NCBI GenBank assembly: GCA_007376345.1 | Contig: VMGA01000005.1 | Span: forward strand, 1 to 42,957 | DNA length: 42,957 bases | Direction: 5' to 3' | From: Microgenomates group bacterium Gr01-1014_16 | Lineage (GTDB): Bacteria; Patescibacteriota; Microgenomatia; CAZETR01; Amesbacteraceae | Shown here: positions 1 to 42,957 of the stretch, piece by piece | Layout of the letters: every line of letters starts with the position of its first letter | Numbering within the stretch: position 1 is the stretch's first letter | Position numbers and translations under genes: made by a program | Notes under the pieces: generated by a model | Seen by the model: only the letters and a program-made list of their open reading frames with translations | The model's database searches: none | Told to the model about the DNA's origin: nothing

Positions 1-165
1 TATTGCGAGGCCGACGTTGCTCTTACCCGCGATCTCTACGATTACGCCCTAAAGCATAAGCATATTAAATACACCGACAAGTGGAACAACCCCCGCCAAA
101 TCAAAGTCGACTTCTCATATCCTCCCGATTTTTCCCCCGTCCACAAACAAGTCAGCCTTTTTTAA
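1..165 (+). CDS. C-terminal end of a DEDDy-type 3'-5' exonuclease-like protein (partial)
   Basis: The reading frame is open from the first base of the window and ends in TAA at 163-165, so only the last 54 residues are present. The fragment begins with YCEADV, followed by a helix (TRDLYDYALKH). YxxxD followed by such a helix is the exonuclease III motif of DEDDy-family RNase H-like nucleases, and similar ends occur in CPR proteins with a YprB/RNase_H_2-like domain. The identification rests on this one motif, so the substrate and any fused helicase domain cannot be judged. The gene converges on, and overlaps by 14 bases, the small membrane protein gene on the other strand. Confidence 0.5.
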   Translation, partial: YCEADVALTRDLYDYALKHKHIKYTDKWNNPRQIKVDFSYPPDFSPVHKQVSLF

Positions 166-430
166 TTTTCTTCGCTTCTTCTTTATTCGTCAGCAAATAA
201 ATCCCTGGCAGTATCCCCACCGAATTAACCAGAAGTAAAGCGACAAACCACCACTTCTGCCCGTTTCGGCCCGCTCTCCACAAAGCAATCCCCCGTAGTA
301 CCAGATCCAGAATTACCAATGGCTCCAGCCACGTCAGCCCTCCCGCGCCGTATCCATACCCGCTCATCATTCCTCCCCATCCTCCCGGCCACCCCCATCC
401 GTACTGCATCATAAACTGATAATAGCACAC
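152..430 (-). CDS. DUF5652-like small membrane protein
   Basis: A 92-residue protein with a Gly/Trp-rich N-terminus (residues about 10-30) and two hydrophobic segments. The first contains PLVILDLVLRGIALWRAG and the second WWFVALLLVNSVGILPGIYLL; the tail is Lys-rich. The order 'leucine-rich helix, RxGRNGQKWWF, second helix, charged tail' is what I know from the DUF5652 family, common in CPR genomes and of unknown function. An internal Met pair at about 412 is an equally good start. It probably sits in the cytoplasmic membrane. No operon partner is evident, because YdjM-like gene 453-1010 is separated from it by an inverted repeat. Confidence 0.7.
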   Translation of the reverse strand: MCYYQFMMQYGWGWPGGWGGMMSGYGYGAGGLTWLEPLVILDLVLRGIALWRAGRNGQKWWFVALLLVNSVGILPGIYLLTNKEEAKKIKKG

Positions 431-439
431 TTCATTTTT

Positions 440-463
440 CCCTCTCCTAGATTTAGGAGAGGG
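440..463. repeat. 10-bp inverted repeat at the end of the YdjM-like gene
   Basis: The arms 440-449 (CCCTCTCCTA) and 454-463 are perfectly complementary around a 4-base loop. The repeat overlaps the stop codon of the minus-strand gene at 453. There is no T-run on the exit side of that transcript, so it does not look like a classical Rho-independent terminator. It may instead be an interspersed REP-like element. Confidence 0.5.
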
Positions 464-1010
464 GCAGGGGTGAAGTATTAAAGACTACTTTCCGATAAGT
501 TTCAAAAACTCCCCGTAATTCCAGGGCTTTTTCCGCCCACTCGCCGGTTGTCACCCGCAGGGCCTTAAACGGCGGGAAACCGATTTTCCAAGGAATGGGA
601 AACAGCCACGGCACGCCCTCCTTGGTAATCGTGTCCATGATCAAGTGCGATAAAAACCCCAGCATAAACGTCACCCAAACTATATTCATGTCCACAAGCA
701 GGACGCGGCTTACGTAATGAATTAATAAATACTTCAAGCCCCAGCCAATTGCAAACATTCCAACTAGGGAATGGGTAATCATCCGGTGCCCGCCCAACAG
801 TGGATGAATAATCCGCCCGATAATCGATCCAGCGGGTAAATCGTTCCAAAGTCCCGCCGTCGGTTCGTCCAGATCCGGTGTCAGCGCCCCCAGAATATTG
901 GCCGCCACGGCCACAATCCCCGTCGCCAAGCTCATCGGTTGTACCTGCCCGCTCGCCACTACCCAAGTCAACATAGTCATTGCCGCCACATCATGCGTCC
1001 TTGCAGTCAC
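453..1010 (-). CDS. YdjM-like membrane-bound metal-dependent hydrolase
   Basis: A 185-residue protein of the YdjM/DUF457 family, known as inner-membrane proteins with conserved His/Asp metal-ligand motifs. Visible here are TARTH at the N-terminus, the TPDLDEP motif, HRMITHS near residue 75 and HLIMDTITKEGVPWLFPIPW near residue 125, between hydrophobic segments. These are the family's signature blocks in the usual order, and the length is normal. The start chosen gives the conserved MTARTH beginning. Family members are often annotated as hydrolases, but the physiological substrate is unknown. The gene is divergent from the metal-importer operon, with about 165 bases between them. Confidence 0.75.
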   Translation of the reverse strand: MTARTHDVAAMTMLTWVVASGQVQPMSLATGIVAVAANILGALTPDLDEPTAGLWNDLPAGSIIGRIIHPLLGGHRMITHSLVGMFAIGWGLKYLLIHYVSRVLLVDMNIVWVTFMLGFLSHLIMDTITKEGVPWLFPIPWKIGFPPFKALRVTTGEWAEKALELRGVFETYRKVVFNTSPLPLS

Positions 1011-1107
1011 TCACTAAATATAGCATGGAAAAGTTTATAATATTGACGGATAGCCTTATAGCGAGTAAAAAACAAAATGTCATGTTTATTTTTGTTTTGA
1101 ACGAGAT

Positions 1108-1179
1108 ATATAGCTTCAGTTACAACAAAATGACCATATTATTATTAAAAACCGTCATTTTGTTTTGAGAAAGCTATAT
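1108..1179 (+). promoter_or_regulatory. Nested inverted repeat before the metal-importer operon (candidate operator or leader hairpin)
   Basis: Two pairs of arms are nested. The outer pair ATATAGCTT (1108-1116) and its complement (1171-1179) ends inside the start codon of the first gene. The inner pair ACAAAATGAC (1125-1134) and its complement (1154-1163) flanks an AT-rich stretch that could hold a -10 box. A third copy of CAAAATG(T/A)C lies at about 1074-1082. The Shine-Dalgarno-like GAGAAAG (1167-1173) falls within the outer arm. The layout suits a metal-sensing repressor operator, or an RNA hairpin masking the ribosome site. The sequence does not match the Zur or AdcR consensus that I know. 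Confidence 0.5.
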
Positions 1180-2044
1180 GAAAAAAATAATTATATTGGT
1201 TATTGGACTTGTGGTTTTGGTAGGGGTCGGATTGAGGTTGATGCAGAGAAAAAACGATGTAAACACAGGACGGATACAAGTGGCGGTGTCGTTTTATCCG
1301 CTGGAATTTTTGGCGGGTGAAATCGGCGGGGGTAAAATGGACGTTACCAATCTGACCCCGGCCGGGGCAGAACCTCACGACTGGGAGCCGACGACGGCAG
1401 ACGCAGCCACCATTGAAAAAAGCCAATTACTTTTAATAAATGGGGGCGGATTAGAAGCGTGGGCGGACAAGATAACAGCAAAAAAAACCATAGTTGTAGG
1501 TGAAGGTTTGTTTTCCGGCAATGATACACATATCTGGCTGGACCCGGTTTTGATGCGGACGGTTGCCGATAAAGTCACAACCGGTCTGTCTGATATCGAC
1601 CCGCAAAATAAAGACCTATACGAAGCCAATAGTTCACAGCTGCAAACCAAACTGGCTCTCTTAGACGACGAATTCAAATCCGGCTTGGCAAATTGCGATC
1701 AGCAAACTATCATTACTTCGCACTCAGCCTTCGGTTATTTGGCAAGTAGATATGGTCTCACCCAAGTGGCCATTTCCGGATTGTCACCAGATGAGGAACC
1801 GACGGCGCAAAAACTGGCCCAGACGACCGATTTAGCCAAAAAACTGGGTGTGAAATATATTTTCTTTGAAACTTTGGTTTCACCTCGGCTCGCCCAAACT
1901 TTAGCGGCCGAGGTCGGAGCCCAAACTTTAGTCTTCAACCCGCTGGAGGGACTGACCCAACAGGAACAGCAAATGGGTAAAAATTATTTTACAATTATGC
2001 GGGAAAACTTAATTAATTTAAAAATCGCACTCGCATGCCGATAG
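1178..2044 (+). CDS. znuA: Metal-binding lipoprotein-like substrate-binding protein of a zinc/manganese ABC importer
   Basis: A 288-residue cluster A-I (ZnuA/TroA/PsaA) substrate-binding protein that captures Zn2+ or Mn2+ outside the membrane. An N-terminal hydrophobic anchor (residues 4-20) lacks a lipobox Cys, so it is probably retained as a membrane anchor. The metal ligands are visible: His67 (AEPHDWEPT), His118 (THIWLDP), His182 (TSHSAFGYLASRYG) and an acidic residue near 258 (PLEGL). The His-rich loop typical of zinc-specific ZnuA is absent, so zinc versus manganese cannot be decided. It is the first gene of a three-gene operon; its end overlaps the ATPase gene by 10 bases. Confidence 0.85.
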   Translation: MKKIIILVIGLVVLVGVGLRLMQRKNDVNTGRIQVAVSFYPLEFLAGEIGGGKMDVTNLTPAGAEPHDWEPTTADAATIEKSQLLLINGGGLEAWADKITAKKTIVVGEGLFSGNDTHIWLDPVLMRTVADKVTTGLSDIDPQNKDLYEANSSQLQTKLALLDDEFKSGLANCDQQTIITSHSAFGYLASRYGLTQVAISGLSPDEEPTAQKLAQTTDLAKKLGVKYIFFETLVSPRLAQTLAAEVGAQTLVFNPLEGLTQQEQQMGKNYFTIMRENLINLKIALACR

Positions 2045-2742
2045 TCCAATTAGAAGATATTACCTATAGCTACAATCACGAACCCGCCGTCGAGGGTGTG
2101 ACTTTATCGATCGACCAGGGTGATTTCGTTGGGTTTATCGGTCCAAACGGCAGCGGCAAATCAACTCTTATAAAAATAATTTTGGGCCTTTTAAAACCGG
2201 ACAAAGGCAAAGTATATTTGTTCGGGACAAAGGTGGAAAAATTTTCAGATTGGGAAAAAATCGGGTATGTACCGCAAAAAGCCGGTCTTATGCCGGTAAA
2301 ATTCCCGATTACTGTCGGGGAAATAGTCGCTCTGTCCGCTAAGAACAAATCAGCAGCCAATAGCGCCCTCGAAGCCATCGATATGCGAAAGCATAAAAAC
2401 AGTTTAATTACCGAATTGTCCGGCGGTCAACAGCAGCGCGTATTCATTGCCAGGGCATTGGCGACACAGCCCCAGTTGCTGATTCTGGACGAGCCAACGG
2501 TCGGGGTGGACGCCGAAGCCCAATCTGGATTTTATGATTTGCTAAAGCACCTGAATGAGACCAAAAAATTGACTTTAATTCTGGTGTCGCATGACGTCGA
2601 CGTCGTTGCCCATGAAGTCAAAACCATAGTTTGTATCAACAAAAATCTGGTGTGTCACGGCCCGCCCAAAGATATAATTTCCGGAGATTTTATCAATCAG
2701 TTATACGGCAAACACCTAAAATTTGTAGTCCACGGACACTAA
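2035..2742 (+). CDS. znuC: ATP-binding subunit of the zinc/manganese ABC importer
   Basis: A 235-residue ABC ATPase that energises metal uptake from the cytoplasmic face. Walker A is GPNGSGKST (about 36-44), the signature LSGGQQQRV (about 128-136), Walker B LLILDEPTVGVD (about 148-159), and the switch His lies in VSHDVDVV. It has the normal length for ZnuC/MntB-type ATPases. The ATG start overlaps the binding-protein gene by 10 bases and the permease follows after one base, so translation is probably coupled. Confidence 0.88.
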   Translation: MPIVQLEDITYSYNHEPAVEGVTLSIDQGDFVGFIGPNGSGKSTLIKIILGLLKPDKGKVYLFGTKVEKFSDWEKIGYVPQKAGLMPVKFPITVGEIVALSAKNKSAANSALEAIDMRKHKNSLITELSGGQQQRVFIARALATQPQLLILDEPTVGVDAEAQSGFYDLLKHLNETKKLTLILVSHDVDVVAHEVKTIVCINKNLVCHGPPKDIISGDFINQLYGKHLKFVVHGH

Positions 2743-2743
2743 C

Positions 2744-3541
2744 ATGTTGGAAATTTTTCAATACAGTTTTATGGTCCGGGCGTTTCTTGCGGGGATTGTC
2801 ATCGCGATAACAGCGCCCCTCATCGGCAATTTTCTGGTTATCCGGCGGTTTTCTCTGATCGCAGACACGCTGTCTCACATGGCCCTCGTTGGGGTAGCCA
2901 TCGGTCTGCTTACCGGAACGCAACCACTGGTAGTCACAATAGGGGTGACAATTCTGGCGGCATTATTAATCGAAAAACTGCGCAGCAATCGCAATATCGC
3001 GGCCGAGTCAGTCTTGGCCATGTTTTTGCCCGGAGGGCTGGCCCTGTCTCTGGTCATCATCAGTCTGGCGCACGGGTTCAACACTAACTTGTTCAACTAT
3101 TTATTCGGAAGCATTACGACTGTTCAGGCCAATGAATTGTGGTTAGTCGTTGTTTTGGGGTTGGCAACTGTAATAACCGTGGTTGGATTGTACAAACAAT
3201 TGTTATCGGCAGCGCTAGACGAAGAAAGTGCCAAGGTAAACGGGATCAACGTGGAGTTGGTTAATTCAATATTAATGATTTTGACGGCCATTACTATCTC
3301 TTTGTCGATGCGGATTGTAGGAGTACTTTTAATCGGCGCCTTGATGGTCATTCCCGGGGTAACAGCGATGCAAATTGCCAAAAGTTTCCAGCAGACCATG
3401 TACCTATCGGTAGTGTTTGCCCTGATTGCTGTATTGGTCGGCCTATTTGCAGCCTACTACCTTAATATCCCGGCCGGGGCATCCATAGTCCTATTGTCAC
3501 TTGCAATTTTCGGGGTGGTGGCGATAGTCAAAAGAAAATAG
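2744..3541 (+). CDS. znuB: Permease subunit of the zinc/manganese ABC importer
   Basis: A 265-residue ABC-3 family membrane protein with seven to nine hydrophobic segments, forming the channel of the metal importer. Family blocks visible are NFLVIRRFSLIADTLSHMALVGVAIG near residues 28-54, the middle segment with ALDEESAKVNGINV (the coupling helix that meets the ATPase), and ALMVIPGVTAMQIAKSF near residue 205. Length is as expected. It closes the operon, and convergent genes follow directly after its stop. Confidence 0.85.
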   Translation: MLEIFQYSFMVRAFLAGIVIAITAPLIGNFLVIRRFSLIADTLSHMALVGVAIGLLTGTQPLVVTIGVTILAALLIEKLRSNRNIAAESVLAMFLPGGLALSLVIISLAHGFNTNLFNYLFGSITTVQANELWLVVVLGLATVITVVGLYKQLLSAALDEESAKVNGINVELVNSILMILTAITISLSMRIVGVLLIGALMVIPGVTAMQIAKSFQQTMYLSVVFALIAVLVGLFAAYYLNIPAGASIVLLSLAIFGVVAIVKRK

Positions 3542-4063
3542 TCAGGGCTGGCAATTGGGCCAGAGATGCGTGCCGACTTTTGAAATTGTAAACGCCGCGG
3601 TTTTGACCGCTTCCATCGCGTTATATCTCAAATTCAGATCGGGGTTTTCCCCCATCTTTTGCCGGTAGATTTTCCAGGTGCGCGAATCGTATTGAAACAA
3701 TCCGGCATAGATATAATTTTTGACACTGGGTTTGAAAGTCGATTCGCAAATAGCAATATGGCGGATAATATTTGGATCAACGCCATACTGACGACCAAAC
3801 TCTTCAATAAAATTATAAATTTGTTCCGGAGTGTACGCTGATTGCGGTTTAACCGTTGGCGTGGGTATACGAGTGGGTTTTGGTGTGACGGTAGGTGTGG
3901 GTGTAGATGTAACAGCCCATCCTTCGCCAGAGGCTACGGCGGGCGCGGTAACTGTGGGAACGATCTCAACTTTTTTTGCCAGAACCTGACCGTTTTTGAA
4001 ATGATTAAGCCCAAAAACCACGATGACGGCAGTAGTTAAAATCAAGGGGGTTTTATACGTCAC
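3542..4063 (-). CDS. Secreted/membrane-anchored SLT-type lytic transglycosylase-like protein
   Basis: I place the start at the GTG at 4063, whose GTGA overlaps the stop of the upstream membrane protein gene; this gives 173 residues and an N-terminal membrane anchor (ILTTAVIVVFGL). A Pro/Thr-rich linker (TPTPTVTPKPTRIPTP) follows, then an SLT lysozyme-like domain: catalytic-type Glu in ICESTFKP, the AGLFQYDSRTW block and NAMEAVKTA. Such enzymes cleave the glycan strands of peptidoglycan. The longer frame running back to 4228 would fuse out-of-character residues to the anchor, so it is rejected. It is probably co-transcribed with gene 4060-4629. Confidence 0.75.
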   Translation of the reverse strand: MTYKTPLILTTAVIVVFGLNHFKNGQVLAKKVEIVPTVTAPAVASGEGWAVTSTPTPTVTPKPTRIPTPTVKPQSAYTPEQIYNFIEEFGRQYGVDPNIIRHIAICESTFKPSVKNYIYAGLFQYDSRTWKIYRQKMGENPDLNLRYNAMEAVKTAAFTISKVGTHLWPNCQP

Positions 4064-4629
4064 GGTTGATCGGTCAGCCTGAATTGCCCCACCATAATTA
4101 CTGCCACGGACAGCGCAAACAATACTCCGAATTCTACAAAAGCCAGAGTATCCGCGCCCGATGTACCACCGACTTCGGAACCCAAAGAAGCTAGTCTGAC
4201 TAATAACCTGGTAAGAATTGCCGTGCATACACTAGCCAGCAGCAGCCCGGTAGCCACTAGTTTGGATTTTTTGATAAACGCGATACCCAAAATAGCGAAC
4301 AATGCCCCTACCGCAATTCCAAAAAATACTGCCGTCCGGGTATATGCCGCATCTTTATTTCTAAACGCCTCCATTTCCTTGTCAAATTGTTGGCTCTTCG
4401 CATTGCCTTCCTCAGTTTTGACTTTCTGCCTCTGCAAAATTGCCTGGCATTCAGGAGACATCTGTTCCTGTGGAGTTTTATTGCAGCTTTCCGGCACAAC
4501 CGGCTCAGGTGTTACGAAAGGATAAACTGGCTGTACGGGTTGGGGATAAAATGCCGCCACTCCAAATCCGGTAGTAATCGTGAGAATTATTCCCAGAAAA
4601 AATATATATAGCCGGTTTATCCACTTCAT
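4060..4629 (-). CDS. Membrane protein of unknown function, four hydrophobic segments
   Basis: I do not recognise this 189-residue protein. It has an N-terminal hydrophobic segment (about 8-28), a Pro/Val-rich stretch (QPVQPVYPFVTPEPVVP), then two cysteines (SCNKTPQEQMSPECQA) and a charged helical region, followed by three more hydrophobic segments (about 100-185). The Cys pair could form a disulphide outside the cell. It overlaps the transglycosylase-like gene by a GTGA, which suggests translational coupling and a possible shared role at the cell envelope. Confidence 0.6.
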   Translation of the reverse strand: MKWINRLYIFFLGIILTITTGFGVAAFYPQPVQPVYPFVTPEPVVPESCNKTPQEQMSPECQAILQRQKVKTEEGNAKSQQFDKEMEAFRNKDAAYTRTAVFFGIAVGALFAILGIAFIKKSKLVATGLLLASVCTAILTRLLVRLASLGSEVGGTSGADTLAFVEFGVLFALSVAVIMVGQFRLTDQP

Positions 4630-4673
4630 CTCTCCCCATTAGGCCACCTAACACTTATTTTGTCAAGCAAGCC

Positions 4674-4691
4674 AAAAGGCCACGCCTTTTT
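4674..4691 (-). terminator. Probable Rho-independent terminator after the RhuM-like gene
   Basis: A short stem AAAAGGC / GCCTTTT with a CAC loop. T-rich flanks on both strands allow it to work in both directions. It lies about 50 bases past the stop of the minus-strand RhuM gene and separates the accessory block from the preceding genes. Confidence 0.55.
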
Positions 4692-4741
4692 GATATGTTT
4701 AGATACACTTTCAATCATGACAACATTTTTCATCCCTAGTA

Positions 4742-5752
4742 TTAAGTTTTTTTCTTCAATAACTTTTCCGCGAAGCGGTCAAAGTCGGAGACATAGTCTT
4801 TGTCTTGAATTTTTTTATATTTTTCATATTCACCAAGAGCAAGAGTTTCAGCGACTTCATGGCTCACCTTGCCGGCATCGGTCAAAATTTCGTATTCGCT
4901 AAACTTCAAAAAGGCATTCAGTTTTTCTATCCAATCTTTCATCGTCATGGCTCTTCTGTGAGCCGCCTGTATTTCGGCGTAGTCCAGATACATATTTCCA
5001 ATTCTGTTGAGATGAGTCAGTTCTTTTTTATCTAAATAATTTTTGGCGATTACCACATCACTGGGCATGATTTTTCCCTGGGGAGATCTGCGCCATGAAG
5101 TGAGCCCCATTTTGTCTCTTTTACTACTTACTCTTTCAGAAACGATTTCAGCAGCAGTTTTCCCGGTAATTGCAAAGTGAAGTTTGTTTTGGACTGTAGC
5201 AAAAAATTGTTTCGACTCAAATGTTTTGGGTGAGTAATCAATCGCAGTCGCGTAAATATCGGTAATTTTCTGGTAGATCATTCGCTCGCTGGTCCGAATG
5301 TCTTTGATCTCCTCATATAACTCATCAAAATACCGAGTGCTGAAACGTGAGCCGTATTTCATGCGGTTGCTATCCAACGCATAACCCTTATGGATGTAAT
5401 TTTTCAAAATCCCCGTAGCCCATTGACGAAACTGCGTACCTCTTTCTGAATTAACCCGGTAACCTACTGAAATTATTGCCTCCAGAGAATAAAAAGAGAC
5501 ATTTCTCTTTATTTTCCTACCTCCTTCGTCTTGAACTTGTAAAAAATCCTTACAAGTTGCCTCTTTACCAACTTCACCATCGGTATAAATGTTTTTTAGA
5601 TGCTGAGTAATATTTTGAGGAGTTGTACCAAAAAGATCAGCCATTTTCTTCTGTGTCAGCCAAATGTTTTCCTCGGCATAAAGGACTTCAATATTCACCG
5701 ACCCGTCTGGTGATTGATAAAAAGCTATTTGATTATCTGGGGGGTTCTTCAT
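4742..5752 (-). CDS. RhuM-family protein (virulence RhuM / phage-type regulator)
   Basis: A 336-residue RhuM-family protein. Family blocks in order: the N-terminal region FYQSPDGSVNIEVLY...WLTQKKMADLFGTTPQNITQHLKNI, which resembles a helix-turn-helix, then NVSFYSLEAIISVGYRVNS, RGTQFRQWATGILKNYIHKGYALD, and the long C-terminal half with the TWRRSP-like and DYAEIQAAHRRAMTMKDW segments. Length is typical. Members occur beside Fic, KilA-N or restriction genes and on phages; the biochemical role is not established. It overlaps the KilA-N gene by ATGA, so the two are made together. The block is AT-richer than the flanks, suggesting transfer. Confidence 0.8.
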   Translation of the reverse strand: MKNPPDNQIAFYQSPDGSVNIEVLYAEENIWLTQKKMADLFGTTPQNITQHLKNIYTDGEVGKEATCKDFLQVQDEGGRKIKRNVSFYSLEAIISVGYRVNSERGTQFRQWATGILKNYIHKGYALDSNRMKYGSRFSTRYFDELYEEIKDIRTSERMIYQKITDIYATAIDYSPKTFESKQFFATVQNKLHFAITGKTAAEIVSERVSSKRDKMGLTSWRRSPQGKIMPSDVVIAKNYLDKKELTHLNRIGNMYLDYAEIQAAHRRAMTMKDWIEKLNAFLKFSEYEILTDAGKVSHEVAETLALGEYEKYKKIQDKDYVSDFDRFAEKLLKKKT

Positions 5753-6588
5753 AGCGAGATTGTGGACGATTTTAACTTATTAATCGAAGAGTTGGTGAGA
5801 AGTGAGGTCATTTGGATAATAGCGATTTCATTCAACTGTTTGAGTCTATCTCCCTGAGAAAATTCCCGGCGGATAAATTCGGCGTTTAATGATTCGAGAT
5901 TGGTGAGAACCACCAATTGTTCTATTGAAGCGTAATCCCGTATATTATCGTCCTTATTCGGATTTTTATCTCGCCAGATTTTAGCCATCATGCCAAATAA
6001 AGCTACATTCAGAACATCAGCTTCATTAGCATAGACAGTTGCCTCGTCAGACTTGCTGATCTTTGGAGGAATTAAATGCTCTTTAATAGCGTCGGTGTGG
6101 ATTTTGTAGTTAATTTTGGCCAAAGTCCGTTTGATATCCCAACCCTGTGCCAGTCTCACACTTTCATCCTGCTTTAGTCTTTGAAATTCTTTAATAAGAA
6201 AAAGTTTAAACTCAGGACTTAGCCACGTTCCAAACTCAAAGGCGAGGTCTCTGTGTGCATATGTACCTCCATATCTGCCTGCACTGGATATAATACCAAT
6301 TGCTTTTGTCTGTTTTACCAGAAAAGATGAGGAAATAATAAACCCATTAGATCCTGCTTCATTTTTAATCTTATTGAATTCCATAAGATTAAAATCCGGA
6401 TTATGCAATTGTTCCCAGGCGCCAATAAACTGAATCGTGTATTTAGTTGAAAGCCAATTGGAAATAACAACCCCGCTATCATACGATTTAAACTTGGCCA
6501 TATCTGTAAGAGATATGTAATCTTGTTCTCTGATGTTGAAAGTAGCGATTTGAATTCCCTTTACCGATATCTTCCGACTCTTGATCAT
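5749..6588 (-). CDS. KilA-N domain protein
   Basis: A 279-residue protein with an N-terminal KilA-N DNA-binding domain: YISLTDMAKFKSYDSGVVISNWLSTK at about 24-49, then the block GRYGGTYAHRDLAFEFGTWLSPEFKLFLIKEFQRLK at about 104-139. KilA-N domains are known from phages and large DNA viruses. The C-terminal half (residues about 150-279) is mostly helical and I cannot assign it; it contains the conserved-looking NEADVLNVALFGMMAKIWR. The stop overlaps the start of the RhuM gene. The pair is probably one regulatory or defence module. Confidence 0.8.
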   Translation of the reverse strand: MIKSRKISVKGIQIATFNIREQDYISLTDMAKFKSYDSGVVISNWLSTKYTIQFIGAWEQLHNPDFNLMEFNKIKNEAGSNGFIISSSFLVKQTKAIGIISSAGRYGGTYAHRDLAFEFGTWLSPEFKLFLIKEFQRLKQDESVRLAQGWDIKRTLAKINYKIHTDAIKEHLIPPKISKSDEATVYANEADVLNVALFGMMAKIWRDKNPNKDDNIRDYASIEQLVVLTNLESLNAEFIRREFSQGDRLKQLNEIAIIQMTSLLTNSSINKLKSSTISL

Positions 6589-6638
6589 AAATTAACTCTA
6601 ATCCTAATAATACCCGAAGTCAAGAGGGGAAGGCGCAT

Positions 6639-6653
6639 CACACTCCCAGTGTG
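6639..6653. repeat. Short inverted repeat between KilA-N and EamA genes
   Basis: CACACT (6639-6644) and AGTGTG (6648-6653) pair around CCC, giving a six-base stem. It lies just downstream of the EamA gene's stop, on the exit side of that transcript, but without a convincing T-run. It may be a weak terminator or a repeat remnant. Confidence 0.3.
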
Positions 6654-6672
6654 TTAAGGCGATTGATTGTGT

Positions 6673-7587
6673 CTAATTTTTTTGAATTAGATATACGCCT
6701 ATAAACATTATTACAATCGCTATTAGTTTCTGAGACAAGGCTCTTCTGGCGATATTTTCTTGGCTAATTTTTGGGAAAAATATTGTCAATATTACTCCGT
6801 ACAAGAATACAAAAAACGGTTGAAGTCCGTTTACAATCCAGACAAGTGTAATTGGAGTTAGCAGGGAAGCCACATTGAATGATATTTTAGTTATTATATT
6901 CACTAATTCGTTGATCCCGTTTATACCCAAAACAGCTGCCCTATTTGTTTTGAGAACAATTATAAATTGGACTCGATACGACTTTACAAATAACATTAGC
7001 AAAAATGCAAATATTGCAAAGCCCACATATTCCCAAAAGCTAGTAAGCCAAAAGTTTGACTGAATGGCAAAATATTTAAAGAATAAAAAATTAAGAGAAA
7101 ATATTAGCGATGACAATGCCATCAACCAAAACACTTCGTTCTTAAACTTAATCTTTTTTCTTTCGGATAGATCTAAAGAAATTCCAACAGCTCCAATAAT
7201 GACCAGAAGTCCACTTAATAACTGATAATTACTCAGTGTTTCACCAAGTACCATATAAGATAAGATAAAAGAAAATATTGATGTTAACTGAAAAAGTGGG
7301 ACGCAAATAGAGGCTTCGTCTTTTTGTAGAGCATAAAAATACGGTAATACTGCTAGTATATAAAGAAACCCGTTGACGATTATCAAAATATTACTTATTG
7401 AAAAGACCAAGACCTCCGGATGAAAAAAAGCGATAAATGGCAACAGAAACAGGCCGATTATAGAGGAAAAGACCATCAATGCACCAACTCCACCGCTCTT
7501 AAAAAACTTGGATAGGAGGTATTTATCGAAGTGGTTGGTAACGCTCCACAAGGCAGGGGGTAAAAGTGCAATTAAAAACCAGTCCAT
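6673..7587 (-). CDS. EamA-like transporter of the drug/metabolite superfamily
   Basis: A 304-residue protein with about ten hydrophobic segments in two halves. The start MDWFLIALLPPALWSVTNHFDKYLL and the first-half block EASICVPLFQLTSIFSFILSYMVLGETLSNYQLLSGLLVIIGAVGISL are typical of the EamA fold, which exports small metabolites. The substrate cannot be inferred. It follows the MazG-like gene with six bases between them, so the two may be co-transcribed. The low G+C content matches the rest of the 4.7-8.9 kb accessory block. Confidence 0.75.
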   Translation of the reverse strand: MDWFLIALLPPALWSVTNHFDKYLLSKFFKSGGVGALMVFSSIIGLFLLPFIAFFHPEVLVFSISNILIIVNGFLYILAVLPYFYALQKDEASICVPLFQLTSIFSFILSYMVLGETLSNYQLLSGLLVIIGAVGISLDLSERKKIKFKNEVFWLMALSSLIFSLNFLFFKYFAIQSNFWLTSFWEYVGFAIFAFLLMLFVKSYRVQFIIVLKTNRAAVLGINGINELVNIITKISFNVASLLTPITLVWIVNGLQPFFVFLYGVILTIFFPKISQENIARRALSQKLIAIVIMFIGVYLIQKN

Positions 7588-7593
7588 AAGTAA

Positions 7594-7950
7594 TTATTCG
7601 GCGCTTTTGCCGGATTTTTTTAAGGCTTTGGGATTGTAGCGGGAAAAAATGTTTGTTTTGACTTCATTGAAGGCGTCTTCGATATCCACATTTAACTGGT
7701 TGGCCAGGCGGCATAAACCAAAAAATAAATCCCCGACCCCATCGACAAATAATTCCCGTTTTTCAACTATGATTTTTCTTCTCTCGTTCTCATCTTTATA
7801 CCTTAAGTGCCTGGACATTTCGATGAGTTCTTCGTGGAGATGATCGAATTTGTCGACGCTGGGAAAATCCGTGGCGTTATTTAGCCTGGAAAACTCCTTG
7901 AGCACTTCCTGCGCGTCTTTGATCAATTTCGTTCTCTTTTTGGTATCCAT
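7594..7950 (-). CDS. MazG-like nucleotide pyrophosphohydrolase-type protein
   Basis: A 118-residue helical protein. The first helix pair holds HEELIEMSRHLR, corresponding to the ExxE metal motif of MazG-like enzymes. The second holds ELFVDGVGDLFFGLCRLANQLNVDIEDAFNEVK, corresponding to the ExxD block and the 'la.qlgiDleeAf..K' end. MazG-like enzymes hydrolyse (d)NTPs to monophosphates, often as house-cleaning or stress enzymes. The family call is firm at fold level, the substrate is not. It is divergent from the Zeta-like gene across 65 bases. Confidence 0.65.
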   Translation of the reverse strand: MDTKKRTKLIKDAQEVLKEFSRLNNATDFPSVDKFDHLHEELIEMSRHLRYKDENERRKIIVEKRELFVDGVGDLFFGLCRLANQLNVDIEDAFNEVKTNIFSRYNPKALKKSGKSAE

Positions 7951-7976
7951 TATGGCCTTGACTATATCCTTTAAAG

Positions 7977-7995
7977 AAGATTAATTGATAATCTT
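7977..7995. promoter_or_regulatory. Inverted repeat in the divergent MazG/Zeta promoter region
   Basis: AAGATTA (7977-7983) and TAATCTT (7989-7995) are perfect arms around five bases. They lie directly before a TATTATACT stretch that could be the -10 box of the Zeta-like gene. The position suits an operator for an autoregulated two-gene module, but no regulator is known. Confidence 0.35.
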
Positions 7996-8015
7996 TTTGA
8001 TATTATACTCTCATT

Positions 8016-8612
8016 ATGGCAATCGTGATTTCTGCGGACGAGATTAAAAAAACGCTTCCAAATTACGCTCCGGAAAAAGCCGAAATGTTCCATAGAGAAT
8101 CCGCCAAATTGGCCGATCGGGATTTCGCAGACAAACTTAAAGAAGCTAGTTTTAAGAAAGCGATTTTGTTATGTGGAGGTGCAGCATCCGGAAAGACTGA
8201 ATTTCTAGCCACCCACTTAATGAATCTAAAAAGCTGTTTAATTTTTGATGCTACTTTGTCTACCGAAGAAGGCGCAAGCATCAAATTGAAGAAGATATCT
8301 AAGTCCAAGGCGAAACAAATAATTTACGCAGTTGTTCCAGATGATTTAAAAAGAGCTTTTGTTGCTTTTTTGCACCGGGATCGAAAATTCAGCGACTCAC
8401 ATTTTTACAAAACTCACTCCGGTTCGAGGAGGACGTTGTTATGGATCGCAAAAAATTGTTCCGACGTCGAGATAAATATCGTTGAAAGTTCATATGTTAA
8501 GCATCGAAAGCTGCAGTTTTCAAAATTAAAATTTGACAACCGGCGTCTACTCATTTCCTATTTAACAGACTTACAGTTGGATGAGACTGGTATAATTGAC
8601 AAATTGATATGA
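8016..8612 (+). CDS. Zeta-toxin-like P-loop protein with permuted order
   Basis: A 198-residue P-loop protein related to Zeta toxin/UDP-GlcNAc kinases. Walker A is GGAASGKT (about 53-60). Further blocks are IFDATLSTEEG (about 75-85, the 'DtT.s' block), AVVPDDLKRAFVAFLHRDRKFSDSHFYKTHSG (about 107-138) and IVESSY. The block ADEIKKTLPNY...HRESAKLADR lies before the P-loop, whereas in classical Zeta toxins the equivalent 'D.DEfR..hP.Y' block follows it, so the fold appears permuted or rearranged. Its end overlaps the DUF2188 gene by ATGA. That coupling suggests a toxin-antitoxin-like module, although no classical Epsilon antitoxin is present. Confidence 0.6.
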   Translation: MAIVISADEIKKTLPNYAPEKAEMFHRESAKLADRDFADKLKEASFKKAILLCGGAASGKTEFLATHLMNLKSCLIFDATLSTEEGASIKLKKISKSKAKQIIYAVVPDDLKRAFVAFLHRDRKFSDSHFYKTHSGSRRTLLWIAKNCSDVEINIVESSYVKHRKLQFSKLKFDNRRLLISYLTDLQLDETGIIDKLI

Positions 8613-8875
8613 AAAAAGTTCTATACAAAACAAATCAAAACCACCCTGCGATTAAAGCATATGCTGAGGCCGTGGAAAAAGGCCAGACCAGTCACCATGT
8701 TATCTATTGGGATGGTGGGTGGGTGGTTAAACGCGCAGATTCTTCAAAATCCAGCCAACTTTTTGATACCCAAAAGGAGGCAGCTGATTATGCCAAGGGA
8801 ATAGCCCAAAACATGGGAACAGCTTTATTCGTACACGGAGCCGACGGAAGGATAGTGGAGAGATATAACCTATAG
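8609..8875 (+). CDS. DUF2188 protein
   Basis: An 88-residue protein matching DUF2188: HHVIYWDGGWVVKRADSSKSSQLFDTQKEAADYAKGIAQNMGTALFVHGADGRIVERYNL shows the family pattern 'HvV...gGWaVkr.g..ra...fdTq.eA...ar.iA...g.elvvHg.dGrI' at residues about 29-88. Function is unknown in general. Here it overlaps the Zeta-like gene by four bases and is the downstream member, so it is a candidate partner or antitoxin for that protein. This role is inferred only from position. Confidence 0.7.
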   Translation: MKKVLYKTNQNHPAIKAYAEAVEKGQTSHHVIYWDGGWVVKRADSSKSSQLFDTQKEAADYAKGIAQNMGTALFVHGADGRIVERYNL

Positions 8876-8880
8876 TACTC

Positions 8881-8908
8881 TTGACATTTTCTATAAAGAT
8901 GCTATACT
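8881..8908 (+). promoter_or_regulatory. Sigma-70-type promoter for the DEAD-box helicase
   Basis: TTGACA at 8881-8886 and TATACT at 8903-8908 are 16 bases apart. Transcription would start near 8915, giving a leader of about 150 bases before the ATG at 9067. Confidence 0.65.
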
Positions 8909-8915
8909 GAACTCT

Positions 8916-9058
8916 GTTGAAGTGGTAAATCTGCTTCGAAACTTGAAATTTTTGAAATAGACCTGTAAAAGATTAAGACACTTTTTCTTCAAATTCTTGA
9001 ATCTTTTCCCCTTTTCATAATATTTTGTAATTGTTTTGGGCAGTTGTACCCCTTCAAC
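8916..9058 (+). promoter_or_regulatory. Structured 5' leader of the DEAD-box helicase mRNA
   Basis: The predicted 5' end of the transcript (GTTGAAGTGGTA, 8916-8927) is complementary over 12 bases, with one mismatch, to 9047-9058, which lies just before the start codon. An inner perfect hairpin pairs AAAAGATT (8967-8974) with AATCTTTT (9000-9007). No clear Shine-Dalgarno sequence is seen before the ATG. Long structured leaders that are opened by cold or by the helicase itself are known for cold-shock helicase mRNAs, so autoregulation is a fair guess. Confidence 0.5.
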
Positions 9059-9066
9059 TAAAATAT

Positions 9067-10251
9067 ATGTGGCGTCAAAACGGCTTTTCCAGAAATAATC
9101 GTCAACCCAGATATCAACCCAGAAGTGGTGGGCGGCAATTTAGACCTATAAAAATTTTTAACCCCGAAGGCTTTGTCAAAAGTTACGTCGCCCCGGCTGA
9201 AGTAGAAACGTATACTCCTGTAAATTCTTTTTCGAGTTTTAATGTCGATTCAAATCTTCTTAAAAACATTGCCGCAAAAGGTTACGCGTCTTTAACCCCA
9301 ATCCAAGATCAAGCTATCCCTCACGTCTTATCCGGTCGGGACGTCATCGGCATTGCCAATACAGGTACTGGTAAAACAGCTGCTTTTTTGATACCCCTTA
9401 TTGAAAAAATATTAAAAAATAGACAAGAAAAAATTCTTATAGTTGCTCCCACCCGGGAACTGGCGACACAAATTCATAGCGAATTGATGAGTTTTAGCAG
9501 AAACTTGGGAATTTGGGCGGTAGTGTTAATAGGCGGCGTAAACATCGTGCCACAGAGACGTAATTTACAACGGCCGTTCAATTTTGTAATTGGCACACCT
9601 GGCAGAATCAAGGATTTGATTCGGGAAAAAAATCTCAATTTATCTGGATTTAAAACCGTGGTTTTGGACGAGGCGGATCGCATGGTAGATATGGGATTTA
9701 TTGAAGATATCAAATTGCTAATTGCGCAGCTACCGCGCGACAGACAATCTCTATTTTTCTCGGCAACTATAGACGGCAAAGTCCGAGAAATTCTTAATTC
9801 ATTTGTTAGAAACCCGGTAACTATTTCAGTCAAAACCAGGGAAACTCCACTCAACGTCCACCAGGAAATCGTTAGGGTTACAAATCCTGCCAGAAAAGTC
9901 GATCAGCTACACGATTTACTGATCCAAAAAGAATTTTCCAAAGTGCTTATTTTTGGCCGCACCAAATGGGGCGTACAAAAGCTGACCGACGATCTGCTCA
10001 CCCGCGGATTCAGAGCCGATGTTATTCACGGCAACAAGAACCAAAACCAGAGGCTTCGTGCGTTGGATAAATTCAAAAGACAGGAAATTCAAATTTTGCT
10101 GGCTACCGATGTAGCGTCAAGGGGGCTGGATATTCCCAACGTCACTCACGTCATCAACTACGAAATGCCGGAATCCCAAGACGCATATATCCACCGCATC
10201 GGCCGCACCGGCCGGGCAGACAAAAAAGGCGTGGCCTTAACTTTTGTGTAG
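9067..10251 (+). CDS. DEAD-box ATP-dependent RNA helicase
   Basis: A 394-residue helicase when started at the ATG at 9067. The in-frame TTG at 9031 would add 12 residues unlike family N-termini, whereas MWRQNGFSRNNRQPRYQPRSGG is the usual basic, RG-rich start. Motifs in order: Q motif (GYASLTPIQDQAIP), I (ANTGTGKTAAF), Ia (PTRELA), Ib (TPGR), II (LDEADRM), III (FFSATI), IV-V (LLATDVASRGLD) and VI (HRIGRTGRADK). It unwinds RNA duplexes, probably in ribosome assembly or cold adaptation. It is short compared with DeaD/CsdA, since it lacks a C-terminal RNA-binding domain. Confidence 0.92.
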   Translation: MWRQNGFSRNNRQPRYQPRSGGRQFRPIKIFNPEGFVKSYVAPAEVETYTPVNSFSSFNVDSNLLKNIAAKGYASLTPIQDQAIPHVLSGRDVIGIANTGTGKTAAFLIPLIEKILKNRQEKILIVAPTRELATQIHSELMSFSRNLGIWAVVLIGGVNIVPQRRNLQRPFNFVIGTPGRIKDLIREKNLNLSGFKTVVLDEADRMVDMGFIEDIKLLIAQLPRDRQSLFFSATIDGKVREILNSFVRNPVTISVKTRETPLNVHQEIVRVTNPARKVDQLHDLLIQKEFSKVLIFGRTKWGVQKLTDDLLTRGFRADVIHGNKNQNQRLRALDKFKRQEIQILLATDVASRGLDIPNVTHVINYEMPESQDAYIHRIGRTGRADKKGVALTFV

Positions 10252-10300
10252 AACCTTAGGGGTGAAGGTTAATACTTTTGAGAGCTGAAGACTTGCAAAC

Positions 10301-10651
10301 CTACTCCATTCCTGGAATCGAAAGAGATTCAAAAACCTCAATCTTACAACCATCAGCCCAATCAAGGTGGGGGTGTTTTTTTAATAGCTCCACAGCTTGC
10401 TCCATTGAATCTGCACGAATAATTGTATAGCCGTTAACATCAGAATTGCTGGCAGAGCTGCCTGATTTGGAAACAGATTGTCCATTTCCCAATGGTGTTC
10501 CAAAATCAACCATCTTATCACCCTTATCACCAACTTTTTGAGCCCATGCCATCCATGGTTCCATTCCTTTTTTCATCTCTTCGGGAGACGCCTTACTCAT
10601 TTGCTCCACAGCAGAAGCTGGTGCGTGATACAGTATAATAAATTTCTTCAT
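10301..10651 (-). CDS. YCII-domain (YciI-like) protein
   Basis: A 116-residue YCII/DGPF-family protein. Visible are the start MKKFIILYHAP, the central VDFGTPLGNGQSV strand, and the end GYTIIRADSMEQAVELLKKHPHLDWADGCKIEVFE, which is the family's 'Gy.ii.a.s.eeAve.ak.hP....g..iEVrp' pattern. Related proteins are small ferredoxin-like-fold enzymes or sigma-factor-associated proteins; the substrate here is unknown. It stands alone, with the helicase converging on it from the left. Confidence 0.8.
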   Translation of the reverse strand: MKKFIILYHAPASAVEQMSKASPEEMKKGMEPWMAWAQKVGDKGDKMVDFGTPLGNGQSVSKSGSSASNSDVNGYTIIRADSMEQAVELLKKHPHLDWADGCKIEVFESLSIPGME

Positions 10652-10712
10652 AATATCAATTCACCCCCTTACAGCTTGTTGTTTGACTGAATATATATTT
10701 TTTGTTTTATAC

Positions 10713-10982
10713 TTACAATAAGCAAAAAAGAACCAAAGACGCTTTTTTGATTAATTCTTCTTTTTTGGATCTTTGTAGTTTCTTTAAATGTGCCTCGCGT
10801 TTTAAAGCCGATGATTTATCAGGATATTCTTCCGTATATAAAACTTTCAGAGGTCTGTGGCTTCTTGTATACGCCCCGCCAATGCCAGCTTGATGATCTT
10901 TAAACCTTTTTTCCAGATCGTTGGTCAAGCCTATGTAATAACTATTGCCGGAACAGAGAAGGATGTAAACAAAATAGGGCAT
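10713..10982 (-). CDS. GIY-YIG endonuclease-domain protein
   Basis: An 89-residue single-domain GIY-YIG protein of the UvrC/YhbQ-like group: FVYILLCSGNSYYIGLTNDLEKRFKDHQAGIGGAYTRSHRPLKVLYTEEYPDKSSALKREAHLKKL. The YVY/YIG strands (FVYIL at 4-8, YYIGLT at 15-20), the Arg of LEKRFKDH and the Glu of ALKREAHLK are all present. Single-domain members occur in many CPR genomes, some possibly mobile. It is separated by eight bases from the acidic membrane protein gene upstream. Confidence 0.85.
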   Translation of the reverse strand: MPYFVYILLCSGNSYYIGLTNDLEKRFKDHQAGIGGAYTRSHRPLKVLYTEEYPDKSSALKREAHLKKLQRSKKEELIKKASLVLFCLL

Positions 10983-10990
10983 CAGCGGAA

Positions 10991-11824
10991 CTAGAGCGAG
11001 AGCAGGTCGACAATGCTGGTGAGGAGAGATTGCTGGCGGGCAACCGTCGTCCCCGTTTCGGCGGATACGAAGGCCGTAACCGGGAGGGTCAGGGAGATAA
11101 AGCCTAACAAACGATGGTGTTTTCTGCCTTCTACTCGATAGACTGCGTCGTTGCCGCGAACCTCCAGTTTGATTTTGCCGGCAAACTCCGCCGACGCGGA
11201 ACCGGTCTCAATCCTATTGACAATACCGGTGGCCAGAAGATTTAACAGCGCCTCTTCCGGCAAAATAGTAACGGTTTTTCGCCCGGTGGGAGTCGTAATT
11301 ATCAACTGTCTCGTTACCGAGTCCACAGACAGGGGGAAATTGGTAATGGCGGACACCCGGTTTTGCATTATTGACAGCCGCCCGCCTTCGGAAGCCTCGA
11401 TTTCTATCCCCTCGTCCTCAAATTCGTCTTCGATTTCGTTTTCCAGTTCATCAATATCATCGTCGTCCAGTTCCAATTCTTCGGCTTCATCTTTTTCGGC
11501 TTCGAGCCTGACTTGCCCGTTTTCCACTGCATACTTGAATTTCAGTCCGTCCTCTTCGATTTCTACTTTGGTCGATCCGTCGTCCTCGATCTTGGTCTTA
11601 ATAACTTGACCTGTAGCTGTTTTAATTTCGGTTTCCCGATCCTCGTCTTCTCCTAAAACCTGCCTACCTCCGACTGCCAATGATTGGGTTACCTTAATAT
11701 TCCCAGCTGCCAGAAATACAACCAAACACCCTACCGCTACCCAAGTCCAACGGGTGTAAACAATCGTACCTTTACCGGAAGGTTTAGCCGAAGTTTTTTT
11801 CTTCTTTGATTTTGTCTTTGGCAT
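10991..11824 (-). CDS. Acidic membrane-anchored protein of unknown function
   Basis: A 277-residue protein. A Lys/Ser-rich N-terminal tail (about 1-25) precedes one membrane segment (WVAVGCLVVFLAAG, about 29-42). A charged region rich in Asp/Glu follows (about 115-145, including ELELDDDDIDELENEIEDE), then a beta-rich domain (TNFPLSVDSVTRQLIITTPTGRKTVTILPEEALLNLL). A second hydrophobic stretch near the C-terminus (LLGFISLTLPVTAFVSAETG) completes it. Proteins with this 'NFPLSVd...lt.TtP.G.k.VtvLP' domain are, to my knowledge, frequent in Microgenomates, with no known function. It is probably exposed outside the membrane. Confidence 0.65.
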   Translation of the reverse strand: MPKTKSKKKKTSAKPSGKGTIVYTRWTWVAVGCLVVFLAAGNIKVTQSLAVGGRQVLGEDEDRETEIKTATGQVIKTKIEDDGSTKVEIEEDGLKFKYAVENGQVRLEAEKDEAEELELDDDDIDELENEIEDEFEDEGIEIEASEGGRLSIMQNRVSAITNFPLSVDSVTRQLIITTPTGRKTVTILPEEALLNLLATGIVNRIETGSASAEFAGKIKLEVRGNDAVYRVEGRKHHRLLGFISLTLPVTAFVSAETGTTVARQQSLLTSIVDLLSL

Positions 11825-11875
11825 CTACATCATTAAGCAGTATTTTCCGATTCATGTCAACTGGAGTACAGCAGT

Positions 11876-11896
11876 TTCACACCTACGAGGTGTGAA
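11876..11896. repeat. 9-bp inverted repeat at the RidA stop codon
   Basis: TTCACACCT (11876-11884) and its exact complement (11888-11896) flank ACG and cover the stop codon of the RidA gene. There is no T-run, so it is a repeat or a weak terminator. It resembles in style the 19-base palindrome at 41212-41230. Confidence 0.45.
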
Positions 11897-12278
11897 GGGT
11901 GAAAGCGGTTGCTTCTATTTCTACGTCAATTCCTTCAATTGGAGATGCCGCTTGAATTGAAATTTTTGCAGGCTCTTGCCCGCGGGTGAAATATTGTTTG
12001 TAAACTTCGTTAATCGCTGATCTATCTTTGGGATGTCTAAAATAAATAACTATTTTTACAATATCGTCCATGGAGCAGTGACAATGGGACAATAAATACT
12101 TTATATTCTCCATCGTTTTTATGGTTTGCTGCTTGATTTCGCCTGGAATAATTTCACCTGTTTTTAGGTCTGTTGACAGTTGACTGCTTAGAAATATGAA
12201 ATCCCCAGCTTTAACCACATGATTAAATCCCGTTGAAGATTTTTTTACGTCTGAAATATTGATTACCTGTTTGCTCAT
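11883..12278 (-). CDS. RidA/YjgF-family protein with the key arginine replaced
   Basis: A 131-residue RidA/YjgF/YER057c-family protein: FIFLSSQLSTDLKTGEIIPGEIKQQTIKTMENIKYLL, then the C-terminal EPAKISIQAASPIEGIDVEIEATAF. RidA proper deaminates reactive 2-iminoacids and needs an Arg in the 'PAR' motif (Arg105 in E. coli). Here the motif reads PAK, so imine deaminase activity is doubtful, and it may belong to one of the other Rid subfamilies. The stop codon lies inside a 9-bp inverted repeat. Confidence 0.8.
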   Translation of the reverse strand: MSKQVINISDVKKSSTGFNHVVKAGDFIFLSSQLSTDLKTGEIIPGEIKQQTIKTMENIKYLLSHCHCSMDDIVKIVIYFRHPKDRSAINEVYKQYFTRGQEPAKISIQAASPIEGIDVEIEATAFTLHTS

Positions 12279-12302
12279 GCTTCCTATATTAGTGTAACTA
12301 CT

Positions 12303-12729
12303 CTATTTTTTAAACCTTCCGACTGAAAAGACTAATAGTTTGACTAGAGTAATGACAAGTATTAATCCAGCCATATAAAACAATATGTAAAAAGTAGGAC
12401 TCGAATTCTCAAAAAGAAAACCAACCATAACAAGGTCCGTCACAAGAATAGGACTCGGAAGGTGAAAACCAAGGTTTGTCTTTGTAACCCCAAAATATTT
12501 CTGTAGCAATAATTACAATCATTAACCCTAAGAAGGCCTTAGTTAAGTATTCTTTCGCAGCCTTGGTTATGAAGAGTGTAATTATTGGAACAGATAACCC
12601 TGCAAGATAGAAATAATCTGAGTAATCTTCCTTATATCCTTTATAAAAAAGGACACCAAGTAATACAATTGTTAGCGGTAGAAGAATGAAACTTATATTG
12701 ACAACGGGTGTAATAAACTTCGATTTCAT
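12303..12729 (-). pseudogene. Small membrane protein gene interrupted by a one-base shift
   Basis: Read from the ATG at 12729, the frame gives a protein with hydrophobic segments (FILLPLTIVLLGVLFYKG; YFYLAGLSVPIITLFIT; FLGLMIVIIATEIFWGY) and ends at 12409. Dropping one T from the T5 run (12411-12415 on the plus strand as A5) joins CYGWFSF to ENSSPTFYILFYMAGLILV, a fourth membrane segment ending in a basic tail at 12303. The whole thus reads as one four-helix protein of about 140 residues. I do not recognise the family. Its start lies only three bases from the left end of the integrated element, so in the empty site it would follow tRNA-Gln directly. Confidence 0.5.
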
Positions 12730-12731
12730 TT

Positions 12732-12804
12732 TTGCTGTCAGTTTATCGCAAAACTCGAACCTCGTTCTGTCGCAGCTCAGGCTCGCTCCGCTCGCCTTCG
12801 CTTT
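12732..12804 (+). repeat. Left end of the element (attL-like), 73-bp repeat copy A
   Basis: This is identical, in inverted orientation, to 20481-20553 over all 73 bases, and begins with TTGCTG. Read on the plus strand it encodes the recombinase tail SVYRKTRTSF... ending in TGA at 12803-12805. This identifies it as the arm normally downstream of the recombinase gene. Confidence 0.85.
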
Positions 12805-13426
12805 GATTATTTTTTGCACGCGTTAAAACAGATTATACCAAAGTAATTTTTCCTTTGCCCCACCCACCCGGCGCAGTCAAAATTTTTATTGATAACTTTC
12901 TGCACTCCCAACAAATCCCACCCACCCTTGAAAGGAGTTGGCGCTGCCCCCTCTGCACTCGCTAGGGCCCCCTATGGGCGGCCTTGCCAGAGTTTTATCA
13001 GGTATATTTTCCCATTCAGTATCTTCCTCGCCTCGTGCAATTAAAACAAAAACAAGCGCCTTCGGCGTTGCACTCGTCTTTTCTTTTAACAGTTTTATTT
13101 CAGTTGCTCGTTCCGGGGGGCGTTCCTTTTTTTCCGCCCCCGCGCTTTTCTTTTTTTCCCTTTTCGCGCGTGGTCGGCGGAAATGCGCTTCGCGCAAAGC
13201 GCCAATGCAGGGAACAAAAAACCAATCGGCCAAAATGGTGGAAATTGGCCGATTCTAGCTTCAGAATTCATTTTTATTTGCCTTTGGAAACGGGAACAAA
13301 ACTCTAGTTTCAAACACTTCGCTTTAGTACAACAGCGAAGTTTACTAAGTATATGAGGGGTTCCGAGATAAAACATTATTTATATCAGTTCTTTATAGAT
13401 CAGCTTCTTAGTGATAATATACGCTT
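12805..13426 (+). other. Non-coding leader region before the ThrRS operon
   Basis: About 620 bases with no credible gene. Open frames here on both strands are low-complexity Pro/Arg/Lys-rich strings. The region holds several GC-rich hairpins in an otherwise AT-rich element: GCGCTT/AAGCGC near 13180-13198, a 10-bp stem at 13224-13254 and CTTCGCT/AGCGAAG at 13317-13340. A T-box leader would be a natural regulator for a ThrRS gene, but the conserved T-box sequence AGGGTGG is absent. The remnant of an older sequence, or a leader of unknown type, are both possible. Confidence 0.5.
13224..13254 (+). promoter_or_regulatory. 10-bp hairpin about 170 bases before thrS
   Basis: AATCGGCCAA (13224-13233) pairs perfectly with TTGGCCGATT (13245-13254) around an 11-base loop. 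There is no U-run, so it is not a standard terminator. It could be part of a leader RNA or a protein-binding site. Confidence 0.4.
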
Positions 13427-15193
13427 GTGAACAAAAGTGAATCCAACCAAGAATATTCAGAACACTTGAGACATTCCTGTGCCCATCTTTTGGCCGCAGC
13501 TGTGATTGAACTCTGGCCGGGAACGTTAAGAACGATCGGTCCTGCAATTGAGAACGGTTTTTATTATGATTTTGATTTTGGAGATGTAAAAATCTCTGAA
13601 GAAGATTTCAAAAAAATAGAAGAAAAAATGCATGAGTTGGTCAAGAGCTGGAATGGATTTGAGAAAAACGAAGTAACAGAAAAGGGGGCTAAAGATGCTT
13701 ACATTGGTAATCAATATAAAATAGAATTAATCGAAGAATTCTCCAAGGAAAAACAAAAATTAACTTTCTACAAATCCGGAGCTTATTCCGATCTTTGTCG
13801 AGGTGGGCATATAGAAAACCCTTCAAAAGAACTCAAACATTTTAAATTATTATCAGTCGCTGGTGCTTATTGGCGAGGCAATGAGAAGAACAAAATGTTA
13901 ACAAGAATTTATGGGACAATTTTTTCAACTAAAGGTGATCTCTATAAATATCTTAAAAATCTTGAACTCGCCAAACTTCACGATCACAGAAAATTAGGAA
14001 AAGAATTGGAGCTTTTTGCGATCAGCGATGAGATAGGCCAAGGATTAGTATTATGGCTTCCAAAAGGAAATTTTATTAAAGAGGAAATCGAAAACTGGGC
14101 AAAGACCACTGAAACAGAGTGGGGTTATCAAAGGGTGACAACCCCAAACATTACTAAGTCAGGTCTTTATTTTACTTCGGGCCACTTGCCATATTACAAA
14201 GCAGATATGTATCCACCAATGACTCTAGATGATGGTGAAGAATATTATTTAAAACCCATGAATTGTCCTCATCATCATATGATTTATAAAAACCGACCCA
14301 GAAGTTACAAAGAATTACCACTTCGTTTAGCGGAGTATGGGACTTGTTATCGCTACGAAGCTTCGGGTGAGCTTTTCGGTCTAATGCGAGTCCGTGGGTT
14401 TGTACAAAACGATTCGCATATTTACTGCACACAAGGACAAGCAGTTGAAGAATTTGTTCAGGTTATGAAACTTCACGAATTTTATTACAAAAGTCTTGGA
14501 ATCAAAGATTATTACTTAGAATTAGCACTAAGAGACCCTGAAAATAAAAAGAAGTATCATGGGAATAAAGAAATGTGGGTGCTAGCCGAAAAATTAATGA
14601 GAGAGGCCGTAAAAAGAGTTGATATACCAATGGTAGAAAAGGCCGGAAGTGCAGCTTTTTATGGACCAAAAATTGACTTTATTATTAAGTCGTCTACTGG
14701 CAGAGAATTTGGCATATCAACAAATCAAATTGATCTTTTTATGGGCGATAGATTTGGACTTAAGTATGTCGACAAAGATGGGTTTGAAAAGACCCCTGTT
14801 ATAATCCACCGTGCACCTCTGGGATCACATGAGCGGTTTATTGGCTTCCTTATTGAACACTTCGGGGGGAATTTCCCAACCTGGCTAACCCCAGTTCAAG
14901 TAAAAGTTTTACCCATTACGGATAAACATCTACATTATGCTAAAAGTGTATCAGAAAAGCTAAAAGAAGCCGGAATCAGAGTCGAACTTGATGACAGAAA
15001 CGAACGTCTCCAAGCCAAAATTCGCGACGCACAAAAAGAAAAGGTGTCATATATGTTAATCTTGGGTGCTAAAGAAGTTGAAACAAAAACTGTCACAGTA
15101 AGGGCGAGGAGTGGTGAAGCCTACGGACCCTACTCAATTGAAACTTTTATTAGTAACATCTGTCAGGAAATTGCACAAAAAACAATCAATTAA
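13427..15193 (+). CDS. thrS: Threonyl-tRNA synthetase, bacterial type with editing domain, no TGS domain
   Basis: A 588-residue ThrRS that charges tRNA-Thr. The usual N-terminal TGS domain is absent. The editing domain is intact: His16-xxx-His20 (HSCAH) and Cys124/His128 (CRGGH). The catalytic core has the three zinc ligands Cys280 (MNCPHH), His331 (NDSHIYC) and His461 (IIHRAPLG). Motif 2 is at Arg309 (CYRYE) and motif 3 at Arg470 (SHERF), followed by an anticodon-binding domain (VELDDRNERLQAKIRDAQ). The start is GTG 13427, about nine bases after a -10-like GATAAT and without a ribosome site, so the mRNA may be leaderless. It heads the element's operon. Whether another thrS exists outside the window is unknown; if it does, this copy may confer resistance. 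Confidence 0.93.
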   Translation: MNKSESNQEYSEHLRHSCAHLLAAAVIELWPGTLRTIGPAIENGFYYDFDFGDVKISEEDFKKIEEKMHELVKSWNGFEKNEVTEKGAKDAYIGNQYKIELIEEFSKEKQKLTFYKSGAYSDLCRGGHIENPSKELKHFKLLSVAGAYWRGNEKNKMLTRIYGTIFSTKGDLYKYLKNLELAKLHDHRKLGKELELFAISDEIGQGLVLWLPKGNFIKEEIENWAKTTETEWGYQRVTTPNITKSGLYFTSGHLPYYKADMYPPMTLDDGEEYYLKPMNCPHHHMIYKNRPRSYKELPLRLAEYGTCYRYEASGELFGLMRVRGFVQNDSHIYCTQGQAVEEFVQVMKLHEFYYKSLGIKDYYLELALRDPENKKKYHGNKEMWVLAEKLMREAVKRVDIPMVEKAGSAAFYGPKIDFIIKSSTGREFGISTNQIDLFMGDRFGLKYVDKDGFEKTPVIIHRAPLGSHERFIGFLIEHFGGNFPTWLTPVQVKVLPITDKHLHYAKSVSEKLKEAGIRVELDDRNERLQAKIRDAQKEKVSYMLILGAKEVETKTVTVRARSGEAYGPYSIETFISNICQEIAQKTIN

Positions 15194-15226
15194 ATTTAGT
15201 AGAAAGAAAGTGATTTGCTTTTATTA

Positions 15227-15966
15227 ATGAATAAACTTAAAAAAATAATAAGAAATATTATAGACTCGATGGACTACAGAGCGGCTCCTTTTTCTGATAT
15301 GAAAATCATTGACGAAGAATTTGAGGAAATTTATGAAAAATGCAGAGAATATACTGTTTCGTCAAAAGTAAGCTTATATGCAACCTATAAAGCAATAAAA
15401 TATATTATAAAACAGGAATAACAGGTGACATTGTTGAATGTGGCATATGGAAAGGCGGAAGCATCATGGTAATGGCATATGCTTTAATTGAAGCGAATGA
15501 AAATTACAGAAAGATATGGCTATATGATACATTTAGTGGAATGACGAGACCGACTGAAGAAGATCGTTCAATTCCCGATGGAAAATCGGCCATTAATCGA
15601 TGGGGCAAAAATGGATTTGGAAATTGGGAGTCTCCGTCTTTAGAAGAGGTAAGGAGAAATATATTATCAACAGGTTATCCTAAAAAAAATTTTATTTTTA
15701 TCAAAGGAGATGTTCAAGAAACCATTCCAAAGAGTCGGCCTTCCAAAATCTCTTTATTAAGATTGGATACCGACTGGTATAGATCAACGAGGGATGAACT
15801 ACTGTACCTGTATCCAATACTCGTAAAACATGGGGTATTGATTATTGATGATTATGTCTACTGGATGGGAACAAAAAAAGCAGTTGATGAATATTTCTCA
15901 GAAAGGGCAATCTTGTTGAATAGGATCGATCGAACTAGTAGAATTGCGATTAAGATAGCAAATTAG
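15227..15966 (+). pseudogene. TylF/MycF-like O-methyltransferase broken by a one-base deletion
   Basis: The first part (ATG 15227 to stop at 15419-15421) ends YKAIKYIIKQE. Slipping back one base at the A4 run 15409-15412 continues the frame as ITGDIVECGIWKGGS, the SAM-binding motif I, and then runs to 15966 (MVMAYALIEANENYRKIWLYDTFSGM; LLRLDTDWYRSTRDELLYLYP; IDDYVYWMGTKKAVDEYF). Together these make a full-length TylF-family protein of about 247 residues, a family of Mg-dependent sugar or small-molecule O-methyltransferases. The break may be a sequencing error, a recent mutation or programmed -1 slippage. It lies 33 bases after thrS in the operon. Confidence 0.75.
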
Positions 15967-16013
15967 ATTTATTGTTTAATAAATCATGTATTTAATGGAG
16001 AGTCTATCAAACC

Positions 16014-17345
16014 ATGATGTATAAAAAAATTGTAATATTGGATTCAGTCATTATTTATCCCGAACACAGGGATCGATTAAATAAGATTGCCGAAGAAGTT
16101 GTGGAATACAATACTTGCGAAACTGAACAGGAGGTTTTGGATCGAGTTAGGGGCGCTGATTGTATTGTAAGCTGCTGGATAAATATTCCCAATAAAGTAA
16201 TTGATGAAAACCCTCAATTAAAAACAATTGCTTTTTGGACCCATGCGTTTGAACATCGAATCAATAGTGACTACGCTCTCAAACACCATATATATGTTCC
16301 TAGTATACCTGATTATGGGACAGATTCGGTTGCCGAATTAGTATTTATCGGTTTATTACAACTAAACAAAAAATTGTCAGATAATAGCCAATCGACAAAC
16401 AATACTAGGACTTTAGAAGAAGAAATAATGACAAATGTAAGTGATAATGTGAGAAAGTTTAACAAGAACTGGCAAGCCAACTTAACGGGATCGTGGGTTC
16501 ATGAATATATTAAATCTGGACATCTAAAAATTACTAGCCCAGATGAATTTCTTGAGGAAACATTAAAAGGATTGACAATTGGCCTGTTGGTGAATAACGA
16601 TTTAAGAGAAAATTTGCTCAAAATTGCTTCTAAAGGATTCCAGATGAATCCGATCTACAGTCTAGGCGATTTACCCCATTCATTGGATATTGCTTATAGA
16701 CCCATTGACAATCTTTTGAGGGAGAGCCACATTATCATTTATGATTCACAAACTATTAGTGAGGATTTGAAAGATAAAATCAATCAAGGTAAATACATAT
16801 CGACCGTTGATGTAGCCAATGTTAAAATAGCTGGGCAATCAATTTTTAAAAAAAGGCTCGGAATTATTGGATTGGGAAGAATTGGAAGTAGGGTGGCTCA
16901 AATCGCCAGTGAAGGATTTGATATGAGGGTGGCATATTATTCTCGAAAAAGAAATTTTGATTTGGAAAAAAGGTATAATCTGGAGTTCAAACCTTTGGAT
17001 GATTTATTAAGTGATTCAGATATTGTAACTTTTCATTTACCCCACGTTGGGGCTGAAGGTTTTGTTACAAGTAAAATGATCGATATGATTCCAAAAGGTA
17101 CAGTCGTAGTAAATGTTAGTGTCGGTAGTATTTTTGAAGATCAAGACTATCTATTAAATCGATTTCAAGAAGATGACCTGAGAGGATATTTAGATGTTTA
17201 CAAAACTCTCCCGCCAAGAATGAAATTGAGAGATCGTAAAGATTATTTAGTTGCAACATATCGATTGGGTTGGAGAACTAAATCTACAATCGGTCTAAAA
17301 ACTCATAAATTAATAACCCGATTAGAGGAGGGTTTAAATAAATAA
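16014..17345 (+). CDS. D-2-hydroxyacid-dehydrogenase-like protein with two Rossmann domains and no catalytic triad
   Basis: A 443-residue protein, about 110 longer than normal D-2-hydroxyacid dehydrogenases. Residues 1-120 match the substrate domain (ADCIVSCWINIP; DYGTDSVAELVFIGLL). Residues about 279-372 are the NAD domain with Gly286-x-Gly288-xx-Gly291 (GLGRIGSRVA). A second, degenerate copy of this domain lies before it at about 184-268: KIASKGFQM against QIASEGFDM, and RPIDNLLRESHI against KPLDDLLSDSDI. The catalytic Arg, Glu and His of the family are all replaced (VNVSVGSIFED; LDVYKTLPP; ATYRLGWRT). It probably binds NAD(P) but may not be a standard dehydrogenase. Confidence 0.7.
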   Translation: MMYKKIVILDSVIIYPEHRDRLNKIAEEVVEYNTCETEQEVLDRVRGADCIVSCWINIPNKVIDENPQLKTIAFWTHAFEHRINSDYALKHHIYVPSIPDYGTDSVAELVFIGLLQLNKKLSDNSQSTNNTRTLEEEIMTNVSDNVRKFNKNWQANLTGSWVHEYIKSGHLKITSPDEFLEETLKGLTIGLLVNNDLRENLLKIASKGFQMNPIYSLGDLPHSLDIAYRPIDNLLRESHIIIYDSQTISEDLKDKINQGKYISTVDVANVKIAGQSIFKKRLGIIGLGRIGSRVAQIASEGFDMRVAYYSRKRNFDLEKRYNLEFKPLDDLLSDSDIVTFHLPHVGAEGFVTSKMIDMIPKGTVVVNVSVGSIFEDQDYLLNRFQEDDLRGYLDVYKTLPPRMKLRDRKDYLVATYRLGWRTKSTIGLKTHKLITRLEEGLNK

Positions 17346-18064
17346 TGATAATTGAAAATGAGATAAACATTACCAATAATTCGGAAGAGTTTATACATAC
17401 AGCTCTTAGAAAGCCGCGAAGTATTATAGTATTACGCGGATCAATATCACCATCCGACAAAGAAATTTATACCTATTTAGACCAATTGGGAAGCCAGCAC
17501 CCTAGCCTTTATGGCAAGATCACCATTATTAAAAATGATCCAAGTATTAAAAATAGCACAGCCATGTCGCTAAATGCCCTTGTTCCTCACACGGATGGAG
17601 CCTTCATTGAAAATCCCCCATCGAGAACAATTCTAAGTTTTATAAATAGCGATCCAAAGGGAGGGGGGGCTAGTATATTTATTCCTCTGGGAAAAATCCT
17701 AGCAGACTTACCAAATTGGGCTATGGATGCCCTGACCAATGATTACTATCTGTTTCCACGAACTTATGATGGCAACCTTTCCGATTCATATACCGGCCCT
17801 GTACTAAACAAAGATCCGCAAGGTAATTTTAATATTCGTTGGCGCGCAGATAAATTTTATAGACCAAAGGTTGTGAAGAACAATGACACTAGAGGCGCAG
17901 AAGCGATTGATTGGCTATATACTTATATTGAAAAATGCAAACCCATTACATATGATGCCAAGTCTGGTGAAACCTTGTTAGTTCCAAATTCTGCAATGCT
18001 TCATGGCCGTACACCCTTATCTCCCAATTCCACGCGCGAAGTTTTACGTGTATGGATAGTATGA
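17345..18064 (+). CDS. TauD/clavaminate-synthase-like Fe(II)/2-oxoglutarate oxygenase
   Basis: A 239-residue protein of the TauD/TfdA-like fold. The iron ligands are visible as His82-x-Asp84 (PHTDGAF) and His220 (MLHGRTPL), and the 2-oxoglutarate-binding Arg is probably 231 or 235 (REVLRVWIV). The stretch PPSRTILSFINSDPKGGGASIF fits the family block after HxD. Such enzymes usually hydroxylate or desaturate amino acids or small metabolites. The start overlaps the stop of the preceding gene (TAATGA), so translation is coupled. It is slightly short for the family; substrate unknown. Confidence 0.75.
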   Translation: MIIENEINITNNSEEFIHTALRKPRSIIVLRGSISPSDKEIYTYLDQLGSQHPSLYGKITIIKNDPSIKNSTAMSLNALVPHTDGAFIENPPSRTILSFINSDPKGGGASIFIPLGKILADLPNWAMDALTNDYYLFPRTYDGNLSDSYTGPVLNKDPQGNFNIRWRADKFYRPKVVKNNDTRGAEAIDWLYTYIEKCKPITYDAKSGETLLVPNSAMLHGRTPLSPNSTREVLRVWIV

Positions 18065-18076
18065 TTCCACTTAGAT

Positions 18077-19540
18077 ATGAGTATATCCACACATCTAATC
18101 CAAAAAAATAATCCAAATTTAGATTTTTACATATTTGATGATTCAAATAATATCCCTATTAGAAAGTACGAATTTAAAAACGATCAGCAAAATTTACAGA
18201 CATGCTTAGTTGATGAGTTTTATCCCGAAAAAAGTTTACGTAAAATAAAAAATAATAAATTTAATCAATTTATTGAAGCGATGGGTTTTCAATGGGATAC
18301 ACTAACTGAACCTGGGCATATGCGATTGACGCCATACGCAAATGCGATAATGGAAGCAATTGAAAAATATAGTTGGTTACAAGTTACAAAAAATGCCAAA
18401 GAAGTTAATGTTCCCACAAGTAAAATAGGTGGTGGAGAATTATATGATCCCAATAGCTTAGATATTAAAAACGTCTTAAGGGATTTGTTTTCAGGAAACA
18501 CTGCTTATGGTTCAAACTATTACAATGTAAAAATTAACAATACGGTGGAATTTTTAAGATATAGCGCTTGTACACAAAAACTATCATTTGTTAAGACACT
18601 TAGTCTAGATTACAAAAATTTGCCATTCGGTTTATTTGAAATATCTAAAAGCTACAGATTTGAAGAAGAAAAAGAATTACAATTGTGCAATAGAGTTAGA
18701 AGTTTTCACCTACCGGAACTTCATATTATCACAGACAAAGTCTCATCTTCACTAAAGATAGGTTTAAAAATCCATCAAAGAATGGTTGCACAAATAAATA
18801 GTTTGGGAATGGATTTCGAAATACTGTGTAATGTCACCGATAGCTTCTTCAAGAAAAATCAAGCTTTTTTAAGCAGCTTTGCTAGTTTATTGGAAAAACC
18901 ATTTTTACTAACTGTTACTAAAGACAATGCTTCTGGAAAAGACGGTGTTGAGCTTGATGTGGAATATAAGGTGTTTGATTGCAATGGAACACCAATAGAA
19001 ATTTCTACATTTCAAGTAGACGATGGCTCATCTCCTTCTGCATTTGGAATAAGTTATAAATCGGATGAGAACACCGAAAAACTAGTTTCAACAATGCATA
19101 TTGTTTTCAATGCTTCTGTCGAACGTTTTGCATACGTTCTTTTAAATAATGCGTTTATAAATAAATCAAAGTTGCCATTTTGGGCATCTCCAATACAAAT
19201 AAGGGTTATCCCATTTGATAAAAATTCTTTGCATGAGGCAACGAAACTGACTGAAGAAATGGACTCAATGAACATTAGGTCTGAATTGGACGATAGAGAT
19301 ATAAGCTATACGACTAAAAATGCCGATGAAGAATTAGCCTGGATACCGTACGCAATAACGGTTAAAATAAATAACAATCAATTGCAATTTGTTATGATAT
19401 ATTGCAGCAAAGGTGAGATTATTGAGAAAATTATAAAAAAGGATGATTTAATGAGAGAGCTGAGAACAAAACTTAATGGAGAAATTAATATACCAAGATA
19501 TTTTCCTATTAATTTATCTAGCAAGATAGAATTTAAATAA
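18077..19540 (+). CDS. Archaeal-type threonyl-tRNA synthetase paralog without editing domain
   Basis: A 487-residue class II synthetase whose core resembles archaeal rather than bacterial ThrRS: LRYSACTQKLSFVKTL, DYKNLPFGLFEISKSYRFE, RVRSFHLPELHII, STFQVDDG and MHIVFNASVERFA. The three zinc/threonine ligands are kept (Cys165, His216, His341), as are motif 2 Arg194 and motif 3 Arg350. Both known editing domains are missing; residues 1-75 are unrecognised. The C-terminal anticodon-binding fold is present (SELDDRDISYTTKNADEELAWIPYAITV), but the usual basic KKIREAE-type helix is replaced by a neutral/acidic one. It may still activate threonine, while tRNA recognition is doubtful. It lies 12 bases after the oxygenase and overlaps the SDR gene. 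Confidence 0.75.
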   Translation: MSISTHLIQKNNPNLDFYIFDDSNNIPIRKYEFKNDQQNLQTCLVDEFYPEKSLRKIKNNKFNQFIEAMGFQWDTLTEPGHMRLTPYANAIMEAIEKYSWLQVTKNAKEVNVPTSKIGGGELYDPNSLDIKNVLRDLFSGNTAYGSNYYNVKINNTVEFLRYSACTQKLSFVKTLSLDYKNLPFGLFEISKSYRFEEEKELQLCNRVRSFHLPELHIITDKVSSSLKIGLKIHQRMVAQINSLGMDFEILCNVTDSFFKKNQAFLSSFASLLEKPFLLTVTKDNASGKDGVELDVEYKVFDCNGTPIEISTFQVDDGSSPSAFGISYKSDENTEKLVSTMHIVFNASVERFAYVLLNNAFINKSKLPFWASPIQIRVIPFDKNSLHEATKLTEEMDSMNIRSELDDRDISYTTKNADEELAWIPYAITVKINNNQLQFVMIYCSKGEIIEKIIKKDDLMRELRTKLNGEINIPRYFPINLSSKIEFK

Positions 19541-20277
19541 TGAAACTTGAAAATAAAGTAGCAATTGTGACAGGGTCTTCTCGTGGTATTGGGAGAGCTA
19601 CGGCTATCCTTTTTGCAAAAGAGGGGGCCAAGGTTGTAATCAACGGTGTGCGTCAAACCGAAGTGGGAGAAACAGTTGTTAGGGATATTGGCAATGATAG
19701 GGCTGTTTATATTCGTGCGGATGTATCCAAAGAAGATGAGGTCAAGCGTTTGGTATCAGAAACTGTAAAAAAATTTGGTAAGATCGATATCCTTATTAAT
19801 AATGCTGGAGTAATTATCGACAGACAGGGCTGGAAATCAGATATCGACAGTTGGCAAAGCACTATTGATTCCAATTTAACTAGCGCTTGGTTAATGACTA
19901 AAGAAGTTTCGTCAATAATGTTTAAAAGCGGTGGGGGATCAATTGTCAACATCAGTTCAATTTATGGTTTCTTGGGCGCAGCCTCTGTAATATCGTATTC
20001 CTCCGCCAAAGGTGGACTTATTACTATGACAAAAGCACTTGCAAAAGAACTGGCACCCAGCATTCGCGTAAATGCAATTGCTCCTGGAAATGTTATGACT
20101 GATATGACAATGGAGGCAGGTCAAAAAGTGATAGATTATTTTAATACCCAAGTGCCACTTAAACGAAGCGCAGAGCCAGACGAGATAGCGAAAGCGGTAT
20201 TGTTTTTGGCTTCTGAAGATGCGAGCTATATTACTGGAGAAATTTTGGTAATAGATGGCGGATATAGCCTTAGGTGA
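19540..20277 (+). CDS. Short-chain dehydrogenase/reductase, FabG-like
   Basis: A 245-residue classical SDR. The cofactor motif is TGSSRGIG (11-18), followed by NNAG (87-90). The catalytic Ser140-Tyr153-Lys157 lie in NISSIYG and YSSAKGG, and the C-terminal SEDASYITGEILVIDGGY is typical. Ser13-Arg15 after the first glycine favours NADPH. In the operon it probably reduces a keto intermediate or oxidises an alcohol; use in fatty acid synthesis is unlikely, since no other fab gene is nearby. The start overlaps the ThrRS-like stop (TAATGA). Confidence 0.88.
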   Translation: MKLENKVAIVTGSSRGIGRATAILFAKEGAKVVINGVRQTEVGETVVRDIGNDRAVYIRADVSKEDEVKRLVSETVKKFGKIDILINNAGVIIDRQGWKSDIDSWQSTIDSNLTSAWLMTKEVSSIMFKSGGGSIVNISSIYGFLGAASVISYSSAKGGLITMTKALAKELAPSIRVNAIAPGNVMTDMTMEAGQKVIDYFNTQVPLKRSAEPDEIAKAVLFLASEDASYITGEILVIDGGYSLR

Positions 20278-20480
20278 TTTCTTATTCATATTGTTAAGTA
20301 CCCCTTTTTATAGTGACTCATTTAGACTTGAATGTTGTATACTTAAATTAAATATCTTTCAATTTTTAATATAGAAAGTTCCAGTTGAAATACAAGCTTC
20401 ACGAACTACATTAAAATTAGAACGAAAAAATTTTTGCGATTTCCTTTGGGAACAAAAAAAAACGATTCGGCCGACAGTTT
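20278..20480 (+). other. Spacer after the operon; one arm of a 16-bp inverted repeat
   Basis: No gene is seen. The stretch is AT-rich and contains AAAATTTTTGCGATTT at 20427-20442, whose exact complement lies at 20664-20679. This places the inverted attachment-site copy (20481-20643) between two 16-bp arms, upstream of the recombinase gene. Confidence 0.55.
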
Positions 20481-20643
20481 AAAGCGAAGGCGAGCGGAGC
20501 GAGCCTGAGCTGCGACAGAACGAGGTTCGAGTTTTGCGATAAACTGACAGCAAGGTTCGAGTGGAGGGGCGCGAAAGCGCACCGACACCAAACTCAGAAA
20601 GCGGTTTCCAGCCTTCTTTTACGTACTCGCAGGTGAGTTGACG
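20481..20643 (-). repeat. Inverted, intact attachment-site-like block (copies B and C)
   Basis: Bases 20481-20553 are an exact inverted copy of 12732-12804 (73 bp), and 20548-20643 an exact inverted copy of 22085-22180 (96 bp). The two share only CAGCAA at 20548-20553. On the minus strand the block reads as an uninterrupted recombinase C-terminus: RQLTCEYVKEGWKPLSEF, then TLLSVYRKTRTSF, ending SPSL with TAA at 20478-20480. It is thus an unrecombined junction of the two element ends. Upstream of the 96-bp identity the sequence is only loosely similar to the present recombinase gene, so it may derive from a related element. Confidence 0.8.
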
Positions 20644-20686
20644 GGCAACAAGAAAGAAGAAGTAAATCGCAAAAATTTTAAAAACC

Positions 20687-22189
20687 ATGAAATATATAGG
20701 CTACTGCAGAAAATCAACAGATGAACCAGACAGACAAATACTTTCCATTGAGGCGCAGGTTGCCGAGTTAAAAGAATTCGCCGCAAAAGAAAAATTAGAG
20801 ATTGTAGATTTTATTTTAGAGAGCAAAACCGCTAAAGAACCTGGCCGACAAAAGTTTGCCGAAGTAATTAGATTATTAGAATCAGGTGTTGCAGATGGAA
20901 TTCTCTCCTGGCATCCCGACAGACTTGCAAGAAATTCTATTGATGGAGGCAGGATTATTTATTTACTTGATACAGGCAAACTTTTAGATCTCAAATTTCC
21001 CTCTTTTTGGTTTGATAATACTCCCCAGGGAAAATTCATGTTAAATATGGCATTTGGCCAGAGCAAATATTATATTGATAGTCTTTCCGTAAATGTTAAA
21101 CGTGGTAATCGTCAAAAACTTCGCCGTGGCGAGTGGCCAAATAAAGCTCCGTTTGGTTATCTGAATGATATGAGTACTAAAACTATTCAGGTGGATAAAA
21201 AGAGGGCAAAATTTGTTCGACAGGCTTTTGAGATGTACGCAACAGGCGGTTTTATGCAAATTGATATCAGGGAATTCTTTACTAAAAATAAAATCTTCAA
21301 TAAAACCGGACATACAGTTCATGTCAATAAAATTAAACATATGCTTTCAGACCCTTTTTATTACGGCGTTATGAATTTTTGCGGCGAATTATATGAAGGA
21401 AGTCATAAACCATTAATTACCAAGAAACTTTTTGACAAAGTCCAGGAAGTAGTTAGAAGAAAAAGTAAAACTCACTATAGCCATACCCCCGAATTTGATT
21501 TTCTTGGACTTGTTAAATGCGGAGAGTGCGGCGGTTCAATCACGGCAGAAAAACACGTCAGATTTTATCCAACAAAAAACAGAACCGCCGTCTTTATTTA
21601 CTACCGCTGTTCCAAAAAGTTTGGCCCTTGTTCCCAAAGATATACTACAGGCCTCGAAATGGAAGAAAAAATGAGAGTGGCGATTAAAAATGCTTCCATT
21701 TCAAATTATGTTGCCAAAAAGTTTCTTGAATGGGCAGAAACGGATTCCCAAAAAGAAAATCTGGAATCATCAGATAAAGTCGGTATTTTAACTCGGCAAC
21801 TAAAAGAGGCAGAAGAAAAACTGGACAGGCTACTGGAAGCCTACTTGGACAAAGTAATTGAGGAAACTGAATACAAGGCAAAGAAAAATGAATTATTAGA
21901 AAACAAACTATCGCTTCAGGCAGAGATCAAGGAAATAACAGAAAAGGGCAATGAATGGCTCGAACCTTTTTCTGAATTCGTAAAAACGGCTGAAACAGGG
22001 GCAAAAACGGCGCGCGCAAAAAATAATTTGCATGAACTTTCAGTTCAAGCAAGAACTGTCGGCTCGAACTTCTTTTTGAAGGATCGTCAACTCACCTGCG
22101 AGTACGTAAAAGAAGGCTGGAAACCGCTTTCTGAGTTTGGTGTCGGTGCGCTTTCGCGCCCCTCCACTCGAACCTTGCTGGGGGACTAG
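20687..22189 (+). CDS. Large serine recombinase (integrase of the element)
   Basis: A 500-residue large serine recombinase that would integrate and excise the element. The N-terminal resolvase domain has the nucleophile Ser10 (YCRKSTDEP) and HPDRLARNSIDGGRI. The recombinase domain follows (KAPFGYLND near 155). Next come a zinc ribbon (CGECGGS...YYRCSKKFGPC), a Glu/Lys-rich coiled coil (about 365-430) and a tail. The last 35 residues are encoded in the right end repeat, and the final GD and stop come from the tRNA-Gln gene, which it overlaps by 12 bases. Integration therefore exchanged the C-terminus. Upstream lies the inverted attachment-site copy. Confidence 0.92.
   Translation: MKYIGYCRKSTDEPDRQILSIEAQVAELKEFAAKEKLEIVDFILESKTAKEPGRQKFAEVIRLLESGVADGILSWHPDRLARNSIDGGRIIYLLDTGKLLDLKFPSFWFDNTPQGKFMLNMAFGQSKYYIDSLSVNVKRGNRQKLRRGEWPNKAPFGYLNDMSTKTIQVDKKRAKFVRQAFEMYATGGFMQIDIREFFTKNKIFNKTGHTVHVNKIKHMLSDPFYYGVMNFCGELYEGSHKPLITKKLFDKVQEVVRRKSKTHYSHTPEFDFLGLVKCGECGGSITAEKHVRFYPTKNRTAVFIYYRCSKKFGPCSQRYTTGLEMEEKMRVAIKNASISNYVAKKFLEWAETDSQKENLESSDKVGILTRQLKEAEEKLDRLLEAYLDKVIEETEYKAKKNELLENKLSLQAEIKEITEKGNEWLEPFSEFVKTAETGAKTARAKNNLHELSVQARTVGSNFFLKDRQLTCEYVKEGWKPLSEFGVGALSRPSTRTLLGD
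22085..22180 (+). repeat. Right end of the element (attR-like), 96-bp repeat copy D
   Basis: Identical to the inverted block 20548-20643. It encodes the recombinase C-terminus from RQLTCEY to TLL and ends with TTGCTG, whose last two bases enter the tRNA-Gln acceptor end. From 22181 on, the sequence is tRNA rather than the 73-bp arm found at the other junctions. Confidence 0.85.
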
Positions 22190-22248
22190 GATTCGAACCT
22201 AGATTGACAGATTCAGAGTCTGTATGCCTACCATTAGCAGATCCCCCA
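22178..22248 (-). tRNA. tRNA-Gln (anticodon CUG)
   Basis: Read on the minus strand, all arms fold. The acceptor TGGGGGA/TCCCCCA has the U1-A72 pair typical of tRNA-Gln. The D arm is TGCT/GGCA with loop AATGGTA. The anticodon stem is ACAGA/TCTGT with loop CTCTGAA (anticodon CUG), and the T arm is CTAGG-TTCGAAT-CCTAG. The discriminator is G, as in tRNA-Gln. CCA is not encoded (GCAA follows). The 3' end is the integration site of the serine-recombinase element, which leaves the tRNA complete. Confidence 0.92.
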
Positions 22249-22254
22249 ATATAA

Positions 22255-22497
22255 TTAAATTTTTAACCTTCTTTTTAAATAAGCTCTTCCGAAACCTGAC
22301 TTTAGTTGTTTTTCTCTGGCAATTGCAAATTGCTCGTCGATACAGGCTTCGTAGTAAATCAATTTTAAAGGGCGGCGGTTTTTTGTAGAAAGGACTAGAC
22401 CTTGTTCATGCTCAAAAAACCTATGTTTTAAATCTTTCGTCCAGCCGATGTACAGCTTGTGATCGAATTGGCTTAAAAGGACGTAGGTGTAAAACAT
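22255..22497 (-). CDS. GIY-YIG endonuclease-domain protein between two tRNA-Gln pieces
   Basis: An 80-residue single-domain GIY-YIG protein from the ATG at 22497: FYTYVLLSQFDHKLYIGWTKDLKHRFFEHEQG...STKNRRPLKLIYYEAC, with Arg in LKHRFFEH and Glu in AIAREKQLKSG. The ATG at 22509 would add four residues that lie inside a tRNA-like fragment, so I prefer 22497. It is transcribed toward the complete tRNA-Gln, six bases away. A second GIY-YIG gene lies at 10713-10982. Small GIY-YIG genes beside tRNA genes may be mobile. Confidence 0.85.
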   Translation of the reverse strand: MFYTYVLLSQFDHKLYIGWTKDLKHRFFEHEQGLVLSTKNRRPLKLIYYEACIDEQFAIAREKQLKSGFGRAYLKRRLKI

Positions 22498-22501
22498 TTG
22501 T

Positions 22502-22559
22502 CCTACCATTACCTGCCCGCATTGCTACGCAAAGCGTTGCAGGCGGGGCAGATCCCCCA
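22502..22559 (-). pseudogene. Fragment of a second tRNA-Gln 5' half split by a 36-base palindromic insert
   Basis: CCTACCATTA (22502-22511) and GCAGATCCCCCA (22548-22559) match, in order, adjacent parts of the complete tRNA-Gln (22227-22236 and 22237-22248), that is, its D loop and acceptor 5' end. They are separated here by 36 bases (22512-22547) with an imperfect palindrome (CCCGC...GCGGG). The anticodon and 3' halves are missing. Confidence 0.5.
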
Positions 22560-22594
22560 GTGCGGGCTAATTTTAACATTATTGGCTAACGGGC

Positions 22595-23545
22595 TTAGTT
22601 GAAGAGGTCAATATCGCGGTTTAAAGCTGTCGACCAATTACTGGGAATGTCGTGGGAGTCGCCCTGGTAAGAATAGAAATGGACGGTTTTATTTTGAGCT
22701 TCAAATTGGGCGGCGATAGTCTGGCCCCATTCGTAGGGAACGGACTGGTCGGCGGTGCCGTGGTGGATGTTGACCGGGATTTGGACGAAGTTGATGTTAT
22801 CCAGTGCCGAAATGCCGGGATAATCGGCGGGGGTAAATAGCTCGGTCAGCTCTTTTTGGAAGCGCTCCATCCGCTCTTTACGGCGCGGATCGTCGGTATT
22901 GCGGCGGGAAAAATACAAATACGATTCGGGCCAGTCGCGCACTGCCGGAGCCCAAAGGGAAGCGGCTTGGACACACATGGGACAAACTTCGATGACGCGC
23001 AATGTAACGTCTCCGCCCATGGAGTGGCCATACATATATATCCTGTCTGGATCAACCGTATCCAACTTTTTTGCGGCAGAAATCAGATTCAGTACATCCA
23101 CAGCGTAGCTTATTCTGGCAATCAGGCTACCGGCGTCACCTTCCGATTGATCATGCCCCCGATAGTCAGGCTTGAGCACCAAAAATCCCGCGTTGGCAAA
23201 ATATGCCGACGTATTGATATAAGAATTTTTGGTGGAATAGACTTCGGGGTCGATATATCCGTGGTTGACTATAATCGTCGGCCAGCCTTTTTCAGGTTGT
23301 TTGCCGGCAGGCAAGTTCATCAAGGCATATTCTTTCAGTCCGTCGGAATCAAAACTAATTACATAGGACGAAAACCCTCCAGTTGTCCGGACTGTCTGTT
23401 CAACCTTGATCTTGCTTTCATAACTCCGGTTACTCAAGTAGTCTATAGAATACGGATTAGGAGTTGGTGTTGGAGTAGGTAGGGGAGAAAAACCGGCAGA
23501 CGTTCCAAATATTAAGCTTGCCAGCAGTGCCCACAACTTTTGCAT
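22595..23545 (-). CDS. Secreted alpha/beta hydrolase of the dipeptidyl-peptidase/acyl-esterase type
   Basis: A 316-residue protein with a short signal sequence (about 1-20) and a Pro/Thr linker (LPTPTPTPNP). An alpha/beta-hydrolase domain follows: oxyanion region VNHGYIDPE, the nucleophile in GHSMGG (about 173-178), the acid in HHGTADQSVP and the His in GDSHDIPSNW. The architecture fits S9-like peptidases or esterases acting outside the cytoplasmic membrane. The substrate is unknown. It is flanked by an ABC ATPase gene upstream on the same strand, 23 bases away. Confidence 0.8.
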   Translation of the reverse strand: MQKLWALLASLIFGTSAGFSPLPTPTPTPNPYSIDYLSNRSYESKIKVEQTVRTTGGFSSYVISFDSDGLKEYALMNLPAGKQPEKGWPTIIVNHGYIDPEVYSTKNSYINTSAYFANAGFLVLKPDYRGHDQSEGDAGSLIARISYAVDVLNLISAAKKLDTVDPDRIYMYGHSMGGDVTLRVIEVCPMCVQAASLWAPAVRDWPESYLYFSRRNTDDPRRKERMERFQKELTELFTPADYPGISALDNINFVQIPVNIHHGTADQSVPYEWGQTIAAQFEAQNKTVHFYSYQGDSHDIPSNWSTALNRDIDLFN

Positions 23546-23568
23546 TCAATAAATTTACCAAAACGGTC

Positions 23569-24279
23569 TTATTCCAGCGATGGCGATGTCTTAGCTACAA
23601 GACGGCCGTTTTTCTTGTCCCTCACAATTTTTCCGTCCCTTATCGTAATCACGCGTTTGGCGTGGGCGGCGATATCCAACTCATGGGTAATCATGATAAT
23701 CGTGTGACCGGCGGCATTAAGTTTTTCGAAAATTTTCATAATTTCGTCAGCTTGAGCAGAGGCAATATTTCCGGTGGGTTCGTCGGCCAGAATAATAGCC
23801 GGGTCGTTAATCATAGATCGGGCGATAGCCACCCGCTGCTGTTGGCCGCCGGACAGCTGGGCGGGGGTATGGTCCAGGCGATCTCCCAGCCCAACATCAA
23901 TTAATGCCTGCCTTGCTTTCTCCTCCCTGCTTTGCTTGTTTATGCCTGCGTATATCATTGGCAGCATGACGTTTTTGAGTGCTGTTGTCCGGGGCAATAG
24001 ATTAAAAGCCTGGAAAATAAAGCCGATTTTTTTATTCCTGATCTGGGCCAGGGCGTCGTCCGACAATTTGGCAACACTTTGGTTGTCCAAAAAGTAGTCG
24101 CCGGAGGTGGGTGAGTCCAGGGCGCCCAAAATATGCATCAGAGTCGACTTGCCGGAACCGGAAGGTCCGACTATGGCCACAAACTCGCCTTTTTTGATCT
24201 CAAACGACACGTCATCCAACGCCGCCGTTTCTACAGAGTCGTTTTTATAAATTTTTGACAAATGCGAAACACTTATCAT
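23569..24279 (-). CDS. ABC transporter ATPase of the MacB/LolD type
   Basis: A 236-residue ATPase when started at ATG 24279. A TATAAT box at 24288-24293 on the minus strand lies so close that the mRNA is probably leaderless; the TTG at 24288 is inside that box. Motifs: [10 protein letters not shown] loop ([11 protein letters not shown]), [28 protein letters not shown] and the switch in [14 protein letters not shown]. The [19 protein letters not shown] block is typical of MacB/FtsE/LolD ATPases, which serve lipoprotein or peptide export rather than uptake. No permease gene is adjacent, so the partner must lie elsewhere. Confidence 0.85.
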
Positions 24280-24336
24280 TATTAACAATTATACGAGTTT
24301 CGCAGTTGACCTTGTTTTTTTGTCACCTCAGTGAAG

Positions 24337-24720
24337 TTACTTTCCATTTAAAAATTCCCTGACTCGGAGAACGATTTGGTCGGGGGTGTAGTCGCTTTTG
24401 ATAAGATAGCCGGCGGCGCCAAGGGCGACGGCGTTACCGATGATTTCATCGTGGCCCAAGTTGGAGAGGACGACAATTTTTTTATTGGCATAGTCGGGAA
24501 TGTTTTGCTTTAAAGATTCTAAAATTTTGATCCCGTCCATCTTGGGCAGGACAATGTCCAAAAGGACTAGGTCGTAACCGCCTTTTTGCAAAAAAGCCAG
24601 AGCGGCTTCACCATCGGGGGCTTCGTCAACTGTAAAACCAGCGTCGCGAAGAATGAGGACGTAAAGATCACGGAGAGCTCGGTCGTCTTCGACGACTAGA
24701 ATCCTGGCGGCATCGGCCAT
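24337..24720 (-). CDS. Stand-alone response regulator receiver domain
   Basis: A 127-residue CheY-like receiver domain with no output domain. The acidic pocket is in VVEDDRALRD (about 10-19), the phosphoacceptor Asp in LVLLDIVLPKMDG (about 55), the switch Ser in VVLSNLGHD and Lys in GYLIKSDYTP. It is probably a phosphorelay intermediate or partner of a histidine kinase such as the GAF kinase at 27626-28927. That link is positional only. Confidence 0.85.
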   Translation of the reverse strand: MADAARILVVEDDRALRDLYVLILRDAGFTVDEAPDGEAALAFLQKGGYDLVLLDIVLPKMDGIKILESLKQNIPDYANKKIVVLSNLGHDEIIGNAVALGAAGYLIKSDYTPDQIVLRVREFLNGK

Positions 24721-24778
24721 GTTGGTTGAGTTTAACCCAAAGGAAGAGTAAAAGTAAAGAAACAGATATAATTGGGGG

Positions 24779-25486
24779 GTGCAAAAGGTTATACGGGGAA
24801 TTTTGACTAACTATGAGGTAGTTGGGAAGGGGCCGGACCTGGTGATATTACCCGGCTGGAAAGGAAGTTTGGAAGAGTGGAGAGGGATAGCAGGGGAATT
24901 GGGAAAGAAATATAAAGTTTATTCGGTGGATTTGCCAGGTTTTGGCGGCACATCCAGGCCGGATGGTGATTGGGGAATTTACGATTATGCCGATTGGACC
25001 GAGGAGTTTATAAAAAAAATGGGGATAAAAAACCCGATAATTATCGGGTATTCGTTTGGCGGGAGGTTAGCTATAATTTTGGCTGCCAGGGGAAGGGCGA
25101 AAAGACTGGTGCTGGTTGACACTGCGGGCATGGAAACGCGGGGAGTTAAATCAAAAATGTTGGAGAGTTTAATTTTTTTGAAGGGTGTTGTCCCATTGGG
25201 GGTCAGGGAGCGATTGCGATCGGAAGATTATCGACAAGCGGGAAAAATGAGGGGGGTATACAAAAGAGTGGTGCAAGAGGATTTGCGGAAGAGATTGGAA
25301 ACGGTAAAATGTCCGACTTTGATTATTTGGGGAGAAAAAGACAATGTTTTACCTTTTACCGAAGCGAGAATGTTGCATGGGGGAATAAAAGGATCAGTTT
25401 TGCGGGTGGTGTGGGGGGCGACACACTGGCCGCATTTGGAAAAACCAGATGATTTAGTGAGAATTTTGGGGGAGGAAGGAATATGA
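24779..25486 (+). CDS. Alpha/beta hydrolase
   Basis: A 235-residue alpha/beta hydrolase from a GTG start. Visible are the oxyanion strand LVILPGWKGSLEEW, DLPGFGGTSRP, the nucleophile in GYSFGG (about 91-96), the acid in WGEKDNVLP and the His in THWPHLEKP. It resembles ester- or C-C bond hydrolases (MhpC/BioH-like), with no clear substrate. It overlaps the Mur-ligase-like gene by ATGA, so both are translated together, suggesting a cell-wall-related or pooled function. Confidence 0.82.
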   Translation: MQKVIRGILTNYEVVGKGPDLVILPGWKGSLEEWRGIAGELGKKYKVYSVDLPGFGGTSRPDGDWGIYDYADWTEEFIKKMGIKNPIIIGYSFGGRLAIILAARGRAKRLVLVDTAGMETRGVKSKMLESLIFLKGVVPLGVRERLRSEDYRQAGKMRGVYKRVVQEDLRKRLETVKCPTLIIWGEKDNVLPFTEARMLHGGIKGSVLRVVWGATHWPHLEKPDDLVRILGEEGI

Positions 25487-26577
25487 CAAATCCTCTTGTG
25501 ACCTACTTGCATATTTTGCAGCTGGAAGGATACCAACCGGTGAGGTTTTTGCGGTGGTGGGTAAAAAACCCGCTTAAATTCAGATTGGAAAACAAGAAGA
25601 AGCTGGAGTGGACGGCGAAGGCCAAGTTTATTTACGTAGTGAGCGGCGGATTTTGGCCGCTGATGTTTGTAGGGTTACTGGCTTTGAAGCCGATTGAAGA
25701 AATTTATAAATGGCGGACAAAAGAAAAGACGAGAGAAAAAATTGAGAGATTAAAGAGGGGAAAATTGAAGGTAATAGGAATCGCCGGAAGTTACGGCAAG
25801 ACATCGACAAAGGAATTTTTGTACCAGATATTGAAGAGTAAATACCGGGTACTGCGGACGCCGGAGAGTTATAACACCCCGATGGGAATTGCCAAAGTAG
25901 TGGAGATGGAATTGGATGAAAGTTACGATTTTTTCATATGCGAAATGGGGGAGCACGCGCGGGGGGATATAAAAGAATTATGCGAGACGGTATTGCCTGA
26001 TTACGGGGTTATTACCGGAATAAACGAGCAACATTTGGAGAGATTCGCGTCCAGGGAAGAAATTAAAAAGACGATTTATGAACTGAAAGATTGGGTGGGA
26101 GAAATCGTGGAATATAAAAGGGGAAAAGGGACGCCAATGGAGGAAAACTTAAGAATAGCCAGGGAGATGGCGGCGATTTTGGGAGTGAAAACGAATATAC
26201 AGATAAAGCCGGTTGAGCATAGGTTAAAAGTGATTAAGAGGAGTGAAATCACCATAATCGATGACGCGTATAGCAGTAACGTGGACGGGTTCGCGGCGGC
26301 GGTGGATTATCTGAAAAGTTTTGAGGGTTGGAAGGTAATTGTGACTCCGGGGATCGCGGAACTGGGAGGTGAAACATACGAAATTCACAAGAGACTGGGA
26401 GAGAAGTTAAGGGGGTTGGACCAAGTAATATTAGTGGGAAGAAACGAACGGACGAAAGGACTTGAGGAAGGGGCAGGTGAGGTTGAATATGTGGATAAAG
26501 TTGGCGAGGCAGTGAATAGGGTGTCGAGACGGCCGGCTGTGGTACTATTTGAAAATGACTTGCCGGATAATTATTAA
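25483..26577 (+). CDS. MurF-like Mur ligase family protein with shortened central domain
   Basis: A 364-residue Mur-ligase-like protein. An N-terminal hydrophobic segment (about 48-68) comes first. Then follow the ATP-binding GIAGSYGKTSTKEF (about 99-112), TPESYNTPMGIAKVV, FFICEMGEHARGDI, and the C-terminal domain IIDDAYSSNVDGF...VTPGIAELGGETYEIHKRLG, ending ENDLPDNY. MurF-type enzymes add D-Ala-D-Ala to the peptidoglycan precursor. Between KDWVGEIVEY and MEENLRIAREMAAILGV the usual strands and the G.HN..N region of the central domain are missing, roughly 80 residues, without loss of frame. The protein is therefore short and possibly impaired. It converges on the ddl gene. Confidence 0.75.
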   Translation: MTNPLVTYLHILQLEGYQPVRFLRWWVKNPLKFRLENKKKLEWTAKAKFIYVVSGGFWPLMFVGLLALKPIEEIYKWRTKEKTREKIERLKRGKLKVIGIAGSYGKTSTKEFLYQILKSKYRVLRTPESYNTPMGIAKVVEMELDESYDFFICEMGEHARGDIKELCETVLPDYGVITGINEQHLERFASREEIKKTIYELKDWVGEIVEYKRGKGTPMEENLRIAREMAAILGVKTNIQIKPVEHRLKVIKRSEITIIDDAYSSNVDGFAAAVDYLKSFEGWKVIVTPGIAELGGETYEIHKRLGEKLRGLDQVILVGRNERTKGLEEGAGEVEYVDKVGEAVNRVSRRPAVVLFENDLPDNY

Positions 26578-27635
26578 CCTTTTAATTTGTTGCCCTTGAG
26601 AGTCTCACCCAGATTGGCCAAGAGATTGTTGGCAAAAGTATAAGTTGTTTTGTTTTTGTCTTCATGGCTGGTGAGAGCCAGTTGAATAAGCTCGTCTAAG
26701 AGTTTGGGGAAAGGAATATTGGATGCTTGCCATAGATAGAAAGCCAAGCTGCCGGGGATAGTGTTGATCTCATTTATATAAATAGTTTTTTCATCAGGAC
26801 TAACCAGGAAGTCCACCCTGGCAAGGCCGGAGCAGTCTAGTGATTCGAAGGCAGTTTTGGCCAGGTCGGATATTTTGGCGGCGGTGGCTGGTTTGATGGG
26901 GGCGGGGATAAGACGTTTGGCGGAGGCCATCCCCGCTGATTTGGAACTGCCCGATTCGTACTTATCGGAAAAGGTGAGGACTTCTTTGCTGGGAACCGGT
27001 TGTTCGCAGACGGAGGTGCGAAGTTTGCTGCCGGAGTTGCCCAAAACTGAAATATTGATTTCATTGAATCCTTCAGCCGATTCTTCGACAATTATTTTGC
27101 GGTCGTAGCAGGCGGCAATTTCGAGAGCGTCATTTAGTTCTTTGGAAGAGTGGACTTTGGTGGTGCCAATACTGGAGCCGCCGTTAGCCGGTTTGACATA
27201 AAGTGGATATTTCAAAGAAACTGATTTGGGTAAATTATCACGGTAAAACCAGAGATGCTTGACCTGGGGAAGATTGTGGGATGAAAAGACTTGTTTTTGC
27301 AGAACCTTGTCCATACCGAGGGATGACCCGAGCACTCCTGATCCTACGTAGGGAATATTTAACATTTCCAAAAATCCTTGAATAGTTCCGTCTTCACCAA
27401 ATGGACCATGGAAAACCGGAAAGGCGACGTCAATTTTGGGAAGGGGTTTTGGGGGTAAAAGGGAAAGCTGTTTGGTGCCAGAAATAAGTTTATCCAGGTC
27501 TTTGTAAGATTCGGGGGTCAAGAATTTATTATTTCCAATGACCCACCCTCCTGATTTGGAGATATAGATGGGGATGACTTCGTATTTATCTTGATCCAGG
27601 TTTTGCATAACCTGGAGAGCGGTTATTACCGCCAC
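26574..27635 (-). CDS. ddl: D-alanine-D-alanine ligase, N-terminus clipped
   Basis: A 353-residue ATP-grasp D-Ala-D-Ala ligase that makes the dipeptide for MurF. Blocks: FPVFHGPFGEDGTIQGFLEML, YVGSGVLGSSLGMDK, LYVKPANGGSSIGTTKV, and the metal-binding ARVDFLVSPDEKTIYINEINTIPG. The start is a GTG at 27635 (VAVITALQVM). The family's first strand and the conserved GGxSxEHEV loop should precede it. Here only IEGRSPEHE is encoded upstream, behind a stop codon, so the glycine-rich start is lost to the joined histidine kinase gene. The Glu of that loop binds D-Ala, so activity is uncertain. Confidence 0.85.
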   Translation of the reverse strand: MAVITALQVMQNLDQDKYEVIPIYISKSGGWVIGNNKFLTPESYKDLDKLISGTKQLSLLPPKPLPKIDVAFPVFHGPFGEDGTIQGFLEMLNIPYVGSGVLGSSLGMDKVLQKQVFSSHNLPQVKHLWFYRDNLPKSVSLKYPLYVKPANGGSSIGTTKVHSSKELNDALEIAACYDRKIIVEESAEGFNEINISVLGNSGSKLRTSVCEQPVPSKEVLTFSDKYESGSSKSAGMASAKRLIPAPIKPATAAKISDLAKTAFESLDCSGLARVDFLVSPDEKTIYINEINTIPGSLAFYLWQASNIPFPKLLDELIQLALTSHEDKNKTTYTFANNLLANLGETLKGNKLKG

Positions 27636-28927
27636 TTCATGCTCCGGCGAGCGTCCTTCGATTTAACTGAAATCGTGCCTTTGTGGAGCTCGACGTATTG
27701 CTTGCACAGATACAGGCCCAGGCCGGTGCCGGGTTCGGAAAGGGCGGTGAGAGCAGCTCCGCCGCGCTCGAATTTGGTGAAGAGTTTGCCCAACTCCTCC
27801 TCGGAGATACCCCGGCCGGTATCGTTGACCGAAGTTTCCAAATAATTTTGGTCTGCTTGGGCGGACAAAGTAATTTTCCCGCCTGAATCAGTAAATTTAA
27901 GGGAGTTCCCGATTAGGTTTTCCAACACCTGCATAACTTTGTCCCGGTCGGCAGTAATCAGGGGCAAAGGTTCAGAGGTTTCAAGGTTCAAAGTTATTTT
28001 TTTGTCGGCGGCGCGGGCTTTGAACTCATCGAGAATTTGATTTAATAACTCCACAATGTCAAAGGGTTCAAGCTTGAGCTGGACCCGGCCGGATTCAATC
28101 CGGGAAATATCCAGCATGTCGTTGACCAGATGAATTAATCTTTCGGTAGAATTGAAGACTAACTGCAAGTAGTCTTTGGTCTTGGAACCGGACCTGTCGT
28201 TAAGAACCATCCAGACGTAACTTTTGATGGCGGTCATGGGCGTGCGCAACTCGTGGGAAGCCAGAGACACGAACTCATCCTTGGCCTTGTCTAGTTGCTG
28301 AAGGCGGACGTTGGCAGAATCTAGGTCGGTAGAGGTTTTTTGCAGATCAGAATACAGCCTGGCATTTTGGACGGCAATGCCTACTATTTCGGTAAACCCA
28401 CGCAGCAAATCTAATTCGGAATCGGAAACTTCTGATTCATCTTTGACCATGCTGAAAATCATGACTCCACGAGCCACGCCGTGATATATTACCGGGAAGA
28501 TCATGCTTGTTTTGATACCAATGGCTTGTTGGACCTGGTGGGCTTCGTCAATGGAGTAAGGCGGACAAAGAATATCCTTCCAATTGTGAGTAGTATGAGA
28601 TTGTTTATCGTTCAGGCATTTGATGCACACGTTCTCCGGGTCTGAAAGAGGAATGGTGATATCGTGAAATGGAACCGGAGTAATTTCCAAAGCTTTTTTA
28701 GCTTCATCCGTCTGTGAAATGGAAACTCTTTTTAAGGAGTTACTTTGTTCATCGGCAAGCGCCAGGACTACGATCCGATACCCAAGCTGTAAATAACCTA
28801 ATTCAGTGAGAACACAATCAACGATATTTTGGACTACCTGGTTAAAATCAAGCGTGTCCAGTATAATTTTTTCTAAACGCCACAGGGACTCTATAGTTTG
28901 CTTAGATTGAGGGGTGGTGGTATACAT
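27626..28927 (-). CDS. GAF-domain sensor histidine kinase, C-terminus clipped
   Basis: A 433-residue soluble histidine kinase. The N-terminal GAF-like domain (about 15-195) contains CIKCLNDKQSH and FPVIYHGVARGVMIFS. The dimerisation domain has the phospho-His in FVSLASHELRTPM (about 226-238). The ATPase domain has ENLIGNSLKFTDSGG, DTGRGIS and GTGLGLYLC. The protein ends HKGTISVKSKDARRSMKWR, where the family normally has 'KGTISVkSkeGkGstFtftLP', so the last strand is replaced by sequence belonging to ddl. The gene overlaps ddl by 10 bases. A stand-alone receiver lies 3 kb away. Confidence 0.85.
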   Translation of the reverse strand: MYTTTPQSKQTIESLWRLEKIILDTLDFNQVVQNIVDCVLTELGYLQLGYRIVVLALADEQSNSLKRVSISQTDEAKKALEITPVPFHDITIPLSDPENVCIKCLNDKQSHTTHNWKDILCPPYSIDEAHQVQQAIGIKTSMIFPVIYHGVARGVMIFSMVKDESEVSDSELDLLRGFTEIVGIAVQNARLYSDLQKTSTDLDSANVRLQQLDKAKDEFVSLASHELRTPMTAIKSYVWMVLNDRSGSKTKDYLQLVFNSTERLIHLVNDMLDISRIESGRVQLKLEPFDIVELLNQILDEFKARAADKKITLNLETSEPLPLITADRDKVMQVLENLIGNSLKFTDSGGKITLSAQADQNYLETSVNDTGRGISEEELGKLFTKFERGGAALTALSEPGTGLGLYLCKQYVELHKGTISVKSKDARRSMKWR

Positions 28928-28956
28928 CTTTAGATAGGAATATCTTAGCAGACAAT

Positions 28957-30306
28957 ATGGCTAATAAAACACTGGAGAAACTGGCCCACGGTGACTTACC
29001 GTTGGATTTTAATTGGAATTCCCAGACGTATCCCGGCATACCATTAGAAAGCTGCATACCCACAATATCAAGTGTCAAAAACATCGAGATCGTGGCAGAA
29101 GACTTGCGGGACGGTCTGCACGGGATAAGCGAGTATCCGTCGATTGAAAAAATGGAGAAGTATGTGGAAGCCTTGTTCAAATTGGGCGTTCGGGCGATGA
29201 CGGTGGGGATTTACCCCGGGGAAAAAAACAGAATTGACAAGATAATAAAAGAGTTGTTGGTTTATATGGGTAAAAAATACCAGTCAGTGACTCCGATTGT
29301 GTTGTCGTTGGCGACTAAGGAGTCAATGGAATGGCTGGGAGAATGCAAAAAACTGAACAAGAACCTGAACGCCATTGTTTTTATGGGAACGGCGCCTTCA
29401 CGGCTTTTAGTTGAAGAGTGGGAGAGGAAATTTATTTTGGATAAATTAGCTTGGGCAGTTGATTTGGCAGTCCGAAAATACAAAGTAAAAGTTATCGGAG
29501 CTACTGAACACACTACTCAAACACCGCCAGATTTTTTAAGAGCGATTATTACTACATTTGTCAAAAACGGAGCGGGTTTTTTTTGTGTGGCCGATACTAT
29601 CGGAACGGCCAGACCGGAAGGAGCTGTGAGAATAGTTAAGTTTGTAAAGAAGGTGCTGCATGAGTTGAAAGCCGATGACGTCAAGGTTGACTGGCACGGA
29701 CACGACGACTTGGGAAACGGGGTGGGAAATGCCCTGGCAGCTATTGGAGCCGGAGCCAATAGGGTGCATACTGTCGCGAGGGGAATCGGAGAAAGGGCAG
29801 GAAATACTCAAATGGAAGCAATTTTGTTGAATTGCATGGAAATTGCCAGAGAGAAAAAGCAAACGTTACCCTGGAATCCTAACGTTTTGGATGATGTATT
29901 GAGACTGTATGACGAGATTACCCAAACACCGGTTCCGTCTCACGGTCCGTTAGGAAAAAGGGCTTTCAGTACTTCTTTAGGAATTCATACCTCCGCCATG
30001 TTGAAAGCGAAAAATATTGCAGATGAAAGTAAAATTAACAGGAGATATAAAAAACTTACGGCCCGCCTTGAAGATATGGCGCAGAGAATTTATACTGCCC
30101 TAGACCCGAAGTCAGTCGGCAGGACGCGTGATATTTACGTAGGGCCATGGAGCGGAAGAAGTACTGTCCACTTAGCATATGTGGGAATGGGGGGGGATCC
30201 GAATGAGCTGACTGTTGAAATTGTTGAACACGTGCTTACTACCGCAAAAAAATTAGGCAGAGAACTGACCAATGAAGAGCTGAAAAAACTGTTAAATAAC
30301 AAGTAG
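28957..30306 (+). CDS. Isopropylmalate/homocitrate-synthase-like enzyme (HMGL-like)
   Basis: A 449-residue HMGL-like aldolase that would condense acetyl-CoA with a 2-oxoacid. The divalent metal site is in EDLRDGLHG (about 48-56) and HGHDDLGNGVGNALAAIGAGA (about 247-267), and the signature RGIGERAGNTQMEAIL follows. The leucine-sensing LeuA regulatory domain is absent, so feedback control by leucine is unlikely. It could be 2-isopropylmalate, homocitrate or re-citrate synthase; sequence inspection does not decide. Nearby BCAT and isopropylmalate-dehydratase-like genes favour a branched-chain role. It is divergent from the histidine kinase gene with 29 bases between them. Confidence 0.78.
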   Translation: MANKTLEKLAHGDLPLDFNWNSQTYPGIPLESCIPTISSVKNIEIVAEDLRDGLHGISEYPSIEKMEKYVEALFKLGVRAMTVGIYPGEKNRIDKIIKELLVYMGKKYQSVTPIVLSLATKESMEWLGECKKLNKNLNAIVFMGTAPSRLLVEEWERKFILDKLAWAVDLAVRKYKVKVIGATEHTTQTPPDFLRAIITTFVKNGAGFFCVADTIGTARPEGAVRIVKFVKKVLHELKADDVKVDWHGHDDLGNGVGNALAAIGAGANRVHTVARGIGERAGNTQMEAILLNCMEIAREKKQTLPWNPNVLDDVLRLYDEITQTPVPSHGPLGKRAFSTSLGIHTSAMLKAKNIADESKINRRYKKLTARLEDMAQRIYTALDPKSVGRTRDIYVGPWSGRSTVHLAYVGMGGDPNELTVEIVEHVLTTAKKLGRELTNEELKKLLNNK

Positions 30307-30311
30307 TCGGA

Positions 30312-31247
30312 TTATTTAAGCTTAATCGGATAGACCCATGACGAATACTTTTTCATCTTTCCGTGCACGAGAGAAAAAAAGGCGGTTTGAATACGAGATG
30401 TGATGGGACCAATTTGAGAATTGCCTACCGGGCGCTTGTCTATTTCCGAAATCCAGGCGACCTGGACTCCGGTTCCGCAAAAGAAAGCTTCGTCGGCAAT
30501 ATATAGCTCGGACCGGTCAATCGATCGCTCCACGGTCAGAATATTTAAATCTTTGGCGAGTTGAAGAATGGTGTTTCTGGTAATACCTTCTAAAATATCT
30601 TCCGTGACCGGAGGAGTAACTAAGTAACCATTCCTGACAATAAACAAATTTTCAGCCGACCCTTCGGATACTTCTCCTTTATTGTTTAAGACGATAGCTT
30701 CGTCGAAGCCTAATTGGGCTGACTCCTGTCGAGCTAAGGCGGAGTTGATATAACTGCCGGAAATTTTTCCTCTGGCGGGTATGGAATTATCCGAAACCCG
30801 GGTCCAGGACGACACTTTGACCGATAAACCCTTGGAGACGGATAAATATTCTTCTAATGGGATCATATACATGGCGAAATCAAATTTATTATCCCGAAAA
30901 AGATTCGGGGCCAGTTGCAGGCTCCCGGCATAGGCAAAAGGGCGGAAATAGACATTTTGCCGGGGATGATTTTTGATTACAAGATTGACGATAATTTGTA
31001 CAAGATCGGGAGACGAGTATGGTATGGAGACACCAAGGATTTTCAGGGAATTTAAAAAGCGCTCAAAATGATCCTGGGGCCGAAAAATGTCGAGGATCCG
31101 TTTGTCTTTATCGTAGTATCCCCGAATTCCGCCAAATACTGCAGTCCCGTATTGAAGAGCGTTGGTTTTAATTGATACTCTGGCTTTTTCCTGTGGAACA
31201 ATCTTACCTTGGAAAAAAGCGAACTTGAAATCTTCGGACTTAGACAT
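30312..31247 (-). CDS. ilvE: Branched-chain amino acid aminotransferase
   Basis: A 311-residue class IV (fold type IV) PLP aminotransferase. Blocks: ALQYGTAVFGGIRGYYD (about 30-46), FRPFAYAG, the PLP-binding Lys in ARGKISGSYINSALA (near 160), GFDEAIVLN...GEVSEGSAENLF, and DEAFFCGTGVQV at the C-terminal end. It exchanges amino groups between glutamate and branched-chain 2-oxoacids. Length and motifs are normal for IlvE. It converges on the HMGL-like gene (five bases) and is divergent from the dehydratase gene (21 bases), so the three genes share a place but not a transcript. Confidence 0.88.
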   Translation of the reverse strand: MSKSEDFKFAFFQGKIVPQEKARVSIKTNALQYGTAVFGGIRGYYDKDKRILDIFRPQDHFERFLNSLKILGVSIPYSSPDLVQIIVNLVIKNHPRQNVYFRPFAYAGSLQLAPNLFRDNKFDFAMYMIPLEEYLSVSKGLSVKVSSWTRVSDNSIPARGKISGSYINSALARQESAQLGFDEAIVLNNKGEVSEGSAENLFIVRNGYLVTPPVTEDILEGITRNTILQLAKDLNILTVERSIDRSELYIADEAFFCGTGVQVAWISEIDKRPVGNSQIGPITSRIQTAFFSLVHGKMKKYSSWVYPIKLK

Positions 31248-31268
31248 GAATGTTATTATAGGTTATGA

Positions 31269-33290
31269 TTGGGAGATCTAATTGTCAATATCAACATGGC
31301 CGGGGAACTTGAAAAAAGCATTTATTTCGGAGGATCTGTTGTAAAAATTGAAAACGCCATAGGGATCGCATGTGGGGGAGTAATTCCGATTTTTGAAGAT
31401 GCTGTGGGAAATACCGGGGAGGTTGATCTATTAAAACCGTTGTTAGGCGGAATATCTACAGATGGGATTGTTAGGGTGGATGATTTATTAACGGATGATT
31501 TGGAACTGTTGGGAGACAGAGCGTTGAAGGGCCTTCCTGAAACGCATCGCTTGGGAGATGGGGAATTGAGACAGAAGAGGGGAACTGTTTTGCTGGCGGG
31601 CAGGGAATTTGGAAAAGGATCCAGCCGTGAACAAGCAGTTTGGGCGCTATTGGAGGCGGGAATATCTGCTGTGGTTGCGGAATCGGTGGGGCCAATATTT
31701 AAAAAGAATGCGGCGTATCTGGGTCTGCATGTTTCGACTGACATGATCTTGGCCAGTCGGATTAATGACGGGGATCCGGTACCACTGGAGGCTTTTTTGA
31801 ATGATTACGACCCAATGCATAAGGAAATTATTGAAGCGGGAGATTTGTTTGGATACTTGCGCTTGATAAATGAGGGTAAAGTCCCCGAACCTAAGATTAC
31901 TACCCCGGCCGGTACGCCGATGAATCTATATGAGCAGCGGGTGGCAAAAGCCCTGAACGTGCCGGCTGTGAAGCCCGGAGATTACGGGCTATTGACACCG
32001 GATTTGGTTTTTTCCTATACGGGTTTATCGGGGTTGGCCATGCAAACGATGCTGCGTGAATACGGCAGAGTGCAAAGAAAAATGCCGAGCGAAAATATTT
32101 TACTTTTTAATGACCATTTCCGTTACCGGGATCCCCATAGACCGACAATCGGGGAATTAACTGAAAACCAGAGAGTGTTCGCATCGAATTTAGAATTGCC
32201 TGACGGTAATTACTTTGGGGAAAGGAGAGGCGGGATATGCCACTCGGAAGTCAAAGACTTGCGTGACCCCCGGCAATGCACATCCATTGCCGGCACTGAT
32301 TCCCATACACCCACCAGTGGTTCCCGGCCGGTACTGGCAATCCCGATAGGATCCAGTATGTTTGCTGCAGTGGTGGCAGAAGGAAAAATTCCCTATTCGG
32401 TGGGAAAAACTTTACTTGTCAAGTTGACCGGAGAATTGCCGGCAGGGGTCTCGATCCGGGATGCCCAACTGCAATGGGCGCGAAACTATAAGGAGGAAAT
32501 AAAAGCAGGCGGATTAAGTGATATTCCGGACGTCGTTGAGCTGGCCGGGGCTGCTTTGGATAACTTGTCTTTAGAGGATATTGAGGCCATTTGCAACATG
32601 GTTCCGGAGGTCTGGCTGGCAGAAGTAGCTGCTGTCCCGGCTTTCAGGGCGGGAGTGGAACATTTAATGAAAAAATGGGGAATGACTGAAGAAGAGGCAA
32701 TTGAACTGTATGGCCGTCCACAGACCGGGTGCAATTACGCATTGCGGGTTGAATATGATTTGGGAATGACGGTACCCGGAGTAGCATTGCCGGGAAACCC
32801 GTCTAATTTCGTACCATTATCAGAACTTACAACACACCTGGAGGTAGACTTAGCCTTTATCGGATCCTGTACTAACGGGTATGAAGCGGTAGAGGCGGCG
32901 GCGGCGGTATTGATGGGGAGAAAAGTAAAAACTAAACTGGTAGTGGTCCCAAGTTCTCCTGTAGTCCGGGAAAGGCTTGGACGGGCAGGAATATTGAAAA
33001 TTCTAGAGGAGAGTGGAGTGGAAATTGAGGAAGTCAGTGCCTGCAGCGCTTGCATCGGCAACGGGCCTAACGCGTTAAAAGCCGGAGAAGTCGGTTTTTC
33101 AGCTACAAACAGGAATTTCCCAGGGAGGATGGGAGACAAATCCGCGGAAGCTTTTCTGGGCAGCCCGCTGCTGGCAGCCCTAACCGCAATGATGGGAAAA
33201 ATCCCTACGGCATCTGAATATAGAAATGAGATGGAAAGAGTAGAACGAAACTTAAATATCTTAAGAGATTTGAGTGAATTTCCGAATTAG
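31269..33290 (+). CDS. Fused isopropylmalate-dehydratase/aconitase-family protein, swivel domain first
   Basis: A 673-residue aconitase-superfamily hydro-lyase. The swivel (LeuD-like) domain is N-terminal: LLAGREFGKGSSREQAVWALLEAGISAVVAESVGPIFKKNAAYLG (about 108-152). The LeuC-like part follows: FNDHFRYRDPH, GTDSHTPTSG and the 4Fe-4S cysteines in IGSCTNG and CSACIGNG, then SATNRNFPGRMG. This order is that of AcnB without its HEAT-like domain, unlike the LeuC-LeuD pair. It probably isomerises a 2- to a 3-hydroxyacid in the leucine or a related pathway. The start is TTG 31269 (ATG 31296 is possible), with the promoter inside the divergent ilvE 5' end. Confidence 0.8.
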   Translation: MGDLIVNINMAGELEKSIYFGGSVVKIENAIGIACGGVIPIFEDAVGNTGEVDLLKPLLGGISTDGIVRVDDLLTDDLELLGDRALKGLPETHRLGDGELRQKRGTVLLAGREFGKGSSREQAVWALLEAGISAVVAESVGPIFKKNAAYLGLHVSTDMILASRINDGDPVPLEAFLNDYDPMHKEIIEAGDLFGYLRLINEGKVPEPKITTPAGTPMNLYEQRVAKALNVPAVKPGDYGLLTPDLVFSYTGLSGLAMQTMLREYGRVQRKMPSENILLFNDHFRYRDPHRPTIGELTENQRVFASNLELPDGNYFGERRGGICHSEVKDLRDPRQCTSIAGTDSHTPTSGSRPVLAIPIGSSMFAAVVAEGKIPYSVGKTLLVKLTGELPAGVSIRDAQLQWARNYKEEIKAGGLSDIPDVVELAGAALDNLSLEDIEAICNMVPEVWLAEVAAVPAFRAGVEHLMKKWGMTEEEAIELYGRPQTGCNYALRVEYDLGMTVPGVALPGNPSNFVPLSELTTHLEVDLAFIGSCTNGYEAVEAAAAVLMGRKVKTKLVVVPSSPVVRERLGRAGILKILEESGVEIEEVSACSACIGNGPNALKAGEVGFSATNRNFPGRMGDKSAEAFLGSPLLAALTAMMGKIPTASEYRNEMERVERNLNILRDLSEFPN

Positions 33291-34124
33291 ATTTGCTAAA
33301 AAGATCGGTTTGTAGCCCCTTTCCAAAGCTTCAGCTAATATTTGAGATAATCCGGGGGCAGCGGAATATTTCTTTTCTATCATTTCCTCGGTGTTGAGGT
33401 TTGTGCTCAAAAGAGCGCTGGCCAGTTCAGGAAGAATATTACCATCCCTGTAAACTGAAGCTGTCCTAGTATCAACTATAGTCAGAGACCCCTTAAAGTG
33501 GGTATTTGGATCGAAATTAGGATCACGAAGAACAAGCTTAATGGCCCAGCGTTGATCTACGTGGGCAGCACAAAAATTTGTTACTTCTCTCAGGTTCGTG
33601 ATTTCAGGGTGGCCGCTAAAATTTAAAGTGGTCAAAGCGATATGGGCTACGCCCGCGTCGTTTAACCGCCGGATTAAACCACTAATTGGGTGCCCGGCCG
33701 GACTAAGATTATGGACGATAAAACGACCATTGTTTTCACTTCGCAATTCGTCGGGAAGTAGTTCTACGGCTTCAGGCTTGAGCGGGAGGCGTAGATGTAA
33801 AAGACAACCGACTATTTGGTCGGTGAGTTGAGGGTCGTCCGCTAAATATTTGAGGTCAGGGTGAATAGCTGATTTGTCGACTAGTGGAAAGATGTTTGGA
33901 CTAAACATCATGGCGCTGAATTTCCTGTTGGGCATGCCAATTTCGTTTTTGGCACGAAGGATTAATTCCAAGGCATTGGGGTTATTACCATCTCCCCATA
34001 ATCCAAATACTCCCCTGACTTGGGCAGCGACAATGCCTCCGGAAGTAATAATTTCCACACCCGCCTGTAAATCAACGGGGTTATTGAGCGAGCCGTAATT
34101 GACTCTTGATTCTGATGTTCCCAT
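33261..34124 (-). CDS. Sua5/YciO/YrdC-family protein, divergent
   Basis: A 287-residue protein with the YrdC-like fold: GGIVAAQVRGVFGLWGDGNNPNALELILRAKNEIGMPNRKFSAMM corresponds to 'GGiva.pTDTvYGLg.da.n..A...I...K.R....P'. FSGHPEITNLREV corresponds to the 'tSAN.SG.p.....ev' block, and TIVDTRTASVYRDGNI to 'ivD......iLR.G.I'. Sua5/TsaC makes threonylcarbamoyl-AMP for the t6A modification of tRNA. The PTDTVYGL motif reads QVRGVFGL, so it may be a paralog with another role. It overlaps the end of the dehydratase gene by 30 bases on the opposite strand. Confidence 0.6.
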   Translation of the reverse strand: MGTSESRVNYGSLNNPVDLQAGVEIITSGGIVAAQVRGVFGLWGDGNNPNALELILRAKNEIGMPNRKFSAMMFSPNIFPLVDKSAIHPDLKYLADDPQLTDQIVGCLLHLRLPLKPEAVELLPDELRSENNGRFIVHNLSPAGHPISGLIRRLNDAGVAHIALTTLNFSGHPEITNLREVTNFCAAHVDQRWAIKLVLRDPNFDPNTHFKGSLTIVDTRTASVYRDGNILPELASALLSTNLNTEEMIEKKYSAAPGLSQILAEALERGYKPIFLANLIRKFTQIS

Positions 34125-34185
34125 AATGAATACTTAGTATGTATTTTACTACAGGATTTGTTATTAGCGAGGGGGGTGAATTTAT

Positions 34186-34587
34186 GTGTTGACATTAAGT
34201 AAAGCAAAAAAGGCTTTGGAGGCGGCGGAAAAGAAGGCCGGGGAGTTGGGGATGGCGGTGTCGACTGCGGTTGTGGATGATCACGGAACTTTGATCGCCT
34301 TTTCCAGAATGGAAGGGGCGTTTACGATCAGCCCGAAATTTGCCTATGCCAAGGCGCTGACATCCGGAACTTTGGGGATGGCAACGGCGGATATGGCGCC
34401 ATACGCGGTGGAAGGGAAACCGTACCATGATTTAAATTCGCTATTCGGCGGGGAGCTGACAACTATTGCCGGAGGCGTGCCGGTCAAAATTAATGACAAA
34501 TTGGCAGGCGGGATCGGGGTGGGTGGATCGACTGACGTATCCCAAGACGCCGAATGCGCCAAAGCTGCTCTGGAAGCGATTTCTTAG
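34186..34587 (+). CDS. GlcG/HbpS-family (DUF336) protein
   Basis: A 133-residue GlcG/HbpS-like protein: [42 protein letters not shown] followed by [37 protein letters not shown] is the family pattern. Members form small oligomers; some bind haem, cobalamin or are part of diol dehydratase loci, and the role here is unknown. The start is GTG 34186, preceded by the purine-rich GAGGGGGGTG, a good ribosome site. Confidence 0.85.
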
Positions 34588-34592
34588 CACAA

Positions 34593-35175
34593 CTAAATCT
34601 TTTTTAGGTGCGAGGAGTCGTTGAAGTACATCAACTTCCAGTTGTTCACACTCTCAACGTATTCGATGAGCGAGATGCCGGTATTTTCGTAGCTCAAAGT
34701 TGCTACTACGATACGGCGCAAGATTTGGTCGTCCGTGTCATCACCCGCCAGGAACAATGAAGCCAGACCCGACAGAAAATATCCGTGGGACACGAACAAC
34801 ACATTTTTGCCCCGGTATTTTTCCAACGCGAAATTTCCAATCCACGTCCTTGCCTTGTTTTTTGACAGTTTCTAGAAATTCCCGGGCCAGCTGGTGGTCA
34901 TAGGGCAGACCGTTTAAAACCGGATTCTGAATAATCTCGTGAGCCCTCTCGTCGATGATTACCGGGAGTTTCATAGCCCGGGCTACAATTTTGGCCGTAG
35001 TCAGTGCCCGCGGCCAAGGACTGGAAATGATGACCTCGATGGGTTCCGCCTTCAGTCTTTTCGCCACCTTTTTGGCCTGTTTTTTCCCTTCCGGGCCCAA
35101 ATCAGATCCGGGATGCTGGCGGATTTGCTTCTCATGCTCCTCACTCTTTCCATGTCTCAATAAATATATCTTCAT
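34593..35175 (-). pseudogene. Histidine-phosphatase (phosphoglycerate-mutase-like) gene broken by a frameshifting deletion
   Basis: The first part (35175 to about 34825) reads MKIYLLRHGKSEEHEKQ with the RHG catalytic motif, then IISSPWPRALTTAKI, and runs to KKQGKDVDWKF. It then leaves the family pattern and stops at 34741. The rest continues in another frame from about 34829: LEKYRGKNVLFVSHGYFLSGL, with the second catalytic His in VSHG, to the stop at 34593. About 20-25 residues that normally link WKF to LEKYRG are missing, so it is a deletion as well as a shift. Neither part alone would be active. Confidence 0.75.
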
Positions 35176-35182
35176 GGCTCTA

Positions 35183-35599
35183 TTATAAATATAATTTGGA
35201 TACGGCAGCGGCGGGAGTAAGGATTTCCAAGCCCAGTTTTTGCTTAATGAGAGAGATTTTAAAGTCCTTTATATTTCCTGTCACAAATATTCCCACTCCG
35301 GCTTGGTGGGCGGATAAGAGGATGGGTAAGTCTTTGGAGTGAGCGAGTGATGCAGATGTAACACTGGTTTTTTGGGGCGGGGTGACAATTTCAGGCGGAG
35401 ATGATTCGAGAAAGGTTTGAAGGGGTTTGACGGCATTCGGAATTTTTTTGGTAATGTTGGTGACCAGTTCAGTGAGGACCTGGCGGTTAATGACGGCTTT
35501 AATCTTTCCTTCCAGATGGGCTTTGATAATCTTTTCACAGTGAGGAGAACCGTAAAAGGCGGAGAACCAGACGTTTGTATCCACAAAAACTCGGGTCAT
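35183..35599 (-). CDS. PIN-domain ribonuclease toxin
   Basis: A 138-residue PIN domain. The acidic residues are in VFVDTNVWFSA (Asp7), QVLTELV (Glu, about 44) and SKDLPILLSAHQAGV (Asp, about 89), with the final TGNIKDF (Asp, about 111). Such proteins are Mg-dependent RNases, often VapC-like toxins. The gene overlaps the AbrB-type antitoxin gene by ATGA and is second in the pair. It begins where the antitoxin ends, the standard toxin-antitoxin arrangement. Confidence 0.85.
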   Translation of the reverse strand: MTRVFVDTNVWFSAFYGSPHCEKIIKAHLEGKIKAVINRQVLTELVTNITKKIPNAVKPLQTFLESSPPEIVTPPQKTSVTSASLAHSKDLPILLSAHQAGVGIFVTGNIKDFKISLIKQKLGLEILTPAAAVSKLYL

Positions 35600-35829
35600 G
35601 ATCTGACAGATTTCTGCAGTTCCGCTTCACCAACTCCGGATTGTCTAAAAACCTTTTTAATTTCATCAAAAGCCTGAAGAGTGATTTGTTTTTGAGCCTT
35701 GATAACAGCTTCTTGGCCGCGGGTTTCGATCAAAAGCCGGTCACCGACGCCGGCTCCTAACTGCGTTAGCAACTCCTGGGAAAATGTAACCTGACGCCGG
35801 GGGCGAATTGAGGTAGTAAACGCAGACAT
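35596..35829 (-). CDS. AbrB/SpoVT-type antitoxin
   Basis: A 77-residue protein with an N-terminal swapped-hairpin AbrB domain: SIRPRRQVTFSQELLTQLGAGVGDRLLIETRGQEAVIKAQ (about 7-46), then a helical toxin-binding tail. The ATG at 35829 is chosen because a promoter lies just before it; the longer frame to 36018 reads through the promoter and the VIT gene. It should neutralise the PIN toxin and repress its own promoter, which carries direct repeats. Confidence 0.85.
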   Translation of the reverse strand: MSAFTTSIRPRRQVTFSQELLTQLGAGVGDRLLIETRGQEAVIKAQKQITLQAFDEIKKVFRQSGVGEAELQKSVRS

Positions 35830-35865
35830 CGGATGTATAATATCAGATGTATGACGTATCGTCAA
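35828..35865 (-). promoter_or_regulatory. Promoter and direct-repeat operator of the AbrB/PIN pair
   Basis: On the minus strand TTGACG (35860-35865) and TATTAT (35837-35842) are 17 bases apart. Two copies of ATACATCYGAT (as plus-strand 35828-35838 and 35842-35852), 14 bases apart, cover the -10 box and the start codon. They are a likely binding site for the antitoxin. The leader is very short. Confidence 0.65.
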
Positions 35866-35879
35866 TAGCGAACGCGGAT

Positions 35880-36374
35880 TTAGGAGGTGAAGGATTTGAG
35901 GAAGCGGCCAAGGAGGACGCCGGAGACGGCAACGGAGCCGCCTAGGATTAGCATGCGGGAGGCGTGGTGCCAAATTGATGTTCGGGAGAGGCGGGCGTTG
36001 ATATATCCCAAGAAACAAAGTGACAAGAGTGACAAAGTGACAGAGAAATATAGCGCCGACGAAGAAGGTAATAGGGCGAAGGGGGCCAAGGGAATCAGGC
36101 CGGAAATAAGATAGGAGAAAAACATGACGACGGCTCCGGGAAGGGATTTGGACAGGGGCAGATCACGCCGGGTTTTGAACTCGGACACGGATTGCTCGGT
36201 CAGAAAACTGCCTACACCCATGGACATGGCCTCGGTAAAAATTAAGATTAGGCCGGTAATAATAATCGTGGTTTGGGGGACGGAGGCGGAGGCAACACCT
36301 GCCAGAAGGCCGACTGTCGAGGACAAGCCGTCCTCTGCACCGAAAGTGAAATTCCGGACATATGCAGAGTCCAT
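35880..36374 (-). CDS. VIT1/CCC1-family iron/manganese transporter
   Basis: A 164-residue membrane protein of the VIT1/CCC1 family: NFTFGAEDGLSSTVGLLAGVASAS (about 8-31) is the conserved first helix, then LIFTEAMSMGVGSFLTEQSVSEF holds the family's Met/Glu metal-site helix. About five membrane segments are seen, without the cytoplasmic ferritin-like metal-binding insert of plant VIT1. It would export or sequester Fe2+/Mn2+. It is divergent from the PAP2 gene (25 bases). Confidence 0.8.
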   Translation of the reverse strand: MDSAYVRNFTFGAEDGLSSTVGLLAGVASASVPQTTIIITGLILIFTEAMSMGVGSFLTEQSVSEFKTRRDLPLSKSLPGAVVMFFSYLISGLIPLAPFALLPSSSALYFSVTLSLLSLCFLGYINARLSRTSIWHHASRMLILGGSVAVSGVLLGRFLKSFTS

Positions 36375-36399
36375 GATCCCAGTGTATCATGAATAGGCG

Positions 36400-36918
36400 A
36401 TGATTTCGGGATTTGACGTGTGGACAACGCAAGCCATTCAGACGGTTATCCCTAGTAGTTGGGATATGGCACTGTCTGTTTTGAGTTTGGTGGGGAGCTT
36501 TGAAATAACTACGATTTTGGTCGTGGGCGCGGGGTGGCTGATAAGAAAGAATCTTAAAAAATTAGCAATAATCTTGGTAATTTACGCGGGGGGGATGGGT
36601 ATTGAATTGGCGGGGAAAACATTTATTAACCATCCCGGCCCGCCGGAGGTCTACCACAGATACCAATTGTCATTTGTTTTTCCCAGTTCCGGGGTGCAGA
36701 CGGGCAATTCGTACCCGTCGGGGCATAGCTACCGGACGGTGTTTTTGGCGGTTTTAGCATGGCCTCTTATTAAAAAGAAGGAGTGGCGCGCGGTTGTGAT
36801 GGCTTATGTGTTTTTGATGCTGGTTTCCAGGGTAAGCCTCGGAGAACACTGGGCCAGTGATGTGGTTGGGGGAGGGTTACTTGGGATTATTTTGGGAAGG
36901 ATAGCTAGCCGAAAGTGA
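36400..36918 (+). CDS. PAP2-family membrane phosphatase
   Basis: A 172-residue PAP2/acid-phosphatase-like membrane protein. The active-site blocks are GKTFINHPGPP (where the usual KxxxxxxRP has Pro for Arg), SYPSGHSYRT (about 107-116) and SRVSLGEHWASDVVGG (about 142-157). Related enzymes dephosphorylate undecaprenyl pyrophosphate or phosphatidate. The loss of the Arg in the first motif could weaken activity. It overlaps the end of the DipZ-like gene by 14 bases on the opposite strand. Confidence 0.78.
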   Translation: MISGFDVWTTQAIQTVIPSSWDMALSVLSLVGSFEITTILVVGAGWLIRKNLKKLAIILVIYAGGMGIELAGKTFINHPGPPEVYHRYQLSFVFPSSGVQTGNSYPSGHSYRTVFLAVLAWPLIKKKEWRAVVMAYVFLMLVSRVSLGEHWASDVVGGGLLGIILGRIASRK

Positions 36919-38545
36919 AGGCGAAGAATTCTATCGAAAAAACATCAGTAACTGTTATTTTGAGGGTGTGTTTGGCGGATTGAGGGAGATGAATGAGATG
37001 ATACGCCCGTTGCGAAACCACTTGAACTGAGCCATCTTTGACATCTGCTCCGGCGAATTGAGAAGAAACCGGTTGGTCATCGAGTTCCAATTTTATTTCA
37101 CCATAACTTCTTTGGGGACCCATTACTAAATACACGTCCTTGGCATTAAAATCTAAAGTCAATTGGGCTGTGGGAGGAGTACCCTGACGATATTCCTCAA
37201 AATTTTTCCACTGGCCTGTGAATTCTATAAAGCCTGATTGATAACGACTGGAGCCGATGTAAAGCTCGGGGGTGCGGGTGGAGATTTGATAAACAGGATT
37301 GGCCACCGGCATATCGACAGCGAGAAGCTGCTGGATGGTTTTTTCGGTGGCGTCGTATTCCCCTTCCCCAAAGTGGGTGTAGCGGATACGGCCGTCTTTG
37401 TCGATCAGATATTTGGCCGGCCAGTAGCGATTTTGATAGGCGTTCCAGGTGGCATAATCATTATCCTGCATGACGGGGTATTTGAGGCCGAAGTCTGTGA
37501 TGGCTTTTTGGACATTGGCCGGATTTTTCTCAAACTCGAATTCGGGCGTGTGGACCCCGATAATTACCAGGCCTTTGTCGCGATACTTTTCGTCCCACGA
37601 CTTGAGATACGGCAGGGTGCGGATGCAGTTGATGCAGGTATAAGTCCAAAAGTCGATGAGAATGACTTTGCCTTTTAAATCCGATAATTTTAGGGGTTGG
37701 CTATTAAACCATTGGCCGCCGGGAATAAGTTCGGGAGCCGGTCCGTAATTCGGAAGTACTGCGGGTAAAAATTCATTCATGGGCTGACCGATTTTTGACT
37801 TGGGCATGGGGGTAGTTCGAAGTTGGCCAAGCTGTTTTTGGACAAGGGGATTGTCCTCAAGACGGGTGAGTCCGACGCCGTAGTTTGGAAAGGTTTGCAG
37901 GATATATGTCTGGAGTTTGCGGTCCAGATTGAGATACAGGGCTAGGGCAGTTGCGATCATGATAACTCCGAAGGTTTTTTGAATCAGGGTGGAATAGGGT
38001 TGGAGGCGGCCTAATATTTGGCGGCCGGTATAGATGACGATAAACATAGGAATGGCGGTGCCCAGTGAATAAGCCAGGGTAATGCCGAGGGCGGTGAAGT
38101 TGACCGAACCGGTGAGGGCTAAGGAAATAACCGAAGCGAGGATGGGGCCGACGCAGGGAGTCCATAACAGGCCAAGTCCGAGTCCCAAAATCAAACCACC
38201 CGTAAAACCTTCCCTGTCTGTGGACTTGAGTTGGAGTAGGCGAGCAAAAAGCTTTTCAATAAATGCTTGAAAGCCGGGCAAAATTAATGACAAGCCGAAG
38301 GAGAAAATGACGATGACGGAAAGAAGACGGAGTGAGTCGGCGGAAATACCGGTGGCTTTGACAAGAAATGACAAAAATAGGGTGAAGAAGGTGAAGCTGG
38401 CGACAAAACCGGCGACGATGCCAAATGGGCGACGCTTGCCGCCGCCGACGGAGCCGGAAAGGACTACGGGTAGAACCGGCAAAATGCAGGGGGATAAAAT
38501 GGTGACAAAACCGGCCAGAAAAGCGAAAAAGATGAGAAGGATCAT
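36905..38545 (-). CDS. DipZ-like fusion: CcdA membrane domain, thioredoxin domain, C-terminal domain
   Basis: A 546-residue protein started at ATG 38545, whose ATGA overlaps the stop of the thioredoxin gene. The CcdA-like domain (about 1-210) has the redox Cys in SPCILP and WTPCVGP, and six or more membrane segments. A thioredoxin-like domain follows with WTYTCINCIRTLP (CxxC) and the cis-Pro region RYWPAKYLIDKDG, and then the DipZ C-terminal beta domain (ELYIGSSRYQSGF). It transfers electrons across the membrane to extracytoplasmic disulphides. Order and length match DipZ proteins. Confidence 0.85.
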   Translation of the reverse strand: MILLIFFAFLAGFVTILSPCILPVLPVVLSGSVGGGKRRPFGIVAGFVASFTFFTLFLSFLVKATGISADSLRLLSVIVIFSFGLSLILPGFQAFIEKLFARLLQLKSTDREGFTGGLILGLGLGLLWTPCVGPILASVISLALTGSVNFTALGITLAYSLGTAIPMFIVIYTGRQILGRLQPYSTLIQKTFGVIMIATALALYLNLDRKLQTYILQTFPNYGVGLTRLEDNPLVQKQLGQLRTTPMPKSKIGQPMNEFLPAVLPNYGPAPELIPGGQWFNSQPLKLSDLKGKVILIDFWTYTCINCIRTLPYLKSWDEKYRDKGLVIIGVHTPEFEFEKNPANVQKAITDFGLKYPVMQDNDYATWNAYQNRYWPAKYLIDKDGRIRYTHFGEGEYDATEKTIQQLLAVDMPVANPVYQISTRTPELYIGSSRYQSGFIEFTGQWKNFEEYRQGTPPTAQLTLDFNAKDVYLVMGPQRSYGEIKLELDDQPVSSQFAGADVKDGSVQVVSQRAYHLIHLPQSAKHTLKITVTDVFSIEFFAFTFG

Positions 38546-38967
38546 TTGAGATTTTGCAAAAGTTCGGAAAGTCCGCCGCCGTTCCATTTGGCTAGCTCAT
38601 TACCTGCCTCGTCGACTTGGACAAAAGTGTGTTGATAGGTAACCGCATATTTGCGCTTTAGATCCAGCTCTTTGTCGTAGTCGGTGCGAAAAATAGCAAT
38701 GTCTTCGGGGATTTGGGCAGTGTTAACCGTAAAATCTTCGTTGGCCACGCTGCAGGTGGGGCACCAGGTGGCGTAGAAATAAAGAACCCGTTTTTTACCG
38801 ACGGCCGCTTGATAGGCAGCGAGTGAGTAATCCCCGTACCTGCTCGTAGGTTGGATTTGGGAAATTGTGGGAACAGTAGAAGATGGAGGTTGCTTGGATG
38901 AGGTGAGTATAATTACCCCGATAATTACTACGGCTCCGATTCCGAAAAGTATTAAGACTTTACTCAT
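38542..38967 (-). CDS. Membrane-anchored thioredoxin-fold protein
   Basis: A 141-residue protein with an N-terminal anchor (LILFGIGAVVIIGVIIL) and a Ser/Pro linker. A thioredoxin fold follows, with the active site YATWCPTCS (about 66-74). The usual cis-Pro loop reads VTYQHTFV, with Thr for Pro. It faces the outside and is probably a partner of the DipZ-like protein, whose gene it overlaps by ATGA. Together the two make an extracytoplasmic thiol-redox pair. Confidence 0.85.
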   Translation of the reverse strand: MSKVLILFGIGAVVIIGVIILTSSKQPPSSTVPTISQIQPTSRYGDYSLAAYQAAVGKKRVLYFYATWCPTCSVANEDFTVNTAQIPEDIAIFRTDYDKELDLKRKYAVTYQHTFVQVDEAGNELAKWNGGGLSELLQNLK

Positions 38968-39001
38968 TTAATTACTATACCATGATGTTATACTGACGCT
39001 A

Positions 39002-39586
39002 ATGAAAGATTTTGGAATGTTGGCTGATGAGACTACGGTACAAAAAACCGTGGAGGCGTTGGGAGCGAATGAAATTGAGGCGATTGTGGTGGAAAATGGG
39101 GCGGCGGCTAAAGAAAAAGTTCTGAAATTGCTGCCAAAAGGAGCCGAAGTGATGACAATGAGTTCGGAAACATTAAAGAAAGTGGGGCTGACAGAAGTAG
39201 ATACAGTAAAAGAAAAGTTAAAGGTTATAGAAACTGGAACCGAAAAAAGTAAATTAGGGGCGGCGCCGGAATGGGCAATCGGGTCGGTGCACGCGGTAAC
39301 TGAAGATGGCAAAGTTTTGATCGCGTCTAATACCGGCAGTCAATTGCCGGCGTATGTTTACGGATCGGGGCATGTGATTTGGGTGGTGGGTGCGCAAAAA
39401 ATCGTTAAAGATTTGGATGAGGGAATGAAGCGGATTTATGAATATGTATTGCCATTGGAGTCGGAACGAGTAAAAAAGGCGTATGGAATGGAAAAGAGCA
39501 ACGTGAGTAAACTGCTGATTTTTAATAAAGAAACCCAGCCGGGGAGGATTACGATGGTTTTGGTCAAAGAAAAAGTGGGGTTTTAG
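39002..39586 (+). CDS. LUD-domain (LutC/YkgG-like, DUF162) protein
   Basis: A 194-residue LUD-domain protein: VMTMSSETLKKVGL, AAPEWAIGSVHAVTEDGKVLIASNTGSQLPAYVYGSGHVIWVVGAQKIVKDLDEGMKRIYEYVLPLESERVKKAYG is the family core, and such stand-alone copies are common in CPR genomes. LutC takes part in lactate oxidation with LutAB, which are absent here, so the role is open. It is followed after seven bases by the PIF1-like helicase gene and is divergent from the thioredoxin gene. Confidence 0.82.
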   Translation: MKDFGMLADETTVQKTVEALGANEIEAIVVENGAAAKEKVLKLLPKGAEVMTMSSETLKKVGLTEVDTVKEKLKVIETGTEKSKLGAAPEWAIGSVHAVTEDGKVLIASNTGSQLPAYVYGSGHVIWVVGAQKIVKDLDEGMKRIYEYVLPLESERVKKAYGMEKSNVSKLLIFNKETQPGRITMVLVKEKVGF

Positions 39587-39593
39587 GGTAAAC

Positions 39594-40913
39594 ATGACGC
39601 AAAAAAAGGCTTTGGAGATAATGCTGGCCGGAAACAATGTTTTTTTGACCGGGGCGGCAGGGAGCGGGAAGACGTATGTTTTGAAAGAATTTATTAAAAA
39701 ATCCAAGACAAAAGATAAAAAGGTGGCCATTACTGCATCGACCGGAATCGCCGCTACTCATTTGGGCGGGATGACTATTCATTCCTGGTCAGGAATCGGC
39801 GTTAAAAACTCACTGGAGGAAATAAATCTCAAATCTATGGCCACCCGACTCAAACTGGCCAGCCGGATTTGTTCGGCGGACATTTTGATTATTGACGAAA
39901 TTTCCATGTTGGCCGCTCAACAGCTGGCAATGGTGGACAGCGTGTGCCGGACGATTCGGGAATCCGCTCTGCCGTTTGGCGGACTGCAGGTGGTTTTGTG
40001 CGGGGACTTTTTTCAGTTGCCACCGGTTTCCCGGGATAACCAGCCGGCTGAATTTGCGTTTAAATCCGAAGCATGGCGCAACCTGATGCCGGACGTCTGC
40101 TATATCACTTATCAATACCGGCAGCAGGATGCCGACTATCTGCGGGTACTGAAGGCCATCCGATCCGGGGAAGTGACCCAGGAAGAGATAAATATTTTGG
40201 CCTCACGGCTGAACCGGCCGATAACCAGCAAGGTTAAACCACCTCGGTTGTTTGCGCACAACGCCCGAGCCGACGCCATTAATAATTTTGAGTTGGAACT
40301 ACTGGCTGGTGAGGCAAAAAGTTATCAAATGGCGGAAACCGGAAATGCCGATCTGGTCGAGCAGTTAATCCGCGGATGCCTAGCTCCGCAAGTACTTAAT
40401 CTGAAAGTTGGAGCCAAAGTGATGTTTGTGAAAAATAATCCCGGATCCGGATATATGAATGGCACTGTAGGTGAAGTAGTTGATATAGACGAGGATTATC
40501 CGGTGGTTTTGACTAAATCAGGCGATGAAATAATTGTCCAGCCGGAAAGCTGGGAAATCCGCGACGTGCGTGATGAAAACAAGATCCTGGCGTCTATCAG
40601 CCAAATACCATTGCGGCTGGCCTGGGCAATTACAATTCACAAAAGCCAGGGTATGAGTTTGGATATGGCAGAAATTAATTTGTCCGGAGCGTTTGCTTAT
40701 GGAATGGGTTATGTGGCTCTGTCCCGGGTAAGGTCGCTGTCTGGTCTAAATCTGACCGGCATCAATGAAATCGCCCTCCAAGTGGACCCGGAAATCATCG
40801 AGCTGGACCGCTATTGGCAAAAAATGTCCCAGAATTTGGAATCGAGTTTTCTTAGAGTTCCACCTTTGGCGATGCTCAATTTAAACCGAGGGTCAATAGT
40901 TCCGAGACGATGA
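39594..40913 (+). CDS. PIF1-like DNA helicase
   Basis: A 439-residue SF1B helicase. Motif I is FLTGAAGSGKTYVL (about 17-30). Ia is ITASTGIAATHLGGMTIHSWSGIG, II IIDEISML, III CGDFFQLPPV, then the ATYQYRQ-like ITYQYRQQDADYL, and V/VI TIHKSQGMSLD and GYVALSRVRSLSGL. PIF1-family enzymes move 5' to 3' on DNA and resolve G-quadruplex or stalled structures. It is a compact version without extra C-terminal domains. It is probably co-transcribed with the LUD gene. Confidence 0.9.
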   Translation: MTQKKALEIMLAGNNVFLTGAAGSGKTYVLKEFIKKSKTKDKKVAITASTGIAATHLGGMTIHSWSGIGVKNSLEEINLKSMATRLKLASRICSADILIIDEISMLAAQQLAMVDSVCRTIRESALPFGGLQVVLCGDFFQLPPVSRDNQPAEFAFKSEAWRNLMPDVCYITYQYRQQDADYLRVLKAIRSGEVTQEEINILASRLNRPITSKVKPPRLFAHNARADAINNFELELLAGEAKSYQMAETGNADLVEQLIRGCLAPQVLNLKVGAKVMFVKNNPGSGYMNGTVGEVVDIDEDYPVVLTKSGDEIIVQPESWEIRDVRDENKILASISQIPLRLAWAITIHKSQGMSLDMAEINLSGAFAYGMGYVALSRVRSLSGLNLTGINEIALQVDPEIIELDRYWQKMSQNLESSFLRVPPLAMLNLNRGSIVPRR

Positions 40914-40965
40914 TGAGCTTCACTGAAGTAATTTTACATGGAAAACCTGTGGTATACTTGTTCCG

Positions 40966-41157
40966 GTGGGAAAGCTTGATTTGACCAAGTTCAAGGTAAA
41001 AAATGGAAAGACATGGATGGCAGTTGACCCCAGAAGCAATCGGATAGTCGGACAGGCCAATAGTCTGGAGTCGGTTTTGACAGTAGCTAAGAAGGTAAAA
41101 GTGAATAATCCGACGGTGTTTAAAATCGGACCCTTCGCTTCTGCTTTTGTGGGGTGA
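40966..41157 (+). CDS. DUF5678-like small protein
   Basis: A 63-residue protein: KTWMAVDPRSNRIVGQANSLESVLTVAKKVKVNNPTVFKIGPFASAFVG fits the DUF5678 pattern 'kWVAid..t.eviasg.tl.evl..akk.g..np.i.kvpp....f.G'. Function is unknown. The start is a GTG 40966, about eight bases after TATACT, which suggests a leaderless mRNA from its own promoter. Confidence 0.7.
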   Translation: MGKLDLTKFKVKNGKTWMAVDPRSNRIVGQANSLESVLTVAKKVKVNNPTVFKIGPFASAFVG

Positions 41158-41211
41158 CTGCGAATTTGAACTTGAATTAGCTATGTTGATTAAATGGGAG
41201 GTGCGAAGCTA

Positions 41212-41230
41212 TTCCACCTTAAAGGTGGAA
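41212..41230. repeat. 19-bp palindrome before mltG
   Basis: Arms TTCCACCTT and AAGGTGGAA are perfectly complementary around one base. It lies 55 bases past the DUF5678 stop and 36 bases before mltG. There is no T-run, so it is a repeat or protein site rather than a clear terminator. Confidence 0.5.
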
Positions 41231-41265
41231 AATTCAAGAATGACGAAGTGAAGTAAAATAATCAA

Positions 41266-42192
41266 ATGAAGAAATGGATAGTTATTGGATTGGTGCTGGG
41301 GTTTGGAGGGATGACGGGGTGGATGATGTTTGGGTCGGTGGGGTTTAAGGATGAGCCGGGGATATTTATTGTGCCGGAGAAGCAGGCGGGGTGGGAAGCG
41401 GCCAAGGAGCTGGCTAACCAGGGATTTATCCGTAGCCAGACGGGGTATTGGATTGCGTACGGGGGAAAGCCGATTGCTTCCGGCGGATACCGCCTCAATA
41501 AAAACATGAATTTGTGGCAGATTGTCAAAAAGTTATCAGGGCAGCCGGACCTAGTTTGGGTGACGATTTCCCATTGCCTGCGAAAAGAACAGACCGGGGA
41601 AATTTTGGCGGAGAAACTGGGATGGGACGGGGAGAAACTGGACAAGTGGAACGCGCAGGACAAAGAAGGACAGTTTTACCCGGACACATATCTGCTGCCT
41701 ATTGATGATCCGGTAGAGATAACGGCTCAGAGATTTTTTGACCGGTTCAATGAAAAGTTTGCACCGTTGGCAGACAAATATCTGGCGGAAAATATCTTGT
41801 GGACGACGGGGGTAAAAATCGCGTCTTTAATTGCCAGGGAGGCGGCGGGAACCTCTGACATGAAGCTAATTTCGGGGATCATCTGGAACCGGCTGAATTC
41901 CGGTATGCGGCTGCAGATCGACGCTACTATGCAGTACACCCGGGGAAAAGTGGACGGCAGATGGTGGGGAAGTATTGATTTGGCCGAAAAATCTAAAGAT
42001 TCTCCGTATAATACCTATTTATATAAGGGGCTGCCGCCCACGGCTATTTGCAGTCCAGGGATCGAGGCTATTGAAGCGGCAGTCACGCCGGCAGAAACGG
42101 AATGCCTGTTTTACCTGCACAATACTTCCGGGCAGATCCATTGCGCTAAAACTTACGAGGAACATATACAAAATATCCAGGATTATTTGTGA
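41266..42192 (+). CDS. mltG: Endolytic murein transglycosylase MltG
   Basis: A 308-residue YceG/MltG protein. After an N-terminal membrane anchor (about 5-22) comes the LysM-like region, then the catalytic domain: QFYPDTYLLP, the catalytic Glu in ASLIAREAAG (about 188-197), GMRLQIDATMQY, DSPYNTYLYKGLPPTAICSPG and AAVTPAETECLFYL. It cuts nascent glycan strands and sets their length. All catalytic-domain blocks are present; the N-terminal part is short. It converges on gene 42183-42803 with 10 bases overlap. Confidence 0.9.
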   Translation: MKKWIVIGLVLGFGGMTGWMMFGSVGFKDEPGIFIVPEKQAGWEAAKELANQGFIRSQTGYWIAYGGKPIASGGYRLNKNMNLWQIVKKLSGQPDLVWVTISHCLRKEQTGEILAEKLGWDGEKLDKWNAQDKEGQFYPDTYLLPIDDPVEITAQRFFDRFNEKFAPLADKYLAENILWTTGVKIASLIAREAAGTSDMKLISGIIWNRLNSGMRLQIDATMQYTRGKVDGRWWGSIDLAEKSKDSPYNTYLYKGLPPTAICSPGIEAIEAAVTPAETECLFYLHNTSGQIHCAKTYEEHIQNIQDYL

Positions 42193-42803
42193 CGCGGGGT
42201 TTTGCGGGGCGGCCAAGCGAGGCGGGAAAGGTTGGTAACATCGTAAAGGGCGGCGTGGGTGGCACCTGAATCAACGGGAAAATCAGAATACATCATGAAA
42301 GCTTCGACGTTATCCACTGCTCCCTTAATAACCGGCATACCGGAAGAAAAATGAGATTTATTGGGGGTCACGACAATTTGCCATTTGTGGTCGTCGTCTT
42401 GCCAATCCAACATCATGTCCTCGAAGAGTTTGCGCCGGATATCTGAAAATGAGGTGTGGGGACCGATCCAATAACGGGGATGGAGCTGCCAAAGACGGTT
42501 GAATTTGAGGGTGGCAATGTAAATTGATTTGACTTTCAAGTCTTTTTGGTTATCCTTGTTGACGAGGGCTTCGACTTCTTTAATGTGTTTTTCCATGTCA
42601 GGGCGAGCCTTAAAAGTCCGATCCAGGTCCAAAATTACACCCAGTTTTTTATCCGGAGTAATAATTGCCAGGGAGGCATGCAGAAAGGTATCCGGGTACT
42701 TGGGTTCCCAGGTAACCGATTTTTCTTGTGCCACGGAAAGTTGGGGGTCGTCAGATTGCATTATTTGAATAATAGCATTACAGCTTGGATGAAGTCTGTT
42801 CAA
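42183..42803 (-). CDS. Protein of unknown function
   Basis: A 206-residue protein that I do not recognise. It is mostly soluble: a strand-rich N-terminal half with GVILDLDRTFKARPDMEKHI and KVKSIYIATLKFNRLWQLHPRYWIGPHTSFSDIRRKLFEDMMLDWQDDDHKWQIVVTPN, and a C-terminal half with GAVDNVEAFMMYSDFPVDSGATHAALYDVTNLSRLAW. Several Trp/His/Asp-rich stretches hint at an enzyme or binding fold. ATG 42761 would give 192 residues and is as likely as 42803. No signal peptide or membrane segment is seen. Confidence 0.55.
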   Translation of the reverse strand: MNRLHPSCNAIIQIMQSDDPQLSVAQEKSVTWEPKYPDTFLHASLAIITPDKKLGVILDLDRTFKARPDMEKHIKEVEALVNKDNQKDLKVKSIYIATLKFNRLWQLHPRYWIGPHTSFSDIRRKLFEDMMLDWQDDDHKWQIVVTPNKSHFSSGMPVIKGAVDNVEAFMMYSDFPVDSGATHAALYDVTNLSRLAWPPRKTPRHK

Positions 42804-42957
42804 TAAACTCCTGAGAGGTTAGATGAGAAAGGGACAGTTCGAAAAATACTTCGTCGCCTTCAAATCCCGAGCAGGATTCCCTGCCACGCCGAAGGCGGGG
42901 TAGGGATGAATGCCGCAGCACTTTCGTCTAAAATGCTGGGGTGGAGTATAGATATTC
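42804..42957. other. Window edge without an assignable gene
   Basis: The stretch holds an imperfect inverted repeat around CCTGCCACGCC/GGCGGGGTAGG (about 42879-42903) and a minus-strand open frame ending FIEQTSSKL just before 42783. That frame passes through the repeat and is closed by a stop near 42927, so I do not call it as a gene. Confidence 0.4.

Follow-up and report, generated by a model that had tools for sequence, protein, structure and literature searches.

A mobile operon with two threonyl-tRNA synthetase-related genes in a Microgenomates bacterium and its possible role in amino acid activation

Why would a bacterium carry, within a single operon, two different threonyl-tRNA synthetase (ThrRS) genes together with four genes for enzymes of the tailoring type? 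The question is raised by contig VMGA01000005.1 (assembly GCA_007376345.1) of Microgenomates group bacterium Gr01-1014_16, whose 42,957 nucleotides are hereafter referred to as the window. CPR (Patescibacteria-like) bacteria are generally held to be poor in secondary metabolism. An earlier analysis of the letters alone (the sequence-only reading) had proposed a mobile operon that makes or modifies a threonine-derived metabolite and that corresponds to no described system.

Gene content and mobile element

Direct reading and Pfam/NCBIfam searches place six plus-strand genes at positions 13427-20277, and both the coordinates and the families proposed earlier hold. The first gene, thrS-A (13427..15193), encodes a complete bacterial-type ThrRS of 588 amino acids without a TGS domain (protein A; TIGR00418). 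The next, which starts 33 nt further on, is a gene of the TylF (macrocin O-methyltransferase-like) family (15227..15966). It is followed by genes for a double-Rossmann, D-2-hydroxyacid-dehydrogenase-like protein (16014..17345, 443 amino acids; PF02826/PF00389), a TauD-type Fe(II)/2-oxoglutarate oxygenase (17345..18064, 239 amino acids; PF02668, E=2e-15), a ThrRS-like paralog (protein B; 18077..19540, 487 amino acids; PRK03991, 284 bits) with archaeal-type catalytic and anticodon-like domains and no editing domain, and an SDR oxidoreductase (19540..20277, 245 amino acids; PF13561, E=1e-64) with Ser-Tyr-Lys and glycine-rich motifs. The two TAATGA overlaps noticed previously are real and lie at about 17343-17348 and 19538-19543.

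The TylF gene is broken in the assembly by a one-base frameshift in a run of A residues near 15411-15415; its C-terminal part is open from 15421, and the list of open reading frames holds only 15466-15966, which matches PF05711 with E=3e-23. The oxygenase, aligned to glutarate hydroxylase, has the HxD motif, the distal His and the Arg. The dehydrogenase-like protein keeps the NAD motif GLGRIG and contains an additional insert of 130-150 residues that resembles a degenerate Rossmann unit. As can be seen from its alignment to 2dbq, the catalytic Arg, Glu and His that mark D-2-hydroxyacid dehydrogenases are replaced by Val, Lys and Arg (IARG to VSVG, DVFEEEP to DVYKTLP and TPHIG to TYRLG).

The operon belongs to an element of ~9.4 kb located at the 3′ end of a tRNA-Gln(CTG) gene (22177..22248, minus strand; ARAGORN and Rfam), the insertion target. 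Three att-like junctions and a serine recombinase support its presumed mobility. The large serine recombinase/integrase gene (20687..22189, plus strand) encodes Resolvase, Recombinase and zinc-ribbon domains (PF00239, PF07508 and PF13408) and matches the phrog_95 integrase with E=2e-70. At the left end, an attR-like junction (12733..12737, minus strand) was read directly on the minus strand as CTGACAGCA then AAAATGAAATCG (chromosomal gene X), and the 73 nt of its arm recur unchanged at 20481-20553. The attL-like junction at the right end (22176..22180, minus strand) consists of tRNA-Gln CCCCCAGCA then AGGTTCGAGTGG. An internal attP-like junction (20548..20552, plus strand), CTGACAGCA then AGGTTCGAGTGG, is inverted relative to both end junctions, and CAGCA is common to all three. 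No empty att site was seen in the relatives examined, since none of them holds the flanking gene. The GC content of the cargo is lower than that of the flanks.

The element has no gene for a carrier, an NRPS, a transporter or a known warhead, and Pfam/NCBIfam found neither SepRS nor PLP-dependent SepCysS among its proteins. No tRNA gene was detected in the operon; besides tRNA-Gln, ARAGORN under relaxed settings and Rfam with E<=10 yielded only noise. An anti-phage defence role found no PADLOC match.

The two ThrRS-related proteins

Protein A scores 662 bits with TIGR00418, over the curated thrS cut-off of 383.65, and residue tables show that its catalytic (ATP and threonine), zinc and anticodon residues are all kept. 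Its description as a complete bacterial ThrRS thus stands, and by these residues A looks functional. It is not the sole copy: the host has its own thrS at C56, adjoining infC/pheST, which makes A a second one. A local duplication of the host gene is ruled out by an identity of 49.5% and by the tree, in which A groups with CPR family f51 and not with the host thrS.

Protein A could be a stress or resistance isoform that takes over from the host ThrRS when zinc is short or when a borrelidin- or obafluorin-like inhibitor from outside disables it, with B as a decoy or HisZ-like regulator and the tailoring enzymes detoxifying the inhibitor. A seemingly fully functional enzyme from another lineage would suit this role, for which a ThrRS duplicate that serves low-zinc stress in Anabaena and regulatory paralogs such as HisZ provide precedents (PMC9437257). 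However, the pocket residues of A are mostly typical of its lineage rather than resistance-specific. Positions 481, 483, 488 and 489, which are odd in A and were considered as a resistance signature, have the same residues in the housekeeping ThrRS of genome G187, a member of the clade nearest to A in the tree, and so provide no evidence for drug resistance. Tyr462 and Gly463, which we take to be the obafluorin site of ThrRS, are unchanged in A (residue table). The isoform account, against which the ATP-site residues kept in B and the lack of a defence-system match also count, and which does not explain the conserved dehydrogenase-SDR-B set, appears rather unlikely to us.

Protein B falls under both curated thrS cut-offs (138.6 vs 383.65 for TIGR00418 and 284 vs 484 for PRK03991) and forms a separate long branch in the tree with its homologue from bacterium BMS3Abin15. 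The ATP-binding residues of motifs 2 and 3 are retained, and the residue table shows that equivalents of Arg363, Glu365, Arg375, Arg520 and Cys334/His511 are kept. The amino acid pocket is altered (Asp383 to Glu, Gln381 to Leu/Ile and Gln479 to Glu). The zinc ligands Cys334/His385/His511 are kept in the window protein; in BMS3Abin15 B, His385 is replaced by Asp, which makes zinc binding, and hence activity, uncertain. Anticodon determinants are lost, the region of Arg609, Glu600 and Arg583 having become Tyr/Glu, Asn/Asp and Ala/Lys in the two B proteins. We infer from these residues that B has kept ATP-dependent amino acid activation and given up reading the tRNA-Thr anticodon. The division of labour suggested by the sequence-only reading, with the canonical ThrRS for supply or immunity and B as the activator, would fit this analysis. 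A product derived from threonine was not borne out: B has a changed pocket, and the tRNA gene in two related clusters is tRNA-Cys, not tRNA-Thr. AlphaFold models of B and the dehydrogenase-like protein were too poor for use (pLDDT 34 and 37, respectively).

Relatives of the operon and their tRNA-Cys genes

BMS3Abin15 keeps B (42% identity), the dehydrogenase-like protein (73%) and the SDR (74%) together in a different order, on one strand: SDR - ThrRS A′ - B - tRNA-Cys - dehydrogenase - radical SAM. Since three operon genes recur together in another order in a second genome, their arrangement is not due to chance, and the changed order argues for functional linkage over mere recent common descent. 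The slot of A is occupied by a different, archaeal-type ThrRS (A′) without an editing domain, and the housekeeping thrS is separate, elsewhere in the genome. The filling of this slot by non-orthologous ThrRSs, bacterial or archaeal-type, argues for a need for additional ThrRS activity. The sequence-only reading had suggested a search for the paralog together with the oxygenase and the double-Rossmann protein. In BMS3Abin15, B and the dehydrogenase are kept together with the SDR and an extra ThrRS; the TauD and TylF genes are outside the conserved core. The sequence-only reading would have been abandoned had no other genome kept these genes together, or had the operon held the host's only thrS with the remaining genes found apart; another genome keeps the core, and the host has a thrS of its own. 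No convincing small ORF for a RiPP precursor was found near the operon or the BMS3Abin15 radical SAM gene.

The dehydrogenase-like protein is 35% identical to a homologue in genome G731, and its catalytic residues are changed in G731 and BMS3Abin15 as well. The motifs FWTHxxEHRIN and YRxGW characterise the family. That the protein shares 73% identity with its counterpart in BMS3Abin15, a distant genome, although the catalytic triad is lost, points to unknown chemistry. In both G731 and BMS3Abin15, a second tRNA-Cys(GCA) gene, additional to the housekeeping one, lies tight beside the dehydrogenase gene, 5-28 nt from neighbouring genes. The cluster tRNA of BMS3Abin15 retains, with U73 and GCA, the usual Cys identity, and it has G37, a type that the pattern used found in only 1 of 177 sampled genomes. 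B was not detected in G731. Downstream of the G731 cluster there is a glycosyltransferase-like gene. The gene set is very rarely distributed. IMG/VR scans retrieved no further cluster members, and in plasmids and phages B matched ordinary ThrRSs only, the dehydrogenase gave partial matches and TauD none. Kinship of a ThrRS pair in genome G215 to the cluster is unsupported, its neighbours being unrelated.

By grouping a class II synthetase, a tRNA, a Rossmann dehydrogenase and a radical SAM enzyme side by side, the BMS3Abin15 cluster resembles pylTSBCD. Together with the rare G37 tRNA, this would suit a Pyl-like code or tRNA-bound chemistry, in which the dehydrogenase, SDR and radical SAM/oxygenase make or modify a non-standard amino acid and B attaches it to a tRNA of its own, in BMS3Abin15 the tRNA-Cys(GCA). 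Yet the tRNA is Cys(GCA) and not a stop suppressor, the protein families are other ones, the anticodon GCA would compete with cysteine, and CysRS could charge a tRNA of normal Cys identity. As the window operon has no tRNA, and B no clear anticodon determinants, we hold such chemistry to be decidedly improbable. An operonic tRNA-Cys and a G37 tRNA-Cys adjoining a class II synthetase also recall SepRS/SepCysS tRNA-dependent cysteine synthesis, which is known in Parcubacteria as well (PMC5424206), but the clusters have no SepRS or PLP-dependent SepCysS.

Candidate function of the cassette

TylF proteins are a family of sugar O-methyltransferases. This, and the gene downstream of the G731 cluster, would agree with decoration of a surface glycan or lipid, where a sugar is the substrate of TylF, the SDR and the dehydrogenase-like protein and receives an amino acid from B or from the Thr-tRNA that A makes; such a role is quite doubtful, as glycosyltransferase, flippase and aminoacyl-tRNA transferase genes are absent from both the window element and the BMS3Abin15 cluster. 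Least probable is a degrading island of random, partly broken cargo with no joint function, for although the TylF frameshift, very rare distribution and low cargo GC would agree with it, the operon is tight, with overlapping stops and starts, and three genes recur in other order, two of them at 73-74% identity.

The best explanation, which we put forward tentatively and at somewhat less than an even chance, is that the cassette is a horizontally moving, aminoacyl-activating, perhaps tRNA-dependent biosynthetic set of CPR bacteria; its product is probably derived from an amino acid. The acceptor that B loads with a polar amino acid would be a small molecule, a carrier or a non-translational tRNA, perhaps the neighbouring tRNA-Cys in BMS3Abin15. 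The dehydrogenase-like protein and SDR would carry out redox steps, and the window product would be hydroxylated by TauD and O-methylated by TylF, an accessory role taken in BMS3Abin15 by the radical SAM enzyme. A would maintain Thr-tRNA for one of two reasons: inhibition of the host ThrRS by the product or by intermediates of B, or consumption of Thr-tRNA in the pathway. Against this biosynthetic reading we count the missing carrier, NRPS, transporter, known warhead gene and operon tRNA, G731 without a detected B, the His385 substitution in BMS3Abin15, the broken TylF and the poor models. A more specific version, in our view unlikely though worth stating, is a new class of mobile tRNA-dependent cassettes in CPR bacteria, where the ThrRS-derived synthetase loads a non-translational tRNA (the second tRNA-Cys in relatives) as a carrier, on which the rewired dehydrogenase homologue, SDR and radical SAM/oxygenase assemble either a genetically encoded residue or a new compound derived from an amino acid. 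Because two relatives have a second tRNA-Cys, recombinant proteins and transcripts would allow a direct test of a tRNA-dependent pathway, or even of an unrecognised synthetase-tRNA pair.

No system with this gene set, and no ThrRS-derived biosynthetic enzyme, was found described in the literature searched. Synthetase-like enzymes such as SbzA and AcmF do act in natural-product pathways (PMC12945691). SbzA, AcmF, MshC and VlmL are likewise synthetase paralogs within small biosynthetic gene sets, but derive from Ile-, Ala-, Cys- and Ser-RS, whereas B is ThrRS-derived and its relatives carry a second tRNA-Cys. If its role is as proposed, B would exemplify amino acid activation by a descendant of ThrRS within a biosynthetic operon, in bacteria generally held to be poor in such metabolism. 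For A, the immunity copy ObaO provides a precedent (PMC9854587). The obafluorin and borrelidin clusters, with ObaO/BorO-type copies, also place a second complete ThrRS beside tailoring enzymes; the operon, in contrast, contains no obafluorin or borrelidin biosynthetic genes, adds a diverged ThrRS paralog and has no identified resistance-type substitution in A. Finally, azetidine-carboxylate (azeJ) clusters, which are rare, mobile and occur also in CPR bacteria, are by their description similar in having a tRNA-ligase gene, a SAM-dependent enzyme and recombinases, and different in that their tRNA-ligase is of class I (PMC11794875).

Genes and synthetases of the operon

Six open reading frames, each on the plus strand, were recovered at the positions proposed by the sequence-only reading, and Pfam and NCBIfam searches returned the families it had named: thrS (A, the bacterial-type ThrRS, 13427-15193; 662 bits against an NCBIfam cut-off of 383.65), TylF (15227-15966), 2-Hacid_dh/2-Hacid_dh_C (the double-Rossmann dehydrogenase-like protein, 16014-17345), TauD (17345-18064), tRNA-synt_2b/HGTP_anticodon (B, the archaeal-type ThrRS paralog, 18077-19540) and SDR (19540-20277). 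The two TAATGA overlaps are present at the dehydrogenase/TauD and B/SDR pairs. TylF truly starts at 15227, 33 nt 3′ of the A gene, and is split by a one-base frameshift in an A run (15405-15425), with the N-terminal 64 codons in a different frame from the remainder; this reflects an error in the assembly or a genuinely broken gene.

The host genome (1.03 Mb, 69 contigs, completeness about 95%) was checked for another thrS, and a full-length copy was found on contig 56, so A is not the sole ThrRS. This copy adjoins infC, pheS and pheT, which is a classical housekeeping context, and is 49.5% identical to A. In a maximum-likelihood tree, A clusters with ThrRSs of a CPR family (f51; support 90/98), apart from the host protein, and thus was probably acquired from a different lineage. 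One member of that family, the ThrRS of genome G187, is a housekeeping gene adjoining infC, rpmI and rplT. Alignment showed that the catalytic, zinc and anticodon residues of A are retained. Its odd residues Ser481, Asn483, Phe488 and Met489 were considered as drug-resistance marks and ruled out, since the G187 enzyme has the same residues (IST-NQ-DLFM).

B matches the archaeal ThrRS model PRK03991 (284 bits) from profile position 148 on, just past the editing domain. It was aligned with E. coli ThrRS together with its counterpart from bacterium BMS3Abin15 (BMS3). Both B proteins retain the ATP residues of motifs 2 and 3 (Arg363, Glu365, Arg375, Phe379 and Arg520), and the three zinc-ligand positions hold Cys, His and His in the window protein, and Cys, Asp and His in the BMS3 one. 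In both, the pocket is changed at Asp383 (to Glu), the residue that checks the threonine hydroxyl, at Gln381 (to Leu/Ile) and at Gln479 (to Glu), and of the anticodon residues neither Arg609 nor Glu600 remains. Gaps make the alignment near Tyr462 uncertain. The two proteins form a single very long branch (support 100/100). Judging from these residues, B may have retained amino-acid adenylation and lost the reading of tRNA-Thr.

A putative integrative element at tRNA-Gln

The proposed mobility of the operon is supported by a large serine recombinase gene (20687-22189), which extends as far as the 3′ end of tRNA-Gln (22177-22248, minus strand), and by three att-like junctions sharing the core CAGCA. 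The left-end junction (12733, attR-like) reads CTGACAGCA followed by AAAATG, the right-end junction on the tRNA side (22176, attL-like) reads CCCCCAGCA followed by AGGTTCG, and the internal junction (20548) reads CTGACAGCA followed by AGGTTCG. The internal junction is thus built from the left half of the first and the right half of the second, which fits attP, the two end junctions corresponding to attR and attL; attB is deduced to read tRNA-Gln CCCCCAGCA followed by AAAATG. The GC content of the cargo is 36% vs. 42-47% in the flanks. A search among relatives for an empty insertion site found none.

Compared with the attL- and attR-like junctions, the attP-like site has the opposite orientation, so that the operon and the recombinase are each bordered by inverted repeats; two inverted-repeat families (12732-12804, 20481-20659 and 22069-22180) meet in this site. 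The inversion may represent a genuine invertible arrangement of the two segments or a contig misassembly. Just beyond the element boundary, a RidA-family imine deaminase gene lies on the opposite strand (11883-12278).

Related clusters and a candidate pathway

A contig scan of 84,980 species genomes, queried with short peptides of the window B and therefore liable to overlook more distant members, retrieved one true relative, in BMS3. Its cluster, on one strand throughout, reads SDR (74%), ThrRS A′, B (42%), tRNA-Cys, dehydrogenase (73%) and a radical SAM/SPASM protein. A′ is archaeal in type (513 aa, no editing domain), and the genome has an additional normal thrS elsewhere. B and the dehydrogenase, plus the SDR, stand together in BMS3. 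The genes are arranged in another order there, neither TauD nor TylF is present, and a non-orthologous ThrRS replaces A, which leaves B, the dehydrogenase and the SDR, together with one additional ThrRS, as the conserved unit. Direct duplications (L034:7040-7503 and 14260-14519; 201 nt at 84%, 55 nt at 93%), beginning at tRNA-Pro, border the BMS3 cluster, suggesting that it too was inserted, at tRNA-Pro.

The B/dehydrogenase/SDR set is very rare: B and TauD had no match besides the window among 380 phylum-wide genomes, nor had the dehydrogenase among 374 class-wide genomes. A search of the class of BMS3 yielded G731, in which a dehydrogenase, a tRNA-Cys and a SAM-dependent methyltransferase fused to an SDR-like domain (L047:1721-3247) stand in this order, the contig starting 137 bp upstream; a profile search matched a contig-end fragment in G002. 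The relatives are mostly metagenome bins, and the G731 and G002 loci lie at contig ends. Also at a contig end, G215 (L030:242-3669) encodes an editing-less archaeal-type ThrRS-like protein (zinc Cys to Asp) immediately 5′ of a bacterial ThrRS; kinship of this pair to the present cluster is not supported, the genes around it being unrelated.

The dehydrogenase-like protein, 73% identical to its BMS3 counterpart and 35% to that of G731, has an intact NAD motif (GLGRIG). Alignment to glyoxylate reductase 2dbq showed Val, Lys and Arg where D-2-hydroxyacid dehydrogenases have their catalytic Arg, Glu and His, and an insert of ~130-150 residues looks like a degenerate second Rossmann unit. FWTHxxEHRIN, IPDYGTD and YRxGW are unchanged in all three proteins. 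The protein is under selection, yet it cannot operate by the standard mechanism.

We tentatively propose, as the most likely reading but at slightly less than even confidence, that the operon is a mobile cassette for biosynthesis: B would activate an amino acid, redox steps would fall to the dehydrogenase-like protein and the SDR, TauD and TylF would tailor the product, and A would protect or would supply Thr-tRNA. The activity of B is read from its residues, and the substrate and product are inferred. Precedents are ObaO (PMC9854587), SbzA and AcmF (PMC12945691) and the rare mobile clusters, in CPR among others, that carry tRNA-ligase genes (PMC11794875). No description of this gene set was found in open-access papers, which does not prove its absence.

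Cluster-borne tRNA-Cys genes

The clusters of BMS3 and G731 each contain a second tRNA-Cys(GCA), at L034:11444-11516 (6 nt past the B stop codon, 28 nt ahead of the dehydrogenase) and L047:1631-1704 (5 nt past the dehydrogenase, 17 nt ahead of the next gene); each genome has another, adjoining tRNA-Leu(TAA). A tRNA search of the window element found only the insertion target tRNA-Gln, and B and tRNA-Cys share a cluster in only one genome, BMS3. A 13-nt anticodon arm, AGCTTGCAGAGCT, is common to both cluster genes and has G37; in the housekeeping tRNA-Cys genes position 37 is A. SepRS/SepCysS systems, including those of Parcubacteria, likewise have A37- and G37-type tRNA-Cys and operons containing tRNA-Cys (PMC5424206), but the present clusters carry no SepRS/SepCysS gene. 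Since U73 and the GCA anticodon are retained, charging of the cluster tRNA-Cys by CysRS is possible. By the sequence pattern used, another G37 tRNA-Cys occurs in only 1 of 177 sampled genomes. In another CPR genome (G122, L071:1489-1562), a G37-type tRNA-Cys stands with no such cluster nearby within the stretch seen.

Follow-up and report, generated by a model that had tools for sequence, protein, structure and literature searches.

An editing-domain-less ThrRS-derived protein in a tRNA-adjacent gene island of a Microgenomates bacterium

Gene content and borders of the island

We analyzed a stretch of 42,957 nts (the window; contig VMGA01000005.1, positions 1 to 42,957, forward strand) from the assembly GCA_007376345.1 of Microgenomates group bacterium Gr01-1014_16, the genome of which measures 1.03 Mb and is 95% complete. 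The central gene encodes a ThrRS-derived protein, designated here as P0001. The following genes and features were identified at this locus:

12732..12804 (-), left copy of a 73-bp inverted repeat, exact, ending in the core CAGCAA
13427..15193 (+), second ThrRS, bacterial-type, 588 aa, with an editing domain but no TGS domain
15227..15966 (+), TylF-type O-methyltransferase read in two frames, apparently frameshifted at about 15400-15420
16014..17345 (+), 2-hydroxyacid-dehydrogenase-like NAD-binding protein with a ~130-aa insertion, 73% identical to a protein of bacterium BMS3Abin15
17345..18064 (+), TauD/CsiD-type Fe(II)/2-oxoglutarate dioxygenase, weak match to CsiD/glutarate-hydroxylase-like enzymes
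18077..19540 (+), P0001, ThrRS-derived, 487 aa, with an archaeal-type linker (residues 1-75), a class II core and an anticodon-binding-like domain
19540..20277 (+), short-chain dehydrogenase/reductase (SDR), 74% identical to the BMS3Abin15 SDR
20481..20553 (+), right copy of the 73-bp inverted repeat, exact, ending in the core CAGCAA
20548..20659 (+), one copy of a second inverted repeat, 94% identical to 22069-22180 (96 bp exact), starting in the core CAGCAA
20687..22189 (+), large serine recombinase
22069..22180 (-), partner copy of the second inverted repeat, adjoining the 3' end of tRNA-Gln
22177..22248 (-), tRNA-Gln(CTG), with the recombination core CAGCAA at its 3' end

The 73-bp inverted repeat encloses the genes from the bacterial-type ThrRS to the SDR, and the second inverted repeat encloses the serine recombinase. 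Three recombination-site-like copies meet at the 6-bp core, which is also found at the 3' end of tRNA-Gln, and neither inverted repeat has a copy elsewhere in the host genome. Such a layout is left behind by site-specific recombination at a tRNA gene. Judging from the inverted arrangement of the repeats, the gene cluster and the recombinase may be segments capable of inversion. The GC content is 31% for P0001, 31-41% for the island genes and 43-49% for the flanking genes.

The ORF of P0001 is free of internal stops and is bounded exactly by positions 18077 and 19540 on the plus strand. It starts 12 nts past the end of the oxygenase gene, and its stop overlaps the start of the SDR gene by one base. 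The bacterial-type ThrRS gene is located 2.9 kb upstream on the same strand and within the same inverted-repeat-bounded segment. An earlier note on this DNA had placed the two in one operon; the proximity holds, and the single operon is putative. Between this ThrRS and the dehydrogenase-like gene lies the frameshifted methyltransferase, whose frameshift is either genuine or due to faulty assembly.

Among the neighboring enzymes, the dehydrogenase-like protein retains the GLGRIG NAD-binding loop and carries its ~130 extra residues between two matched parts. Arg, Glu and His have catalytic roles in glyoxylate reductase, and Val, Lys and Arg are aligned to them in this protein. On visual inspection, the inserted part looks like a degenerate second Rossmann unit. 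No relative of the protein was detected at E<=1e-30 in 379 other sampled genomes of the phylum. No carrier protein, amide ligase, exporter or recognizable scaffold-building gene was seen in the window island, so that the term biosynthetic, as used below, rests on four enzymes. Searches of the locus with PADLOC gave no match to known defence systems, and Rfam detected no T-box or other RNA element near the island genes.

P0001 itself contains tRNA-synt_2b and HGTP_anticodon as its sole Pfam domains, the latter matched at residues 374-429, and neither tRNA_SAD (the bacterial editing domain) nor any other editing model was found by Pfam at E<=1. Among NCBIfam profiles, it scores 284.4 bits against archaeal ThrRS (NF003068, PRK03991) versus 139 bits against the general thrS model TIGR00418. 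NF003068 is an equivalog with a curated cut-off of 484 bits, which is missed by both P0001 and its ortholog P0002 (295.3 bits). Residues 9-486 of P0001 align to profile positions 148-612. Because the match begins at position 148, the first ~70-75 residues are equivalent to the segment located after the editing domain of archaeal ThrRS, which answers the question raised earlier about the nature of the first 75 residues and, together with the Pfam result, upholds the proposed absence of an editing domain. AlphaFold models of P0001 and of the NAD-binding protein reached pLDDT values of 34.5 and 37.1, too low to use, and homologs of the two are few.

Relatives of P0001 and the second island

A scan for close relatives across 84,980 species genomes revealed a sole ortholog, P0002, which is 42% identical over the full length and is encoded in bacterium BMS3Abin15 (locus L004). 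No further ortholog was found in samples of 380 genomes from the phylum, 374 from the class, 14 from the order of the window and 131 from the order of BMS3Abin15, these samples overlapping in part; the family thus has two members so far. Plasmid, phage and viral collections yielded only ordinary ThrRSs or nothing. Matches on Halovenus and Tritonibacter plasmids were rejected as they are bacterial-type ThrRSs. Contamination or an isolated oddity can also be set aside, since the same gene set is present in the second genome.

In BMS3Abin15, the gene order is SDR, P0003, P0002, tRNA-Cys, NAD-binding protein and a radical SAM/SPASM enzyme. P0003 is an archaeal-type ThrRS without an editing domain that scores 598 bits against NF003068, above the cut-off. 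The two islands have in common the SDR (74% identity), the NAD-binding protein (73%), P0001/P0002 (42%) and a second ThrRS, which is bacterial-type in the window and archaeal-type and editing-less in BMS3Abin15. From these identities, the ThrRS-like gene appears to have evolved fastest. The accessory genes differ, with an oxygenase and a methyltransferase in the window and a radical SAM enzyme and tRNA-Cys in BMS3Abin15. The L004 genes are flanked by the 3' end of a tRNA-Pro on one side and by direct repeats (55 and 201 bp) on the other, a tRNA-adjacent insertion as in the window.

We built a tree of P0001-P0004 and 19 bacterial-type ThrRSs. P0001 and P0002 join P0003 and P0004 with supports of 100/99 (rooted) and 100/100 (unrooted), and the grouping of P0001 with P0003/P0004 retains a support of 95 when P0002 is removed. 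Constraining P0001 and P0002 to the bacterial side gave a p-AU of 0.039. Since the stem branch is long, for which the program issues a warning, and the archaeal-type side of the tree consists of P0001-P0004, the archaeal-type label depends primarily on the curated profile, with the tree as secondary evidence. Both agree with the archaeal-ThrRS-like core recognized in the earlier note, and a placement inside bacterial ThrRS was not seen. P0004 comes from genome G215 (contig C12, locus L035, 242-3669), where this archaeal-type, editing-less protein (444 bits) adjoins a TGS-less bacterial ThrRS; these two are the only ThrRS matches in that genome at E<=1e-45, and the rest of the island gene set was not found beside P0004. 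Both P0003 and P0004 look like near-normal ThrRS cores.

Besides P0001, the host genome has two ThrRS genes, the island gene at 13427-15193 and another on contig C56. Their products are 49% identical, and the island ThrRS is closer (55% identity) to a ThrRS encoded in a different genome of the class. Loss of the editing domain is not rare in the phylum, as several sampled bacterial-type ThrRSs of 411-431 aa also do without it (loci L013, L018 and L020). It had been suggested that the neighboring ThrRS edits in trans for P0001. This gains no support and was rejected as a general explanation, because the partner ThrRS of the BMS3Abin15 island, P0003, is editing-less too.

A ThrRS beside P0001 or P0002 in each of the two islands might instead indicate that P0001 is a non-catalytic or regulatory partner, forming a heterodimer with the adjacent ThrRS and tuning it in the manner of HisZ with HisG, which are known to form a heterodimer, or of Anabaena T2 with T1. 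ThrRS enzymes form homodimers, and duplicated copies have been documented to oligomerise in trans (PMC4787780). However, the ATP and zinc catalytic positions are conserved (see below), which is unexpected for a pure scaffold, and no co-evolving interface is evident given that the partner differs in type between the islands. We regard such a partnership as unlikely.

The tRNA-Cys of the BMS3Abin15 island is located as follows:

L004 9444-9516, tRNA-Cys(GCA), about 7 nts downstream of P0002, ahead of the next island gene

BMS3Abin15 has a second tRNA-Cys on contig C69, to which the island copy is only ~53% identical (39/74 columns). By our own reading, the island tRNA has A where the C69 tRNA-Cys has G18 of the D-loop. 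U73 and the GCA anticodon, the known CysRS identity elements, are kept. No counterpart of this tRNA was found in the window island. One candidate elsewhere in the host genome (C41:4503-4575; locus L095) was rejected because it lies among housekeeping genes; it is a weak tRNA-like element of 34.8 bits with an enlarged anticodon loop and is not called by ARAGORN. The island tRNA-Cys of BMS3Abin15 may be a pathway tool or a passenger. If it is a tool, a P0001-type enzyme could charge a dedicated tRNA for biosynthesis or altered decoding. The position of this tRNA directly after P0002, its divergence from the normal copy and the substitution of G18 point in this direction, and natural pairs such as ProRSx/tRNA-ProA and CysRS*/SelC* exist (PMC9437257). 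Against it stand the window island, which has no such tRNA, and the changed anticodon-domain positions of P0001 and P0002. The retained U73 and GCA argue likewise against a dedicated pair, which seems rather improbable. In a fuller version, a mobile tRNA-targeting island would have a non-canonical synthetase system of its own, in which the ThrRS-derived enzyme activates an amino acid that the island produces or modifies and attaches it to a dedicated tRNA, namely the divergent tRNA-Cys of BMS3Abin15, for biosynthesis or decoding; this version appears decidedly improbable.

Active-site, tRNA-end and anticodon positions

To compare individual residues, P0001 and P0002 were aligned with 21 other ThrRSs, using E. 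coli ThrRS numbering. Threonine-contact roles are those described for the E. coli enzyme (PMC9880928), and the roles of further residues were taken from PMC3907816. All zinc ligands are present in P0001 (C165, H216 and H341, equivalent to E. coli C334, H385 and H511), as are R194, E196 and R206 of motif 2 (R363, E365 and R375) and R350 of motif 3 (R520). The retention of zinc ligands and class II arginines reported earlier is therefore correct for P0001 but does not hold across the group, as Asp occupies the H385 position in the ortholog P0002 and replaces the zinc Cys in P0004. Gln484 is retained in P0001, and Leu is found there in P0002.

Several changes are shared by P0001 and P0002. Asp383, which forms a hydrogen bond to the threonine hydroxyl (PMC9880928), is Glu in both proteins and Asp in 21 of the 21 other ThrRSs. 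Tyr462, which contacts the amino group of threonine (PMC9880928), is Asp in both, and two glycines of the motif-2 loop are replaced by Lys and Leu. A 12-residue insertion is located directly before the loop of His309 and Tyr313, which serves the tRNA end (PMC9880928, PMC3907816). In the anticodon domain, Glu606, Arg613 and Arg639 (as seen in the Neisseria row and conserved in most others) are altered in both proteins. The KIR stretch of this domain reads KNA in P0001 and KKK in P0002. The loss of basic residues from the anticodon helix that had been noted earlier is thus real in P0001 and not in P0002, and the argument built on it is weak as stated because the net charge of the anticodon domain is not unusual. 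Taken from the alignment, the pattern in P0001 is one of apparently retained adenylate chemistry combined with a changed amino-acid pocket and tRNA interface.

These positions bear on two simpler accounts of the gene. P0001 might simply be a ThrRS for self-resistance or back-up and continue to charge tRNA-Thr, a role for which second ThrRS copies that protect producers, such as ObaO, offer a model (PMC11252418), and its tree neighbors P0003 and P0004 have near-normal ThrRS cores. However, P0001 and P0002 score far below the 484-bit cut-off (284 and 295 bits) and no longer have residues that are conserved in functional ThrRSs, and the other ThrRS of the same island would suit the role better; we consider this account quite unlikely. 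Alternatively, the P0001 gene could be in decay on its mobile island and no longer have a function, as its rapid divergence relative to its neighbors (42% versus 73-74% identity) and the frameshifted methyltransferase nearby might suggest. Its ORF is nevertheless intact and tightly packed with the adjacent genes, the same motif changes occur in both orthologs and the catalytic residues are kept, and decay is in our view very unlikely.

A possible role and its precedents

The reading that we tentatively prefer, and hold at somewhat below an even chance, is that P0001 works in a small biosynthetic pathway, either as an amino-acid ligase or as an aminoacyl-transferase, and that the companion ThrRS is its supplier or a copy for self-resistance. 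P0001 would be a neofunctionalised archaeal-type ThrRS core within a small mobile biosynthetic pathway that still binds ATP and zinc and activates a threonine-like amino acid or, alternatively, accepts a threonine-like acyl group from Thr-tRNA made by the companion ThrRS. The acyl group would then be passed to an acceptor other than ordinary tRNA-Thr, most likely a small molecule that is built or trimmed by the oxygenase, NAD-binding protein and SDR of the island. The additional ThrRS of either island would provide Thr-tRNA or serve as a copy that resists an inhibitor, similar to the relation of AcmD to AcmF. We infer the substrate, the acceptor, the role of the second ThrRS and the existence of any product. 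A role outside normal tRNA charging, which was proposed in the earlier note, is supported by the tRNA-end, threonine-pocket and anticodon changes common to P0001 and P0002, as well as by the conservation of the gene set on mobile DNA and the presence of two other ThrRS genes, one of which is outside the island. On sequence grounds, each rival of this preferred reading keeps some probability. If P0001 does ligate an amino acid to a small molecule, ThrRS would join the repurposed synthetases, and specialised metabolism would be indicated for bacteria with streamlined, small genomes. The tRNA-Cys of the BMS3Abin15 island offers a directly testable lead to tRNA-dependent chemistry.

P0001 is read as an aminoacyl ligase or transferase because AcmF and AcmD provide the best precedent. 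AcmF, from the ascamycin cluster, is a truncated AlaRS-like protein with an active-site D-to-E change, and AcmD is the second AlaRS of that cluster, which supplies Ala-tRNA and is more resistant, or less sensitive, to the product (PMC12945691). The likeness lies in a truncated synthetase paralog and a second canonical copy within one cluster and in the Asp-to-Glu change of the paralog. The Acm pair, however, is of AlaRS origin, and AcmF has lost ATP-binding residues, whereas P0001 keeps R194, E196, R206 and R350. Given that these residues are present, direct ATP-dependent ligation and transfer from Thr-tRNA are equally likely, and P0001, unlike AcmF, may still aminoacylate a tRNA.

The IleRS-like SbzA of the SB-203208 pathway and the CysRS-like MshC of mycothiol synthesis are further synthetase paralogs that attach an amino acid to a small molecule, as P0001 would do; these are class I enzymes, and SbzA retains its editing and tRNA domains. 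The amino acid:carrier protein ligases are repurposed class II cores that use ATP for a non-tRNA acceptor, but they have lost the tRNA-binding domain, whereas P0001 keeps the anticodon-domain fold and has no carrier protein nearby. Among the ThrRSs themselves, archaeal ThrRS (NF003068/PRK03991) is the best profile match and has the same order of core, linker and anticodon domain, and crenarchaeal ThrRS-1 likewise has no editing domain. P0001 differs from both in falling under the 484-bit cut-off, in its changed pocket, motif-2-loop and anticodon positions and in its location within a bacterial metabolic island. Anabaena T1 and T2 are duplicated bacterial ThrRSs, one of which is impaired in editing; yet both charge tRNA-Thr, both are encoded outside a metabolic island, and T2 has a degenerate editing domain.

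No published description of a P0001-like system was found in the open-access literature, and a 2022 review tabulating duplicated and repurposed synthetases contains no ThrRS-derived biosynthetic enzyme (PMC9437257). The recruitment of synthetase paralogs to other chemistry is already known in kind; new here are the ThrRS origin, the very small family, the association, in bacteria with small genomes, with mobile DNA that targets tRNA genes, and the presence of a tRNA-Cys within one of the islands.
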